Below are positions 1 through 64,000 of a stretch of 64,000 nucleotides of DNA, piece after piece. A program made the position numbers and the translations under genes. Positions within the stretch are counted from its first letter, which is position 1. Each line of letters opens with the position of its first letter. Source of the DNA: Pseudomonas bubulae (lineage in GTDB: Bacteria > Pseudomonadota > Gammaproteobacteria > Pseudomonadales > Pseudomonadaceae); assembly GCF_037023725.1 (NCBI RefSeq), contig NZ_CP146077.1, forward strand, positions 4,439,001-4,503,000, written 5' to 3'. The notes under the pieces were generated by a model. That model was given only the letters and a program-made list of their open reading frames with translations, had not been told where the DNA came from and made no database searches.

Positions 1-368
1 TGCTTGATATCTTCATCACGCCGCAAGGCATGGTCGTGGTAGCCCTGCTGCCAACGGCGGCCTGTTTGCCCAGTGGACTGGTTGATCGCGCGGGCGCTCA
101 ACGATTTTGTGCGACACATCAACTCATCCAGCGAGCCTTTATCAAGGCTGATCAGCCAATGAAAGTGATCCGGCATCACCACCCATGCCAGCGAAGTGGC
201 CAGCCCCTGCTCTTGTGCCCGCTTGAACTGTTCGACCACCCGTCGGCCTACACGCCAGTTCAGGAAAATCGGTTGGCGTTCAAGCGTATTGGCGGTCAGA
301 AGATAAATGCGATTTTGCTCGCTGTAACGACCACGGCGCAGGCGGTGGGAGGCAGAAAAAGAAGGCAT
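1..368 (-). CDS. REP-associated tyrosine transposase (RAYT), 3' end cut by window edge
   Basis: Reading leftwards from an ATG at 368, the first 122 codons of a Y1/IS200-like transposase-family protein are present; the rest lies outside the window. The metal-binding HUH motif is seen as H-F-H at residues 68-70 within VMPDHFHWLI, and a YHDHALR stretch follows near residue 112, both typical of RAYT (TnpA-REP) proteins. The catalytic tyrosine is expected further downstream, beyond the edge. RAYTs are single-copy domesticated transposases that nick single-stranded REP hairpins and are thought to spread REPINs. The REP array immediately upstream (481-827) is the usual genomic arrangement. Family identification is firm; whether the full gene is intact cannot be judged here. 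Confidence 0.85.
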   Translation of the reverse strand, partial: MPSFSASHRLRRGRYSEQNRIYLLTANTLERQPIFLNWRVGRRVVEQFKRAQEQGLATSLAWVVMPDHFHWLISLDKGSLDELMCRTKSLSARAINQSTGQTGRRWQQGYHDHALRRDEDIK

Positions 369-480
369 GGCCTGACTCTATGAGTTGATGAATTTCAAAG
401 GCTAGTCAGTAGCGGGCCAGCCACAACGGGCATCGTTTGACGGGATATGTCGTGGGACTTTTTTGTGATCACCGCAAACC

Positions 481-827
481 TGTGGGAGCTGGATTGCCTG
501 CGATGCACACAACGCGGTCTGGCTGGAGCACTCCGGGGATGCCATCGCGAGCAAGCCCGCTCCCACAGAGGTACGCGGCTGACCCCGGATCTTGTGAGCA
601 CCGCAAAAACTGTGGGAGCTGGCTTGCCTGCGATGCAAACAACGCGGTCTGGCTGGCGCACCCCGGGGATGCCATCGCGAGCAAGCCCGCTCCCACAGAG
701 GTACGCGGCTGACCCCGGATCTTGTGAGCACCGCAAAAACTGTGGGAGCTGGATTGCCTGCGATGCACACAACGCGGTCTGGCTGGCGCACCCCGGGGAT
801 GCCATCGCGAGCAAGCCCGCGCCCACA
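481..827. repeat. Three-unit REP/BIME array next to the RAYT gene
   Basis: Three near-identical units begin at 481, 611 and 741, a strict 130-bp period. Each starts with TGTGGGAGCTGG and ends with the inverted partner CGCGAGCAAGCCCGCTCCCA, so each unit is a head-to-head REP pair (REPIN-like). The two arms are not the same class: the left arm carries GGGAGCTGGATTGCCTGCG and the right arm, read in reverse, GGGAGCGGGCTTGCTCGCG. Units differ by a few substitutions only (for example GGAGCACTCCG against GGCGCACCCCG). Apparent reading frames across 395-830 follow this repeat periodicity and are not genes. The array fills the gap between the RAYT gene and the MFS gene. Confidence 0.9.
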
Positions 828-836
828 AGGGCTCAG

Positions 837-2105
837 TCAGGCGGGAGCAAGGGTGGCCAAGGGCGCTTCCGGTGCCTGCGGCTCCTTGAGCAACGCAAAG
901 TAGGCAAAGGCCGAACACGCCGCCACCACCGCACTGATCACAAATGCCGAGGAAAACGAACCGCTCTGCTGCACGCTGAATCCAGTCAGGATCGGCGCTA
1001 TGGAACCTGCCAGGTAACCGCCAAAGTTCTGGATCGAGCCAAACGAAGCCACACGCTCCGACGGCACAATGGTGTTGACGATCATCCACGCCGTGGCACT
1101 GGAGATGTTGATAAAGAACATGGTCAGGCACAGCAGGATCACGCACGCCACCACGTTGGTGGTAAAGGCCACAATCAGGGTAAACAGCGCCCCGCCCAGC
1201 AGCCCCAGAATCACCATCAGCTTGCGGCTGGCCAATACCCGCATGCCTCGCGCCACCAGTCGATCACAGCATTTACCGGCCACAATGGTGCCCAACGCGC
1301 CAAACAAATAAGCCAGCGATACCACCCAGGCCGTGCGATACAGATCCAGACCGTGCTCACGCTCAAAATAACCGGGCAACCAGGTGAGATTGAGCCAGAT
1401 CATGTAAATCACACCCATAAACCCGAGGAACGCCCCCCAGGTGTTGCGATCCCTGAACAACGAGGTCCAGCGCACTTTCGCCGCCTTGACCTGTTGCACC
1501 GGCACCGGTTCCGCACGACCTGTCTCGGCCATGTATTGCGCCTTGCTCTTGTAGAACTTGAACCAGCACAGTGCCAATACCAGTCCCATGACGCCGGTAA
1601 GGATAAACATCCCGCGCCAGCCCAGATGCACCATGAACACGGTCAGCAACGGCGGCGCCAGGCACGGGCCGATACAGGTCGAAGACCACACCCAGCCGGT
1701 CGCCGTGCCGCGCTCCTGGGTATCGAACCACTCTGACAATGCCTTGGCCGCCGAAGGAAACACCGGTGCCTCACCTATCCCCAGCAACACCCGCAAGCCA
1801 ACCAGATGGCCATAGCTGCTGAACAGGCCGAAGGCCGCCTGCGCAACCGACCACACCACCAGCGATCCACCCAGTGCCAGCTTGCTGCCCAACTTGTCGA
1901 TCAAGGCACCAAGAGGCAGTTGTGAAAAGGCGTAGGCAATGGAGAACGCCGAGAGCATCACCCCCATTTGCATCGGGCTGATGGCCAGGTCTTTCTGGAT
2001 GGTGGTGTTGGCGATGGATAAGGCGCTGCGGTCAAGGTAGTTGACCACGCCAATCAGGAACAGGAAGAAGATCGTCAGCGTCTTGTAGCTTTTTATTGTT
2101 CTCAT
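837..2105 (-). CDS. MFS transporter, ACS (anion:cation symporter) family
   Basis: A 422-residue inner-membrane permease with the twelve-helix MFS pattern. The N-terminal FLIGVVNYLDRSALSIA and the loop LGALIDKLGSKLA (the conserved GxxxDRxGRR-like motif A) fit the ACS family, which imports hexuronates, galactonate, glucarate and related sugar acids. The ATG at 2105 has a GAGAGG Shine-Dalgarno a few bases upstream. It is transcribed leftwards, in the same direction as the LysR gene 116 bp upstream, and one copy of the candidate operator (2208-2222) lies in that gap. Given the sugar-acid enzymes on the other side of the regulator, an aldonate or deoxy-aldonate is the likely cargo; the exact substrate cannot be read from sequence. 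Confidence 0.85.
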   Translation of the reverse strand: MRTIKSYKTLTIFFLFLIGVVNYLDRSALSIANTTIQKDLAISPMQMGVMLSAFSIAYAFSQLPLGALIDKLGSKLALGGSLVVWSVAQAAFGLFSSYGHLVGLRVLLGIGEAPVFPSAAKALSEWFDTQERGTATGWVWSSTCIGPCLAPPLLTVFMVHLGWRGMFILTGVMGLVLALCWFKFYKSKAQYMAETGRAEPVPVQQVKAAKVRWTSLFRDRNTWGAFLGFMGVIYMIWLNLTWLPGYFEREHGLDLYRTAWVVSLAYLFGALGTIVAGKCCDRLVARGMRVLASRKLMVILGLLGGALFTLIVAFTTNVVACVILLCLTMFFINISSATAWMIVNTIVPSERVASFGSIQNFGGYLAGSIAPILTGFSVQQSGSFSSAFVISAVVAACSAFAYFALLKEPQAPEAPLATLAPA

Positions 2106-2207
2106 ACGCGCCTCTCATGAGCGGTTGCGCCCCTACCCGACAGGTGGGGCGACGCTCACTTTAGAGGGCGGTTTGGCCTGTGCCCAATTACATCATTCCA
2201 TCAGTTA

Positions 2208-2222
2208 ATAACCGCGCGTTAT
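2208..2222. promoter_or_regulatory. Candidate LysR-type operator (copy 1)
   Basis: The 15-bp dyad ATAACCGCGCGTTAT has perfect ATAAC/GTTAT arms with a 5-bp centre, and fits the T-N11-A pattern of LysR-type binding sites. It sits just after the end of the regulator gene and about 100 bp upstream of the MFS gene start. The same ATAAC-N5-GTTAT arrangement recurs at 3182-3196 on the other side of the regulator. Confidence 0.5.
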
Positions 2223-3178
2223 CAAGGTGTCTGGCGAGCACCGCGCAGGGCATCGGGACCACTTAACAAGGCGTCGATAAAGGCTTTTGCCGACCACTGC
2301 GGGACATCGTTGCGCCGGGTAATCACCCCGTAGTCAGCCAGCACCAGCGGAAACGGCAAGGCCAGGCGAGTCAGGCGACCGGCCTGGATTTCCGGTTCGA
2401 CCATCGACTCGGCCAGCATCGCCACCGACGGCGTGGTTTGCAGCAGTTGCATGGTGGTCTGCAAGGACACGGTTTCGACGGTGTTTTCCGGGGTCTGCAT
2501 GCCTGCTTCGACGAAGGCTTTTTCCACCCGCGCGCGCATCGGCGTGCCCGTCGGGTAAATCACCCACGGCCAACTGCCCAAATCCGCCAGTGGCACTTCA
2601 CTGGCCCCGGCCAGCGGGTGCTGGCTGCCCGTAACCAGGCACAACGGCTCCGGCGCCAGCGCCTGGAATTCAAACAACTCACGATGACGATCGAGGGTAA
2701 AACGGGCCACCACCAGGTCCAGTTCCTTGTGTTCGAGCAAGGTCAGCATATTGGCACTGGTGCCCTCAAGCACTTGCACGGTGAGCAACGGCCAGTCCTG
2801 CTTGACCCGCACAATGGCAGCAGGCACGGCCAGGGCTGTGGCCGCATAAATGGTGCCGACCTTGATCAGGCCATGCCCACCCTGGCGCAGATGGTTGATC
2901 TGGCTGACAAACTGACCGGTGTCGTTCAACGCGATCTGGGCAAAACGGGCCACATGGCTGCCCAGATCGGTAAGGGTCATGCTGCGCGGCAAACGGGCAA
3001 ATACTTCGAAGCCCAGCTGGTGCTCGATTTCGCGCAACATCTTGCTCACGGCTGGCTGGCTGATGCTCATTTCCTGCGCAGTCGCATGCATGTTTTGCGT
3101 GCGCGCCAGGGTGTCGATCAGCACCAAATGGCGAAACCGCAGCCAGTTGCACAACTGGTTAAATCCGACATCCGCCAT
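2222..3178 (-). CDS. LysR-family transcriptional regulator
   Basis: A 318-residue LysR-type regulator from the ATG at 3178 (MADVGFNQL...). The N-terminal winged helix-turn-helix is seen as TAQEMSISQPAVSKMLREIE, roughly residues 31-50, followed by the substrate-binding domain. An in-frame ATG exists at 3217, but 3178 is preferred because LysR proteins normally begin about ten residues before the LRFRHL segment. The bases just upstream, GGGGGTT, could serve as Shine-Dalgarno and also overlap the candidate operator, which would allow autoregulation. The gene lies between the leftward MFS gene and the divergent SDR-led catabolic set, so it is the likely local regulator responding to a sugar acid or its keto-deoxy product (inference). 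Confidence 0.88.
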   Translation of the reverse strand: MADVGFNQLCNWLRFRHLVLIDTLARTQNMHATAQEMSISQPAVSKMLREIEHQLGFEVFARLPRSMTLTDLGSHVARFAQIALNDTGQFVSQINHLRQGGHGLIKVGTIYAATALAVPAAIVRVKQDWPLLTVQVLEGTSANMLTLLEHKELDLVVARFTLDRHRELFEFQALAPEPLCLVTGSQHPLAGASEVPLADLGSWPWVIYPTGTPMRARVEKAFVEAGMQTPENTVETVSLQTTMQLLQTTPSVAMLAESMVEPEIQAGRLTRLALPFPLVLADYGVITRRNDVPQWSAKAFIDALLSGPDALRGARQTP

Positions 3179-3181
3179 CCG

Positions 3182-3196
3182 ATAACCCCCGGTTAT
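3182..3196. promoter_or_regulatory. Candidate LysR-type operator (copy 2)
   Basis: ATAACCCCCGGTTAT repeats the ATAAC-N5-GTTAT dyad of 2208-2222. It lies between the regulator start (3178) and the divergent SDR gene (3285), where a site controlling both the catabolic genes and the regulator would be expected. Confidence 0.5.
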
Positions 3197-3284
3197 TAAG
3201 ACCTGAGAATATCTCATTGGCGATTATCGCAAAGCAATATTAGTGTGCAGCTGTTGGGCCAAATAATAACAACGGACTTTCGTC

Positions 3285-4025
3285 ATGAACCTAGCCAACA
3301 AACGTGTGCTGATAACTGCTGCGGCGCAAGGCATAGGCCGCGCTTCGGTACTGGCCTTTCGCGATGCGGGCGCGCAGGTCATCGCCACCGACCTGCATGT
3401 CGAAGCCCTGCAAGATATCCCCGGTATTCAAGTCCTGCCCCTGGACGTGACCCAAGCTTGCGCCATCGATGCCATCTGCCAGCAACTGGGCGCTATCGAC
3501 GTGCTGTTCAACTGCGCAGGCTATGTGCACAGCGGTGCCCTGCTGGAGTGCGACGAGCAGGCCTGGCAATTTTCTTTCGACCTCAATGTCACCGCCATGT
3601 ACCGCATGATCCGCGGCTTCCTCCCCGGCATGCTGGAAAACGGCGGCGGCTCGATCATCAACATGGCTTCGGTGGCCTCCAGCGTCAAAGGCGTGCCCAA
3701 CCGCTTTGCCTACACCGCCAGCAAGGCTGCGGTGATCGGCCTGACCAAATCGGTCGCCGCCGACTACGTGCGCCAGGGCATTCGCTGCAACGCCATTTGC
3801 CCCGGCACGGTGGACTCCCCTTCGCTACGCCAGCGCATCGCCGAACAGGCCCTTGAGCAAGGGCGCTCCGAAGCTGAGGTCTATCAGGCCTTTGTTGACC
3901 GCCAGCCCATGGGCCGCATCGGCAGCGCTGAAGAAATCGCACAACTGGCGCTGTACCTGGCCAGCGATGCCAGCAGCTATACCACCGGCACCGTCCAGGT
4001 GATCGATGGCGGGATGAGTAATTAA
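3285..4025 (+). CDS. SDR-family oxidoreductase, probable 2-keto-3-deoxy-sugar-acid dehydrogenase
   Basis: A 246-residue classical short-chain dehydrogenase. The nucleotide-binding stretch is TAAAQGIG (residues 11-18), NCAG is at 76-79, and the catalytic Ser129, Tyr143 and Lys147 (YTASK) are present. The DLHVEALQDIPGI region and the overall pattern resemble the DHRS6/2-keto-3-deoxy-L-fuconate dehydrogenase branch, NAD-dependent enzymes that oxidise C4 of 2-keto-3-deoxy sugar acids to 2,4-diketo acids. The next gene encodes an FAH-family protein of the kind that hydrolyses such diketo acids, which supports the assignment. It is the first gene of the rightward set divergent from the LysR gene. 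The substrate (L-fuconate type or another) is inferred, not shown. Confidence 0.8.
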   Translation: MNLANKRVLITAAAQGIGRASVLAFRDAGAQVIATDLHVEALQDIPGIQVLPLDVTQACAIDAICQQLGAIDVLFNCAGYVHSGALLECDEQAWQFSFDLNVTAMYRMIRGFLPGMLENGGGSIINMASVASSVKGVPNRFAYTASKAAVIGLTKSVAADYVRQGIRCNAICPGTVDSPSLRQRIAEQALEQGRSEAEVYQAFVDRQPMGRIGSAEEIAQLALYLASDASSYTTGTVQVIDGGMSN

Positions 4026-4043
4026 GCATTTTGTGGGAAACCC

Positions 4044-4130
4044 TGTGGGAGCGAGCCTGCTCGCGATGCAGGCACCTCGGTGTTTAAGTGGCACCGCATT
4101 GATGCATTCGCGAGCAGGCTCGCTCCCACA
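4044..4130. repeat. REPIN (inverted REP pair)
   Basis: TGTGGGAGCGAGCCTGCTCGCGA is answered 44 bases on by its reverse complement ending CTCGCTCCCACA. It separates the SDR and FAH genes and would fold into a large hairpin in the polycistronic RNA. Confidence 0.85.
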
Positions 4131-4163
4131 CTAGATTTATTTCCATGCACCAAAGGAGCTTTT

Positions 4164-5012
4164 ATGAAACTGCTGCGCTACGGCGATAAAGGTCAGGAAA
4201 AACCCGGCCTGCTCGATGCCCAAGGCAATATCCGCGATTTGTCGGCGCATATCGCCGACGTTGCAGGCGCTGCGCTGTCAGCCGCAAGCCTGGAAACACT
4301 GAGCAAAATCGACCCCGCCAGTTTGCCCCTGGTCAGCGGTTCGCCACGTATCGGCGCCTGCGTCGGCCAGGTCGGCAAGTTTATCTGCATCGGCCTGAAC
4401 TACGCCGACCACGCTGCCGAGTCGGGCCTGGCGGTGCCGTCGGAACCGGTGGTATTCAGCAAATGGACCAGCGCCATCTGCGGTCCCAACGACAACGTGG
4501 AAATCCCCCGCGACTCGACCAAAACCGACTGGGAAGTCGAGCTGGGCGTGGTGATCGGCAAGGGTGGACGCAATATCGATGAACATAACGCCCTGGAGCA
4601 CGTGGCCGGATACTGCGTGATCAACGATGTGTCGGAGCGCGAATGGCAGATCGAACGTGGCGGCACCTGGGACAAGGGCAAGGGCTTTGACACCTTTGGC
4701 CCCCTCGGACCATGGCTGGTGACCCGCGATGAGATCAGCGACCCGCACCAGCTCGACCTTTGGCTTGAAGTCGACGGACAGCGCTACCAGAACGGCAACA
4801 CCCGCACCATGGTCTTTCAGATCCCGGCCCTGATTGCTTACCTGAGCCGCTGCATGTCGCTGCAACCGGGCGACGTGATTTCCACCGGCACACCGCCGGG
4901 TGTGGGCCTGGGGATCAAGCCAACCCCGGTGTACCTGCGCGCAGGCCAGGTCATGCACCTGGGCATCAGCGGCCTTGGCGAACAGCGCCAGCTCACCGTA
5001 CAGGCCGACTGA
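4164..5012 (+). CDS. FAH-family hydrolase, probable 2,4-diketo-3-deoxy-L-fuconate hydrolase type
   Basis: A 282-residue fumarylacetoacetate hydrolase-fold protein. GLNYADH (78-84), the metal-binding acids in DWEVELGVVIG (Glu124, Glu126) and Asp155, and the C-terminal GDVISTGTPPGVG signature are all seen. In the non-phosphorylating L-fucose pathway an enzyme of this type hydrolyses 2,4-diketo-3-deoxy-fuconate to pyruvate and lactate. The ATG at 4164 has a strong AAAGGAG Shine-Dalgarno. It follows the SDR gene after a REPIN and is probably co-transcribed. The fold is certain; the diketo-hydrolase role rests on the neighbouring SDR, and ureidoglycolate lyase-like or 5-oxopent-3-ene-dioate decarboxylase-like activity are alternatives. 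Confidence 0.82.
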   Translation: MKLLRYGDKGQEKPGLLDAQGNIRDLSAHIADVAGAALSAASLETLSKIDPASLPLVSGSPRIGACVGQVGKFICIGLNYADHAAESGLAVPSEPVVFSKWTSAICGPNDNVEIPRDSTKTDWEVELGVVIGKGGRNIDEHNALEHVAGYCVINDVSEREWQIERGGTWDKGKGFDTFGPLGPWLVTRDEISDPHQLDLWLEVDGQRYQNGNTRTMVFQIPALIAYLSRCMSLQPGDVISTGTPPGVGLGIKPTPVYLRAGQVMHLGISGLGEQRQLTVQAD

Positions 5013-5049
5013 CTTCACGCTCACACAACTATAAGAAAGGGTTTTACAC

Positions 5050-6024
5050 ATGCGCATTCTGATTACTGGCGGCACCGGCTTTATCGGCAAACAACTGGCC
5101 CAGCGCCTGCTCGACATGAACAGCCTGACCTTTGAAGGCCAGGCGCCTCGCACCATTGAGCGCATCGTGTTGTTCGACGCCTTTGCCGGCGAAGATGTGC
5201 CGAGCGACCCGCGTATCGAACTGGTGACCGGCGATATAGCCGACCCCGATGTCATCGCCCGCGTCACCGATGGCGTGGATCTGGTATGGCATCTGGCAGC
5301 CGTGGTCAGCTCGGCGGCCGAAGCGGATTTCGACCTGGGCATGCAGGTCAACCTGCACGGCCTGATGCTGCTGCTCGAAACCCTGCGCAAGCAAGGCAAC
5401 GCGCCGCGCTTCGTCTACGCCAGCGGTTTTGCAGTATTCGGCGGCGCCCTGCCGCCAGTAGTCGATGACAACACCGTGCTTACCCCACAATCGTCCTACG
5501 GCATGCAAAAAGCCGTAGGCGAATTGCTGGTCGCCGACTATGCGCGCAAAGGCTTTGTCGACGGCCGGGTGCTGCGCCTGCCAACCGTGGCTGTACGCCC
5601 CGGCAAGCCGAACAAGGCGGCCTCGACCTTCTTCAGTTCGATCATCCGCGAGCCACTGGTGGGCCTGCCTGCCGTATGCCCGGTACGCCCGGATACCCAG
5701 GTTTATCTCACCTCGCCGCGGCGCATTATTGAGTCGATGCTGCTGGGCATGACCCTGTCGCCAGAAACCCTGGGCAACCAGCGCATTATCCCGCTGCCGG
5801 GCGTGACCACCACCGTGGCCGACATGGTCGCGGCGCTGCAACGGGTGGCCGGTGATGACGTGGCCAAACTGATTCGCTGGGAGCCCGACGCGACTATCCA
5901 GCGTATCGTCGAAAGCTGGCCGAGCAAGGTAGAAGCCCCCCGTGCCCGTGCCCTGGGCTTTACCGCCGACGCGGACTTCGATGCCATCGTGCGCGCACAT
6001 ATCGAGGATACGGCCGACAAATAG
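5050..6024 (+). CDS. NAD-dependent epimerase/dehydratase family protein, D-erythronate dehydrogenase (DenD)-like
   Basis: A 324-residue extended SDR. It opens with the Rossmann motif GGTGFIG (residues 7-13) and has the catalytic pair Tyr150/Lys154 in SSYGMQK. Length and the start MRILITGGTGFIGKQLA resemble DenD, which oxidises D-erythronate at C2, and related sugar-acid or sugar-lactone dehydrogenases. The start has AGAAAGGG upstream. The kinase, isomerase and decarboxylase partners of the known erythronate route (OtnK, OtnI, OtnC) are absent from this cluster, so a different aldonate, or an aldose oxidation step, is quite possible. It lies 37 bp after the FAH gene in the same orientation. 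Confidence 0.72.
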   Translation: MRILITGGTGFIGKQLAQRLLDMNSLTFEGQAPRTIERIVLFDAFAGEDVPSDPRIELVTGDIADPDVIARVTDGVDLVWHLAAVVSSAAEADFDLGMQVNLHGLMLLLETLRKQGNAPRFVYASGFAVFGGALPPVVDDNTVLTPQSSYGMQKAVGELLVADYARKGFVDGRVLRLPTVAVRPGKPNKAASTFFSSIIREPLVGLPAVCPVRPDTQVYLTSPRRIIESMLLGMTLSPETLGNQRIIPLPGVTTTVADMVAALQRVAGDDVAKLIRWEPDATIQRIVESWPSKVEAPRARALGFTADADFDAIVRAHIEDTADK

Positions 6025-6037
6025 CCCACCACCCCCT

Positions 6038-6124
6038 TGTGGGAGCGGGCTTGCTCGCGATCAAGGCGACGCGGTGCAACTGAAGCCCCGCAGCGATCCC
6101 ATCGCGAGCAAGTCCGCTCCCACA
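6038..6124. repeat. REPIN (inverted REP pair)
   Basis: TGTGGGAGCGGGCTTGCTCG at 6038 pairs with the reverse complement ending CCGCTCCCACA at 6124. It fills most of the 171-bp gap between the DenD-like and second MFS genes. Confidence 0.85.
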
Positions 6125-6195
6125 AAAAGCCCTGTCTCACCCAAATGCTGCAACGCTCACGCTACTCACAACAATAAAAACTGAGGTCGTGCCAC

Positions 6196-7563
6196 ATGAC
6201 TACTCCACTCACCGATGTCTCGGACATCGAACAACAGACAATCAAGCGCGTGACCAGGCGCATGATTCCTTTTCTTGTACTGCTGTTTGTGGTCGCCTTT
6301 CTGGACCGCAACAACGTCGGTTTCGCCGCACTGCGCATGAACGAAGATATCGGCATCAGCCAGACCATTTATGGCCTGGGCGCAGGTATTTTCTTCCTCG
6401 GCTATTTCATGTTCGAAGTGCCGAGCAACATTTTGCTGCACCGCTACGGCGCCCGTGTATGGATCGCGCGGATCATGGTGACCTGGGGCATCATCGCCGG
6501 CGCCATGGGTTTCCTGCAGACGCCAATCCACTTCATCTCCCTGCGCGTGCTGCTGGGTATTGCCGAAGCCGGGTTCTTCCCTGGCGTGATCTATCTGCTG
6601 TCGCTGTGGTTCCCGAGCCGCTATCGCGCACGCATGATCGCCTCGTTTTATCTGGGCGTACCCATCGCGCAAATCATCGGCGCACCGCTGTCGGTGGGCC
6701 TGATGGAGATGGGCGATGCCTGGGGCTTTGTCGGCTGGCGCCTGATGTACATCGTCGAAGCCGTACCGGCGGTGATCCTCGGTGTGGTGTGCTACTTCTA
6801 CCTCACCGACCACCCGGCCGATGCCCACTGGCTGACCGACAAACAGCGCACCTGGCTGATCAACACCCTGGCCCAGGAAGAGCGCAACAAACCGCTGGTG
6901 GTGGGAGTGCAACCGACCAAGGGCCAGATGATCCGCAAGGCCCTGTGCAACCGCCAGGTATGGCTGCTGGCACTGGTGTATTTCGGCATCACCTCGGGCT
7001 CCAACGCGATGAACTTCTTCATGCCAACGGTTCTGGCATCGTTCCGCGGTACCTTCGGCCTGGAAATCGGCCTGATGCAGAACGGCCTGATCACCGCCAT
7101 TCCCTATGCCGTTGCTGCTGTGGCGATGATCTGGTGGAGCCGGCGCTCTGACCGCCTGCAAGAACGTCACTGGCATGCCGGCGGTGCCGCCATGCTCGCG
7201 GCAGTGTCGATTGCCGTGGCGCTGTGGCTCAACCAGCCGTGGATCATTGTCATCGGTTTCATTCTGCTGGCGATGGGCGTGTACAGCGCGATCAACGTGT
7301 TCTGGGCAGTCCCCGGGCAAGTGCTGACCGGTGTCGGCGCGGCCGTGGGCATTGGCCTGATCAACTCCATCGGCAACCTCAGCGGTTTTATCGGCCCTTA
7401 CCTGACCGGCTACCTGTTCACCGTGACCGGCAGCTACACCCCGGGGTTTCTGGTGATCGCCGCACTGGTTGGCCTGGGTGGCCTGGGCATGGTGCTGATG
7501 CCGCGCAATAAAGAATCGCAAATTGGCGCCGCACTGGCCCCTGCCACTGGAGGAAAAGCATGA
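6196..7563 (+). CDS. MFS transporter, ACS family (second sugar-acid permease)
   Basis: A 455-residue inner-membrane permease. The N-terminal helix carries the family hallmark FLDRNNVGFAALRMNEDIG, followed by FFLGYFMFEVPSN and the motif after helix 4 (RVLLGIAEAGFFPGVIYLLSLWFP) typical of ACS members such as tartrate or galactonate transporters. It is unlike the MFS protein at 837-2105, so the cluster has two distinct uptake proteins. Its stop overlaps the start of the next dehydrogenase gene by four bases (ATGA), indicating translational coupling. A dicarboxylic or monocarboxylic sugar acid is the likely cargo. Confidence 0.87.
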   Translation: MTTPLTDVSDIEQQTIKRVTRRMIPFLVLLFVVAFLDRNNVGFAALRMNEDIGISQTIYGLGAGIFFLGYFMFEVPSNILLHRYGARVWIARIMVTWGIIAGAMGFLQTPIHFISLRVLLGIAEAGFFPGVIYLLSLWFPSRYRARMIASFYLGVPIAQIIGAPLSVGLMEMGDAWGFVGWRLMYIVEAVPAVILGVVCYFYLTDHPADAHWLTDKQRTWLINTLAQEERNKPLVVGVQPTKGQMIRKALCNRQVWLLALVYFGITSGSNAMNFFMPTVLASFRGTFGLEIGLMQNGLITAIPYAVAAVAMIWWSRRSDRLQERHWHAGGAAMLAAVSIAVALWLNQPWIIVIGFILLAMGVYSAINVFWAVPGQVLTGVGAAVGIGLINSIGNLSGFIGPYLTGYLFTVTGSYTPGFLVIAALVGLGGLGMVLMPRNKESQIGAALAPATGGKA

Positions 7564-8444
7564 ACCTGCCAAGCGTAGCCTTTATCGGTACCGGGATCAT
7601 GGGCCTGCCCATGGCCCGCAACCTGCTGCACGCCGGCTTCCCGGTGCGGGCCTGGAACCGCTCCCCGGGCAAGTTGCAGGCGCTGGCAACACTGGGGGCG
7701 GCGGTTGCGCCGACCCCGGCAGGCGCGGCAGACGGTGCTCAGGTGCTGATCTGCATGCTCAGCGATGGCCCAACCTGTGACGAGGTGCTGTTTGGTGAAA
7801 ACGGTGCCGCCCTGGCACTGGCACCGGGGGCGCTGGTGATCGTGATGAGTTCGATCCCGGTCGACACCGCCGTTGAACAGGCGCGGTTGTGTGCCGAACG
7901 CCGCCTGCGCTACCTCGATGCTCCGGTGTCGGGGGGCGAGCGCGGAGCGCGGGAGGCCAGCCTGGCAATCATGGTTGGCGGCGAAACGGCCGCCTTTGAG
8001 CAGGGCCGCGAAGTACTGGCCGCCATGGGCCGCCCGGTGCATGTCGGCCCGGCGGGCACCGGCGAGTTGTCCAAGCTGGTCAACCAGTTGATCGTCGCCA
8101 GCACCATCGCCACCGTCGCCGAGGGCTTGCTGCTGGCCGAGCGCGGCGGCGCCGACCCGGCAAAGGTCCACGAAGCGTTGATGGGTGGTTTTGTCGACTC
8201 GCCGATCTGGCGCCAGCACGGCCAACGCATGCTGAACAACGATTTCACTCCCGGTGGCCCGGCCAAATGGCAGCTCAAAGACACCCGCACCGCCCTCGCC
8301 CAGGCGCAGAAGCTGGGCCTGGACCTGCCGGTCGGCCGCCTGGTGGACAGCCTGTTTGCCGCCATGGTCGAGGCCGGTGACGGCGAACTCGACCACGCCG
8401 GACTGATCCGCCAGTTGCGCCGCAACAACCCATTGCCTGAATAA
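7560..8444 (+). CDS. NAD(P)-dependent beta-hydroxyacid dehydrogenase (GarR/LtnD-like)
   Basis: A 294-residue member of the 3-hydroxyisobutyrate/tartronate-semialdehyde dehydrogenase family. The Rossmann motif FIGTGIMGLPMARNL (residues 8-22), the substrate motif DAPVSGGERGA (120-130) and the catalytic lysine Lys172 with Asn175 (GTGELSKLVNQ) are present. Enzymes of this family reduce tartronate semialdehyde or oxidise L-threonate and related hydroxyacids. The start overlaps the upstream permease gene by four bases, so the two are coupled. A 2- or 3-hydroxyacid oxidation in sugar-acid breakdown fits, but the substrate is unresolved. Confidence 0.83.
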   Translation: MNLPSVAFIGTGIMGLPMARNLLHAGFPVRAWNRSPGKLQALATLGAAVAPTPAGAADGAQVLICMLSDGPTCDEVLFGENGAALALAPGALVIVMSSIPVDTAVEQARLCAERRLRYLDAPVSGGERGAREASLAIMVGGETAAFEQGREVLAAMGRPVHVGPAGTGELSKLVNQLIVASTIATVAEGLLLAERGGADPAKVHEALMGGFVDSPIWRQHGQRMLNNDFTPGGPAKWQLKDTRTALAQAQKLGLDLPVGRLVDSLFAAMVEAGDGELDHAGLIRQLRRNNPLPE

Positions 8445-8465
8445 AATAATCAGCCGGAGCCTGCC

Positions 8466-10250
8466 ATGACCGATTCAACCCCACGCCGCCTGCGCAGCCA
8501 GCTGTGGTTCGACGACCCAAGCCACGCCGACCTGACCGCACTGTATGTGGAACGTTACATGAACCAGGGCCTGACCCGCGCCGAACTGCAATCGGGGCGG
8601 CCGATTATCGGCATCGCCCAGACCGGCAGCGACCTGACGCCCTGCAACCGCCATCACATCGAACTGGCCAAGCGGGTCAAGGACGGCATTCGCGATGCAG
8701 GTGGCATCCCGATGGAGTTTCCGGTACACCCGATTGCCGAACAGTCGCGCCGCCCCACCGCGGCCCTCGACCGCAACCTCGCCTACCTGGGCCTGGTCGA
8801 GGTGCTGCATGGTTACCCGCTGGACGGCGTGGTGCTGACCACCGGTTGCGACAAAACCACCCCGGCCTGCCTGATGGCTGCGGCCACCACTGACCTGCCT
8901 TCCATCGTACTGTCCGGCGGGCCGATGCTCGACGGCTGGCACAAAGGCCAGCGCATTGGTTCGGGCACCGTACTGTGGCATGCGCGCAATCTGCTCAGCG
9001 CCGGCGAAATCGATTACGAAGGCTTTATGACCCTGACCACCGCATCATCGCCGTCGGTGGGTCACTGCAACACCATGGGCACTGCGCTGTCGATGAACGC
9101 CCTGGCCGAGGCACTGGGTATGTCCCTGCCCGGCTGCGCGAGCATCCCGGCACCGTACCGCGAGCGCGGGCAAATGGCCTATGCCACCGGGATGCGCATC
9201 GTCGACCTGGTGCGCGAAGACGTACGCCCCTCCCAGATCATGACCCACGCAGCCTTCGAAAACGCCATTGCCGTGGCCTCGGCGCTGGGCGCATCCACCA
9301 ACTGCCCGCCGCACCTGATTGCCATCGCCCGCCACAGCGGTATCGAGCTGTCACTGGAAGACTGGCAGCGCGTCGGCGAAGACGTGCCCTTGCTGGTCAA
9401 CTGCATGCCCGCCGGCGAGTACCTGGGTGAAAGCTTCCACCGCGCAGGCGGTGTACCGGCGGTGATGCATGAACTGGACAAGGTCGGCCGCCTGCACCGC
9501 GACTGCCTCACGGTCAGTGGCCGCAGCATGGGTGACGTGGTTGCCGACTGCGTCACCGGCGACCGTGACGTGATCCGTTCCTACGAAGACCCGCTGATGC
9601 ACCGAGCCGGTTTTATCGTACTCAGCGGCAACTTCTTCGACAGTGCCATCATGAAAATGTCAGTGGTGGGCGAAGCATTTCGCAAGACCTACCTCAGCGA
9701 CCCGTTGCAACCCAACAGCTTCGAAGCGCGGGCTATTGTGTTCGAGGGCCCGGAAGACTACACGGCGCGGATCAACGACCCTTCGCTGGACATCGACGAG
9801 CGCTGCATTCTGGTGATTCGAGGCTGCGGCACCGTGGGCTTCCCCGGCAGCGGCGAGGTCGTGAACATGGCGCCACCTTCCAACCTGATCAAGGCCGGGA
9901 TCGACTCCCTGCCCTGCATGGGTGATGGCCGCCAAAGCGGCACCTCGGCCAGCCCGTCAATTCTCAACATGTCCCCGGAATCTGCGGTGGGTGGCGGTCT
10001 GTCGTTACTGCGCACCGGCGATCGCCTGCGCGTCGACCTCAACGCGCGCAGCGTCAACCTGCTGGTGGACGAAAGCGTGCTCAACGAACGCCGCCAGGAA
10101 CCGCTGCCACCGCTGGCCCCGTCACAAACTCCGTGGCAGGAACTCTACCGCCAACTGGTCGGCCAGCTCTCCACCGGCGGCTGCCTCGAACCGGCCACCC
10201 TGTACTGGCGCGTGATCCCGGAAAACGGCCCGCCCCGTCACTCCCACTAG
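8466..10250 (+). CDS. IlvD/EDD-family sugar-acid dehydratase (L-arabinonate/D-xylonate dehydratase type)
   Basis: A 594-residue dehydratase. The three cysteines expected to hold the iron-sulfur cluster are at Cys60, Cys128 and Cys201 (DLTPCNRHH, TTGCDKTTPA, SVGHCNTMG), close to the positions known in L-arabinonate and D-xylonate dehydratases; Lys129 is the likely carbamylated metal ligand. It would convert an aldonate to a 2-keto-3-deoxy acid, the compound consumed by the SDR/FAH pair or by the FAH-fold protein at 10383. GCCGGAGCC upstream of the ATG at 8466 is a plausible ribosome site. Length and motifs favour the sugar-acid branch over dihydroxyacid dehydratase (IlvD). Confidence 0.86.
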   Translation: MTDSTPRRLRSQLWFDDPSHADLTALYVERYMNQGLTRAELQSGRPIIGIAQTGSDLTPCNRHHIELAKRVKDGIRDAGGIPMEFPVHPIAEQSRRPTAALDRNLAYLGLVEVLHGYPLDGVVLTTGCDKTTPACLMAAATTDLPSIVLSGGPMLDGWHKGQRIGSGTVLWHARNLLSAGEIDYEGFMTLTTASSPSVGHCNTMGTALSMNALAEALGMSLPGCASIPAPYRERGQMAYATGMRIVDLVREDVRPSQIMTHAAFENAIAVASALGASTNCPPHLIAIARHSGIELSLEDWQRVGEDVPLLVNCMPAGEYLGESFHRAGGVPAVMHELDKVGRLHRDCLTVSGRSMGDVVADCVTGDRDVIRSYEDPLMHRAGFIVLSGNFFDSAIMKMSVVGEAFRKTYLSDPLQPNSFEARAIVFEGPEDYTARINDPSLDIDERCILVIRGCGTVGFPGSGEVVNMAPPSNLIKAGIDSLPCMGDGRQSGTSASPSILNMSPESAVGGGLSLLRTGDRLRVDLNARSVNLLVDESVLNERRQEPLPPLAPSQTPWQELYRQLVGQLSTGGCLEPATLYWRVIPENGPPRHSH

Positions 10251-10269
10251 ACACGACAAACACATTACC

Positions 10270-10355
10270 TGTGGGAGCGAGCCTGCTCGCGAAGCAGATA
10301 CTGCAGATGGTCAGCCAACCCGTGGTGACTTGATCGCGACCAAGCTCGCTCCCAC
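10270..10355. repeat. REPIN (inverted REP pair)
   Basis: TGTGGGAGCGAGCCTGCTCG at 10270 pairs with the imperfect reverse complement ending AGCTCGCTCCCACC... near 10355. The right arm has diverged (GATCGCGACCAAG). It lies between the dehydratase gene and the final gene of the set. Confidence 0.8.
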
Positions 10356-10382
10356 CAAGCACTCTTTTCAAGGATCACGTAT

Positions 10383-11570
10383 ATGCAAACGCTGCAATTG
10401 ACCATAGAAAACACCCTGCCCGATGACTGGCAGCGCGCCACCCTGGTCGGTCGCGTGTGGTTGCCCGGCGAACGTGGCGGCCCGGCCGTGGTGGTGATTC
10501 GTGACGGTGAAGTAATCGACTGCACGGCCCACTTCCCCACCCTGAGCCTGCTGCTCGATAGCGACAACCCGCTGCAAGCCGTGCGTGAAATCCGCGGCAC
10601 CGTATTGGGCACGATCCAGGCCTTGCTGGCCAACAGCGGCGAGCAGCGCGACATGGCCAAACCCTACCTGCTGGCCCCGGCAGATCTGCAAGTGATCAAG
10701 GCGGCGGGTGTCACCTTTGCTGCCAGCATGATCGAACGGGTGATCGAGGAAAAAGCCGGAGGCGATGCCCACCGTGCCGAAGAGGTTCGTGCCCTGGTGC
10801 ACGAAGTGATTGGTAATAACCTGCGCGACCTGCGCCCCGGCTCGCCAGAAGCCATGCGCCTCAAACAAGTGCTGATCGAACAGAACATGTGGTCGCAGTA
10901 CCTGGAAGTGGGTATCGGCCCCGACGCCGAAATTTTCACCAAGGCACCGATCCTCGCTGCTGTGGGCAGCGGCAGCGCCATTGGCATCCACCCCGGTTCA
11001 AGCTGGAACAACCCGGAGCCGGAAGTGGTGCTGGCGGTAGACAGCCAGGGCCGGATCCACGGCGCGACCCTGGGCAACGACGTCAACCTGCGCGACTTCG
11101 AAGGTCGCAGCGCGTTACTGCTGAGCAAGGCCAAGGACAACAACGCCTCCTGTGCGCTGGGGCCCTTTATTCGCCTGTTTGACGAACACTTCAACCTCGA
11201 CGACGTGCGCCATTGTGAAGTGACCTTGCGTGTTGAAGGTGTCGATGGCTACGTGCTGAACGGCAAAAGCTCAATGAACCAGATCAGCCGCGACCCGGCG
11301 GACCTGGCCGAACAGACGCTCAACGCCAACCACCAGTACCCGGACGGTTTTGTCCTGTTCCTGGGTACCCTGTTCGCTCCTACAGAAGACCGCGACCAAC
11401 CGGGCCAGGGGTTTACCCATAAGGCCGATGATGTTGTAAGCATCTCGTCACCGACACTGGGAGCGTTGCACAACCGCGTGACCGGCAGCGACCAGGCGCC
11501 ACAATGGGCGTTCGGGGTCAGTGCACTGATGAAGAACCTGGCGGGCCGCGGGCTGCTCGGCCAGGCCTGA
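10383..11570 (+). CDS. FAH-superfamily protein, AraD1/XylX-like 2-keto-3-deoxy-acid dehydratase candidate
   Basis: A 395-residue protein with an N-terminal extension and a C-terminal FAH-fold domain. The metal-site pattern is seen in GIGPDAEIFTKAP, SWNNPEPEVVLAVDSQGRIHGATLGNDVNLRDFEGRS is split here into its two halves around residues 205-240, and VTLRVEGVDG follows. Length and layout match AraD1/GguC-type proteins and the Caulobacter XylX type, which dehydrate 2-keto-3-deoxy-pentonates to alpha-ketoglutarate semialdehyde. It closes the rightward set, after a REPIN, and is followed by a terminator at 11593. No ketoglutarate-semialdehyde dehydrogenase is encoded here, so that step would have to be supplied elsewhere. 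Confidence 0.75.
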   Translation: MQTLQLTIENTLPDDWQRATLVGRVWLPGERGGPAVVVIRDGEVIDCTAHFPTLSLLLDSDNPLQAVREIRGTVLGTIQALLANSGEQRDMAKPYLLAPADLQVIKAAGVTFAASMIERVIEEKAGGDAHRAEEVRALVHEVIGNNLRDLRPGSPEAMRLKQVLIEQNMWSQYLEVGIGPDAEIFTKAPILAAVGSGSAIGIHPGSSWNNPEPEVVLAVDSQGRIHGATLGNDVNLRDFEGRSALLLSKAKDNNASCALGPFIRLFDEHFNLDDVRHCEVTLRVEGVDGYVLNGKSSMNQISRDPADLAEQTLNANHQYPDGFVLFLGTLFAPTEDRDQPGQGFTHKADDVVSISSPTLGALHNRVTGSDQAPQWAFGVSALMKNLAGRGLLGQA

Positions 11571-11592
11571 CTGGCTGATTGAAAGCCACAAA

Positions 11593-11626
11593 AAAGGCCC
11601 CGCCTGTTCAACAGTGCGGGGCCTTT
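11593..11626 (+). terminator. Rho-independent terminator after the sugar-acid gene set
   Basis: AAAGGCCCCGC and GCGGGGCCTTT form an 11-bp perfect stem with a 12-base loop, just after the stop at 11570. It may serve both the rightward gene set and the leftward tRNA-Arg gene. Confidence 0.85.
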
Positions 11627-11633
11627 GCGTATC

Positions 11634-11710
11634 TGGTGTCCCAGGCGGGGTTCGAACCTGCAACCTTCCCCTTAGGAGGGGGATGCTCTATCCAATTGAG
11701 CTACTGAGAC
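11634..11710 (-). tRNA. tRNA-Arg (anticodon CCU)
   Basis: The reverse strand starts GTCTCAGTAGCTCAATTGGA and ends with the acceptor strand and encoded CCA. The anticodon loop CTCCTAA gives CCU, and the GGTTCGAACC T-arm is intact. Seventy-seven bases including CCA. Confidence 0.95.
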
Positions 11711-11870
11711 AAATAACGGCGTGCATGGTAACGGGCATGCCTGGGTTTGTCATGTCGTGAGTGGTCTTTTTAACTGTAAGACAGCGGCCTAAACAGACTT
11801 TTTTTGCCTCCGATGAGCGGTACGAGGTTGCGATCGACTGCACAGCACAGGCAAGGCTCAGGCGGCCATC

Positions 11871-11915
11871 GTGCAATTTGCACTACATCAAAAAGCCATC
11901 ATTGCAAAATGCAAT
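11871..11915. promoter_or_regulatory. Paired palindromes upstream of the sigma-54 promoter
   Basis: Two dyads built from the same TTGCA/TGCAA arms occur: GTGCAATTTGCAC (11871-11883) and ATTGCAAAATGCAAT (11901-11915). Their centres are about 31 bp apart, close to three helical turns, and lie roughly 95-130 bp before the expected start of transcription from the sigma-54 promoter. This is where an enhancer-binding protein would dock. The protein is unknown. The rest of 11711-11977 shows no gene. Confidence 0.4.
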
Positions 11916-11977
11916 TAAACACTCTTGAATATACGGCTCAACTCGCTGTTTTATAAGGTTTTTTAGCCTTGTTACAG

Positions 11978-11994
11978 TTGGCACGAAGACTGCT
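11978..11994 (+). promoter_or_regulatory. Sigma-54 (RpoN) promoter
   Basis: TTGGCACGAAGACTGCT matches TGGCAC-N5-TTGCW with exact GG-N10-GC spacing (GG 11980-11981, GC 11992-11993). Transcription would start near 12005, just before the small membrane-protein genes. Confidence 0.65.
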
Positions 11995-12035
11995 CTATTA
12001 ACAGTATCCCGTCCATGCTCTCAGAGATGACCGCC

Positions 12036-12266
12036 ATGAACAGCACGCTACTACTGTTAAACACCCTCGCGCTGGCCGTATTGCTGGTTTTTCATTTTCT
12101 GCCCGAGCCCGTTTCGGCCGAGCAGCCTGTTGAAATGACGGCTACCTTCAACAAACCGCGGCCACAGGTTGCGGTGATGAAAGAGACCAGCCGCGTGACA
12201 CCTCGTCTGGCTGCCAACCAGCCCGTCGCCGACCAGGCACCTGCGGGTGAACGCTGGGTCTTTTGA
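12036..12266 (+). CDS. Small secreted or membrane-anchored protein, unknown function
   Basis: A 76-residue protein from the ATG at 12036; in-frame ATGs at 12015 and 12027 would lengthen it to 83 or 79 residues. The N-terminus is one strong hydrophobic segment (about residues 3-22) ending at VSAEQ, which could be a signal peptide or a membrane anchor. A polar, proline-rich tail follows and ends GERWVF. It is the first gene after the sigma-54 promoter and is followed after 28 bp by another small membrane-protein gene. I do not recognise the family. Confidence 0.65.
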   Translation: MNSTLLLLNTLALAVLLVFHFLPEPVSAEQPVEMTATFNKPRPQVAVMKETSRVTPRLAANQPVADQAPAGERWVF

Positions 12267-12294
12267 AAGCACATTGAGAGATGGGTAAGAAATC

Positions 12295-12471
12295 ATGTCC
12301 AAAATCGCTTTGGCTCTGTTAATGCTGGCACTGTCGAGCCTTGCCCTGGATGTATTCACCAGTAACGAATTTGGCAATCTGCCCTTGATCGCCGCCGCGG
12401 TGTTTTTCGCTTGCTGGCTGGTGGCGCTGCTGCTTGGTCGCAGGTTCAAGTTTGACCCGCAATTGCGCTGA
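12295..12471 (+). CDS. Small two-helix membrane protein, unknown function
   Basis: A 58-residue protein. It has two hydrophobic segments (about residues 4-19 and 29-47) separated by DVFTSNEFGNLP, and a basic end GRRFKFDPQLR, so it is probably an inner-membrane hairpin with both ends on the same side. GGGTAAG lies about seven bases before the ATG. It sits 28 bp after the previous small gene and probably shares its sigma-54 promoter. No family is recognised, but the composition and ribosome site make it a credible gene. Confidence 0.62.
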   Translation: MSKIALALLMLALSSLALDVFTSNEFGNLPLIAAAVFFACWLVALLLGRRFKFDPQLR

Positions 12472-12660
12472 AACTGCCCATAGGCAAGGGGGAAAACCCA
12501 TTAATTTGCTGGGTTAATCGCTAAGCCACCCATTCGAGTGTATATTTTTAACAAGACCTACTGGCATAACGCCTTTATCCGGTTCAATATTTGTCACAGA
12601 ATTGACGCCAGGGAAGTGGCAGATTTGAGGCATGATGCGCGCCTCTTAGCAATTCAGGTT

Positions 12661-12688
12661 GAACATTTGGCTATAAGGACGGTCTTAA
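12661..12688 (+). promoter_or_regulatory. Candidate AlgU (sigma-22) promoter of amrZ
   Basis: GAACAT, a 16-base spacer and TCTTAA resemble the AlgU/RpoE consensus GAACTT-N16-TCTGA. It lies about 60 bp before amrZ, whose P. aeruginosa counterpart is AlgU-dependent. The remainder of 12472-12745 shows no gene. Confidence 0.5.
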
Positions 12689-12745
12689 ACACATCCTGCG
12701 GCCAATTCCCGAGAACCGCTCCCCTGAACTAACCGGTTAACTAAA

Positions 12746-13072
12746 ATGCGCCCATTGAAACAGGCAATTTACTCCAGCCGCACGGCTGACAAGTTCGTCG
12801 TTCGCCTGCCAGACGGAATGCGCGAGCGCATCGCCGAAGTGGCTCGCAACCATCACCGCAGCATGAACTCTGAAATCATTGCTCGTCTCGAGCAAAGCCT
12901 TATCCAGGAAGGCGTTCTGGGTGATGAGCTCAGCATGCGCCTCGACAGCCCCGAGCTTTCCCTGCATGAGCGTGAGCTGCTGCAACGCTTCCGCCAGTTG
13001 TCACACCGCCAGCAAAACGCCCTGGTATCACTGATTGCTCACGATGCTGAAGCAGCCTCTGAAGAATCCTGA
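12746..13072 (+). CDS. amrZ: AmrZ, ribbon-helix-helix transcriptional regulator
   Basis: A 108-residue Arc-type DNA-binding protein. The ribbon-helix-helix region (about residues 10-52) contains [20 protein letters not shown] and [15 protein letters not shown], almost identical to AmrZ of P. aeruginosa, and the C-terminal [15 protein letters not shown] and [14 protein letters not shown] match its tetramerisation part. AmrZ controls alginate, motility, exopolysaccharide and c-di-GMP genes. A candidate AlgU promoter lies upstream and a strong terminator follows. Identification is firm. Confidence 0.95.
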
Positions 13073-13086
13073 TTTAACTCAGGCAT

Positions 13087-13116
13087 AAAAAAAGCCAGCA
13101 AATGCTGGCTTTTTTT
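13087..13116. terminator. Bidirectional terminator between amrZ and mgtE
   Basis: AAAAAAAGCCAGCA and TGCTGGCTTTTTTT form a perfect stem with A and T tracts on both sides, so it can end both convergent transcripts. Confidence 0.93.
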
Positions 13117-13147
13117 ATGGGCGCTGTTCGCGCCCTGTACATAATGA

Positions 13148-14590
13148 TCAAAGCAGGAAGATAGTCGCCAGCCCCAGAAAGATGAAGAACCCGCCACTGT
13201 CGGTCATGGCGGTGATCATCACGCTTGCGCCCATGGCCGGATCACGCCCCAGGCGGGCCAGCGTCATTGGTATCAATACCCCCATCAGTGCTGCCAGCAG
13301 CAGGTTGAGGGTCATGGCTGCGGTCATCACCACGCCGAGCGACCAGCTGCCATACAGCAGGTAGGCCACAACACCAATCACGCCACCCCACACCAGACCA
13401 TTGATCAGGCCCACGGCGAGCTCCTTGCGCATCAACCGCGAAGTGCTGCCGGTGTTAACCTGATCCAGGGCCATAGCGCGCACGATCATGGTAATGGTCT
13501 GGTTGCCGGAGTTACCGCCAATACCGGCCACGATGGGCATCAGTGCTGCCAGAGCCACCAGCTTTTCAATCGAGCCTTCGAACAGGCCAATCACCCGCGA
13601 AGCAATAAATGCCGTGACCAGGTTGACTGCCAGCCAGGCCCAACGGTTACGCAGGGACTTCCACACCGAGGCGAAGATGTCTTCTTCTTCTCGCAGACCG
13701 GCCATGTTGAGAACTTCGTTTTCACTCTCTTCACGGATCAGGTCGACCATTTCATCGATGGTCAGACGGCCGATCAGCTTGCCGTTCTTGTCGACTACGG
13801 GGGCCGAAATCAAGTCATAACGTTCAAATGCCTGAGCAGCATCGTAGGCATCTTCGTCCGGGTGAAAACTCACCGGGTCGTTGGCCATGACCTCAGACAC
13901 TTGTTTTTCAGGGTCGTTGACCAGCAGACGCTTGATCGGCAGCACACCTTTGAGCGCACCGTCGTAATCGACCACGAACAGTTTGTCGGTATGGCCCGGC
14001 AACTCCTTGAGGCGACGCAGGTAACGCAGCACGACTTCAAGGCTGACATCCTCACGGATGGTCACCATCTCGAAGTCCATCAGGGCGCCGACCTGGTCCT
14101 CGTTATAGGACAGTGCGGAGCGCACGCGCTCACGCTGCTGGCCATCCAGGGTCTCCATCAGCTCATGGACGACGTCTCGCGGCAGCTCGGGAGCCAGGTC
14201 AGCAAGTTCGTCGGCGTCCATCTCCTTGGCGGCTGCCAGGAGCTCGTGATCGTCCATGTCGGCGATCAGGGTTTCACGCACCGAGTCGGATACTTCGAGC
14301 AGGATGTCGCCATCGCGATCAGCCTTGACCAGCTGCCAGACCGTCAGGCGGTCGTCCAGAGGCAATGCTTCGAGGATATAGGCAACGTCTGCGGAGTGCA
14401 GGTCTTCCAGCTTGCGCTGGAGTTCAACAAGGTTTTGCCGATGGACCAGGTTCTCGACCCGGTCATGGTGATGGCCTTCCTGACGATGAGTCAGATCTTC
14501 GACCACACGCTGGCGATTAAGCAGCTCAATAACTTGAGCAAGGCGGCTTTGCAGGCTTTCTTGGGTTTTCTTTACTTCAACTTCGGTCAT
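13148..14590 (-). CDS. mgtE: Magnesium transporter MgtE
   Basis: A 480-residue Mg2+ channel/transporter. The order is an N-terminal superhelical domain with LHSADVAYILEALPLDDRL, a pair of CBS domains (around residues 140-260, with VDYDGALKGVLPIKRLL and VDKNGKLIGRLTIDEMVDLI), and about five membrane helices with the pore signature PIVAGIGGNSGNQ. The ATG at 14590 has GGAG seven bases upstream and gives the usual length; a longer reading to 14620 lacks such support. It converges with amrZ and shares its terminator. Confidence 0.94.
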   Translation of the reverse strand: MTEVEVKKTQESLQSRLAQVIELLNRQRVVEDLTHRQEGHHHDRVENLVHRQNLVELQRKLEDLHSADVAYILEALPLDDRLTVWQLVKADRDGDILLEVSDSVRETLIADMDDHELLAAAKEMDADELADLAPELPRDVVHELMETLDGQQRERVRSALSYNEDQVGALMDFEMVTIREDVSLEVVLRYLRRLKELPGHTDKLFVVDYDGALKGVLPIKRLLVNDPEKQVSEVMANDPVSFHPDEDAYDAAQAFERYDLISAPVVDKNGKLIGRLTIDEMVDLIREESENEVLNMAGLREEEDIFASVWKSLRNRWAWLAVNLVTAFIASRVIGLFEGSIEKLVALAALMPIVAGIGGNSGNQTITMIVRAMALDQVNTGSTSRLMRKELAVGLINGLVWGGVIGVVAYLLYGSWSLGVVMTAAMTLNLLLAALMGVLIPMTLARLGRDPAMGASVMITAMTDSGGFFIFLGLATIFLL

Positions 14591-14958
14591 AGGCGAACTC
14601 CACTCCCAGCAGCAGGGCACGCCGGAAGGATCAATCAGTCAATTCATGATTGGTAAAGCGGGATGCTGAGTTACTACTGGGTAAGTCCATGGAGGTATTC
14701 CACAAGCCCCGGCGGGGCTGACGGGCGCAATCATACACGGCTTGAAAATTAATGACGCAAAAATCTTGGAGATAACAAAAGCTTGCGAAAAACCGCCAGA
14801 CGGCGCCTGCGCACTGCTTGTGCGACGAAGGATGAGTTGCACAGGGCACAACTCAAAGCTGAAATTCAACCTTGTAGCCGTTGACGAGCAGGGACAAGAA
14901 CCAGAATAAACACAAGACAAGTCGCGAGGATGACAGCAATAGCCAAATCGCAGATAAC
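14591..14958. other. Intergenic region upstream of mgtE
   Basis: About 370 bases with no convincing gene on either strand; it should hold the mgtE promoter on the minus strand. Open frames here lack ribosome sites and typical coding composition. MgtE genes are riboswitch-controlled in some bacteria, but I do not recognise an M-box here. Confidence 0.4.
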
Positions 14959-14987
14959 AAAAAGCCCGCACAATGTGCGGGCTTTTT
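14959..14987 (-). terminator. Terminator of the tRNA-Arg array
   Basis: AAAAAGCCCGCAC and GTGCGGGCTTTTT form a perfect stem directly after the last leftward tRNA gene. Confidence 0.9.
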
Positions 14988-14993
14988 GATGTT

Positions 14994-15070
14994 TGGTGCA
15001 CTCGACAGGATTCGAACCTGTGACCGCTCGGTTCGTAGCCGAGTACTCTATCCAGCTGAGCTACGAGTGC
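14994..15070 (-). tRNA. tRNA-Arg (anticodon ACG), copy 4 in transcription order
   Basis: Reverse strand reads GCACTCGTAGCTCAGCTGGA, has anticodon loop CTACGAA (ACG, read as ICG) and an encoded CCA. It is identical to the other three copies. Confidence 0.97.
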
Positions 15071-15141
15071 AGGTTGTGTTTGTTAAACCAGACCACCGCT
15101 GGCTGAAGCAAAGCCAACTGCCTGGGCAATTGACTCTTAAA

Positions 15142-15218
15142 TGGTGCACTCGACAGGATTCGAACCTGTGACCGCTCGGTTCGTAGCCGAGTACTCTATC
15201 CAGCTGAGCTACGAGTGC
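15142..15218 (-). tRNA. tRNA-Arg (anticodon ACG), copy 3
   Basis: Identical 77-base gene exactly 148 bp from its neighbour; encoded CCA and anticodon ACG. Confidence 0.97.
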
Positions 15219-15289
15219 AAGTTGTGTTTGATAGACCAGACCACCGCTGGTTGAAGCAAAACCAACCGCCTGGGCGATTGACTCTTAAA

Positions 15290-15366
15290 TGGTGCACTCG
15301 ACAGGATTCGAACCTGTGACCGCTCGGTTCGTAGCCGAGTACTCTATCCAGCTGAGCTACGAGTGC
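15290..15366 (-). tRNA. tRNA-Arg (anticodon ACG), copy 2
   Basis: Identical 77-base gene, again 148 bp from its neighbours, with near-identical 71-bp spacers on both sides. Confidence 0.97.
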
Positions 15367-15437
15367 AAGTTGTGTTTGATAGACCAGACCACCGCTGGTT
15401 GAAGCAAAACCAATCGCCTTGGCAATTGACTCTTAAA

Positions 15438-15514
15438 TGGTGCACTCGACAGGATTCGAACCTGTGACCGCTCGGTTCGTAGCCGAGTACTCTATCCAGC
15501 TGAGCTACGAGTGC
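15438..15514 (-). tRNA. tRNA-Arg (anticodon ACG), copy 1
   Basis: First tRNA-Arg in the leftward transcript, following tRNA-Ser; identical body, anticodon ACG and encoded CCA. Confidence 0.97.
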
Positions 15515-15621
15515 ATTTGAAGCGGCGCATTATAGACCGTTGAATCTCTCTGGCAAGATTTTTTTTCAGTATTTTCAACAACTTACTGAACTGCCTAGAT
15601 TACAACGTGCTACATGAATAA

Positions 15622-15712
15622 TGGCGGAGAAGGGGGGATTCGAACCCCCGACACCCTTTTGAGATGTACTCCCTTAGCAGGGGAGCGCCTTCGGCCACTC
15701 GGCCACCTCTCC
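15622..15712 (-). tRNA. tRNA-Ser (anticodon GCU)
   Basis: Reverse strand starts GGAGAGGTGGCCGAGTGG, has the long variable arm typical of tRNA-Ser, anticodon loop CTGCTAA (GCU) and an encoded CCA. Together with the four tRNA-Arg genes it forms one leftward tRNA cluster downstream of rsmA. Confidence 0.96.
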
Positions 15713-15773
15713 GCAACACGGGGCGTATAATAACCAGCCTTTTCCCCGCATGCAACTAAAAACTTAAATAAAA

Positions 15774-15962
15774 TTAAAGACTTGGTTCTTCATCCTTTTC
15801 ATTCTTGATCCGCAGGTAGATCTCTTCACGGTGTACGGCCACTTCCTTGGGAGCATTGACGCCAATGCGCACCTGGTTGCCTTTGACGCCCAATACGGTC
15901 ACGGTAATTTCGCCATCGCCTATGATCAGGCTTTCCGCACAACGGCGAGTCAGAATCAGCAT
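15774..15962 (-). CDS. csrA: Carbon storage regulator CsrA/RsmA
   Basis: A 62-residue RNA-binding post-transcriptional regulator. [16 protein letters not shown], the core [20 protein letters not shown] and EEIYLRI are the conserved CsrA sequence, including the RNA-contacting Arg44-equivalent in VHREE. In pseudomonads this protein (RsmA) represses secondary metabolism and biofilm genes and is titrated by RsmY/Z RNAs under GacA. AGGAG lies upstream of the ATG. It follows lysC in the usual lysC-rsmA-tRNA order, separated from it by a strong terminator, so it has its own promoter in the 184-bp gap. Confidence 0.97.
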
Positions 15963-16102
15963 ACGTTTCTCCTCACACTTATCTTTTCAGGGACAACAGT
16001 CTGCAAAAAAAAAGAGCCCGAGCCTACTAGCGACTAGTAGCACTCTGCGCTCCTTAGTATTGACCAACATGACAAAACGGGTGGGCTTCGTGCATGCCTG
16101 CC

Positions 16103-16133
16103 AAAAAACAAAGGGCGCGGATTAACCGCGCCC
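16103..16133 (-). terminator. Terminator after lysC
   Basis: On the minus strand GGGCGCGG, TTAAT and CCGCGCCC form a perfect 8-bp stem followed by TTTGTTTTTT, just past the lysC stop. Confidence 0.92.
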
Positions 16134-16146
16134 TTCTGGCAACGCC

Positions 16147-17382
16147 TTACTCGCCCTGTCGGGCTGGCGCATCCAGATCAAAAGCGGTGTGCAGGGAACG
16201 CACGGCCAGCTCCAGGTACTTTTCTTCGATCACAACAGACACTTTGATCTCGGAAGTCGAGATCATCAGGATGTTGATGTTTTCCTTGGCCAGCGATTCA
16301 AACATGCGGCTGGCAACGCCTGCATGAGAGCGCATGCCCACACCCACGATCGAAACCTTGGCAATGTTGGTGTCGCCCACCACTTCACGGGCACCGATCT
16401 CGCGAGCGGTATTTTCCAGCACGCTTTGCGCCGCATTGTAGTCATTGCGGTGTACGGTGAAGGTGAAATCGGTGGTGTTATCGTGCGCAACGTTCTGCAC
16501 GATCATGTCGACTTCGATGTTGGCCGCGCTGATCGGGCCCAGAATCTTGAACGCCACGCCCGGGGTGTCCGGCACGCCACGGATGGTCAGCTTGGCTTCG
16601 TCGCGATTGAACGCGATACCAGAAATGATCGGCTGTTCCATGGATTCCTCTTCATCAATAGTAATGAGGGTACCTGGACCCTCCTTGAAGCTGTGCAAAA
16701 CGCGCAGCGGAACGTTGTACTTGCCGGCGAACTCGACTGCGCGGATCTGCAACACCTTGGAACCCAGGCTGGCCATTTCCAGCATTTCTTCGAAGGTGAT
16801 CTTTTCCAGACGCTGCGCCTTGGCCACAACCCGCGGGTCAGTGGTGTAGACGCCGTCAACATCGGTGTAGATCTGGCATTCATCAGCCTTGAGGGCCGCT
16901 GCCAGCGCCACACCCGTGGTATCGGAACCGCCACGGCCCAGCGTGGTGATATTGCCGAGCTCATCAACGCCCTGGAAACCGGCAACCACAACCACACGAC
17001 CGGCCTTGAGATCAGCGCGAATCTTCTGATCGTCAATTTTCAGGATACGGGCCTTGGTGTGCGAGCTGTCCGTGAGGATGCGCACCTGGCTGCCGGTGTA
17101 GGACACGGCCGGCACACCACGCTTGTTCAGCGCCATGGACAGCAGACCAATAGTCACCTGCTCGCCCGTGGATACAATCATATCCAGCTCACGCGGCAAC
17201 GGCTGATCGCTGATTTGCTTGGCCAGGTCGATCAGGCGATTGGTTTCGCCGCTCATGGCCGATAGCACGATCACCAGATCATTGCCGGCTTCGCGGAACT
17301 TCTTAACTTTATCGGCGACCTGCTCGATTCTCTCGACAGTGCCGACCGAGGTGCCTCCGAATTTCTGTACGATCAAAGCCAT
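16147..17382 (-). CDS. lysC: Aspartate kinase LysC
   Basis: A 411-residue aspartokinase catalysing the first step of lysine, threonine, methionine and diaminopimelate synthesis. The kinase motif VQKFGGTSVG is at the start, GRGGSDTTGVALAAAL in the middle, and two ACT domains occupy about residues 265-405 (feedback sites). The gene is the size of the Pseudomonas/Corynebacterium single-function enzymes. An internal in-frame ATG at 16641 with AGAGGA just before it could start a separate regulatory beta subunit of 164 residues, as known for other aspartokinases of this class. It lies between alaS and rsmA in the conserved Pseudomonas order. Confidence 0.96.
   Translation of the reverse strand: MALIVQKFGGTSVGTVERIEQVADKVKKFREAGNDLVIVLSAMSGETNRLIDLAKQISDQPLPRELDMIVSTGEQVTIGLLSMALNKRGVPAVSYTGSQVRILTDSSHTKARILKIDDQKIRADLKAGRVVVVAGFQGVDELGNITTLGRGGSDTTGVALAAALKADECQIYTDVDGVYTTDPRVVAKAQRLEKITFEEMLEMASLGSKVLQIRAVEFAGKYNVPLRVLHSFKEGPGTLITIDEEESMEQPIISGIAFNRDEAKLTIRGVPDTPGVAFKILGPISAANIEVDMIVQNVAHDNTTDFTFTVHRNDYNAAQSVLENTAREIGAREVVGDTNIAKVSIVGVGMRSHAGVASRMFESLAKENINILMISTSEIKVSVVIEEKYLELAVRSLHTAFDLDAPARQGE
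16639..16656 (-). promoter_or_regulatory. Internal ribosome-binding site and start for LysC beta subunit
   Basis: On the minus strand GAAGAGGAATCCATGG places an AGAGGA Shine-Dalgarno four bases before the in-frame Met248 codon. The resulting product would be the ACT-domain half only. Alpha2-beta2 aspartokinases made this way are established in related systems; use of this start here is inferred. Confidence 0.5.
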
Positions 17383-17429
17383 TTCAAAGCAGCCTCAGCC
17401 CATAAAGGGCGCCCATTTATCATTCAAAC

Positions 17430-17458
17430 AACGCGCCGTTACTAGACAACGGCGCGTT
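17430..17458 (-). terminator. Hairpin between alaS and lysC
   Basis: AACGCGCCGTT and AACGGCGCGTT form a perfect 11-bp stem with a 7-base loop, located just after the alaS stop. The following T run is weak, so it may attenuate rather than fully stop transcription into lysC. Confidence 0.6.
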
Positions 17459-17465
17459 CTGGACC

Positions 17466-20084
17466 TCAGATACCCTGCTCGACAAATGGCACGGTCAGAG
17501 CCAGCGCGGCGTCCAGGGCTGCAGCATCAACACCGCCACCTTGCGCCATGTCCGGACGACCACCGCCCTTCCCGCCCACTGCCGCAGCAGCCTGCTTCAT
17601 CAAATCACCGGCTTTGAGTTGGCCAGTCAGGTCTTTGGTTACGCCTGCAACCAGTACAACCTTGTCTTCATGGACACTGCCGAGCAGGATCACCGCACGA
17701 CCGAGCTTGTTCTTCAGCTGATCTACCAGCGCCAGAAGCGCCTTGCCGTCTTGACCGTCCAGGCGGGCGGTCAACACTTTCACGCCTTTTACGTCCACTG
17801 CCGACGATGACAGATCATCACCCGCTGCGCTTGCGGCCTTGGCCTGCAACTGCTCAAGCTGTTTTTCCAGCTGACGGTTGCGCTCAAGTACCGCCGACAA
17901 TTTGTCGACCAGGTTCTCGCGCGAGCCCTTGACCAGGCTGGCGGCTTCCTTGAGCTGCTCTTCGGCAGCATTTAGGTAAGCCAGTGCGGCTGCGCCGGTC
18001 ACCGCTTCAATACGACGGATACCGGAGGCTACACCGCCTTCGCTGATGATTTTCATCAGGCCGATATCACCGGTGCGCTTGGCGTGGATACCACCACACA
18101 GCTCAACCGAGAAATCACCACCCATGCTCAGCACGCGCACGCTGTCGCCGTACTTCTCGCCAAACAGCGCCATGGCGCCTTTTTCCTTGGCGGTTTCGAT
18201 GTCGGTTTCTTCAGTCTCGACCGGGGTATTCTTGCGAATCTCGGCGTTGACGATATCTTCCAGCGCCTTGATCTGCTCAGGCTTGATCGCTTCGAAGTGA
18301 CTGAAGTCAAAACGCATGCGCTGGCTGTCAACCAGAGAGCCTTTCTGCTGAACGTGCTCGCCCAGAACCTGGCGCAAGGCGGCGTGCAGCAAGTGGGTGG
18401 CCGAGTGGTTCAGCGCCGTGGCGTGACGCACATCGGCGTCCACCTGGGCTTCAACGGTTTCGCCCACTTTCAGGCCGCCCGCAGCAACCACGCCGTGGTG
18501 CAGGAAAGCGCCACCGGTCTTGGTGGTGTCGCGCACGTCAAAGCGGGCAGCACCCGCCTGCAGGTAACCGCAATCGCCGACCTGACCGCCCGATTCGGCA
18601 TAGAACGGGGTCTGGTCGAGAATCACCACACCCTCGTCGCCTTCGTTCAGGCTGGCAACCGACTGCCCTTCTTTATACAGCGCAACCACCTTGGCCGAGG
18701 CCTGGGTAGCGTTGTAACCGACAAACTCGGTCGGCACGTCGACTTTGACCAGGGTGTTGTAGTCCAGGCCAAACGAGCTGGCCGAACGGGCACGCACACG
18801 CTGGGCTTCCATCTCGCGTTCGAAGCCTTCTTCGTCCACGGTCAGGTTGCGCTCGCGGGCGATATCGGCCGTCAGGTCCATCGGGAAGCCGTAGGTGTCG
18901 TAGAGCTTGAACACTACGTCGCCAGGCACCACGGTGCCCTTGAGCTCAGCCAGATCCAGCTCGAGGATTTTCAGACCCTGCTCCAGGGTCTTGGAGAACT
19001 GCTCTTCTTCAGCCTTGAGCACGCGCTCGATATTGGCCTGCTCGCGCACCAGCTCCGGGAAGCTGGCACCCATCTCGGCCACCAGGGCCGCGACGATCTT
19101 GTAGAAGAAATTGCCAGTAGCACCCAGCTTGTTGCCATGACGGCAGGCGCGACGAATGATGCGGCGCAGCACGTAGCCGCGACCTTCGTTCGATGGCAGT
19201 ACACCGTCGGCGATCAGGAAGCTGCACGAACGGATATGGTCCGCTACCACCTTGAGCGATGCCTGGCCTTCGTTGGCGCAGCCGATCGCGTCCGCCGCTG
19301 CGGTCAGCAGGCTCTGGAACAGGTCGATATCGTAGTTGGAGTTGACGTGCTGCATCACCGCACTGATCCGCTCCAGGCCCATGCCGGTGTCTACCGACGG
19401 CGCTGGCAACGGATGCAACACGCCATCGGCGGTGCGGTTGAACTGCATGAAAACGTTGTTCCAGATTTCGATGTAACGGTCGCCGTCTTCGTCTGGCGAG
19501 CCCGGCGGGCCACCCCAGATTTCCGGGCCGTGATCGTAGAAAATCTCGGTGCACGGGCCGCACGGGCCGGTATCGCCCATGGTCCAGAAGTTGTCCGATG
19601 CATACGGCGCGCCCTTGTTGTCGCCGATACGGATCATGCGCTCGGCAGGCACGCCGACGTCCTGGGTCCAGATGTCGTAGGCTTCGTCATCGCTGGCGTA
19701 GACGGTCACCCACAGCTTGTCTTTGGGCAGCTTGAGAACACCGGTCAGGAAGGTCCAGGCGAAATTGATCGCATCTTTCTTGAAGTAATCGCCAAAGCTG
19801 AAATTGCCGAGCATTTCAAAGAAGGTGTGGTGACGGGCGGTGTAACCGACGTTTTCCAGGTCGCTGTTCTTGCCGCCGGCACGCACGCACTTCTGGCTGC
19901 TGGTCGCTCGGGTGTAGGCACGTTTTTCTTGACCCAGGAAACAGTCCTTGAACTGGTTCATCCCCGCGTTGGTGAACAGCAGGGTCGGGTCGTTATTAGG
20001 GACCAAGGAGCTGGAAGGGACACGGGTGTGACCTTGCTCCTCGAAGAAGCGAAGGAAGGCTTCACGGATTTCTGCGCTTTTCAT
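17466..20084 (-). CDS. alaS: Alanyl-tRNA synthetase
   Basis: An 872-residue class II synthetase. The catalytic core begins [19 protein letters not shown]; the editing domain carries the zinc motif HSATHLLH and the later [13 protein letters not shown], and the C-Ala domain follows to [11 protein letters not shown] near the end. The ATG at 20084 is chosen because it gives the standard AlaRS N-terminus and has GGAAG upstream; the frame is open further left without family similarity. It is followed by lysC, the typical Pseudomonas order. Confidence 0.97.
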
Positions 20085-20230
20085 AGGTTCTTCCACGGAG
20101 GCTGCGGCCAGAGGCAAGTAAATCACGTCAATCGACAGTGCGACTCGCAAAGGGCCGCATTATATCGGCCCTTCGCCCCGGGTACAGCGTGTTTATACGA
20201 TAGCGACAAGCAATTGGACGGATTGAACGC

Positions 20231-21235
20231 TTATTGAAGGGAAAACTCGGCAAAAACCGCTATCACCTGCTCAATCTGGCTGCGACTGACATCCATGTGC
20301 GTCACCATTCGCAAGCGCGGCGCGGCACTGAGCCTGATCCCCTGGCCGGCCGCAAAGGCCTTGAGTGCCTCGGCACGCTCACCGATCTGGACGTAGACCA
20401 TATTGGTCTGCACCGGCTCAACCTCATAACCGGCAGCACGCAGGCCCTCGGCCAGCAACTGGGCATTGGCATGGTCATCGGCCAGACGCGCCACCTGATG
20501 ATCCAGTGCATACAGCCCGGCAGCCGCCAGTTGACCGGCCTGGCGCATGCCGCCCCCGACCATCTTGCGCAGGCGCCGGGCGCGGGAGACAAGCTCGGCG
20601 GTGCCGCACAACACCGACCCCACGGGCGCGCCCAGGCCTTTGGACAGACAGACCGATACCGAATCGAAATGGCGGGTGATATCACCGGCGTCAACGCCCA
20701 GTTTGACCGCCGCGTTGTACAACCGCGCGCCATCAAGATGCAGCGCCAGGCCGTGCTCGCGGGTCAGGCGGCCGGCCGCTGCCAGGTACTCGGTGGGCAG
20801 CACCTTGCCTTGCATGGTGTTTTCCAGCGCAAGCAGGCGGGTGCGGGCAAAGTGGAAGTCATCCGGTTTGATCGCGGCAGCCACCTGTTTCAGATCAAGC
20901 GAGCCATCGGCCTGCACCTCCAGCGGTTGCGGCTGAATGGACCCCAGGACCGCCGCCCCGCCACCTTCGTACTTATAGGTGTGAGCCTGCTGACCGACGA
21001 TGTATTCATCACCGCGCTCGCAATGCGCCATCAAGGCCAGCAGGTTGCTCATGGTGCCGGTGGGCACAAACAGCCCCCTGGCAAAGCCCAGGCGCAATGC
21101 CAGCTCGGATTCCAGTTTGTTCACCGAAGGATCTTCGCCATACACATCATCGCCCATAGGCGCATTTGCCATGGCTTCACGCATGCCTGGGGTGGGTTGG
21201 GTCACGGTGTCACTACGAAGATCGATAACAGACAT
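20231..21235 (-). CDS. ltaE: Low-specificity L-threonine aldolase
   Basis: A 334-residue PLP enzyme cleaving L-threonine or L-allo-threonine to glycine and acetaldehyde. MSVIDLRSDTVTQPTPGMREAM is the family's N-terminal signature, GDDVYGEDPSVNKLE follows, and the PLP lysine is in VCLSKGLGAPVGS near residue 197. Length is normal. It lies upstream of alaS in the same direction with a 146-bp gap, so it may be separately transcribed. Its role overlaps with glycine synthesis and detoxification of phenylserine-type compounds. Confidence 0.93.
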   Translation of the reverse strand: MSVIDLRSDTVTQPTPGMREAMANAPMGDDVYGEDPSVNKLESELALRLGFARGLFVPTGTMSNLLALMAHCERGDEYIVGQQAHTYKYEGGGAAVLGSIQPQPLEVQADGSLDLKQVAAAIKPDDFHFARTRLLALENTMQGKVLPTEYLAAAGRLTREHGLALHLDGARLYNAAVKLGVDAGDITRHFDSVSVCLSKGLGAPVGSVLCGTAELVSRARRLRKMVGGGMRQAGQLAAAGLYALDHQVARLADDHANAQLLAEGLRAAGYEVEPVQTNMVYVQIGERAEALKAFAAGQGIRLSAAPRLRMVTHMDVSRSQIEQVIAVFAEFSLQ

Positions 21236-21454
21236 GGCATTGGCCTCGGCAAGGTTTGATCAGTGTTGAATGCTAAACGTGCGATTCCCGCCAGAACAAG
21301 CCTACTCTGCAGCGATCGACAATATTCGGATACTCACGTAGGAATTACCTTATTAATGAAATGGAAAAACTGATAGCTATTAGCAAAAAGCATCAATGCA
21401 TACTCGAAAAATATGTGATACAAAATGTCCGCCGCCAGAAAGGCTGGTGGCAAC

Positions 21455-21619
21455 GTTCTCAGGGCGGGGTGCGACTCCCCACCGGCGGTAATTGCGCGCA
21501 AAGCGCATAGCCCGCGAGCGCTTGGCACATTCTTGAGCTTCGGCCAGGAATAAACCAAGGTCAGCAGACCCGGTGTGATCCCGGGGCCGACGGTCATAGT
21601 CCGGATGAAGAGAGAACGG
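21455..21619 (+). ncRNA. FMN riboswitch (RFN element)
   Basis: Conserved RFN blocks are seen in order: TTCTCAGGGCGGGGTGCGA, CTCCCCACCGGCGGTAAT, AGCCCGCGAGCG, GGTCAGCAGACCCGGTG, GATCCCGGGGCCGACGGTC and ATAGTCCGGATGAAGAGAGA. It precedes the lumazine synthase gene by about 130 bases, which hold the expression platform. FMN binding would reduce expression. The remaining parts of the 21236-21752 gap show no gene; 21236-21454 would carry the promoters for this transcript and for ltaE. Confidence 0.95.
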
Positions 21620-21752
21620 GATTGGCGCCAAAGGGCCGTCAACCAGGCGGGATAGTGGCGATGCCGTATGGCCGTGCGCTGCCCTCCTGAACGTACCCTT
21701 TAATCCCATTCGATTCATATGCCCTGTTTTTCACACAAACAGGAATCTGAAC

Positions 21753-22247
21753 ATGCAACCTACAGCTATTCACCACAACGAACGTGTCGCATTTATCCAG
21801 GCTTCCTGGCACAAAGAGATTGTCGACCAGAGCCGCAAGGGCTTCCTGGCCGAAATGCTGGTGCTGGGCTATCAGGAAAGCGACATCGATTTCTTCGAAG
21901 TCGGCGGCGCATTCGAGATCCCGCTGCACGCCAAACTGCTGGCCAAGACCGGTCGTTACGCCGGAATTGTCGGCGCCGCACTGGTCGTGGATGGCGGCAT
22001 CTACCGTCACGACTTTGTTGCCCAGACGGTCGTCAGCGGCCTGATGCAAGTACAACTGGAAACCGAAGTGCCGGTGTTCTCCGTCAGCCTCACGCCGCAC
22101 CACTTCCACGCCGGTGAGGAGCATCAGAAGTTTTTCTTTGAGCACTTCGTGCACAAAGGCCAGGAAGCCGCCCGGACGTGCGTAGACACACTGCAGAAAA
22201 TCCGCAACATCAAGCGCATGGATACCCAGCAAAAACGCGCGGTGTAA
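21753..22247 (+). CDS. ribH2: 6,7-dimethyl-8-ribityllumazine synthase, type II (RibH2-like)
   Basis: A 164-residue enzyme of riboflavin synthesis, condensing the ribityl-aminouracil and dihydroxybutanone phosphate to lumazine. The motifs WHKEIVDQSRKGFLAEM, VGGAFEIPLHAKLLAKTGRY and VDGGIYRHDFVAQTVVSGLM fit the shorter-fold, decameric type II lumazine synthases known from Brucella and rhizobia rather than the housekeeping 60-mer RibH, and VSLTPHHFH supplies the catalytic histidine region. It is controlled by the upstream FMN riboswitch and stands alone, away from the main rib operon. This would be a second, flavin-regulated copy. Confidence 0.9.
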   Translation: MQPTAIHHNERVAFIQASWHKEIVDQSRKGFLAEMLVLGYQESDIDFFEVGGAFEIPLHAKLLAKTGRYAGIVGAALVVDGGIYRHDFVAQTVVSGLMQVQLETEVPVFSVSLTPHHFHAGEEHQKFFFEHFVHKGQEAARTCVDTLQKIRNIKRMDTQQKRAV

Positions 22248-22256
22248 TGCCTGATT

Positions 22257-22290
22257 CCCCGGCCAGCCCTGAAACCAGGCTCGCCGGGGA
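22257..22290 (+). terminator. GC-rich hairpin after ribH2
   Basis: CCCCGGCCAGCC and AGGCTCGCCGGGG pair with small mismatches around GAAACC. There is no clear T run, so a terminator role is tentative. Confidence 0.45.
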
Positions 22291-22399
22291 GCACACCATA
22301 AACATGTAACGCACACATAAGCCATCCAGGCGTTTCAATTGTCGACACAGGTGCCCGGTCACCGATGACATTTGAACTTGACGCCCAGGAGCATCTCTT

Positions 22400-23881
22400 A
22401 TGTGCCCAACCCCGCCCCCAGTAACAACTACCCCTCTGCCAGCCCCTCATCATTTCGAGTTTGACGGCGGTGCCCAGGCCCCGCTCGAAAGAACCGAAAC
22501 AACGGTTTCACACCCCCTGCCCCATGTGACAGAGAGCACCACACAAAGCATTCTTCATATTGGCGATAACGCCACCCTCGTGCGCTACGTCACTGAAGGC
22601 GTCCTGTACCCCCGCCCCATTGACCGCCTGGTCTTCCGTGCCTCGGTGGCGCGGGCATCCATTTGCGTCACCAAGGGCGACAACGACTCTCTGCTGATCG
22701 ACCTGAACCATGAGCGCTATCGGATAAAGCCTGCAAGTGCAAAGCAGATCATCGAAATTCATACCTTGAACGGCAACGATACGGTTTACATCGCCGACAC
22801 CCTGAAAAACACCTTTCATATCGAAACCGGCCCCGGCAATGACACCGTCGTGACCAGCAGCGGCAAGTCCACGGTGCTGACCGGTACTGGCGATGACATG
22901 GTGATGACCCGTGGGGGCACCAGCTACGTAGACACTGGAGATGGCAATGACATCGTCAACGCCAATGGCACGGGCACAACCGTTGCCTACACGGGCAAAG
23001 GGGCAGACTTTTTTCGTGGCGGGGCCGGCATGGCCTTTATCGACGCAGGAGAAGGTGACGATGTAGCCGTCGGAGGCCAGGGCCACAGCATTCTATGCGG
23101 GGGCGACGGCGATGACCTTATTACAGCCGGAGCGGGCTCCAATGTGATCTATACCGGCCAGGGCCAGGACATCCTCAATCAAATAAAAGACAGGGACAAA
23201 GTATTCACCGACAGCGAGCCCACCTATATCGCCGAAGGCAGAATCACCCCGCACAAAAAGGTCGCCAATACATTTATTGGCAGCCCAATCCCCCTGCCGG
23301 AATCAGGGCTGATTATTCAAGGCAGCGAAGAGTTTATCGTAAGGGTTCAGGATGACTTGAAACTGTTGCTGAGCTCCGGCAACGGGAGCCAGCTACTGCG
23401 CGAACTGACAAAAAGTATTCGTAAAAGCCAGAAACCCATCACCATCGCCGAACTCAAGCAGGTAAATAACGGCCTATACATACCCAATCTGGGTGATGGC
23501 CGGTCTTTTATTCAGGTCGGGATGGCAGGTCTGCCTGATTTCGGAGGAACGGTGTACTACAACCCGGCATTTTCCACACCCGGCGCGATACCGCTTACCT
23601 CTCTCTACCACGAGCTATGCCACGCCTACAACTTTGTCACGGGCACACGATTTTTAGGCGCAAGCCCCGACGGGCATCAGGGAACCAAGCAAGCTGCGCT
23701 GGTGAAAAATGATGAACTGCAGGCCGTGGGCTTACCTTGCAACACAGAGCCCTTTGACTTCGATAAAGACCCTGCAACCCCTGCCCTCCCCACGAACCCG
23801 GCACAGTTCAGCGAAAACGGCATACGCGAAGAACTGGGGCTGCCCCTGCGCAAAACCTATATCCATTACTCGGATGATTAA
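22400..23881 (+). CDS. RTX-like repeat protein with C-terminal M91-type metallopeptidase domain (effector-like)
   Basis: A 493-residue protein. Residues about 1-60 are proline-rich and low-complexity; residues about 130-265 hold a run of glycine/aspartate repeats of RTX or haemolysin type ([48 protein letters not shown]). The C-terminal part has the zinc motif HELCH (404-408, [11 protein letters not shown]) followed by [10 protein letters not shown] and [16 protein letters not shown], a pattern like the M91 family of NleD/HopH1 type III effectors. Some members cut host MAP kinases. No type I, III or VI secretion genes lie in the window. AGGAG precedes the ATG. It overlaps the convergent astE gene by four bases. 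Confidence 0.78.
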
Positions 23882-24888
23882 CCCTGTGGGGCCAGGGTTG
23901 TCGGTTCGATAATGATACCGGCGCGCAGGCCATTTTTGACTTTAGGGTTGGGAAAGATGATCCGCGCACCCTCTTCTTCAATAATCCAGCGGGTTTTGCC
24001 GGCGTCTTGCGCCAGTAGATAGCCCTTGGGCAACTCGCTGAAATTTTCGATATCGGCAGGCAAGTGCAGGATAAAGGCATCACTGTGCTTGATGACTTCA
24101 CGCGCCACACTGAACAACTGCAAACCCTCGAGCGAAGCATCGGCCAGTGCTGGCTCGCTACCCTCGATCATCTGCTGCAAACGCTGCTCCAGACGTTCGA
24201 CATTGACTCCGCCGTTCTGCCCGAAAGGCCGGGCCTTGCCCAACTCAAGGGTAAACGCCTCGGCGCCCAAGCGATCGTAGGTATAGGCACTGAACACAAT
24301 GGAGGGCTTGTTTTGCAACAGCACCGCTTCCATCCCGGCCGCACGCAAGCGCGACAGCTCTTCGCGAGAGTGGCTACGGCCCTCCTTGAAGGGATACAAC
24401 GCAAACTGCTCGATCTTCGACCCTCGAATGGCCGTGTGCAAGTCGTAGTGCAGACGAGTACGCCCGGGAGGGCTGAAAAAGGTTTCAGCCAGGTGTTCAA
24501 GCTCGCAAGCACGCAGGGCTTCGGGGCCACTGCTGCTTTCGTGACGGCCGTTGAACAGCCGGTTGAGGTCTTCCTCGACAAAACGTGCGCCAGTACGCAT
24601 GGCGCCGGGGTTGCCGAACAGGAACAGAATTCGCGCACGGGGCTTGATAGTACCCCGTGCAATGGCCTGCAACAGGCGATCAAGCAACTCGATCGGCGCT
24701 GTTTCATTGCCATGGATGCCGGCTGACAACAACAGATCCATACCGTTGTCACGAGCCTCGGGCGGGCGCACTTCAAGCGCGCCTTCGGTCAGCCAGCGCA
24801 TCCGCACGCCGTCGACAGTCAGTTGAGTTTTCTCGGCCGGTTCACGTCCGGCCAAGGTCAGTTCAAGCAGTTTGCCGAGAGCGAGCAT
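23878..24888 (-). CDS. astE: Succinylglutamate desuccinylase (AruE/AstE)
   Basis: A 336-residue zinc hydrolase performing the last AST step, N-succinylglutamate to glutamate and succinate. The zinc motif GIHGNETAP (with H and E ligands, near residue 54) and the later [12 protein letters not shown] with its histidine are seen. It is the last gene of the leftward aru set and its stop overlaps the convergent RTX-M91 gene by four bases, so the two cannot both have a terminator downstream in the usual place. Length matches the family. Confidence 0.95.
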
Positions 24889-24900
24889 AGAACTTCCTTA

Positions 24901-25188
24901 TCAGTGGTTGCAGTCCGGACCGTGTACGTGACCGTCTTCATCATCGCCCAGATCAGCCGGTTCCATTTCCAGTTGCAGGCTCACAAGGTTAGTCGCCAAT
25001 GGGCGCAGCAGCAGGTTGGCGTATTCGGCATCGCCTTCTTCAACGTCTACACCGATCAGCAACTGGCCACGGCCGTCCTGCTGAATCCACAATTCCTTGC
25101 CCTGCCACATGACGGCAACGCGCGTGCAGGACGTTTCCAGCTGGGTACCGTCGGTGTCTTCAAGGATCAGCTTCAGGGTATCAGTCAT
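24901..25188 (-). CDS. Conserved small protein of the aru cluster, unknown function
   Basis: A 95-residue acidic protein, mostly beta-type in composition (LKLILEDTDGTQLETSCTRVAVMWQGKELWIQQ), ending DDEDGHVHGPDCNH, a histidine/cysteine-rich tail that could bind metal. A small gene in the same place, between aruB and aruE, is found in P. aeruginosa (PA0900, from memory). It is 12 bp from astE and 67 bp from astB, so it is part of the operon. Its role is not known. Confidence 0.85.
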   Translation of the reverse strand: MTDTLKLILEDTDGTQLETSCTRVAVMWQGKELWIQQDGRGQLLIGVDVEEGDAEYANLLLRPLATNLVSLQLEMEPADLGDDEDGHVHGPDCNH

Positions 25189-25255
25189 TTCATCGCTCTC
25201 ATTGGGGTGTGAAGGTGCGTGCCCGGCGTCAACTATCGCCCAGGCACAGCGCCTT

Positions 25256-26602
25256 TCAATTGATCTGGAAGGGGTAAACCGCGCCCAGTTTAAGGATTTG
25301 CGTCAGTTCATCCAATGCCGTGCGGCATTCAAGCAGCAATTGTGGATCAGCCAGGTCACTTTCGCGCAAAGCATCACGATAATGTTTGTTCACCCAGACC
25401 GTCAGGGTGTCGTACAGCGCCGGGGTCATGATCACGCCGGGGTTGACGGCCGCCAGCTCGGTTTCGTTGAGCGCGACCCGCAGGCGCAGGCACGCCGGAC
25501 CACCGCCATTCTGCATGCTCTGCTTGAGGTCGAACACCTTGACCTCACGGATCGGCCCGCCAGCGGCCGTCAGCCCTTGCAGGTACTGCCACACGCGCGG
25601 GTTGGCACGACACTCTTCAGGCACGATCAATAGCATCGAGCCATCGGCGCGGCTCAGCAGCTGGCTGTTGAACAGATAAGAGCGCACGGCATCTTCCACG
25701 GCCACCTGATCACGGGGCACGCTGATCGACTGGAAGTTGGCGCCGCGGGTCGCCAGCTTGGCCTGCAACTCGGCCAGCATCTGCTCGGTATTGAGGAAAG
25801 CATCCTGGTGATGGAACAACAGTTCACCATTACCCACGGCGATCACGTCGTTATGAAACACACCCTGGTCAATGACCGCAGGATTTTGCTGGGCAAACAC
25901 CACACCCTCCTCGCTCAGGCCATGCAGGCGAGCCACTGCCTGCGAAGCCTCGAGGGTCTGGCGCGCCGGGTATTTTTGCGGTGCCGGGTAACGACTGTCG
26001 AACGCACTGCGGCCGAACACAAAAAACTCGACACCGGCCTCACCATAATCGCGGCAAAAACGCGTGTGGTTGGCTGCACCTTCATCGCCAAATTGCGCCA
26101 CTGCCGGCAAAGCCGCGTGGTGGGCAAAATGCTCCTGATCGGCAAACATCGCGCCCAGCACGCGACTGGTGGTCGGGTGCTCGATACTGCGATGGTATTT
26201 GCAATTGAGGTTGGCAGCGGTGAAGTGCACGCGACCGTCAGCGGTGTCGGCACTGGGGCTGACTGTGGCCGCATTGGCTACCCACATGCTCGAGGCCGAG
26301 CAGCTGGCGACCAGCAATGGCATGGCCTCTTTGGCGGCGCGCTCGATCACCTGAGCATCAGTCCCGGCAAAACCCAGGCTGCGCAAGGCAGCAACGTCCG
26401 GACGCTCTTGCGGGGCCAGCACGCCCTGGACAAAGCCCATGTCCATCAACGCTTTCATTTTTTCCAGGCCTTGCAGCGCAGCTTCCTTAGGGTTGGAAGC
26501 CTGCTGGCTGTTGCTCTGGGAAGCGACGTTGCCAAACGACAAACCGCCATAGTTATGGGTCGGCCCCACTAAACCGTCAAAATTGACTTCAAAGGACTTC
26601 AT
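25256..26602 (-). CDS. astB: N-succinylarginine dihydrolase (AruB/AstB)
   Basis: A 448-residue enzyme of the pentein (guanidino-modifying) fold that hydrolyses N2-succinylarginine to succinylornithine, CO2 and two NH3. The start [21 protein letters not shown] is the family signature; a catalytic histidine lies in [12 protein letters not shown] context ([13 protein letters not shown]) and the nucleophilic cysteine in [12 protein letters not shown]. It is third in the pathway enzymes of the leftward aru operon, separated from astD by a REPIN. Confidence 0.96.
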
Positions 26603-26642
26603 CAGCGAGGCTCCGGAAAACGGTTATAAGTCATACAGCACC

Positions 26643-26704
26643 TGTGGGAGCGAGCCTGCTCGCGAATGGCCTTTAAGGCTTTCGCGAGCAAGCTCGCTCC
26701 CACA
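26643..26704. repeat. REPIN between astB and astD
   Basis: TGTGGGAGCGAGCCTGCTCG pairs with its reverse complement ending AGCTCGCTCCCACA; only 22 bases of loop. It is inside an operon and could stabilise or segment the transcript. Confidence 0.88.
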
Positions 26705-26719
26705 GGGTTGAGATAAGCG

Positions 26720-29223
<2,504 letters not shown>

Positions 29224-29278
29224 GCTATCTCCTTGGACGGGGCTCGCTGACGACCCCCGCGAAACTCGCTCAAACGCG

Positions 29279-30298
29279 TTATACCGCTACCACTCGTACG
29301 CTGGCACCTTCGCCAACACCAAGTGCTTCGGCCGCTTCCAGATCCAGCGTGACCGGTTTGCCCGGCGCCCAATCCAGCTCCAGCAATACGGCGCGGTAAT
29401 CCTGTAGCTGGGCATTGGCCACCAGATACTGACGTCCACCGCCTGTGCTCAGTGCGCCGATCTTGACCGGAACCACGCGGCTCTGGGCGATTGAGCGGAT
29501 GCCCGAAACCCGGGCATGCAAGGTCGGGCCACCGTCGAAAATATCGATGTAGTGATCGGTCTCGAAACCTTCGCGCATCAGGATGTCAAAGGTGATCTGC
29601 GCACGCGGGTGGACTTGCCCCATGGCCTCTTGGGCGGTGTCAGGCAGCAGCGGCACGTAAATCGGGTAATGCGGCATCAGCTCGGCAAGGAAGGTGCGGC
29701 TTTTAAGCCCGCACAGACGCTCGGCGGCGGCATAGTTCAAGTCGAAGAAGTTGCGACCAATGGCGTCCCAGAACGGCGAGTCGCCATTTTCATCGCTGTA
29801 GCCAACGATCTCGGTGACCACGGAATCGGCAAAACGCTCCGGGTGGTTGGCCACAAACAGCAGGCGGCCACGGGAGTTGAGTTCGGACCAGGCCGACCCC
29901 ACCAGTTCCGGGACCACATAAAAACTGGTCAGCAGGCTGTTACCGGTCAGATCATGGCACTGCGACAGGACGTGAATCTTGTTGTGAATCTTCAGTTCGC
30001 GGGAGGCGTGCACGAACGTCTCGTTACGGAAGCTGTAAAACGGCTCCGAATAACCGGCCGAGGCCACGATCGCCGAGCACCCCACCAACTTGCCGGCAGC
30101 GGTGTCTTCAAGGACGAAAAAATAGCTTTCTTCGCCATTGAAGCTCACTTCGGCAGCGAACGAGGTTTCAGACGCGGCGATCTTGTCGCGCAGGCGTTCG
30201 ATATCGTCCGGCAATGAAGTGACACCAATCGGGCTGTCCGCAGCCAGACGCTGTACCTCGCCCAGATCAGCCATTTGCGCAGGGCGCATCACCAGCAT
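29279..30298 (-). CDS. aruF: Arginine N-succinyltransferase, alpha subunit (AruF)
   Basis: A 339-residue AstA-family subunit, from the ATG at 30298 with AAGGAGT upstream. It starts MLVMRPAQMADLGEVQRLAA and carries GYSDENGDSPFWDAIGRNFF and IDIFDGGPTLHARV, parallel to AruG. A longer frame to 30475 runs back into a REP element and is rejected. It is separated from aruC by a REPIN. Confidence 0.96.
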   Translation of the reverse strand: MLVMRPAQMADLGEVQRLAADSPIGVTSLPDDIERLRDKIAASETSFAAEVSFNGEESYFFVLEDTAAGKLVGCSAIVASAGYSEPFYSFRNETFVHASRELKIHNKIHVLSQCHDLTGNSLLTSFYVVPELVGSAWSELNSRGRLLFVANHPERFADSVVTEIVGYSDENGDSPFWDAIGRNFFDLNYAAAERLCGLKSRTFLAELMPHYPIYVPLLPDTAQEAMGQVHPRAQITFDILMREGFETDHYIDIFDGGPTLHARVSGIRSIAQSRVVPVKIGALSTGGGRQYLVANAQLQDYRAVLLELDWAPGKPVTLDLEAAEALGVGEGASVRVVAV

Positions 30299-30371
30299 GG
30301 TGTCACTCCTTAATCCTTGAATTGCATAGAGGGGTATAGGCCGAACAGTCGAGTACACCCGGGATTTCAAC

Positions 30372-30458
30372 TGTGGGAGCGGGCTTGCTCGCGATGACGT
30401 CACTGCGGCGTGACTGACACACCGCGCTGCCTGTATCGCGAGCAAGCCCGCTCCCACA
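30372..30458. repeat. REPIN between aruC and aruF
   Basis: TGTGGGAGCGGGCTTGCTCG pairs with the reverse complement ending AGCCCGCTCCCACA. Same REP class as at 6038-6124. Confidence 0.88.
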
Positions 30459-30538
30459 TTGAAAGCCCTGTGCATTGAGCCTGGCCCGGCACATTAAATT
30501 CGGTTCGACGCCCGGCAAGCCGGGCGTCGAGGTCACAC

Positions 30539-31786
<1,248 letters not shown>

Positions 31787-31836
31787 CTAAACTGGCGAGC
31801 GATGGGGGGATTGTAGGGACACATCGGGAGCACGCC

Positions 31837-31904
31837 TTGTCGCCAAGCGACAACTTCTTATAGCGCCAAACCACGATTTACAAAGGCATTACGACAATGC
31901 GACA
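31837..31904 (-). promoter_or_regulatory. ArgR operator region of aruC
   Basis: On the minus strand two sites match the Pseudomonas ArgR half-site TGTCGC-N8-AA: TGTCGCTTGGCGACAA (31852-31837) and TGTCGCATTGTCGTAA (31904-31889). A further TGTCGT lies at 31896. ArgR activates the aru operon in P. aeruginosa through such repeats. The remaining parts of 31760-32155 are low in features and must also hold the rightward promoter of the divergent LRR gene. Confidence 0.65.
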
Positions 31905-32155
31905 TATTCCGTCACAAAGGCGCAGTTTAAACGCTGGGGCGTCTTTGCGGCAGCACTCTGGCGCGCTGATTTTCCCGGAAAACGCGAGTTTTTGCCGATC
32001 ACCGCCGGATCTGTACGTATGGGTGCTAAATATGTATGGATTGATCGCTGATTGTTGATGCAAAGCCTCCGCCAGCCAGCAAATATTTGCGCTTTTTAAC
32101 GGGCTCGTACTGGCGGATCTTGAAGGTACTCCATCAGGACATACGAGTACCGGAC

Positions 32156-35100
32156 ATGCCCGATCCAACACCTCTTGCGCCCCTGAAACCGCCCCCTGAA
32201 AAAGGGTTAACAGCGGCGAACCGACTCCAGACCATCCCCCACTTCACGACCATTGCCGAGGCCATGCCGCCCTGGGCCACGTCCCTGGGCCGACCGACCC
32301 TGAACGCATTGAAAGGGACGTCCCCCAGCCTTCACCCAACCTTGAGGACCCTCACGCCCGCTCAGGGCGACACCTTGCGCAAAACGTTTGCAGCGCGATG
32401 GGCCGCCCGCAACGATGTTGAAAAAGACCTGGCAAGGGTCGTAGATGTTCACGGGTTTGCGGCGCCCTTGCTGAACAACCTTATTAAACGCCAATATCAG
32501 CTGGACCTGGATGTACACAACACCTTTATCAATCTGTATATCCCGAACTACCTGCCTGTCATCGGCCTGCGCGAAAGCGGTACCACGACCTGGCGCGTGT
32601 CCCTGATAGACGCGGCCCTGCACAACTTTGAACTGCATGAAACCCTGCCCTATGCCTACCTCTCAGGCTCGGGGTATATCAGCCGCCCCGATGCCCAGGG
32701 GCATTTCAAGCAGCTCAATCACATCACCGAGCACATGCCCGTGCAGGCGTTCACGGCCTTGTGCCGAACACTGAATCTGGGCGCCCGCTACAAGGACCAT
32801 CTCACGCGCCATCTGGGTCTTGACGATCATGGCAGGCAGTTAAGGCTGAAAAACAAAATACTGGACAGTCAACGCGCCGACCTGAAGGCCGATCTGACCT
32901 ACGCCGTGATGACCAGACAGATCGGCCTGCCCCTGTATGAGTCACTGGATGCCTTTCTCATAGGCCTGGACAACCGTTGGCTGACCTATCGCCTGACAGT
33001 GCTCTCCCTCGACATCGAAAGCCCGCTGATCTTCATGCCGGTACATCAACGATCGGTAGTTGCGTACATACCCCACGACCCCCTGCATCCGGTCAAGGAG
33101 TACTCATCGATCGGCGAGTGCATGGCGCATCTGACCGAACGCCTGAAAAGCACTTCCTACCAGCATTTCTTCAGCCGCTTCGTCGCCCACGACCGATTGG
33201 GGGCTTTTCTGGAGGGTCTTAAAAGAACCTACTGGCAGGTCATCCCCGACACCCCCATCGCACCGGGCGCAACGCTACCAGACGCACTGGTTGCGCAAAC
33301 CCTGATACCGATCGAAAAACCCGCGATTGAATACCTGCTGGTGCCGATACCTGATGACCTCTGGGAAACGCTTTACAGCAGGCAACTGGCAAAAATTTTC
33401 AACGATGCCAAAAGCCTCGCCGTGTCGACCGATGCCGAAGACCGCAAAACCCGTGAGGCACGCCTTGAACGCCTGAAAGGCATTGGCATGGCACTGCTGA
33501 ATGCCGCAGCCTTTGTCATCGCGCCTTTTGTACCTGTCGTCGGCGAACTGATGCTGCTGCAAATGGCCTGGCAACTGCTGGACGACACCTATGAGGGTAT
33601 CCACGACTGGGTGCAAGGCAAGACCACTGAAGCATTCGAACACCTGTTCGGGGTGCTGGAGAGCGGTATCCAGGCAGGTTTTTTTGCGGCTGGCACAAAA
33701 GTGCTGGGAGGCTTGCTGCCCAAGCCATCCGCCTTTGTACAAGGCATGAAACCTGTCACCTGCAACGATGGCGCCACTCGATTGTGGAACCCTGACATCA
33801 GCGCCTACCACCACGACCTGGCCCTGCCCGAACACCTCGCGTCCGACGAACTGGGCCTGCAGTACCACCAGGACAAAACACTGCTGACCCTCAGTTCCGG
33901 GCAGCAAGCCCGACACACGCTGGTACTGGACAAGACCGAAAGCGCCGGCCCTTATACTTTGCGTCACCCGACACGGCCCCACGCCTACGGCCCCCGGATG
34001 CAGCACAACGATGAAGGCGCCTGGCTGATGGAGGGTGAGCGCCCGCAAACCTGGCAAGGCTCGATCCTTATGCGTCGGCTCGGCCCTGTCGCCGAGGGCT
34101 TCAGCGATGCCGAGCTGGAAAAGCTGCGAATTATCAGCGGCACCGATGAAGGCGTGTTGCGAAGGGTTCACCTGCATAACGAACCGACTCCGCCTCTGCT
34201 CAAAGACTGTATGGCACGACTGAGGATCCAAAAACAAAATATCGAGGACATCACCCGTATTCGCCAAGGGCGAGCCCTTTCAACCAGGGGGAACTGGCTG
34301 GAAAGCCTGCCCACCGAATTACCCGGCTGGCCGCCAGACAAAGCCCTGAATGTCTTTGTCGATGAAACCCTAAGTGGCATGGCCCATGTCTACGGTGCCC
34401 CCGAGGCACTCCCCGAGGACTCTCTCAGGATTTCTCAGCAGGACATCAAGAACGGCAAACTGTGGCCCCTGATTGTCGACAACTTCAACACGCCTCAACT
34501 CGATGCCCTGCTGGGCCCGCGCGCAACAAAGACAGAAGCCGTCAACACCCTGCAGGCCAAGGTGTCCGACTACGCCCGGCAACGACGGGAAGACATCTTC
34601 GACCATCAGTACGCCAGGGAGCGCCAGACAAAAAACCCGGCAGCGCGATTGATAGAAAGCACCTTTGCGCACCTGCCCGCCCCTGTCACCCAAGCGCTGC
34701 TTGAGACCACCAGCACGCTCGAGAAAACCACCCTCCTCGAGAATGGCAGAATCCCCCTGAGGGTAAAAAATCTGGCCACCGAGCTGGAACACCAAACCCG
34801 CATAGCTCACGCCCAGGAGGGACTGCTTGAAGATGACCTGCTGACTCCAGACGGCGAAAAACTGGCCATAAACACCCTGAAAACCTACACCGATGCGATC
34901 CACGACCTTCATCTCGAGGTGCGCGATCTGGTCGTTGACGGCACCTTGCGCTGCAGCCATGCCCCCAAGGACGCCAGGCACACCCGAATACTGGTTCGTA
35001 AAGGTCCGGACGCCTATGAGACCTACGATGGCGAGCATGCCCTGCTGCATCCAGCCTCGCGCTTTCACGGTGCGCTGATGAAGGCGCTCCCCGAACGTAA

Positions 35101-37279
35101 CAGCGAGCACCTGAAATCCAGGTTCGCCATTGGCCAGAACTTCAAACAATGGCTGGCAGATAAGTACAGCGCCCCCGGTGAAATCCGAACGGCACTTGAT
35201 CTGCCATCCCCGGCAGCTTGCGTGGCAACCGAAAGCGAAACCCTGTTGCGCGGCGCCGCCAGCAGCCGGGTCAATACCACGCCTGCAGCCAATCCCTTGC
35301 AGGAACGGGTCAAGGCCCTCTACCCCTATCGAAATAACGACGAGATAGCGTTGATCACGGCGCGAATCGACAGCGAGCAGGCCCTTGAACACCTGCGCGC
35401 CACCGAGGAGGAAAAAGACCAGCTTTTCGAGACACTGGACAACTGGATCAGCGCTGCGATCGGCGTCACCACCGACAACGCATTGCCACCCAACCTTCAT
35501 GGTTTAAGGCGCCTGATAGGCTCCAGAATAAAGAACTCCTGGCTATCGGCCGACAAGGTCCATATCAACAAAACAGGACAGGCTGCCATAGTGGCCGAAC
35601 TGGACTTCAGCAGCACCCTATTCGGCCATGCCGGCACCGACAGCCTGGTTTTAAGCCGCCCCCTGAGCCATGTAGGCCTGCTGAGGCTCGACGATTGCAG
35701 CTTTTCCCCAAACCAGGGCGACTTCCTGACCTACTTTCCCAATCTGAAGGTACTTTCGCTCAACGCCAACGACCTTGAAACCCTGCCCGAGACACTCGAT
35801 ACACTGCCGCACCTCAGGTCGCTGCACCTTGCCCATAACCGCCTGACCCTGAACGCCGGGATGCAGAGTCAGCTCAAGCACCTTACCCGTCTTCAACACC
35901 TTGATCTGGGTCACAACCCTCTTGGCAGCCCTTTGGCCGTGGGGCATATGCCCGAACTCAGGACACTCGTACTGGAGAACACCCGCATCACTCAATGGCC
36001 CCCGGGGTTGTTCGACCAGCCACGACCGAAGGCTTTCAAATTGAACCTGCTGGGCAATGAGATCCATACCGTGCCCGACTACCCCGATCAATCGGCCGAA
36101 TCCTGGTTGATTGCCAATGCCCGCCTTGAACGCCAGAAGCTCGACCTGGAGAGTCAGGACCGTGTCACTCAGTATCGCCGCGCCCTTGGCCTAGACCCTC
36201 ATCGCACTTATCCGCCACGAGGGTCAGAGCAAAGCTCATTCTGGTTGTTCGGCCCCCCCGGGTCACAGGTATCCATGCAGGAACTCTGGGAGACTCTAGA
36301 GCACGAGCATGGCTCACAGGGATTTTTTGAAGTCATCGCCCGAATGGAAATCCCCCCGGACGTATTTGAAACACCCTCTGACCAAATTGCCTATCAGGAA
36401 GGCCTGGGAGATTTGAAGCAGAAAGTCTGGCGCTTGATCGATGCTGCCAGTAACGACACCCGCATGCGCGAGCTACTGTTCACCCTGGCCAGTTCGCCCA
36501 CCAATTGCGCCGACGCCGGCGCCCAGATATTCAATGCCATGGGCCTGGAAACCATGGCCCATGAGTTCTATAACGCCCGAAGCACACCACTGGAACTGGA
36601 AAAAAACCTGATAACGCTGGCACGCGGCAAGGCCCGGCTGGCCAAGATCGGTGACATTGCCCGGGCTGATGTGGCGCAACGTGTCAGGCCTGTGAGTGAG
36701 GGCGGCCAGGGCTTGAGGTTTACCAGCGAAGTGATCGATGGTGCGCCCGGAACGGTCGACGAAGTCGAAGTCCACACCGGCTACCAGACCCGGCTGAGCA
36801 CAAGCCTCGAACTGCCCTGGGTACCCAACTACATGGTCTACAGGATGACTGCCCAGGTGGGCGATACGGAGTTTGTCAGGGCCTATCGCCTGATTCATGA
36901 GGGCGAAGCCGGTGACGGGCTGGTCAATCAGATCCTTGATGTGCCCTTCTGGGAGACCTACCTGAACAAAACTTACGCCTCGGAACTGGACGCCAACGCC
37001 AGCCTCTTCGAACAGAAGGCCGAGTGGCTCGAGCAGCTCAGGGAGCTGCAGGATAATTGGGTTCGCTCGGATACGCGCCTGGAGCAGCGCCATGCAGGGC
37101 AGCGTGTCGAGCTGCAGGAGCTCGCCCTAAAACTGGCAGTGCCTGAGCCTCAGGTATTCACCTCCGAGCCCATGAATGACAAGCTCTACTACCGGATCTA
37201 CAGCCAGATCGCCGATGAACGCAAAGAGCTCAGCCGGCAGTTGACCCGTCAGGCTCTGACCAAAGCCAGGCTGACCTGA
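32156..37279 (+). CDS. Large LRR protein with NEL-type E3 ubiquitin ligase motif (effector-like)
   Basis: A 1707-residue protein from the ATG at 32156 (a TTG at 32087 would add 23 residues). The long N-terminal part resembles the dermonecrotic-toxin-like N-domain of Pseudomonas toxins; a hydrophobic stretch near residues 442-475 could insert in a membrane. Leucine-rich repeats occupy about 1170-1310 (LKVLSLNANDLETLPETL, LRSLHLAHNRL, LQHLDLGHNPL). The C-terminal domain has TNCADAG, with Cys1451 and Asp1453 forming the C-x-D motif of NEL (IpaH/SspH/SlrP) ligases. Related proteins are secreted into host cells. No secretion or chaperone gene is adjacent. It lies between argR and aruC, an unusual insertion. 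Confidence 0.85.
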   Translation: MPDPTPLAPLKPPPEKGLTAANRLQTIPHFTTIAEAMPPWATSLGRPTLNALKGTSPSLHPTLRTLTPAQGDTLRKTFAARWAARNDVEKDLARVVDVHGFAAPLLNNLIKRQYQLDLDVHNTFINLYIPNYLPVIGLRESGTTTWRVSLIDAALHNFELHETLPYAYLSGSGYISRPDAQGHFKQLNHITEHMPVQAFTALCRTLNLGARYKDHLTRHLGLDDHGRQLRLKNKILDSQRADLKADLTYAVMTRQIGLPLYESLDAFLIGLDNRWLTYRLTVLSLDIESPLIFMPVHQRSVVAYIPHDPLHPVKEYSSIGECMAHLTERLKSTSYQHFFSRFVAHDRLGAFLEGLKRTYWQVIPDTPIAPGATLPDALVAQTLIPIEKPAIEYLLVPIPDDLWETLYSRQLAKIFNDAKSLAVSTDAEDRKTREARLERLKGIGMALLNAAAFVIAPFVPVVGELMLLQMAWQLLDDTYEGIHDWVQGKTTEAFEHLFGVLESGIQAGFFAAGTKVLGGLLPKPSAFVQGMKPVTCNDGATRLWNPDISAYHHDLALPEHLASDELGLQYHQDKTLLTLSSGQQARHTLVLDKTESAGPYTLRHPTRPHAYGPRMQHNDEGAWLMEGERPQTWQGSILMRRLGPVAEGFSDAELEKLRIISGTDEGVLRRVHLHNEPTPPLLKDCMARLRIQKQNIEDITRIRQGRALSTRGNWLESLPTELPGWPPDKALNVFVDETLSGMAHVYGAPEALPEDSLRISQQDIKNGKLWPLIVDNFNTPQLDALLGPRATKTEAVNTLQAKVSDYARQRREDIFDHQYARERQTKNPAARLIESTFAHLPAPVTQALLETTSTLEKTTLLENGRIPLRVKNLATELEHQTRIAHAQEGLLEDDLLTPDGEKLAINTLKTYTDAIHDLHLEVRDLVVDGTLRCSHAPKDARHTRILVRKGPDAYETYDGEHALLHPASRFHGALMKALPERNSEHLKSRFAIGQNFKQWLADKYSAPGEIRTALDLPSPAACVATESETLLRGAASSRVNTTPAANPLQERVKALYPYRNNDEIALITARIDSEQALEHLRATEEEKDQLFETLDNWISAAIGVTTDNALPPNLHGLRRLIGSRIKNSWLSADKVHINKTGQAAIVAELDFSSTLFGHAGTDSLVLSRPLSHVGLLRLDDCSFSPNQGDFLTYFPNLKVLSLNANDLETLPETLDTLPHLRSLHLAHNRLTLNAGMQSQLKHLTRLQHLDLGHNPLGSPLAVGHMPELRTLVLENTRITQWPPGLFDQPRPKAFKLNLLGNEIHTVPDYPDQSAESWLIANARLERQKLDLESQDRVTQYRRALGLDPHRTYPPRGSEQSSFWLFGPPGSQVSMQELWETLEHEHGSQGFFEVIARMEIPPDVFETPSDQIAYQEGLGDLKQKVWRLIDAASNDTRMRELLFTLASSPTNCADAGAQIFNAMGLETMAHEFYNARSTPLELEKNLITLARGKARLAKIGDIARADVAQRVRPVSEGGQGLRFTSEVIDGAPGTVDEVEVHTGYQTRLSTSLELPWVPNYMVYRMTAQVGDTEFVRAYRLIHEGEAGDGLVNQILDVPFWETYLNKTYASELDANASLFEQKAEWLEQLRELQDNWVRSDTRLEQRHAGQRVELQELALKLAVPEPQVFTSEPMNDKLYYRIYSQIADERKELSRQLTRQALTKARLT

Positions 37280-37281
37280 CC

Positions 37282-38262
37282 TCAGCCGCGCTCGGCCGGG
37301 GCCGAAGACAACTCGAAAGGGCTGCTGCTACGGCGCTGATTGCGATCTTCACGGGGAGTCGCACCAAAGAAGTTGCGATAGGCGCTGGAGAAATGCGGCC
37401 CCGACGAGAAACCGCAGGACAAGCCGATCTGGATGATCGACTTGCTGGTTTGCATCAACATCTGCCGGGCTTTATTCAGGCGCAGTTCGAGGTAGTACTG
37501 ACTCGGCACGCGATTGAGGTACTGCTTGAAGATACGCTCCAACTGACGACGGGAAACGCACACATGCTGGGCGATTTCGTCGGTGGTCAGGGGCTCTTCA
37601 ATATTGGCCTCCATCAGCAACACAGCCTGGGTCAGCTTGGGATGGCTGGAGCCAAGACGGTTCTGCAGCGGGATACGCTGACGCTCACCGCCTTCACGGA
37701 TGCGCTCGACCACCAGCTCCTCGGACACCGCACCGGCCAGTTCGGCACCATGATCGCGAGCCAGCACCGCCAGCAACAAATCGAGTACCGACAGCCCGCC
37801 GCAAGCGCTCAGGCGATCACGATCCCAGTCGAACAAATGACTGGTGGCGATTACTTTGGGGAAGCGCTCGGCGAAATCGTCCTGCCAGCGCCAGTGCACG
37901 GCCGCACGGTAGCCATCCAGCAAACCCAATTGCGCCAGCGGGTAGACACCCGCCGACAGCCCGCCAATCACGCACCCTGCCCGCACCAGTTGCTTGAGCG
38001 CACTGCTCAGGGCCGAGGTCAGGGCGGCAGGCGGCTCATCCGCCAGCAAAAACAGCTTTTGGCAACCTTCAAGCTTGCCGTTCCAGGGCTCACCCGGCAA
38101 TTGCCAGGCTCCTTCAAGCGGTGCCTCGGCCTGCAAGAACAACAACTCGTAGACGACTTCAGGATGCACGCGCTGGGCAACACGCAACGCTTCCTCGGCC
38201 AGCGCCAGAGTCAAGGCTTTGGTGCTGGGCCAAATGAGGAAACCAATTCGATGGGCGGTCAT
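37282..38262 (-). CDS. argR: ArgR, AraC-family arginine-responsive regulator
   Basis: A 326-residue regulator with an N-terminal DJ-1/PfpI (glutamine amidotransferase-like) domain, seen in AGCVIGGLSAGVYPLAQLGLLDGYRA, and a C-terminal AraC-type helix-turn-helix pair: TTDEIAQHVCVSRRQLERIF and IQIGLSCGFSSGPHFSSAYR. It is ArgR of Pseudomonas, unrelated to the E. coli repressor of that name. It is the last gene after aotP and stops two bases from the stop of the convergent LRR gene. It is likely autoregulated from the aotJ promoter. Confidence 0.95.
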   Translation of the reverse strand: MTAHRIGFLIWPSTKALTLALAEEALRVAQRVHPEVVYELLFLQAEAPLEGAWQLPGEPWNGKLEGCQKLFLLADEPPAALTSALSSALKQLVRAGCVIGGLSAGVYPLAQLGLLDGYRAAVHWRWQDDFAERFPKVIATSHLFDWDRDRLSACGGLSVLDLLLAVLARDHGAELAGAVSEELVVERIREGGERQRIPLQNRLGSSHPKLTQAVLLMEANIEEPLTTDEIAQHVCVSRRQLERIFKQYLNRVPSQYYLELRLNKARQMLMQTSKSIIQIGLSCGFSSGPHFSSAYRNFFGATPREDRNQRRSSSPFELSSAPAERG

Positions 38263-38377
38263 GGCGTGCTATCCGGAACGAAAACGGGAATAAAACCTGT
38301 GCACCCAGCCTGGGCCAGCTACGCAGGATGCGGAGCATGACCTATTTTGGTGCACAGCGGCAGTCTTAAAATTGCAG

Positions 38378-39142
38378 TTATTTCAAGCTGCCCGACAGAA
38401 ACTGCTGCAACCGCTCGCACTGCGGGTTAACCAGCACTTCACGCGGGTCACCGCTTTCTTCGACAATACCTTTATGCAGAAACACCAACTGGTTCGACAC
38501 TTCACGGGCAAAACCCATTTCGTGGGTCACCACCACCATGGTGCGGCCTTCCTGGGCCAGATCCTGCATCACCTTGAGCACATCACCCACCAGCTCAGGG
38601 TCAAGGGCCGAGGTCGGCTCGTCAAACAGCATGACCTCAGGCTCCATCGCCAGCGCACGGGCAATTGCCACACGCTGCTGCTCGCCACCGGACATATGCC
38701 CCGGGTAAGCATCCTTGCGGTGCGACACGCCTACTTTCTGCAGGTAATGCTCAGCCTTGTCACGGGCTTCGGCCTTGGACATGCCCAGTACATGCACCGG
38801 CGCTTCCATGATGTTTTCCAGCGCGGTCATGTGCGACCACAGGTTGAAATGCTGGAACACCATCGACAGGCGCGAGCGCATGCGCTGCAACTGCTTGGGA
38901 TCGGCGGCCTTGAGCGCGCCATCCTTGTTGGCAATCAGCTTGAGCTCTTCACCATTGAGCAGGATCTTGCCTGCATGGGGTTGCTCGAGCAGGTTGATGC
39001 AACGCAAAAAGGTACTTTTGCCGGAGCCACTGGAACCGATGATGCTGATCACATCACCTGCCTTGGCGGCCAGCGAAACGCCTTTGAGCACTTCATGACT
39101 GCCATAGCGTTTATGCAGGTCTTGGACTTCAAGTTTGTACAT
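38378..39142 (-). CDS. aotP: Arginine/ornithine ABC transporter, ATP-binding protein AotP
   Basis: A 254-residue ATPase of the polar amino-acid uptake family. Walker A GSSGSGKST, the signature MSGGEQQRVAIARALA and Walker B VMLFDEPTSALDP are complete. The ATG at 39142 (MYKLEVQDLHKRYG) is chosen over a GTG five codons upstream because it matches HisP-type starts. It is the fifth gene of aotJQMOP, 23 bp after aotO. Confidence 0.94.
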   Translation of the reverse strand: MYKLEVQDLHKRYGSHEVLKGVSLAAKAGDVISIIGSSGSGKSTFLRCINLLEQPHAGKILLNGEELKLIANKDGALKAADPKQLQRMRSRLSMVFQHFNLWSHMTALENIMEAPVHVLGMSKAEARDKAEHYLQKVGVSHRKDAYPGHMSGGEQQRVAIARALAMEPEVMLFDEPTSALDPELVGDVLKVMQDLAQEGRTMVVVTHEMGFAREVSNQLVFLHKGIVEESGDPREVLVNPQCERLQQFLSGSLK

Positions 39143-39165
39143 GCTGTCGGTTCTCACAAAAACAG

Positions 39166-40278
39166 TCAGTCGTTGAGCAAGCGCCCGTGACGCAAAGGCT
39201 TGCGCCCCGCCACTTTAGCCAGCCAGAAACCGGGTTGGGCATAGCGCAGTCGCTCAACGGCAAATAACACACCGGCGGTGCCCGCGCATACCGTACTGAC
39301 CCGGTCAGATAAAGGATCAATCACTTCAAACAGCGGCTCGCCGGGCTCAACCCAGGCGCCCACCGGACGTAAAAAACTCACCACACCGGGGTGCGGTGCA
39401 AACAACAACTCAGTGCCTTCAAATGGCATGCCTTCACATGCCTCATGCTGCGCTGCAGGCCAGTCACCTGTGATCAGGCCCTGTTCGGCCAGAAACGCCA
39501 GAATGCCCTCGGCATAAGCTTCGGCCTGCGGGCGGCCGGTGTCCGCCTGCCCGCCCAGCTCCAGGGTGGTCGACATGCAGGCCAAAGGGATCTGCGCATC
39601 GGCAAACTGGCGCTGCAAACGCAGCCAGGGCACTGAGCAGGCTTCATCGAAGGAGCTGCCACCCGAGTCTTCAGCCAACAGCCCAACCCGCACACCCAGA
39701 TGCGCAGCCAGCGAACGCCACTGCGGCCAATGCTGGGGCAAGGCGTACAGATGCAGTGCGGCATCGGTCTCGCAGTGCAGATCCAGGACAATGTCTGCAT
39801 CACAGGCATGACTCAACAAAACACGCTGCATACCTTGCAACTGACTGACCGGACCTGGCAACTCGGACAATATATCAAGCATTGTCTGACGGATCAGTCG
39901 GGTGTTGGCGTGAGGATCATCCCCCAGGCGACCTGCCAGCCTCTGCGCTACCGGCTCACTCAACTCGACGAAATCGCGGTTGAAGTTTTTGCCGCTGCCA
40001 AACTCGAAACGTCCCTGATGACTGCCTTGCAGCAACTGGCCGAGCCCCAGGGGGTTGGCCACGGGCACCAGTTCGATCACGCCATTCAAAGCACCCCGGG
40101 CTTCAAGTTCGCTCAGGCGCTTTTTCAGTTCCCAGGCACAACGCATGCCCGGCAGTTCGTCTGCATGCAGGCTGGCCTGGATATAGGCTTTGCGCTCACC
40201 TTCACCGAAACGGAACACCGTCAAGTGACGCTCGGAACCCAGGCTGCTCCAGGGCAGCAGGTGATCGATACGCTCCAT
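39166..40278 (-). CDS. aotO: AotO, AstE/aspartoacylase-family protein of the aot operon
   Basis: A 370-residue member of the succinylglutamate desuccinylase/aspartoacylase zinc-hydrolase family. The metal motif is ASLHADELPG (H38/E41 region) and the second part DIVLDLHCETDAALHLY. It sits inside the arginine transport operon between the permease and ATPase genes, as in P. aeruginosa, where it was reported to be dispensable for uptake (from memory). A deacylase role on an arginine-related metabolite is possible, but its substrate is unknown. Confidence 0.88.
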   Translation of the reverse strand: MERIDHLLPWSSLGSERHLTVFRFGEGERKAYIQASLHADELPGMRCAWELKKRLSELEARGALNGVIELVPVANPLGLGQLLQGSHQGRFEFGSGKNFNRDFVELSEPVAQRLAGRLGDDPHANTRLIRQTMLDILSELPGPVSQLQGMQRVLLSHACDADIVLDLHCETDAALHLYALPQHWPQWRSLAAHLGVRVGLLAEDSGGSSFDEACSVPWLRLQRQFADAQIPLACMSTTLELGGQADTGRPQAEAYAEGILAFLAEQGLITGDWPAAQHEACEGMPFEGTELLFAPHPGVVSFLRPVGAWVEPGEPLFEVIDPLSDRVSTVCAGTAGVLFAVERLRYAQPGFWLAKVAGRKPLRHGRLLND

Positions 40279-40281
40279 GAC

Positions 40282-40980
40282 TCAGGCCTTGCGCGGGGCC
40301 ATATAGCCCAGCCAGCGGCGCTCGGCCAGTTTGAACAGGCGCACCAGAATGAAGGTCAGGCACAGGTAGAAAGCACCGGCCGTGATGTAGGCCTCAAACG
40401 GCAGGTAGTACTGGGCATTGACGGTACGCGCAGCGCCCGTAATGTCGATCAGGGTCACGATGGAGGCCAGACTGGTGGTCTGCAACATCATGATCACTTC
40501 ATTGCTGTATTGCGGCAGAGCCCGGCGCATGGCCGACGGCAGCAAAATGCGGCGATACATCTTGGAACGGGACATGCCCATTGCCTTGGCCGCTTCAATC
40601 TCACCATTGGGCGTGGCCCGCAGGCTGCCGGCTATGATTTCGGCGGTATAGGCGCTGGTATTGATGGCAAACGCCAGGCAGGCACAGAAGGTGGCACTGG
40701 ACAACAGCGGCCACATAAAGCTGTCACGAATTACTTCGAACTGGGCCAGCCCGTAGTAGATCAAGAACAGCTGCACCAGCATCGGCGTGCCGCGAATCAC
40801 GTAGGTGAACAGCCAGGCCGGAAAGTTGACCCAGGCCTGCTTGGAGACCCGCATCAACCCCAGCGGCACGGCTGCCAGCAGGCCGAAAAACAGCGAGATA
40901 CCCAGCAGTTTCACGGTTTCCAGCATGCCGCTCAAGTACAGCGGCATGCTGGCCCAGATGACGTTGTAGTCAAAGATCAT
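40282..40980 (-). CDS. aotM: Arginine/ornithine ABC transporter permease AotM
   Basis: A 232-residue inner-membrane permease of the histidine/arginine (HisM) type. The EAA motif, which binds the ATPase, reads EIEAAKAMGMSRSKMYRRILLP. It overlaps aotQ by four bases (ATGA) and is followed by aotO after three bases, so it is tightly coupled in the operon. Confidence 0.93.
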   Translation of the reverse strand: MIFDYNVIWASMPLYLSGMLETVKLLGISLFFGLLAAVPLGLMRVSKQAWVNFPAWLFTYVIRGTPMLVQLFLIYYGLAQFEVIRDSFMWPLLSSATFCACLAFAINTSAYTAEIIAGSLRATPNGEIEAAKAMGMSRSKMYRRILLPSAMRRALPQYSNEVIMMLQTTSLASIVTLIDITGAARTVNAQYYLPFEAYITAGAFYLCLTFILVRLFKLAERRWLGYMAPRKA

Positions 40981-41666
40981 AGATCAGCCGCCCTTACGCC
41001 TACCGAGTAGCGCTTCTCAAGTTGTCGCAATGCCAGCAGCGAAACACTGGTCAGTACCAGGTACATCGCCGCAACGGCCAGGAAGAAGGTGAACGGCTCG
41101 CGGGTGGCATCAGCCGCCTGCTTGGCCTTGAACATCATGTCTTGCAGGCCCACCACCGAAATCAGTGCAGTCGCCTTGGTCAACACCAGCCAGTTATTGG
41201 TAAAGCCAGGGATCGCCAGGCGAATCATCTGTGGCACCAATACCCGGAAAAACACCTGAAACGGGCTCATGCCATAAGCCATGCCGGCTTCAGCCTGCCC
41301 CTTGGGAATGGCCATGAAGGCCCCACGAAAGGTCTCGGACAGGTAGGCACCAAAAATGAAGCCCAGGGTGCCGATACCGGCCGCCAACGGATTCAAGTCA
41401 ATGTAATCGTCGTAGCCCAGCATCGGCGCAACGCGATTGAGCAGGTCCTGACCGCCGTAGAAAATCAGCAAAATCAGCACAAGGTCGGGAATCCCGCGGA
41501 TTACCGTTGAATACAGATCGCCCATCCAAGCCAGCCAACGTACCGGCGACAAGCGCAACGAAACACCGATCAGACCTAGAACAATGGCCAGGGCCATGGA
41601 CGACAAGGCGAGCTGAAGCGTCAGCCAAGCGCCATCGAGGATGACAGCCCCGTAGCCTTTCAACAT
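40977..41666 (-). CDS. aotQ: Arginine/ornithine ABC transporter permease AotQ
   Basis: A 229-residue permease of the HisQ type. It shows the transmembrane start MLKGYGAVILDGAWLTLQLAL and the EAA loop GQAEAGMAYGMSPFQVFFRVLVP. It pairs with AotM to form the channel. It follows aotJ after 105 bp containing a hairpin. Confidence 0.93.
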   Translation of the reverse strand: MLKGYGAVILDGAWLTLQLALSSMALAIVLGLIGVSLRLSPVRWLAWMGDLYSTVIRGIPDLVLILLIFYGGQDLLNRVAPMLGYDDYIDLNPLAAGIGTLGFIFGAYLSETFRGAFMAIPKGQAEAGMAYGMSPFQVFFRVLVPQMIRLAIPGFTNNWLVLTKATALISVVGLQDMMFKAKQAADATREPFTFFLAVAAMYLVLTSVSLLALRQLEKRYSVGVRAADL

Positions 41667-41709
41667 GATTCCGGCCCTCTAAAAAATAGCTCGAAAATGG
41701 GGGAATAAA

Positions 41710-41750
41710 AAATGGCGCAAACTTCAGAGATTCTGTCGCTTGCGCCATTT
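41710..41750 (-). terminator. Intra-operon hairpin between aotJ and aotQ
   Basis: AAATGGCGCAA and TTGCGCCATTT form a perfect 11-bp stem with a 19-base loop. It is well placed to let the abundant binding protein mRNA exceed that of the permeases, either by partial termination or by mRNA protection. Confidence 0.65.
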
Positions 41751-41771
41751 CGGACGTACTGCTGCGATGTA

Positions 41772-42545
41772 TTACTGACCGTAAATATCGAAGTTGAAGT
41801 ACTTGTCCTGGATTTGCTTGTACTTGCCGTTTTCACGCAGAGCCGTGATAGCAGCGTTGATCTTGTCTTTCAGGGCGTCGCCCTTGCGTACGGCGATACC
41901 CACGCCATCACCAAAGTACTTGACGTCGGTGAATGCCGGGCCTGCGAATGCGTAGCCTTTGCCAGCCGGGGTCTTCAGGAAACCGTCTTCCAGCAGGGTG
42001 GCGTCTGCAACGGTGCCGTCGAGACGACCCGCTTCCACGTCCAGGTAGATTTCGTTCTGCGAGCCGTAAGGAACGACAACGGCACCTTTAGGCGCCAGAA
42101 CTTCCTTGGCGAAACGGTCGTGAATCGAGCCGCGCTGTACGCCGATTTTCTTGCCTTTGAGTTCATCAAGGCTGTCGCTGACCACAGTACCTTCCTTCAT
42201 CACCAGGCGCGCTGGCGTCAGGTAGTACTTGTTGGTGAAATCAACGGACTTCTTGCGGTCTTCGGTGATGGACATCGAGGACAGGATTGCGTCGATTTTG
42301 CGCACTTTAAGTGCCGGGATCAGGCCATCGAATTCTTGCTCGACCCACACGCACTTGACCTGCATCTGCTCGCACAGTGCATTACCGATGTCGTAGTCAA
42401 AACCCACGATACTGCCATCCGGGGCTTTGGAAGCGAACGGAGGGTAAGCCGCTTCAATACCAATTTTCAGAGGTTTGTCAGCAGCAAAAGCCTGCAGGGA
42501 CAGCACGGACAGTGCCAGGGCGCCAAGAAGCACGAGTTTCTTCAT
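41772..42545 (-). CDS. aotJ: Arginine/ornithine-binding periplasmic protein AotJ
   Basis: A 257-residue solute-binding protein. The signal peptide [21 protein letters not shown] is cleaved before [16 protein letters not shown], and [15 protein letters not shown] and the family motif near [20 protein letters not shown] follow. The ATG at 42545 has GGAG before it; the longer frame to 42629 is not used. It is the first gene of aotJQMOP-argR, with candidate ArgR half-sites about 150-180 bp upstream. Confidence 0.95.
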
Positions 42546-42689
42546 CTTAGGACTCCATCGGTAAAGGCAATAAAAGCAGAGTGAGCCTGAGCCCAATATG
42601 CGGAGGTTAAACCGGGAATGCGGCGCCACGTCCTACTGGCGTTGCACTGTGACCAGCACAACAACGACGAGCGGGTGATCGGCATTCTA

Positions 42690-42726
42690 ACGACAGGCTT
42701 CAAGCCGTTATTTCTTCAATGCGACA
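42690..42726 (-). promoter_or_regulatory. ArgR operator region of aotJ
   Basis: On the minus strand TGTCGCATTGAAGAAA (from 42726) matches TGTCGC-N8-AA, and a second, weaker TGTCGT lies at 42695. Such direct repeats bind Pseudomonas ArgR, which controls aotJ. The rest of 42546-43008 shows no gene. Confidence 0.55.
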
Positions 42727-43005
42727 ACTAGTTACAGATGCACCGAAAAAAGCGACTCCAGGCATTGACAGCTCTTCATGTTTATGCAAGAGCAAAAGAC
42801 ATAAAACCTATGTGAGTTGCAAATAGCGGGCCTATTATTCGCAAAGCCTTCTATTCCGGCAAGTGCAGCGTTTCATCTTATTTATTCAGGAGCCGAAAAG
42901 GGCTCTAAAACGGTGCTTTGAGTATCAGAAGGCCCCGCTAACGGGCAACCGGTTACATCTGCGGTAACACATAGTCGACTCCCACAGGATCTGCAGTTGC
43001 CCAAT

Positions 43006-43039
43006 AAAAAGCCCCGCCAGGTTATGCCGGACGGGGCTT
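43006..43039 (-). terminator. Terminator after acsA
   Basis: GCCCCGCC and GGACGGGGC pair around AGGTTATGCC; on the minus strand the stem is followed by TTTTTATTGG. Confidence 0.85.
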
Positions 43040-43057
43040 GGTGACCTTCAGGCCGTG

Positions 43058-45013
43058 TTACGCGACCTTCATGCCTTTATGGGTATCGATCAAGTGCTGC
43101 ACCACACCCGGGTCAGCCAGAGTAGAAATATCACCCAGACCGTCGTATTCGCCGGTAGCTATCTTGCGAAGGATACGACGCATGATTTTGCCCGAACGGG
43201 TTTTCGGCAGGCCGGGCGCCCACTGGATGACATCCGGCGAAGCGATCGGACCGATCTCTTTGCGCACCCAGTTTTTCAATTCAAGGCGCAACGCCTCACT
43301 TGGCTCTTCGCCACCATTGAGGGTGACATAGACATAAATCCCCTGCCCTTTGATGTCATGGGGCACGCCAACCACTGCAGCCTCTGCCACTTTAGGGTGG
43401 GCCACCATTGCGCTTTCGATTTCAGCAGTCCCCATCCGGTGGCCGGACACGTTGAGCACGTCATCTACACGACCGGTGATCCAGTAGTAACCGTCTTCGT
43501 CGCGACGCGCGCCGTCGCCGGTGAAGTACATGCCACGGAAGGTCTTGAAGTAGGTATCGACGAACCGGTCGTGATCGCCATACAAGGTGCGCGCCTGTCC
43601 AGGCCAGGAGTCCAGAATCACCAGGTTACCTTCAGCGGCCCCTTCTATAAGGTTGCCAAGGTTATCCACCAGCCCCGGCACCACACCAAAGAACGGACGC
43701 GCTGCAGAGCCTGGCTTGAGTGCATGCGCCCCAGGCAGCGGGCTCATCATGCAAGCGCCGGTTTCGGTCTGCCACCAGGTATCCACAATCGGGCAACGCT
43801 CTTTGCCGACCGTTGTGTAGTACCAGTTCCAGGCCTCAGGGTTGATCGGCTCACCCACCGAGCCCAGCAAGCGCAAGCTGGAGCCATCGGCATCCTTAAC
43901 CGCCGCCTGACCTTCGGCCATCATCGCGCGAATGGCTGTAGGCGCGGTGTAGAGAATATTGACCTTGTGCTTGTCGACAATTTTCGAAACGCGGGTAATG
44001 TCCGGGTAGTTCGGCACACCTTCGAACAGCACGGTGGTTGCGCCGTTGGCCAATGGCCCGTAGACGATATACGTGTGACCGGTCACCCAGCCGACGTCCG
44101 CCGTGCACCAGTACACCTCGCCCGGGCGGTAGTCGAACACGCGTTCGTGGGTCAACGCCGCATAGAGCAGATAGCCACCCGTGGTGTGCTGCACACCTTT
44201 GGGCTTGCCGGTGGAGCCGGAGGTATAAAGGATAAACAAGGCTTCTTCTGCGCCCATTTCTTTCGGGGCGCAGTGAGTCGAGGCCACGGCCATCAGGTCG
44301 TGGTACCAGATATCACGATGCTTGTACCAGGCGATGTCCCCGCCGGTACGCTTGAACACGATGATCTTCTGAACGCTGGAGGTATCCGGGTTGGTCAGTG
44401 CCACATCGACATTGGCCTTGAGCGCGGTACGCTTGCCGCCACGCAGGCCTTCGTCAGCGGTGATCACTACCTTGGATTTGCAGTCGATGATCCGGCCGGC
44501 CAGCGCCTCTGGCGAGAACCCACCAAATACAACCGAGTGGATTGCACCGATCCGGGTACACGCCAGCATGGCGACCACAGCCTCAGGCACCATCGGCATA
44601 TAGATGGTGACTACGTCACCCCGGTGCACATCCTGACCGCGCAAGGCGTTGGCCAGCTTGCACACCTCTTCGTGCAGCTCACGGTAGGTAATGTTGCGCT
44701 GCTCGGAAGGATCATCCCCTTCCCAAATGATGGCCACTTGATCGCCGCGCTCGGCAAGGTGACGGTCCAGGCAGTTGTAGGAAACGTTGAGAGTGCCGTC
44801 CGCGAACCATTTGATATCGACATGATGATCGTCGAAAGAGGTCTGTTTGACGGTGGTAAAAGGCTTGATCCAGTCGAGGCGCTTTGCTTGTTCGCGCCAG
44901 AAGCCATCCGGGTTGACGACGGACTGCTGGTACATCGCCTTGTAGGTCGCCTCGTCAGTCAGCGTATTGGCAGCGACTTCAGGGCGTACGGGATACAGGG
45001 AAGCGGCACTCAT
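43058..45013 (-). CDS. acsA: Acetyl-CoA synthetase
   Basis: A 651-residue AMP-forming acetate:CoA ligase. [21 protein letters not shown] (P-loop), [10 protein letters not shown] and the C-terminal acetylation site lysine in [13 protein letters not shown] are present. It activates acetate for the TCA and glyoxylate routes. The start with GGTATGAAAC... is the standard MSAASLYPV. It lies upstream of aotJ in the leftward direction, as in other pseudomonads, and is divergent from a small secreted-protein gene. Confidence 0.97.
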
Positions 45014-45428
45014 GTTTCATACCTCAATGCTTGTAGTTGTTGTTTTATGACCCTGTTTTAGCCGGGCCAGGCCGTGAGATCCATTCGACGTTGGTAGTAA
45101 GAAACACGCAGAAAAGTCATGGTTTTTCTGCGCAAGGCTCAAGCACAGTACTTACAGCGATTTCCTGCTCGTCACGCGCCTTGTAAACGTCAGAAATGAG
45201 CTCTGTTTTCAACGATTGTTGCAGAAACTGTCAACAGTCTTTATCAAAACTCCCTCTATATGCCCGCACGGCACAGGCCTAAAATTCATCTCGCCAACCA
45301 AGGCACCGCGATTAACCCAAGTTACAGCCCCCACGAAGGCAAGTTAAGTCGCTCTTCAATACTCAGTTTCACGCACAGCCTCACAAGGGCTGTGTGACCC
45401 CACTCGACCTAAAACAGGTAACTCTGAA
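45014..45428. other. Divergent intergenic region acsA / DUF2790 gene
   Basis: About 415 bases with no credible gene. It must contain the leftward acsA promoter and the rightward promoter of the small secreted protein. I see no clear operator palindrome. Confidence 0.5.
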
Positions 45429-45692
45429 ATGAAAGCGTTGTTAGTTCTGGCCCTGAGCAGTGTGTGTCTGACCGCCATGGCTGAGGAAGTGAACACACAA
45501 GCTGCGCACCCGCAACCTGCCGTCGAACAGTATTCCTACTCATCCGAACTGGACATCGCCAAAGTGATTTCCATGAGCGAAATCCCCAGCGTTTGCGAAG
45601 TTGTGCCGGCCCAGATGGTCTACGAAGACTCGCAGGGCAAGCAGCACACTCTTGAATACCGTGTCATGGGCAACGGCTGCTCCAACGGCTGA
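45429..45692 (+). CDS. DUF2790 family small secreted protein
   Basis: An 87-residue protein. The signal peptide MKALLVLALSSVCLTAMA is followed by a mature part with VISMSEIPSVCEVVPAQMVYEDSQG and RVMGNGCSNG, a pattern I recognise as DUF2790, a family of short periplasmic Pseudomonas proteins with two cysteines. Two mature cysteines could form a disulfide. ACAGGTAA lies before the ATG. Function is unknown. Confidence 0.82.
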   Translation: MKALLVLALSSVCLTAMAEEVNTQAAHPQPAVEQYSYSSELDIAKVISMSEIPSVCEVVPAQMVYEDSQGKQHTLEYRVMGNGCSNG

Positions 45693-45833
45693 TTAATAAC
45701 CTGCGATTTATTCCAGCGTTAATCAACTCACTTATTCACGCGAACCAACGCGGTGTTTAATTGCAACTTTCAACCTGGCTTATATAACTTTGAAACGTTG
45801 CCCGCCGCGCATGTATCGCCCGGGAATTATCTA

Positions 45834-46091
45834 ATGAAACGTTCTTTGATAGTGGCTTTCAGTTTGTCTGTTCTGGCCAGTTCAGCTTTTGCCGCTGACG
45901 GTTATGACCGTACCCACGCCGCCACTTTTACTGAAGATGGCTACAACAGCACCCGCTCGGCCAATTTTGCCGAAGACGGCTATGACAGCACTCGCTCGGC
46001 CAGCTTTGCCGAAGACGGCTATGACAGCACCCGCTCGGCCAGCTTTGCTGAAGACGGCTATGACCGTACCAACGGCCATCGTCTCAGCTAA
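45834..46091 (+). CDS. Small secreted protein with five 13-residue tandem repeats
   Basis: An 85-residue protein from the ATG at 45834. A signal peptide (MKRSLIVAFSLSVLASSAFA) is followed by five tandem copies of a unit like DGYDSTRSASFAE, at residues 22-34, 35-47, 48-60, 61-73 and a partial 74-85. At DNA level the unit is 39 bp and the middle copies are almost identical. The mature protein is only this repeat. No family is recognised. It lies 141 bp after the DUF2790 gene and is followed by a hairpin. Confidence 0.78.
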   Translation: MKRSLIVAFSLSVLASSAFAADGYDRTHAATFTEDGYNSTRSANFAEDGYDSTRSASFAEDGYDSTRSASFAEDGYDRTNGHRLS

Positions 46092-46107
46092 CACCGCTTC
46101 GACCTGA

Positions 46108-46127
46108 CGCCCGGTAGCTGCCGGGCG
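46108..46127 (+). terminator. Hairpin after the repeat-protein gene
   Basis: CGCCCGG, TAGCTG and CCGGGCG form a perfect 7-bp stem just past the stop at 46091; the T run is weak (TGGTCTGCC). Confidence 0.55.
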
Positions 46128-46594
46128 TGGTCTGCCTTGCAACAAATCTCCCTTCCCTCCCGCTCATGCCACAGGTCATTTGGTCGCCCAGACCCATGAC
46201 AAAAAAACTTCTGCCCCGGCAAACCCTCGCCCAGCCGCAGCCTTGCTTAAGCCCTGGACAAATTTAGGGCGTTTCGTCGCATCTCCAGCAAAAAAACTGG
46301 CTGAAATACCTTGTGCAAAAGCCTTATACTGCGGCCATCAAAAAGGCTTGGCATATCCCCTTCGCGGGCTAAAAAACCACGCTGCTACGGCCTCAAGGCC
46401 CAGGGCAAGTGCAGGCACGACCTCCTTCCCTGAACGACAGCGGTACAAGCCAACGTACACATTCATGTTTTTGCGTGAGCACAACGCTACTGCAAGCAAC
46501 ATTTCTTAGATCCAAGTGGCCTATGGCCGCGTAAAAACCAAACCATAAGTGTTTTCACGCAGCTATCAGGCCCTCACGCAGGAGACGACACGTC
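46128..46594 (+). promoter_or_regulatory. Long leader and promoter region of nrdB
   Basis: This 467-bp gap shows no credible gene; a frame at 46180-46509 starts with TTG and has no ribosome site or family likeness. A sigma-70-like pair CTGAAA-N18-TATACT ends at about 46329, so the nrdB message would carry a leader of about 260 bases. I see no NrdR box pair. Confidence 0.45.
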
Positions 46595-47845
46595 ATGCTG
46601 AGCTGGGACGAATTCGACAAAGAAGACGAAGGCGAAGTCGCTGTTAAAGGCGCCAACGCAGGCCACGCAACCGAAGCCAACATGGACCGCCTCGACGCCG
46701 CTGGCGGCGTAGCTGCCCAGGAAGCCCGCGCAGTCACGGCTACCGACTCGGCCGCGATCATTCGTGCCAAAGCCGCGCTGGACAACCTCGACATTGCTGA
46801 AGGTCTGGCCGAACTCGAAGGCGCTTCCGCCCGTGTAGCGGTTGACGAAAAAATGATGATCAACTGCCGCGCCGACCTGAACCAGCTCGTACCGTTCAAG
46901 TACGACTGGGCGTGGCAGAAATACCTGGACGGTTGCGCAAACCACTGGATGCCGCAAGAAGTCAACATGACCGCCGACATCGCCCTCTGGAAAAACCCGG
47001 AAGGCCTGACCGACGACGAGCGCCGCATCGTGATGCGCAACCTGGGCTTCTTCTCGACTGCCGACTCCCTGGTTGCCAACAACCTGGTACTGGCCGTATA
47101 CCGCCTGATCACCAACCCGGAGTGCCGCCAGTACATCCTGCGCCAGGCTTTCGAAGAGGCGATCCATACCCACGCCTACCAGTACTGCATCGAATCGCTG
47201 GCCATGGATGAAGGCGAGATCTTCAACATGTACCACGAGATCCCGTCGGTTGCTAAAAAAGCTACCTGGGGCCTGAAATACACCCGTTCGATCTCTGATC
47301 CGAAGTTCGAAACCGGTACTGTCGAAACCGACAAAGAGCTGCTGCGCAACCTGATCGCCTACTACTGCGTTCTGGAAGGCATCTTCTTCTACTGCGGCTT
47401 TACGCAGATCCTGTCGATGGGTCGTCGCAACAAAATGACCGGGGTTGCCGAGCAGTTCCAGTACATCCTGCGCGACGAATCCATGCACCTGAACTTCGGC
47501 ATCGACGTGATCAACCAGATCAAAATCGAAAACCCGCACTTGTGGGACGCTGAAATGAAGGAAGAAGCTTCGCAGATGATTCTGCAAGGCACCCAGCTGG
47601 AAATCGAATACGCTCGTGACACCATGCCACGCGGCGTATTGGGCATGAACGCAGCGATGATGGAAGACTACCTCAAGTTCATCGCCAACCGCCGCCTGTC
47701 GCAAATCGGCCTGAAAGAAGAATACCCGGGCACGACTAACCCGTTCCCATGGATGAGCGAAATCATGGATTTGAAGAAAGAGAAAAACTTCTTCGAAACA
47801 CGGGTCATCGAATACCAAACCGGCGGTGCATTGAGCTGGGATTGA
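46595..47845 (+). CDS. nrdB: Ribonucleoside-diphosphate reductase class Ia, beta subunit
   Basis: A 416-residue R2 protein carrying the diiron-tyrosyl radical site. The metal-ligand regions [19 protein letters not shown] and [18 protein letters not shown] are present, and the C-terminal tail ends with GGALSWD, the type that docks with R1. GGAGACGAC precedes the ATG. The partner gene nrdA is not in this window, so it is either further away or unlinked. A strong terminator follows. Confidence 0.95.
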
Positions 47846-47879
47846 TACACCGGGTTGGTTAAAGCCACACCGGGTAAAT

Positions 47880-47908
47880 AAAAAGGGCCAACCATGTTGG
47901 CCCTTTTT
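47880..47908 (+). terminator. Terminator after nrdB
   Basis: AAAAAGGGCCAAC and GTTGGCCCTTTTT form a perfect stem. It may also end the convergent gene at 47925. Confidence 0.93.
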
Positions 47909-47924
47909 AGTGGCATCGAAATTT

Positions 47925-48971
47925 TTATTTACCCTTTATTAAACTCAAAAAGCCGGAATCCGCCTGCCATAGTGCGGCGAGTTTCGTGTGAGACTTTCCA
48001 GCAGCTTCCAGATTTCTCAGCTCCTCAACGGCTACAGCCCACCAAAGAGGCGTACACGCCTCAAGATAGGGTAATTGGCTACCCGCCTTACCCAGCAGAT
48101 AGAGTTTGGCAGTTTTTCGAGAGGTACTGCATTGCCCCCTCAATTTCCACCTCAGCTGTAAACGGTGACGCAGCGAGACCCTGGGAAGACGGTCAGGAAC
48201 GGCAAATGATGCTTGCGGTAAACCCTCACGATAGCCCTCACCCTGCTTATTAAAAAAAACCCGGTACATTGCATGGTGATAGTGCTTCACCGAGAAGTAA
48301 TGATTAATGCAGTCATTGGCCGCAATCACTTTTCGACCATGCAGCATAAACGATATAGCAATTTGCTCAATCGTAAGAAGTGTTGCTCCATGGTGAGCCC
48401 ATTGATCAATCAAACTAATTACACCTTCAAAAATATGACCGTTGGTTTTGGTCATCCCGCAAACCCCGCTATTGAACAGCTTCAACCACGGTGCGGGGGC
48501 TTTATTTTCAGCGTCGAGCTGTGTAACCAGTTTACGAAACCCCAGACGCCGGGAAGCATCTGCCCAACTCAACTCAAACTTATCCATCAAAAAATGATTA
48601 TCAGAGACCCGTTTAAACAACTGGGCCGGGTCTTTGAAAAAAACCGTATCGGTATCAACGAAAATGGTTTTGCCAGACAGCGCAACGCCCGCCTGGATAG
48701 CGCAAGCCTTACGCCGGTGATAATAACCGCCTGCCCCTTGCCAGGCGTCCAGCACCTCAACGCTCAGAGGCAACACGCTCACAGGCCAGCCATCAAATGC
48801 CTCAGGCTGATCAGTCATCAGTGTGATCGTAAAGTCAGCCGGATCTTTTCTGTAGCGCAACGCCGACAAAATACTGAATTTTGCTTCAAGCCGATAAACT
48901 TCTTTGTCGCCATACAGCAAATACAGGAGTTGATTGATACTGTTGGTGGGCTCACCTATGGCTTCCATCAT
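47925..48971 (-). CDS. Glycosyltransferase-like protein with D-T-D metal motif
   Basis: A 348-residue protein. GKTIFVDTDTVFFKDPAQLF (about residue 99-118) is a D-x-D motif followed by a small helix, and LLYLLYGDKEVYRLEAKFSILSALRY at the N-terminus and ITLMTDQPEAFDGWPVSVL resemble GT8/GT-A fold nucleotide-sugar transferases. There are no membrane segments or signal peptide. Base composition around it is more AT-rich than in neighbouring genes. It stands alone, convergent with nrdB, with no LPS or capsule genes nearby. The product is a likely sugar transferase, with acceptor unknown. Confidence 0.62.
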   Translation of the reverse strand: MMEAIGEPTNSINQLLYLLYGDKEVYRLEAKFSILSALRYRKDPADFTITLMTDQPEAFDGWPVSVLPLSVEVLDAWQGAGGYYHRRKACAIQAGVALSGKTIFVDTDTVFFKDPAQLFKRVSDNHFLMDKFELSWADASRRLGFRKLVTQLDAENKAPAPWLKLFNSGVCGMTKTNGHIFEGVISLIDQWAHHGATLLTIEQIAISFMLHGRKVIAANDCINHYFSVKHYHHAMYRVFFNKQGEGYREGLPQASFAVPDRLPRVSLRHRLQLRWKLRGQCSTSRKTAKLYLLGKAGSQLPYLEACTPLWWAVAVEELRNLEAAGKSHTKLAALWQADSGFLSLIKGK

Positions 48972-49525
48972 CTTTTTTATACCGTTCTTGCAGATAAGGG
49001 TAAACGTTTAAACAGTCATCATCCGACCACTGAAAAACTGTTTAAAAGTTCTCTTTTACATTAACCGCACACACCCAGCGACAGAGAAAACCCCAGATAC
49101 CTTTTGCAACTGACTTATTGCTGATTTTCGCCGCAAGGCTCCCACCCTGAATACAACGTGGGTGTCTTCGTAGAAGGTGATGGCTGCTTCAACAGATACA
49201 AGTGTGCAAACTTTATGGGCATTATATTTTGATAGCGTCAATGTGCAGGCTAAGCACTGGGACATCCCTGATATGGGAACCAGTCTTAAGCTTATTTAAA
49301 ATAAAAGAGTTAGGATTTTTCTGATTTCAACGAAGAAAGCTCTGCTAACCGTGCCCCCGCGATGACGTGAGCAACATGGGCGTTTTCCGCGAAAAGATTA
49401 CACACACCCCACTATCGAAATTTTCGACCCATGCTCTTCGCGCAAAAGCTCATAAAAATGCAGCCAGACAACAGATTTCGCCCCTCGGCACTTATCAAAA
49501 AATGAGTTTGTTCCGGCACCAAGAT
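48972..49525. other. AT-rich region upstream of the HTH gene
   Basis: About 550 bases, clearly richer in A+T than the surroundings, without a convincing gene on either strand (open frames at 49056-49265 and 49367-49561 have no support). It would hold promoters for the leftward glycosyltransferase-like gene and, with the LexA box, for the rightward HTH gene. Confidence 0.5.
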
Positions 49526-49545
49526 AGCTGTATAAAAACACAGTA
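49526..49545 (+). promoter_or_regulatory. LexA (SOS) box
   Basis: AGCTGTATAAAAACACAGTA contains CTG-N10-CAG and an AT-rich centre, close to the Pseudomonas LexA consensus. It lies 36 bp before the ATG of the HTH gene and could overlap its -10 region. Confidence 0.62.
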
Positions 49546-49580
49546 CATTTTCAAGCACTGACTCAGCCCTGGAGAAACCC

Positions 49581-49898
49581 ATGCCTCATTCAGCCACGCG
49601 CAGTACGTTTGAACGTATCGTCATCAATCAATTTACCCCGCTGCACTGCTCGCAGGCCCGCGAAATGCTGGGCTGGAATCGCGAGTACCTGAGTGAGCAG
49701 TCCGGGGTTTCAGTCTCGGCCATTGAACGCTTCGAGTCACAAGCCCCCGTTCGCGACGTAACCCGGCTGGCCCTGGCCTATAGCCTTGAGGCGCAGGGCC
49801 TGGTGTTCTTTCCCGGCTTTACCCCCGGTCGCGGGGGAAATGTTCGCGGCACAACACCAGACCCGATGGGGCGCGAAGATTTTGCTCTGATCGAGTGA
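49581..49898 (+). CDS. Small helix-turn-helix (XRE-like) regulator, probable SOS-regulated gene
   Basis: A 105-residue protein. The central segment (about residues 24-50) AREMLGWNREYLSEQSGVSVSAIERFES reads as an XRE/Cro-type helix-turn-helix with recognition helix VSVSAIERFE. The C-terminal part (SLEAQGLVFFPGFTPGRGGNVRGT) has no domain I recognise. GGAGAAACCC precedes the ATG. The LexA box just upstream suggests DNA-damage induction. It has no obvious partner and is convergent with the MBL gene. Confidence 0.68.
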   Translation: MPHSATRSTFERIVINQFTPLHCSQAREMLGWNREYLSEQSGVSVSAIERFESQAPVRDVTRLALAYSLEAQGLVFFPGFTPGRGGNVRGTTPDPMGREDFALIE

Positions 49899-49907
49899 AA
49901 TACGGCC

Positions 49908-50936
49908 CTATTGCCCTGGGGTTTCTACCTCAAGCCACCAGGCACGGCCCCGGTGAGGGGTTAGCAGATTGAAAGCCTCACCCATTTGTGGCGTTGTAAT
50001 CAGCACTTTGCGCTGCTCTGCCAACGCCACAATGCGCTCAAACGGCTCGAACCAGGCATGAAAGGCCAGATCAAAGGTGCCGTTGTGAATAGGTAACAAC
50101 CAACGCCCGTTGAGGTCGTTGTGCGCTTGCAGGCTGTGTTCGGGCTGCATATGCACATCGGGCCAGTCGGTGTTGTAGGCACCCGTCTCCATCAGGGTCA
50201 GATCAAATGGCCCAAACTGCTCGCCGATCAGCTTGAAACCGTCGAAGTAACCTGAATCTCCACTGAAGAAGATTCGCACGTCATCAATGATCATCACCCA
50301 GGATGCCCAAAGCGTCTGGTTATGATCAAACAGGCCGCGGCCTGAAAAGTGCTGGGAAGGAGTCGCGATAAAGCGGATACCTGCAAGTTGGGTGCCCTGC
50401 CACCAATCCAGTTGCTGAACCTTGCTGGCTGGTACTCCCCATTTGACCAGCAAGTCGCCCACACCCAGCGGCGCCAAAAACTGCTGTGTTTTGGCGGCCA
50501 GTTGCAATACGGTTTTTTGGTCCAGGTGATCGTAATGATTGTGGGAAAGAATCACTGCTTCCAGTGGCGGGAGCTCATCAAGGCTGATGGGCGGCGCATG
50601 GAAGCGCTTGGGGCCAGCCCACTGGAACGGCGATGCACGCTCAGCATAGACCGGGTCGGTCAACCAGTACTTTCCCTTGAGCTTGAGCAGCAGAGTCGAG
50701 TGACCCAACCGGTACACACTGAAATCCGCAGCCTCGTCCAATTGCTCACGGGTCAGCGGTTTGACCGGGATCACACCTGCAGGGCGAGTGCTCGCAGGCT
50801 TTTGGAATATCATTCTCCAAAAAATGCCCAAGGTTTTGCCGATACTGGAAGGCGGCCTGACGCCAGCATTTTGAAATGCACCTTTATGACGCTCAGCGGG
50901 CTTAGGCCCCTCTGCACTGCTTGAGTCGAGTGCCAT
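49908..50936 (-). CDS. MBL-fold metal-dependent hydrolase (UlaG/RomA type)
   Basis: A 342-residue metallo-beta-lactamase-fold hydrolase from the ATG at 50936; GGAG precedes it. The metal motif SHNHYDHLD gives H-x-H-x-D-H, and further ligands are in TPSQHFSGRGLF and FFSGDSGYFDGF, like RomA and NAPE-PLD-related enzymes. A short N-terminal hydrophobic patch does not look like a cleaved signal. It lies convergent with the HTH gene and divergent from the diguanylate cyclase gene. Substrate unknown; a phosphodiesterase or lactonase is possible. Confidence 0.82.
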   Translation of the reverse strand: MALDSSSAEGPKPAERHKGAFQNAGVRPPSSIGKTLGIFWRMIFQKPASTRPAGVIPVKPLTREQLDEAADFSVYRLGHSTLLLKLKGKYWLTDPVYAERASPFQWAGPKRFHAPPISLDELPPLEAVILSHNHYDHLDQKTVLQLAAKTQQFLAPLGVGDLLVKWGVPASKVQQLDWWQGTQLAGIRFIATPSQHFSGRGLFDHNQTLWASWVMIIDDVRIFFSGDSGYFDGFKLIGEQFGPFDLTLMETGAYNTDWPDVHMQPEHSLQAHNDLNGRWLLPIHNGTFDLAFHAWFEPFERIVALAEQRKVLITTPQMGEAFNLLTPHRGRAWWLEVETPGQ

Positions 50937-51192
50937 GGCTTGAAGGCTCCAGTCAAAAGTGATTAATACTCTGTTTACAGGCCTGTTAGAGGATGATCGA
51001 CATTCTACTGGCATCCTTCTGCGCCGCAGCTTGCCCTCGACTTAATAAGCTAATCTAGTCCCCATAACTGTTTCAGAATTTTCGGAACAGATGGGGTGTA
51101 TTCTCGACAAGGCTGACCGACCAGCCAACAATCGATAATGCAGTACCCGACAGTTGCCAGAAACTCCGCCCGCACATCTTGCGCAGATAGAC

Positions 51193-52272
51193 ATGGACAA
51201 TAAAAGAGGCAAAGGGTTGTCGTTCGCCAAGCGTATTTATGCGCCGCGAGTGATTGGCTCAGGGTTTGGCAGTATCGGGCTAATGGCCGCCCTCTACCCC
51301 CTCGACAGATCCATATGGGTTTGGCCACTACTGCTGCTAAACGCGTTCGTATGGCCTCACCTGGCCTATCAATTGTCATCGCGTGCAACCTATCCCTACC
51401 GGGCTGAACGTCGAAATATTTTGATTGATTCCATGTGCGGAGGGTTTTGGGCGGCGGCTATCGAGTTCAATCCGCTGCCTACGGTGATCATCGTGTCGAT
51501 GATGACCATGCACAACGTGGCTGCCGGAGGGCCAAAACTGCTGGTTCGCGGAGCGCTGGCGCAGCTGGCAGGCGCCCTGGTCGCGTTGCTGCTGTTCGGC
51601 TTTGCGTTTACACCCCATACCACCAGCCTGCAGGTCTATGCCTGCGTACCCGTGCTGATTCTTTACCCTTTTGCTGTAGGCATGGTCAGCTATGGTCTGG
51701 CAATCACCCTGGCCGAGCATAAACGCACCCTCAGTACCCTCAGCCGCACCGATAGCCTGACCGGGTTGCTTAATCACGGCTCATGGAAAGACCTGCTGCA
51801 ACTCAGTTTCCAGCAAAGTCTGGAGCGCAATTCTCCGGCGACTCTGGCGCTGATTGATATCGATCACTTCAAACAGATCAACGACACCTACGGGCATATT
51901 GTCGGCGACAGTGTATTGCGCCAGCTCAGCAAGGAGCTCAAGGACAATTTGCGTACTGAAGACCTTGCAGGCCGCTACGGCGGTGATGAATTCTGCGTCA
52001 TCCTGCCCAATCGCACCCTGGACCAGGCCCGGGAAATCATGGAACGGCTGCGCCACGTGATTGACAACTATCAACACGCCGACGAGCCCGGCCTGTGCGT
52101 TAGCCTGAGTATCGGGCTTGCCACTTGCCGCCCCGAACTCCTCCAGGCCAGCACGTGGCTGAACGAGGCAGACAAAGCGCTGTATATCGCAAAGAATACA
52201 GGGCGCAACAAAATCAGTGTTGGCGCAGCAGACACCCTTGCTGAATCACAGCTGAGCAATGATCCGGTATAG
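51193..52272 (+). CDS. Membrane diguanylate cyclase, MASE2-GGDEF
   Basis: A 359-residue protein. The N-terminal MASE2 sensor domain (to about residue 170) begins SFAKRIYAPRVIGSGFGSIGL and has several membrane helices with PHTTSLQVYACVPVLILYP. The C-terminal cyclase has LALIDIDHFKQINDTYGH and the intact active site YGGDEFCVIL. The RTED motif five residues before GGDEF is a product-inhibition I-site, so it should be active and feedback-inhibited. It makes c-di-GMP, favouring biofilm. ATG at 51193 is preferred over an upstream TTG. Confidence 0.9.
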   Translation: MDNKRGKGLSFAKRIYAPRVIGSGFGSIGLMAALYPLDRSIWVWPLLLLNAFVWPHLAYQLSSRATYPYRAERRNILIDSMCGGFWAAAIEFNPLPTVIIVSMMTMHNVAAGGPKLLVRGALAQLAGALVALLLFGFAFTPHTTSLQVYACVPVLILYPFAVGMVSYGLAITLAEHKRTLSTLSRTDSLTGLLNHGSWKDLLQLSFQQSLERNSPATLALIDIDHFKQINDTYGHIVGDSVLRQLSKELKDNLRTEDLAGRYGGDEFCVILPNRTLDQAREIMERLRHVIDNYQHADEPGLCVSLSIGLATCRPELLQASTWLNEADKALYIAKNTGRNKISVGAADTLAESQLSNDPV

Positions 52273-52295
52273 AAACAGGGCCCGGGCAGCGCTAT

Positions 52296-52619
52296 TCAAC
52301 TGATGCAGCGACGCAAGGCCGAAATCTCGGGCACATCCTGGCGCTGCATATACACCCTCAAGGGCTCGGTGATGTTCAGGCGGTCATCGATATTCTGATC
52401 CAGCAACAACTGAATCAACTCGCGCTTGAGAGTCATGGTGCCAGCACCATCGGCCTGCCAGACAAATTCGCTGGTGGGCGTGATGTTGTCGTCGGCGACA
52501 TCCATTCCAAATGAATCTTCACTGAAACGGACAATGTGCTGGCCTGTCTTACGATTGAAACCAACAAAGCCGCTAAGTAGGTCGGCGGCCTGACAGATGA
52601 GTTGCGAAGTGATACGCAT
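52296..52619 (-). CDS. Conserved hypothetical protein
   Basis: A 107-residue soluble protein from the ATG at 52619 (MRITSQLICQAADLLSGFVG), with GTGAGG before it; the frame extends upstream but without a good start. No motif I recognise; the sequence is acidic and helical with VRFSEDSFGMDVADDN. It lies convergent with the GGDEF gene and divergent from glpQ. Small single-gene unit, probably lineage-conserved. Role unknown. Confidence 0.65.
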   Translation of the reverse strand: MRITSQLICQAADLLSGFVGFNRKTGQHIVRFSEDSFGMDVADDNITPTSEFVWQADGAGTMTLKRELIQLLLDQNIDDRLNITEPLRVYMQRQDVPEISALRRCIS

Positions 52620-52787
52620 GGTAAACCTCACTGATGAGCCTGAAAGGCTCCGGGACGGTGGTTTACACGCAAGTTCGATTGCCTGCCCCTCTGCCGGGGA
52701 CGTTGATGTGGCCAAGAATACTGCACATCTTCACGAAAAACCGCTAAAAAACACCCTCTGTTTTTCTGATTGAAAGGAACTCAACCA

Positions 52788-53921
52788 ATGCCTGACACTT
52801 TTGGCAAAAACGCCCTGCTGCTGAGCCTGCTCCTGGGCTTGGGTGGCGTACAGAATGCTGGCGCATCCAATGCGACCGAGGCGGCACTGGCCAACGCTCA
52901 TGGCATACCGCGCCCGGCGGTGATCGCCCATCGCGGTGCGTCCTTCGATGCTCCGGAATCAACCGCTGCCGCCTACACCCTTGCCAGGGATCTGGGGGCT
53001 GACTATCTGGAAATGGACCTGCAACGCAGCAAGGACGGCGTTCTGTTTGCGCTGCATGACAACAGCCTGTTGCGCACCACTGACGTCGCCAAAAAGTTTC
53101 CGCAACGCAAGGACAGCCCGGCCAGCGCCTTTACCCTGGCCGAGCTTAAAACCCTGGATGCCGGCAGTTGGTTCAACCAGGCTTATCCGGATCGCGCGCG
53201 CCCGTCCTATGTCGGGCTGCCGATCCTGACCCTGGACGAAATTATCGATATCGCCCAGGGCAATCCACAGTACAAACCGGGCCTCTACATCGAAACCAAA
53301 GAGCCCAGGCAGTTCCCGGGCCTTGAACACGATCTGAAAAACAAGTTGAGCGAACGCGGCTGGCTTGAGCCCGTTGCCTCGGCAGAGGCGGAAGGCAAAC
53401 CACTGGTCGGCCAGGGCAAAGGCCGGGTCATGTTGCAAACCTTCGACAAAAACAGCCTTGAGCTGCTGCAAAAAGAAATGCCCGACACGCCGAAGATCCT
53501 GCTGTTATGGGTAGGTGAAGGCGGCATGAAGCCCAGCACCTCAGTCAGTTTCGCCGACTCCGGCGAAAAGGATAAAGCCGCGTACTACGCCAAACAGCAT
53601 CCCAAGGACAAAGCCGAGTTCATCCAGTGGCTCGACTTTGCCAAGGCCAACGGTGCCATCGGCACAGGCCCTTCGGCAGCCTTGACCCACGGGGGTGACC
53701 AGAGCTACTTCGACCTGATCCAGCCCTGGATGAACAGCGCCGCCCATGACCGGGGCATGCTGGTACATGTTTACACCCTCGATGCCCCCGTTGACTTCAA
53801 AAAGGCAATGGACGCAGGTGTCGACGGCATCTTCACCAACCGCGCCAGCGAGTTGCTCACGTATTACCAGCGCCCGGTGCCACAAAGCGTCAATCAGTTG
53901 CTGGAGAAAAATGGCTTTTAA
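52788..53921 (+). CDS. glpQ: Periplasmic glycerophosphodiester phosphodiesterase
   Basis: A 377-residue enzyme hydrolysing glycerophosphodiesters to glycerol-3-phosphate and alcohol. Signal peptide NALLLSLLLGLGGVQNAGAS is followed by the catalytic start VIAHRGASFDAPESTAAAY and EMDLQRSKDGVLFALHDNSLLRTT, with the Mg/Ca ligand region IETKEP. The longer C-terminal half holds DAGVDGIFTNRASELL. The ATG at 52788 has GAAAGGAAC upstream; a start at 52770 has none. It is probably a phosphate or glycerol scavenging enzyme. Confidence 0.93.
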   Translation: MPDTFGKNALLLSLLLGLGGVQNAGASNATEAALANAHGIPRPAVIAHRGASFDAPESTAAAYTLARDLGADYLEMDLQRSKDGVLFALHDNSLLRTTDVAKKFPQRKDSPASAFTLAELKTLDAGSWFNQAYPDRARPSYVGLPILTLDEIIDIAQGNPQYKPGLYIETKEPRQFPGLEHDLKNKLSERGWLEPVASAEAEGKPLVGQGKGRVMLQTFDKNSLELLQKEMPDTPKILLLWVGEGGMKPSTSVSFADSGEKDKAAYYAKQHPKDKAEFIQWLDFAKANGAIGTGPSAALTHGGDQSYFDLIQPWMNSAAHDRGMLVHVYTLDAPVDFKKAMDAGVDGIFTNRASELLTYYQRPVPQSVNQLLEKNGF

Positions 53922-54016
53922 ACCTGCAAGCCGGCAAGGGGCGAAAATTAAGGGTGAGTTAAGTTGCGCCGGTTAATCTGATCCCACTTGAACAGATCAA
54001 CCCAAAGGGACTCAAC

Positions 54017-54322
54017 ATGAAAAAACTTAATCTGGTATTTGCAACTGTTGCCCTGGCTCTGACTGCCGGTATTGCTCAGGCCGATGTACGCCCGGACCAT
54101 ATCCCGGGCCTGATCAAATCGGGTGAAATCACCTCGTTTGAAAAGTTGAATCAAGCAGCACTGGACAAACACCCTGGCGCGACCATTCTCGATACCGAGC
54201 TTGATCACTCCTACGGCAAGCTGGTGTATGAAGTTGAATTGCGCGATACCAAAGGCATCAAATGGGACGTAGATCTCGACGCAAAAACCGGCGAAGTGCT
54301 GCAAGACAAACAAGACACCTGA
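54017..54322 (+). CDS. PepSY-domain periplasmic protein
   Basis: A 101-residue protein. Signal peptide MKKLNLVFATVALALTAGIAQA is followed by a PepSY-type domain (SFEKLNQAALDKHPGATILDTELD, VYEVELRDTKGIKWDVDLDAKTGEVL). PepSY domains inhibit peptidases or occur in sensors. GGGACTC precedes the ATG. A terminator follows at 54339. Stands 95 bp after glpQ in the same direction, but separate transcription is possible. No sensor gene is adjacent in that operon. Confidence 0.85.
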   Translation: MKKLNLVFATVALALTAGIAQADVRPDHIPGLIKSGEITSFEKLNQAALDKHPGATILDTELDHSYGKLVYEVELRDTKGIKWDVDLDAKTGEVLQDKQDT

Positions 54323-54338
54323 GTTGATTTGAATAAAA

Positions 54339-54374
54339 GGCTGCGCCACTCTTCATGGGTGGCGCGGCCTTTTT
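54339..54374 (+). terminator. Terminator after the PepSY gene
   Basis: GGCTGCGCCAC and GTGGCGCGGCC form a stem with one mismatch and an 8-base loop, followed by TTTTTATTT. Confidence 0.88.
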
Positions 54375-54452
54375 ATTTAGCGCTTGCTTAGGAATAAGTG
54401 CCGCGCTCAAGTGTTCTGGCTAGAATCATCTTTTTGAGCTCGAGCTTTTACC

Positions 54453-55631
54453 ATGACGCACGGCACGGCTGACGATATCGCGACAATTAACCGGATCAGT
54501 GCCGTACCTGCAATGTTGCAGGTGATTACGGAAATGACCGGTATGCGCTTTGCTGCCGTTGCCCGTGTCACCCAGACCACCTGGACCGCCTGCGCGGTAC
54601 TCGACAAGCTGGGTTTCGGTTTGCAGTCCGGTGGCGAGCTGGACCTGGTCAGCACCCTGTGCTTTGAAAGCATGAACTCGCACCTGCCGATCATCATTGA
54701 TAAAGCCAGCGCCGATCCGCTGTACCAACACCATCACACGCCGCGGATTTATCGCTTCGAAAGCTACATCACGATTCCGGTATGGCGCACTGACGGTAGT
54801 TTTTTCGGCACCCTGTGCGCACTCGACCCCGAGCCTGCAAGCCTCAGGAACAGTACGATCCAGTCCACAATGGAGTCATTCGCACGCCTGCTGTCGCTGC
54901 AAATTGACGCCGAAGAAAACCTGCAACGTACAGAAACCGCGTTGGAGCAGGAGCGTGAAACCGCAGAGCTGCGCGAGCAATTTATCGCTGTTATAGGCCA
55001 TGACCTGCGCAACCCGTTATTCGCCATCACCACAGCCGCAGAGCGCTTGCTACGGGTGCACCCAGACCCCTCCACCGATGTCCTGGTCAAGCATATCCTG
55101 AGCTGCGGCAACCGTGCCTCGCAGCTGGTTGAGGACGTTATGGACTTTGCCCGCGGACGGCTCGGTAGCGGCATCCCGCTGACGCTGCGCGAGTGCCCCG
55201 ATCTCGACCAGGTCTTCATCCATGTCATCTCGGAACTGCAAAGCGTTCATGCACAACGTTCCATCCGCTCAGACATAGGGCCACTTGAGGGCATCCGCTG
55301 TGACAGCGGCCGCCTGGCCCAACTGCTCTCCAACCTGTTGACCAATGCCATCACCCATGGCTGCCCCGACGGGCCCGTTGACATCTCGGCACTGGTACTC
55401 AATGGGGTATTCACCCTGAGGATCTGCAACCAGGGCGAGCCCATCCCGGCCGAACAACTGCCGCATTTGTTCAAACCCTACTCACGCCCGGCCACCGACA
55501 CTCCCCAGGCCGGACTTGGCCTTGGGCTGTATATTGCCAGCCAGATCGCCCTGTCCCACGGCGGCCATATGGAAGTCACCTCGGACCAGGACCAAGGCAC
55601 AGTCTTCACCTTCAGCATGGCGCTGCCCTGA
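54453..55631 (+). CDS. GAF-domain sensor histidine kinase
   Basis: A 392-residue soluble kinase. The N-terminal GAF domain occupies about residues 15-160; the phospho-acceptor His183 lies in VIGHDLRNPLF; the ATPase part has NLLTNAITHG (N box) and LGLGLYIASQIALSHGGHMEV (G box). No membrane segment is present, so it senses a cytoplasmic signal. No response regulator gene is adjacent, so it is an orphan kinase. Phosphotransfer partner unknown; bacteriophytochrome-like lineages have similar architecture, but a bilin-binding cysteine was not seen. Confidence 0.87.
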   Translation: MTHGTADDIATINRISAVPAMLQVITEMTGMRFAAVARVTQTTWTACAVLDKLGFGLQSGGELDLVSTLCFESMNSHLPIIIDKASADPLYQHHHTPRIYRFESYITIPVWRTDGSFFGTLCALDPEPASLRNSTIQSTMESFARLLSLQIDAEENLQRTETALEQERETAELREQFIAVIGHDLRNPLFAITTAAERLLRVHPDPSTDVLVKHILSCGNRASQLVEDVMDFARGRLGSGIPLTLRECPDLDQVFIHVISELQSVHAQRSIRSDIGPLEGIRCDSGRLAQLLSNLLTNAITHGCPDGPVDISALVLNGVFTLRICNQGEPIPAEQLPHLFKPYSRPATDTPQAGLGLGLYIASQIALSHGGHMEVTSDQDQGTVFTFSMALP

Positions 55632-55772
55632 TGCTCTGACGCCCTCGACTGGTATGTGAGACGACATCTTATGACCGCCCGGCCGCGACGCTAGCCATTT
55701 GCCATATAGGGGCTAAGGTACTGGCTGTAGACGTTTTAATTGAAATTTCGCCATGTTCGAAAGGAGTCGTTC

Positions 55773-56561
55773 ATGCACACCAAAATTGAGCTGAAACCGC
55801 GTTCAACCAGCCGTACTGAAAAACTCGCAGCGCTGCTCTATAGCCTGTTCAGCTATCTGTTTTTTCTACTGACATTTGTTTATCTGATAGGTTTTCTGGG
55901 GAATGTCGCCGTCCCGAAAAGTATCGATTCGGGGCCAGGCCTGGCATGGCCCTGGGCGCTTGTGGTCGATGTGCTGCTGATCACCGTATTTGCCCTGCAA
56001 CACAGCATCATGGCGCGCAAAAGCTTCAAGCGCAGGTGGTGTCATGTCATACCGCCAGTTATTGAACGAGCCACTTATGTCCTGGCCTCCAGTGCGGTGC
56101 TGGCGCTTATATGCTGGCTGTGGCAGCCGATCGATATCAGTGTCTGGAGTGTACAGTCGCCCTTGTTTGCGGGGTTACTTGTCACGCTGTACTGGTTCGG
56201 ATGGGGGTTGGTGCTGCTGGCCTCTTTCATGATCAGCCACTTCGAATTGTTTGGCGTCAAACAGCCCTTTGACACCCTGCGCCAACCAAAACCCGTAAAC
56301 AACGCATTCAGAACCCCCGCGCTCTACAAGCTCGTGCGTCACCCGTTGTATCTGGGATTCCTGATCGCTTTCTGGGTAACGCCCGAGATGAGTGTCGGGC
56401 ACCTGGTGTTTGCACTGACAAGCACCCTTTACATTCTGATCGGCACCCAACTGGAAGAGAAAGATCTGGTTGAGCTGTTTGGAGACAAGTACCGGGTTTA
56501 TCAAAAAAACGTCGGCATGTTGCTGCCCTCTCTACGCCGCAAGTCCGGCACCGGGCGCTGA
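55773..56561 (+). CDS. mddA: Methanethiol S-methyltransferase-like membrane protein (MddA)
   Basis: A 262-residue polytopic protein with about five membrane helices; the ATG at 55773 has AAAGGAGT before it. LFSYLFFLLTFVYLIGFLGNVAVPKSID and VFALQHSIMARKSFKRRW, and YKLVRHPLYLGFLIAFW with its RHP motif, fit the isoprenylcysteine/NnrU-like methyltransferase family that includes MddA of Pseudomonas deceptionensis, which methylates methanethiol to dimethyl sulfide using SAM. It stands alone on the plus strand. Assignment to MddA rather than another member of the family is by overall likeness. Confidence 0.72.
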   Translation: MHTKIELKPRSTSRTEKLAALLYSLFSYLFFLLTFVYLIGFLGNVAVPKSIDSGPGLAWPWALVVDVLLITVFALQHSIMARKSFKRRWCHVIPPVIERATYVLASSAVLALICWLWQPIDISVWSVQSPLFAGLLVTLYWFGWGLVLLASFMISHFELFGVKQPFDTLRQPKPVNNAFRTPALYKLVRHPLYLGFLIAFWVTPEMSVGHLVFALTSTLYILIGTQLEEKDLVELFGDKYRVYQKNVGMLLPSLRRKSGTGR

Positions 56562-56674
56562 CCCACGAATAAATCTGTATTTAGAACCGTGATGGGTAGA
56601 AACTGACGCGCTGTTCAGCGGCTACTGACACTGCCTGTCAGATGCCTCCTATTGCGCCTCGATAGAACCCCGAC

Positions 56675-57181
56675 ATGAACACCCGCCTATGCGCTTATGA
56701 AGACCTGACACCCCGCCAGCGCGAGCAACTGCGCGAGATAGAAGTTCGCCCTGAGCAGATTGCTTTTTGCGGCACCATCGAGTCTGCCCTGCACTCGTTG
56801 CCGGTCCAGCCGCAGGCGGGCATCAAAGGGCTGGTGCTGCTCAACGACGAGTTGCCAGTGGCATTTTTGCTTCTCAAGCGCGAGCCGCTTCTGGCCCACT
56901 GGGCTGAGCCGGGCTGCGCCACCTTGCACGCACTACAGGTCGACAGCCGTGCTCAGGGCCAGGGATTGGGCAAGGCCTGTTTGCGCGAGCTTGCCAGGGC
57001 CATTGAACAGATATGGCCCGAGATTCGCCAATTGATGCTCTCGGTCAGCCCGTTCAATACCAGCGCCATGGCTTTTTATCTGAGCCAGGGCTGGGTCGAG
57101 CAAGGCGAGGCCTATCGTGGTGAGCGACGGTTGGTGCTGTCGCTGGCCCCCATGCTGCCCCTGCAGTTGCAGGCAAGCTAA
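56675..57181 (+). CDS. GNAT-family N-acetyltransferase
   Basis: A 168-residue acetyltransferase. The acetyl-CoA loop is HALQVDSRAQGQGLGKACLRELA (QGQGLGKA, about residues 92-104), and the substrate side NTSAMAFYLSQGWVEQGE is standard GNAT. It overlaps the convergent GyrI-like gene by four bases. Its substrate is not evident; amino acids, aminoglycosides or protein N-termini are possible. Confidence 0.85.
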   Translation: MNTRLCAYEDLTPRQREQLREIEVRPEQIAFCGTIESALHSLPVQPQAGIKGLVLLNDELPVAFLLLKREPLLAHWAEPGCATLHALQVDSRAQGQGLGKACLRELARAIEQIWPEIRQLMLSVSPFNTSAMAFYLSQGWVEQGEAYRGERRLVLSLAPMLPLQLQAS

Positions 57182-57669
57182 GCAGACTTTTTGATCGGCA
57201 GCCAGATTTCCAGCAGCCCCGTACCGGTGTCCGCATTGAAATCTGCGCTGTAGCGCTCGAACTCGGGCGCATCAGCGGCTTGGTAGCCCGAATTTGGCAA
57301 CCAGTCTTTCCAGATCGCCTGAAAGGTCTGACCAAGCGTGTCCAATGCCCCGTGATGCTCAAAGACCGCGTAAGACTGCTCTTGCAGTTCAATCCAGCGA
57401 TACCGCTCAGGCAGATCATCAAGCTTGCTGATAGCCACGCCAGCAATGTATTCAAAACCACCCTCGCCATCAGGATTACAACAAACACCGTAGGTTTCAT
57501 CGCCAATTTGGCTTGGTACTTTGCCGATTTCGGGAATGAATTTTTCCCATAACAGCGGGATTCGATCAACGCTCTCCTCAGTGAAACGGCCACCCAAACC
57601 CGCGATCAATTGAAACTGGCCTTTGGCAAATCGCGGCGCTGACAGCTCGAACTTTTTTAGTTGGTCCAT
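57178..57669 (-). CDS. GyrI-like/AraC effector-binding domain protein
   Basis: A 163-residue stand-alone small-molecule-binding (GyrI-like) protein. FAKGQFQLIAGLGGRFTEES, YGVCCNPDGEGGFEYIAGVAI and FEHHGALDTLGQTFQAIWKDWLPNSGY match the AraC_E_bind/GyrI fold, without an attached DNA-binding domain. Members act as ligand sensors or hydrolases or protect gyrase. Convergent with the GNAT gene. The divergent alaC-like gene lies about 200 bp away. Confidence 0.82.
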   Translation of the reverse strand: MDQLKKFELSAPRFAKGQFQLIAGLGGRFTEESVDRIPLLWEKFIPEIGKVPSQIGDETYGVCCNPDGEGGFEYIAGVAISKLDDLPERYRWIELQEQSYAVFEHHGALDTLGQTFQAIWKDWLPNSGYQAADAPEFERYSADFNADTGTGLLEIWLPIKKSA

Positions 57670-57867
57670 GGGGCATGCTCGATGGAGGAAGTAGGAAACC
57701 TAGCATCTGAGTATAGGAACAAAACCACATACAGGTCGGATCAGCGAAAAATAGACGCTGACAGCACCTAGACAAAAGGCCATCAGCGCCCGTATTGTTT
57801 CGTCCAGACCACCGCAGTGGTCAACGTCGCTCGGACGGTTCCGGGCGCTTACGTATCAGAGGCACAC

Positions 57868-59076
57868 ATGGCAGACCAAGGTTCGCCGCGACGCTTTGCG
57901 CGCATAGATCGACTCCCCCCCTACGTTTTCAATATCACTGCCGAGCTGAAGATGGCCGCCCGCCGCCGTGGCGAAGACATCATCGATTTCAGCATGGGTA
58001 ACCCTGACGGCCCGACACCTCCCCACATCGTCGAAAAACTCTGCACCGTCGCGCAACGTGAAGACACTCACGGCTACTCGACTTCGCGGGGAATTCCACG
58101 CCTGCGTCGGGCCATTTCGCGCTGGTATGCCGACCGTTACAACGTTGAGATCGATCCCGAGCACGAAGCCATTGTCACCATCGGCTCCAAGGAAGGCCTG
58201 GCGCACTTGATGCTTGCCACCCTGGATCAGGGCGACACCGTGCTGGTGCCCAACCCCAGCTACCCGATTCATATCTACGGTGCCGTGATTGCCGGTGCCC
58301 AGGTGCGTTCGGTACCGCTGATCCCCGGCGTGGACTTTTTTGCTGAGCTGGAAAAAGCTATCCGCGGCTCCATCCCCAAACCGAAAATGATGATCCTGGG
58401 CTTCCCGTCCAACCCGACGGCGCAGTGTGTCGAACTGGATTTCTTCGAGCGCGTGGTGGCCCTGGCCAAGCAATATGATGTGCTGGTTGTGCACGATCTG
58501 GCCTACGCCGATATCGTCTATGACGGCTGGAAAGCGCCTTCGATCATGCAAGTACCGGGCGCCAAGGACATCGCCGTGGAGTTCTTCACGCTGTCCAAAA
58601 GCTACAACATGGCAGGCTGGCGTATCGGTTTTATGGTGGGCAATCCTGAGCTGGTCAATGCTCTGGCGCGAATCAAGAGTTACCACGACTACGGCACCTT
58701 TACCCCGCTGCAAGTGGCGGCAATTGCTGCACTTGAGGGTGACCAGCAATGTGTGAAGGATATTGCCGAACAGTATCGTCAGCGCCGTAACGTGATCGTC
58801 AAAGGGCTGCACGAACTGGGCTGGATGGTCGAAAACCCGAAAGCTTCGATGTATATCTGGGCCAAGATTCCCGAACACTACGCCCACCTGGGCTCACTGG
58901 AATTCGCCAAGAAGCTGCTGGCAGATGCCAAGGTCTGTGTTTCGCCGGGGGTAGGCTTTGGGGAGTACGGTGACGACCATGTGCGCTTTGCCCTGATTGA
59001 AAATCAGGATCGCATTCGTCAGGCGCTGCGTGGAATTCGCGCTATGTTCCGCGCTGATGGCTTTAACGCTGGCTAA
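57868..59076 (+). CDS. alaC: Alanine-synthesising aminotransferase (AlaC-type)
   Basis: A 402-residue class I PLP aminotransferase from the ATG at 57868 (AGAGG upstream). IDFSMGNPDGPTPPHIVEKL, NPSYPIHIYGAVIAGAQVRSVPL and the PLP lysine in TLSKSYNMAGWRIGFMVGN are present, as in AlaC, which makes alanine from pyruvate and glutamate. The longer frame to 57817 lacks support. It ends at a small hairpin shared with the convergent gntP. Identification is good at family level. Confidence 0.9.
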   Translation: MADQGSPRRFARIDRLPPYVFNITAELKMAARRRGEDIIDFSMGNPDGPTPPHIVEKLCTVAQREDTHGYSTSRGIPRLRRAISRWYADRYNVEIDPEHEAIVTIGSKEGLAHLMLATLDQGDTVLVPNPSYPIHIYGAVIAGAQVRSVPLIPGVDFFAELEKAIRGSIPKPKMMILGFPSNPTAQCVELDFFERVVALAKQYDVLVVHDLAYADIVYDGWKAPSIMQVPGAKDIAVEFFTLSKSYNMAGWRIGFMVGNPELVNALARIKSYHDYGTFTPLQVAAIAALEGDQQCVKDIAEQYRQRRNVIVKGLHELGWMVENPKASMYIWAKIPEHYAHLGSLEFAKKLLADAKVCVSPGVGFGEYGDDHVRFALIENQDRIRQALRGIRAMFRADGFNAG

Positions 59077-59082
59077 AACGAC

Positions 59083-59110
59083 TGTGGGAGCTGGTAAACC
59101 AGCTCCCACA
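59083..59110. terminator. Perfect REP-derived hairpin between alaC and gntP
   Basis: TGTGGGAGCTGGT and ACCAGCTCCCACA form a 13-bp perfect stem around only AA. It uses REP arms but has collapsed to a tight hairpin, and lies between convergent genes, so it can act as a bidirectional stop. Confidence 0.7.
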
Positions 59111-59124
59111 GGTTTATTGGTGCT

Positions 59125-60477
59125 TTAAACCACCAACGACAGCAGCAGAATAAAGATCAAACCTACAACCGAGAGGATGGTTTCCATCGCGGTCCAGGTC
59201 TTGAAGGTTTCAGCCACGGTCATATTGAAGTACTGCTTCACCAGCCAGAAACCTGCGTCGTTGACGTGAGACAGGATCAACGAGCCTGCGCCGGTTGCCA
59301 ATACCAGCAGCTCACGGTTCACACCCGGAATCATGTCCACCACCGGCAACACAATCCCCGCCCCGGTAATGGTCGCTACGGTCGCAGAACCCGTCGCGAT
59401 ACGAATCACTGCAGCCACCAGCCAGGCCAGCAAAATCGGCGAAATTTGCGCGTTTACCGCCATATGGCCGATCACGTCACCCACACCGCTGGCTACCAGC
59501 ATCTGCTTGAAACCGCCGCCCGCACCAATGATCAGAATGATCGCTGCGGTAGGAGCCAGGCTCGCGTCCAGCAGCTTGAGGATGCGTTTGGAGTCGATAC
59601 CCTGGCGGGCGCCAAAGGTGTACAGCGCCAGCAGCAATGCCAGCAACAGCGCACTGATCGGGTGGCCGATCATGTCCATCCACACACGGAAGAAGTTGCC
59701 ATCGGGCAGCGCCACGTCGGCGAACGTCTTGAGCAGCATCAGGAATACCGGCAACAGCACGGTGATCAGGGTGATGGAAAAACTCGGCAAGGTGCTGGAT
59801 TCCGGCTCACTGGCCAGTTGATCCATGAGGTCCTGGGATGCATGGCCCGGGATGTACTTGGCGATAAACGTACCGTAAATCGGTCCGGCAATGATCGCGG
59901 TAGGCAGAGCAACAATCAGGCCGTACAGAATGGTCTTGCCGATGTCGGCACCAAACACGCCAATGGCCAGCAGCGGGCCCGGGTGCGGCGGTACCAGCCC
60001 GTGAACAGCCGACAAGCCGGCGAGCAGCGGGATACCGATCTTGATGATCGACACGCCAGTACGTCGCGCAACGATAAACACCAGCGGAATCAGCAGTACA
60101 AAGCCGATTTCGAAGAACAATGGAATACCGACCAGAAAGGCGGCAAACATCATTGCCCACTGCACCTTGTCCTTGCCGAAGGCACGGATCAGGGTACGGG
60201 CGATCTGGTCAGCACCACCGGAGTCGGCCATCATTTTGCCAAGCATGGTGCCCAGCGCCAGGATGATCCCGACAAAGCCCAACACGCCGCCAAAACCATC
60301 CTGGAACGACTTGATGATCAGGTTGGCAGGCATGCCGGCCGTCAGCCCCAGAAACGCAGAGGCGATGATCAAGGCAATAAAGGGGTGCAGTTTGAATCGG
60401 GTGATCAGTACGATCAGGCCGATAATGGTCACCACTGCATCAAGCAGCAGAAACGTATTATGGGACATGCCTAGCAT
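59125..60477 (-). CDS. gntP: Gluconate permease, GntP family
   Basis: A 450-residue inner-membrane gluconate:H+ symporter. MLGMSHNTFLLLDAVVTIIG and IGLIVLITRFKLHPFIALIIASAFLGLTAGMPANL, GGVLGFVGIILALGTMLGKMMADSGGADQIARTL and GGGFKQMLVASGVG are typical of GntP/GntU. AGGAGA lies six bases before the ATG at 60477; an ATG at 60468 is a possible alternative. A GntR-type palindrome lies 58 bp upstream. Works with GntK. Confidence 0.95.
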   Translation of the reverse strand: MLGMSHNTFLLLDAVVTIIGLIVLITRFKLHPFIALIIASAFLGLTAGMPANLIIKSFQDGFGGVLGFVGIILALGTMLGKMMADSGGADQIARTLIRAFGKDKVQWAMMFAAFLVGIPLFFEIGFVLLIPLVFIVARRTGVSIIKIGIPLLAGLSAVHGLVPPHPGPLLAIGVFGADIGKTILYGLIVALPTAIIAGPIYGTFIAKYIPGHASQDLMDQLASEPESSTLPSFSITLITVLLPVFLMLLKTFADVALPDGNFFRVWMDMIGHPISALLLALLLALYTFGARQGIDSKRILKLLDASLAPTAAIILIIGAGGGFKQMLVASGVGDVIGHMAVNAQISPILLAWLVAAVIRIATGSATVATITGAGIVLPVVDMIPGVNRELLVLATGAGSLILSHVNDAGFWLVKQYFNMTVAETFKTWTAMETILSVVGLIFILLLSLVV

Positions 60478-60534
60478 GGGGCGTCTCCTGCCTTTTTGTT
60501 GTTATCAAGTACGGGGGTGCAGCTACAGCCGAGG

Positions 60535-60550
60535 CAGATAGCGCTATCTG
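60535..60550. promoter_or_regulatory. GntR-type operator upstream of gntP
   Basis: CAGATAGCGCTATCTG is a perfect 16-bp palindrome centred on AGCGCT. Pseudomonas GntR sites include TAGCGCT (from memory). Confidence 0.65.
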
Positions 60551-60562
60551 TTTGAAACAACA

Positions 60563-61096
60563 TCATGAAGTTGCCATTACCGTCTGCTCGCACCACCAGT
60601 CTCGGGCGGCGCTTGCTAATTGCTTAACGTTCATCTGGGCTGCATTCAGAGTCAGCACCAAGGATTCATTGGTCGGTGATTCAAGCGCAGCGAACTGGCT
60701 GTCGATCAGGGTCTTGGGCATAAAGTGCCCCGGACGATCGGCCACCCGGGCAGCCGCCACCTCAGGGGTCAGCTCCAGAAACACAAAACCCAGACCATCT
60801 ACCGCACTGCGTAAACGCTCGCGATAACGCAGCTTGAGTGCCGAACAGGTCAGCACCGGGCGCTGACCACTGGCAACCGCACGACGCAATTCGTCGCACA
60901 GGCTGTCAAGCCAGCCGGCACGGTCTTCATCGGTCAGGGGAATACCGGCACTCATCTTGGCAATGTTGGCCGCCGGGTGAAACGCATCGCCTTCAATCGG
61001 GGTCGCGCCATTGAGCTGGCACAATGCCTGGCTAACGCTGGATTTGCCGCAGCCGGCAACACCCATGATGACCAGAGCAGTGATAGGTTGACTCAT
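60563..61096 (-). CDS. gntK: Gluconokinase GntK
   Basis: A 177-residue gluconate kinase giving 6-phosphogluconate for the Entner-Doudoroff route. The P-loop is GVAGCGKSSVSQ (residues 12-23), with GATPIEGDAFHP and LTDEDRAGWLDSL following. ATG at 61096 (GAGGTG upstream) gives the standard length; the longer frame to 61156 has no support. It is the gene upstream of gntP with an 85-bp gap holding an operator. Confidence 0.95.
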   Translation of the reverse strand: MSQPITALVIMGVAGCGKSSVSQALCQLNGATPIEGDAFHPAANIAKMSAGIPLTDEDRAGWLDSLCDELRRAVASGQRPVLTCSALKLRYRERLRSAVDGLGFVFLELTPEVAAARVADRPGHFMPKTLIDSQFAALESPTNESLVLTLNAAQMNVKQLASAARDWWCEQTVMATS

Positions 61097-61112
61097 GAAA
61101 CACCTCAGTCCG

Positions 61113-61128
61113 TAGACAGCGCTGTCTT
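61113..61128. promoter_or_regulatory. GntR-type operator upstream of gntK
   Basis: AGACAGCGCTGTCT is a perfect 14-bp palindrome with the same AGCGCT core as the gntP site, 17 bp before the gntK start. Confidence 0.62.
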
Positions 61129-61275
61129 TGTTCATGCGTTCAATACTTGAAAGCAAAGCACAAAGCTTAGGCTACCGACGTCTATTTCTCATTTTTATGG
61201 GGAGACGCGGAGACGCTCTCGACATACAAAGCTGGGGTAACTGATTTACACGCAATCAGGCAATTGCGGGTCCGC

Positions 61276-61293
61276 CAGGACAGCGCTACCTTA
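61276..61293. promoter_or_regulatory. GntR-type operator upstream of gntR
   Basis: AGGACAGCGCTACCTT is an imperfect dyad on the same AGCGCT core, about 35 bp before the gntR start, suggesting autoregulation. The gap 61097-61325 otherwise has no gene. Confidence 0.5.
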
Positions 61294-61325
61294 GTGACTT
61301 GTTTTTTGTTTGGCAAGCCGCCCTG

Positions 61326-62357
61326 ATGACCACCTCCAAAAACGATAAAAACACCCGGACCACGGGTCGCCCCACCCTTAACGAAGTTGCCCGCCTTGCG
61401 GGGGTCAGCCCCATCACCGCCTCGCGAGCCCTGCGCGGTATCAGCAGCGTTGCCACGGAGCTGGCCGAAAAGGTCCGTGTTGCTGCCGACGAGCTGAACT
61501 ATGTGGTCAATCCCGCCGCCCGCGCGCTAGCTTCGGCGCAGAGTCATTCTGTCGTGGTGCTGGTACCTTCGCTGTCCAACCTGCTTTTTATAGACACCCT
61601 CGAAGCCATCCATGACGTGTTGCGCCCCCGTGGCTTTGAAGTATTGATCGGCAACTTCCACTATTCCCGTGACGAAGAAGAAAATTTGCTGCGCAACTAT
61701 ATGGCCTACCAACCCCGAGGCCTGCTGCTGACCGGTTTTGATCGTTCGGAAAGCTCACGGCGGATGATCGAGACCAGCAATGTACCCTGCGTGTACATGA
61801 TGGAGCTGGATGCCGCCGAGGGCTTGAACTGCGTCGGCTTTTCACAGCTGCAGGCCGGTGAAACAGCTGCCCGGCACTTGATCTCCCGTGGCCGCAGACA
61901 TCTGGCCTATATCGGCGCCCAGCTCGATCAACGCACGTTGCTGCGCGGTGAGGGTTATCGCCGCACTTTGCAGGAAGCCGGACTGTACAACCCTGATCTT
62001 GAAGTACTGACGCCACGTCCGTCTTCGGTTGGCCTGGGGGGCGAATTGTTCCTGCAATTGCTCGCCAGCCATCCACAAGTGGATGCGATCTTTTTCGGCA
62101 ACGACGACCTGGCCCAGGGCGCCTTGCTTGAGGCTGCACGCATCGGCATCAAAATCCCGGAGCAAATCGCCGTACTGGGCTTTAACGACCTCCCGTCTTC
62201 AGAGTTTATGGTGCCTCGCCTGAGCAGTATTCGTACGCCCCGGGAAGCCATTGGCCGTCGCGCAGCCGAGCAGATGCTGACACTGATGGCAGGCAATAAA
62301 GTTGCCAACCCTGTTCAGGACATGGGCTTTGAACTCATGGTGCGTGAAAGCAGTTAA
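61326..62357 (+). CDS. gntR: GntR, LacI-family gluconate repressor
   Basis: A 343-residue LacI/GalR-type repressor from the ATG at 61326. The helix-turn-helix PTLNEVARLAGVSPITASRALRG (about residues 15-37) is followed by the hinge LNYVVNPAARALA and a periplasmic-binding-like domain. It is divergent from gntK, and three matching AGCGCT palindromes precede gntP, gntK and gntR, so it very likely controls all three, releasing on gluconate or 6-phosphogluconate. Identification by family and neighbourhood. Confidence 0.93.
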   Translation: MTTSKNDKNTRTTGRPTLNEVARLAGVSPITASRALRGISSVATELAEKVRVAADELNYVVNPAARALASAQSHSVVVLVPSLSNLLFIDTLEAIHDVLRPRGFEVLIGNFHYSRDEEENLLRNYMAYQPRGLLLTGFDRSESSRRMIETSNVPCVYMMELDAAEGLNCVGFSQLQAGETAARHLISRGRRHLAYIGAQLDQRTLLRGEGYRRTLQEAGLYNPDLEVLTPRPSSVGLGGELFLQLLASHPQVDAIFFGNDDLAQGALLEAARIGIKIPEQIAVLGFNDLPSSEFMVPRLSSIRTPREAIGRRAAEQMLTLMAGNKVANPVQDMGFELMVRESS

Positions 62358-62391
62358 AGCCCCTCACCCTCATCATGTACACAGTACAGCT

Positions 62392-63711
62392 TTAATGCAG
62401 TTGCAACGTCGAGTTGAACTGGCTGATGGCATCGACCACATGCCGGGAGCCTTGCTGGATTTCCAGAATCGCTTCCCCGGCCTCATTTGCCAGCTCAACA
62501 CCAAGCCCTGTGCGGCTAAGGCTCGACTGCATGCTGGTCACAGCGCTCAGCGACAGATCATGATTTCGACGCACCACTTCGACAATTTCCAGGGTGGCAG
62601 CACTGGTGCGCGCCGCAAGGCTTCTGACCTCATCGGCCACCACGGCAAAGCCGCGCCCGTGCTCCCCCGCCCGCGCTGCCTCGATCGCGGCATTGAGCGC
62701 CAGTAAATTGGTTTGATCCGCAATACCACGAATGGTCTGCACGATCTTGCCGATACTGTCCGACTGTTTGCTTACCGCATCAATGCTCTGCGCTGCTTCA
62801 TTAAGGTCTTTGGAAATGGCCTCGATGATTTGCACGGTTTGCTGCACCACCTGCGAGCCCTTCTGCGCGCAGGCATCGTTTTGCACCGAAGTGCTGTGGG
62901 CCGATTCGGCGGCAGTCTGCAGGTTGGTGACCTGAGCAGTGATATCACTGGCGAATTTCACCACTTTGTACAGGCGCCCCCTGGCATCGAAGATGGGGTT
63001 ATAGGAGGCCTCGAGAAACACCGTATGACCGTGTTTGTCGACCCGCTCAAATCGTCTGGAATGGTACTCGCCGCGATTGAGCGAGGCCCAGAAAGCCTTG
63101 TAGCCGGCTGACTCGGCCTCGCTTCGACGACAGAACATGCCGTGATGCTGGCCGACAATTTCGCTCAGCGAGTAATGCATGGTGTCGAGGAAGTTCTGGT
63201 TGGCATTGATTACCCGCCCATCCGGTGAAAACTCGATCACCGCCATCGACCGGCTCAGGGCGTTTACGATGCTCTGGGTTTCGTGTTCTTTATTGATTCG
63301 ATCTGTGACATCCGAAGCCACCTTGATGACACGCACAACGTGCTGGTCAGCGCCGACGATGGGCATGTAACTGGCTTCCAGCCACACCTCACGCCCCGCC
63401 TTGTCGAGCCGTGAAAAGGTGCCGCTCAAAGGTTCGCCTCGGGCCAGGTCCCGCCAGAAATTGTTGTACTCACTGGATTTAACGTAAGCCGCTTCGCAAA
63501 ATAGCCGATGGTGCTTGCCCCGAATCTCGTCAGCGGAATAACCCACAACCCGACAAAAATTCTCGTTGGCATCCAGAATGGTGCCGTCAGGGGCGAACTC
63601 AATAATTGCCATGGAACGGCTGATAGCCTGCACTTTAGCGGCCATGTCATTTAATAAGCCGCTAAGACGTTGATTTTCGAGCAGATCGGCTTTGCGATGC
63701 GAATTAAACAT
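62392..63711 (-). CDS. bdlA: Soluble PAS-PAS chemoreceptor, BdlA-like
   Basis: A 439-residue cytoplasmic methyl-accepting protein. Two PAS domains (about residues 24-145 and 150-265) share the pattern [22 protein letters not shown] and [22 protein letters not shown]. The C-terminal signalling hairpin is [38 protein letters not shown]. Size and the absence of membrane segments match BdlA of P. aeruginosa, which is needed for biofilm dispersal in response to nutrients and c-di-GMP. AGGG lies before the ATG at 63711. The C-terminal end lacks a CheR tether. Ligand unknown. Confidence 0.87.
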
Positions 63712-63960
63712 GGCTCAATCCCTGGAGGTGCTGTCTATTGATAATTCAAAAGTTTCAAGACGCAGCCAATCAGCTGGGTATCTCACTCTTAACGTTAGAG
63801 CTGTACGCACTTCGAGGGTTTGAGCACTTATGGCTACGACCCCGTAAACATGGAGCATAGCTAGCCAAATGACGCGCGCAAGCAAATGGCCATCAACCTG
63901 CGACGGAACGCTCACGCTTTAAAAATTTACCAAATGGATGATGCAGTATTAAAAGTGACA

Positions 63961-63980
63961 GGGCCCCGAGGAGCGGGCCC
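63961..63980. terminator. GC-rich hairpin at right edge
   Basis: GGGCCC arms around a short loop (GGGCCCCGAGGAGCGGGCCC). Read on the minus strand it is followed by TGTCACTTTT and could terminate a gene entering from the right. The gap 63712-63960 shows no gene. Confidence 0.4.
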
Positions 63981-64000
63981 CGGTAAATCCACTTAATGAC

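Follow-up and report, generated by a model that had tools for sequence, protein, structure and literature searches.

Two lower routes from 2-keto-3-deoxy-D-pentonate (D-KDP), Routes II and III, have been shown biochemically with purified proteins in Herbaspirillum huttiense, where an FAH-fold dehydratase converts D-KDP to alpha-ketoglutaric semialdehyde (KGSA) and an SDR and an FAH hydrolase lead to pyruvate and glycolate (Watanabe et al. 2019, PMC6336799, in part). Both routes were also proposed for a single locus in Pseudomonas sp. BP8, comprising xylD, xylX, xylA, dehydrogenase 1 and a lyase, all of which were more abundant on xylose (Park et al. 2022, PMC10107873, in part). The window analysed here, a stretch of 64,000 nucleotides from Pseudomonas bubulae, carried a cluster at 837-11570 that is close to both. 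Like the BP8 locus, it combined XylD, XylX, a LysR regulator, an MFS permease and an SDR with a hydrolase, the last two being equal in length in both strains (741 nt and 849 nt, respectively), whereas a KGSA dehydrogenase, an MHS permease and a hydroxypyruvate-reductase-like dehydrogenase 2 belonged to BP8 only (PMC10107873, in part). The two fates of D-KDP in Herbaspirillum huttiense have their predicted counterparts in the window, but the Herbaspirillum genes are scattered over several clusters and the D-arabinonate dehydratase of that species is of the UxaA/GarD type (PMC6336799, in part). Unlike either system, as far as the parts of the two reports considered here go, the window also encoded a DenD-like and a GarR-like dehydrogenase, with a second permease between them. 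According to a sequence-only reading, no described pathway was known to have exactly this set; this does not apply to the two-route part, which is a further case of the described Pseudomonas xylonate operon (PMC6336799, PMC10107873, both in part), and it stands for the DenD-MFS2-GarR module, an unassigned addition absent from the classical Pseudomonas operon, for which we found no description alongside xylonate genes in the open-licence literature. From the genes, their families, conserved residues and co-occurrence, we infer that this is probably a D-xylonate catabolic cluster with two parallel lower routes and a module adding a second acid.

All proteins named in that reading were intact ORFs in their expected places (837-11570) and matched the expected families, bearing out one sugar-acid dehydratase feeding two branches, one with a dehydrogenase and a diketo-hydrolase and the other with a dehydratase, as well as a pair of additional dehydrogenases and two permeases of the ACS type. 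The first permease, MFS1 (837..2105, minus strand), is an MFS_1 protein of ACS type with a probable role in sugar-acid uptake, its nearest NCBIfam model being the D-galactonate transporter, with a score below the cut-off. A LysR-type regulator (2222..3217, minus strand), missing from the gene list of the sequence-only reading, diverges from the operon with start codons 67 bases apart, and LysR relatives at 45-55% adjoin XylX/XylD in many other Pseudomonas loci.

XylD (8466..10250, plus strand), an IlvD/EDD sugar-acid dehydratase and a probable D-xylonate dehydratase, shared 64% identity over 592 columns with 5oyn, the D-xylonate dehydratase of Caulobacter, and 82-85% with XylD of other Pseudomonas, and possessed the terminal histidine (His594). 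It was 84% identical to XylD of a BP8-type operon (L079), in which the gene order is that of the xylose-induced BP8 operon, mirrored (PMC10107873, in part). Since the two-route arrangement has already been described (PMC6336799, PMC10107873, both in part), D-xylonate is most likely the substrate. Another acid with a xylonate-like C2/C3 pattern, such as D-galactonate or D-fuconate, or L-fuconate, is an unlikely main substrate, though the dehydratase scored nearly as well against 7m3k, deposited as a galactonate dehydratase (843 vs 871 bits), and the SDR family takes L-KDF besides D-KDP (PMC11199699, in part). Against such an acid, the keto acid that XylX turns into KGSA has five carbons (PMC6336799, in part), XylD, XylX and LysR resemble the xylose-induced operon type, and L-fucose has a complete cluster of its own about 8 kb upstream, just outside the window. 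The sequence-only reading had allowed for more than one acid or an unassigned substrate; the main substrate is now most likely D-xylonate, and the idea of a second acid fits the DenD/permease/GarR module. D-xylonate would be taken up via an ACS permease and converted by XylD to D-KDP, which would then be split between Routes II and III.

In Route II, XylX (10383..11570, plus strand), a large FAH-fold protein and candidate 2-keto-3-deoxypentonate dehydratase, would dehydrate D-KDP to KGSA. It was 59% identical to 9kkt, and kept the catalytic glutamate, Glu183 lining up with the glutamate of the EIF motif in 2q18. KGSA would be oxidized to alpha-ketoglutarate by a dehydrogenase whose gene lies outside the cluster: unlike the classical operon, the cluster (837-11570) lacked a KGSA dehydrogenase, and Route II would therefore rely on a gene at another place, where a homologue of the operon-type enzyme was found (C2:2619030, 75% identical).

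In Route III, a classical SDR (3285..4025, plus strand), a probable 2-keto-3-deoxy-D-pentonate 4-dehydrogenase, would oxidize D-KDP at C4, and a small FAH-fold protein (HYD; 4164..5012, plus strand), a putative diketo-acid hydrolase, would cut the product to pyruvate and glycolate; the genome encodes GlcD with a score over the cut-off. The SDR was 66% identical to 8y4j (247 columns), and its R140, T175, R184 and R206 correspond to the type-1 motif Arg148, Thr183, Arg192 and Arg214 (PMC11199699, in part). HYD was 55% identical to 8gsr and kept the His/Glu pair (His83, Glu86; PMC6336799, in part), and scored below the cut-off of the LRA6-type model, which is for L-rhamnonate (436 vs 500). A longer HYD ORF starting at GTG 4080 reads through a repeat element at 4042-4130, and relatives matched the 282-aa form over its length, so ATG 4164 was preferred as the start. 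The suggestion that the SDR and hydrolase are of the L-fuconate kind held up, as the upstream L-fucose cluster, of the nonphosphorylating pathway, contained a paralogous pair (SDR 72% identical, hydrolase 82%). Besides these it encoded an enolase-superfamily dehydratase, a lactonase, an L-fucose dehydrogenase and FucP, and, unlike the window cluster, it had no XylD, XylX, DenD or GarR; conversely, fuconate dehydratase, lactonase and fucose dehydrogenase were found there and not in the xylonate cluster. We rejected a recent copying of the SDR from this neighbouring pair, as in the SDR tree, the only tree bearing on the matter, it grouped with SDRs of xylonate loci (96/80) and apart from the L-fucose SDRs.

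The module consists of a DenD-like extended SDR of the xylonate-linked clade (5050..6024, plus strand), the second ACS-type permease MFS2 (6196..7563, plus strand), and a GarR-like 3-hydroxyacid dehydrogenase with a WNRSxxK motif (7560..8444, plus strand). The DenD-like protein kept Ser125-Tyr150-Lys154 and Asp43, the latter presumably an NAD-type motif. WNR[ST]xxK, which we take to be of the NADPH type, was present in the window GarR-like protein and 25 other GarR rows. Within the xylonate-linked clade MFS2 always adjoined the DenD-like gene. A DenD orthologue was found in 17 of 298 Pseudomonas genomes, and XylD in all 17 of those compared to 64 of the 298 overall (Fisher value among the counts 6.8e-13, which ignores relatedness); in two of the 17 the module lacked XylD/XylX beside it. 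GarR orthologues occurred in 7/119 genomes, exactly those with a DenD orthologue. Among the best 80 of 592 XylD loci, 15 had both routes without the module and four had both routes with it. These counts should be read with absence from one of the 80 loci meaning absence within at most 10 kb on each side, some stretches being ended by contig ends, with L008 and L138 being one genome counted twice (identical DenD and SDR rows), and with L132 and L214 overlapping. The likeliest role of the module, still conjectural, is to supply XylD with a second acid.

NCBIfam names the DenD-like protein a D-erythronate dehydrogenase, and its score of 461 bits was well above the cut-off of 325 (NF043036). A D-erythronate cluster of DenD-OtnK-OtnC-OtnI was reportedly described by Zhang et al. 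2016. The window shares with this type of cluster a DenD homologue (50% to L145) next to an ACS permease (~42% to MFS2). The window cluster, by contrast, lacked OtnK, OtnC and OtnI, and its DenD fell in a separate clade: 25 xylonate-context rows lay on one side of a branch (99/92), apart from OtnK-adjacent DenDs. As the bootstrap was not fully settled and long branches met between the outgroup and the xylonate clade, the DenD tree was read as a group split and not as rooted, and L152 was grouped with the OtnK loci despite its DenD being on a long branch. PF07005 (DUF1537 kinase, OtnK) matched nothing in the genome (the control matched in 3/14 genomes), so the kinase of known tetronate pathways is missing. 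Because of the separate clade and the missing kinase, the D-erythronate label looks wrong here. That the protein is nonetheless a true D-erythronate dehydrogenase, placed in a xylonate cluster by happenstance, is improbable, although the 20 positions that set the DenD clades apart could represent drift at 50% identity. OtnK lay near DenD in 8/14 other Pseudomonas DenD loci and in all four loci examined in other families within the class, compared to 0/17 genomic loci with the module; this argument is weakened by the six of 14 Pseudomonas comparison loci that also lacked OtnK nearby. Use of D-erythronate through OtnK was rejected for want of a PF07005 match in the genome.

The GarR-like protein had the tartronate-semialdehyde-reductase model TIGR01505 as its nearest model, and GarR and DenD might accordingly clear C2 and C3 compounds arising from Route III, for instance tartronate semialdehyde derived from glycolate. 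We consider this improbable, since the protein scored below the cut-off of that model (265.7 < 340.75), glyoxylate carboligase and GlxR both scored over cut-off, the latter in a gcl-hyi-glxR type locus elsewhere in the genome, and GarR and DenD persisted without the SDR and hydrolase in four of the eight module-bearing loci (L006, L062-L064; best 80 of 592 XylD loci). On the first two of these grounds, a housekeeping tartronate-semialdehyde reductase was likewise rejected. The GarR-like protein also fell below the cut-off of the L-threonate dehydrogenase model NF043037 (165.8 < 350), the L-threonate branch of the tetronate pathway having been described (PMC12540250, in part). The Acinetobacter loci L062-L064 resemble the window in having a GarR-MFS2-DenD string beside LysR, XylX and XylD, and differ in having a KGSA dehydrogenase and no SDR or hydrolase; no description of these xylonate-type loci was found in the open-licence literature.

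Relative to D-xylonate, D-ribonate is epimeric at C3 and D-lyxonate at C2. A possible, and tentative, role for the module as a supplier of XylD is that the DenD-like and GarR-like proteins form an oxidoreductive epimerase that yields D-xylonate by inverting a single carbon in another pentonate, either D-ribonate or D-lyxonate. The DenD-like enzyme would oxidize one hydroxyl with NAD+ and the GarR-like enzyme would reduce the resulting keto acid with NADPH in the opposite configuration, consistent with the presumed cofactor motifs of the two. The tie of the module to XylD, its retention in Acinetobacter and P. japonica without SDR or hydrolase, the matching distribution of GarR and DenD orthologues, and the lack of a C4-acid kinase in the genome all argue for this proposal, which extends the best explanation and does not replace it. 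On the other side, relatives of both enzymes use tetronates or glycerate-type acids, the substrates of both are putative, use of D-xylonate epimers by these species is not known, and we know of no described case of a DenD-family and GarR-family pair acting as an epimerase. If the proposal is true, a single operon would channel two sugar acids along both lower routes, and the module would illustrate how bacteria can exploit less common pentonates with one dehydratase. The NCBIfam rule would in that case misname proteins of this Pseudomonas and Acinetobacter clade, an annotation that could then be corrected. The module is in any case a conserved addition with a cheap and clear test.

We also evaluated the layout of the cluster in other Pseudomonas genomes. 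Among 16 DenD-ortholog loci (at least 84%), 12 had the complete nine-gene set, two lacked MFS1 only (L135, L136), and in the other two XylD and XylX were missing from this location (L132, L134); the set is more than a chance neighbourhood. A promoter and terminator scan gave one promoter-like and nine terminator-like sites, which was not above shuffles (2.8 and 11.2). Beyond the end of XylX, a tRNA-Arg(CCT) gene, a possible point of insertion, was situated at 11634-11710.

The cluster at window 837-11570 comprised nine genes, all intact open frames in gene and domain searches, which confirmed the families that a sequence-only reading had named for them and found a LysR regulator besides. Seven genes lay in series on the plus strand (3285-11570), with intergenic gaps of 138, 37, 171, -4, 21 and 132 bases and a repeat element in each of the three long ones; the LysR regulator and the first permease (MFS1) ran in the opposite direction. 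Sequence comparison suggests that the cluster very probably serves D-xylonate breakdown through two lower routes; it also carries a conserved dehydrogenase module. Its dehydratase (XylD) shared 64% identity with Caulobacter D-xylonate dehydratase (5oyn), with 7m3k, deposited as a galactonate dehydratase, scoring nearly equally, and its C-terminal residue was a histidine; a terminal histidine is termed fully conserved among sugar-acid dehydratases in PMC11316719.

Both lower routes from 2-keto-3-deoxy-D-pentonate (D-KDP) are already described: Route II, through XylX to α-ketoglutaric semialdehyde (KGSA), and Route III, through an SDR and a hydrolase (HYD) to pyruvate and glycolate. The large FAH protein (XylX) had 59% identity to 9kkt, and its alignment to the archaeal keto-deoxy-arabinonate dehydratase 2q18 takes in the EIF glutamate. 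The SDR was 66% identical to the D-KDP-bound Herbaspirillum huttiense enzyme (8y4j), with R140, T175, R184 and R206 matching the four residues named for that enzyme in PMC11199699; Met244 occupied the position of Trp252, listed in that paper as a common residue there. The hydrolase kept His83 and Glu86, both of which PMC6336799 names for its H. huttiense counterpart. Gene set and order at L079, one of the 80 XylD-centred loci described below (HYD, SDR, MFS permease, KGSA dehydrogenase, LysR, XylX, MHS permease, XylD), matched the xyl locus of Pseudomonas sp. BP8, for which PMC10107873 reports XylD, XylX, XylA, both permeases, dehydrogenase 1, the lyase and dehydrogenase 2 to be higher on xylose than on glucose. 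Among the best 80 of 592 XylD-centred loci from a scan of genome contigs, XylX, SDR and hydrolase occurred together at 15 loci without and 4 with the DenD-MFS2-GarR module, XylX without SDR/hydrolase at 38 loci lacking the module and 4 carrying it, and XylD without any of these at 19. Given these counts and the BP8-type locus, both routes at a single Pseudomonas locus are a known, recurring arrangement.

Homologues of the operon-type KGSA dehydrogenase lay elsewhere in the genome: one of 75% at C2:2619030, one of 52% adjoining a 4-hydroxyproline epimerase and one of 46% at another place. GlcD, glyoxylate carboligase and GlxR were each above their model cut-offs. Three PQQ membrane dehydrogenases, also above cut-off, might by analogy form periplasmic xylonate from xylose, as PMC10107873 reports for strain M2. 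A short stretch at C2:3824708-3825094 (+), within a 183-codon open frame, matched KGSA dehydrogenase residues 396-524 at 72% and is perhaps a gene remnant.

The earlier link of the SDR and hydrolase pair to L-fuconate was close to the mark, since a complete non-phosphorylating L-fucose cluster with paralogous SDR (72%) and hydrolase (82%) lay just upstream of the window (C2:4429810-4438547; L123:5810-14547), but the role belongs to that neighbour: in the SDR tree, the window SDR joined 36 other xylonate-locus SDRs (96/80), with six L-fucose SDRs outside. The neighbouring cluster also held a GntR-type regulator position, an enolase-superfamily dehydratase, an ACS permease, L-fucose dehydrogenase (434 against a cut-off of 300), FucP (338 against 280) and a fuconolactonase-like protein (360 bits, under its cut-off of 400). 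Of the seven relatives fetched, five had it in the corresponding position.

DenD orthologues (at least 84% identity) occurred in 17 of 298 Pseudomonas genomes, own genome counted. LysR, SDR, hydrolase, MFS2 and GarR adjoined DenD at all 16 other loci; XylD with XylX did so at 14 of 16, and MFS1, counted separately, also at 14. The two loci lacking XylD/XylX alongside were in genomes G115 and G155, each with one strong XylD match at a separate locus next to XylX; in G155, a contig end close to GarR left the adjoining place unreadable. GarR (at least 78%) was found in 7 of 119 genomes, exactly those of the 119 with a DenD orthologue. Beyond the genus the module was rare, with DenD matches (E <=1e-100) besides our own in one of 369 class genomes and four of 398 phylum genomes, all at 51-56% identity. 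Three Acinetobacter loci carried GarR-MFS2-DenD beside LysR-XylX-XylD-KGSA dehydrogenase without SDR/hydrolase, the P. japonica module locus likewise lacked that pair, and XylD was present in 17/17 DenD-orthologue genomes versus 64 of 298 overall; the module's partner is thus XylD, not Route III.

The DenD-like protein scored above the cut-off of the D-erythronate dehydrogenase model NF043036, but among 14 further Pseudomonas loci whose DenD showed 47-52% identity, 8 had the DUF1537 kinase OtnK nearby, and all four DenD loci fetched from other gammaproteobacterial families had OtnK, OtnC, OtnI and LtnD. The DenD-OtnK link is not universal, as OtnK was not found nearby at the other six Pseudomonas loci (L140, L141, L142, L148, L150 and L153). 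A profile search of our genome gave zero matches to the OtnK family (PF07005). In the DenD tree, 25 xylonate-context rows formed one side of a single branch (support 99/92), recovered in 200/200 bootstrap trees. Twenty positions separated the two clades, some of which are expected anyway at 50% identity; 126 and 152 lie next to catalytic residues, 193, 195 and 197 fall within one conserved stretch, and Ser125, Tyr150 and Lys154 were unchanged. The window protein is probably not a D-erythronate dehydrogenase. L140, L141, L142, L148 and L150 paired an ACS permease with an OtnK-associated-clade DenD (78-82% to that of L145), with OtnK, OtnC and OtnI absent within the stretch fetched; at L140, a GntR regulator and a pirin adjoined it. 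A third DenD-like group (L154-L159) showed 38-39% identity, its L157 member lying beside an FAH-fold protein, a cyclase-family protein and a 2Fe-2S protein.

Asp43 of DenD, which we take to mark NAD-dependent enzymes, was kept in both clades. The motif WNR[ST]xxK, presumably a mark of NADPH-dependent members of the family, was present in the window GarR and in 25 further sequences from its clade, 22 from Pseudomonas and 3 from Acinetobacter; the five LtnD-type rows had Asp at that position. Two-enzyme epimerisation usually proceeds by NAD-linked oxidation, then NADPH-linked reduction. The motif pair matches this logic, and XylD always accompanies the module; the boldest interpretation compatible with both is therefore that the DenD/GarR pair may convert a second pentonate to D-xylonate.

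Intergenic REP-like repeats with a GTGGGAGC core occurred at window 476-865 (three tandem copies of 130 bases each), 4042-4130, 6033-6162 and 10268-10350. Window 1-368 (-) holds part of an IS200-like (Y1_Tnp) transposase of 152 aa, probably of the REP-associated type. Directly after the cluster lay a tRNA-Arg(CCT) (11634-11710), and four tRNA-Arg(ACG) with one tRNA-Ser(GCT) followed at 14994-15712.
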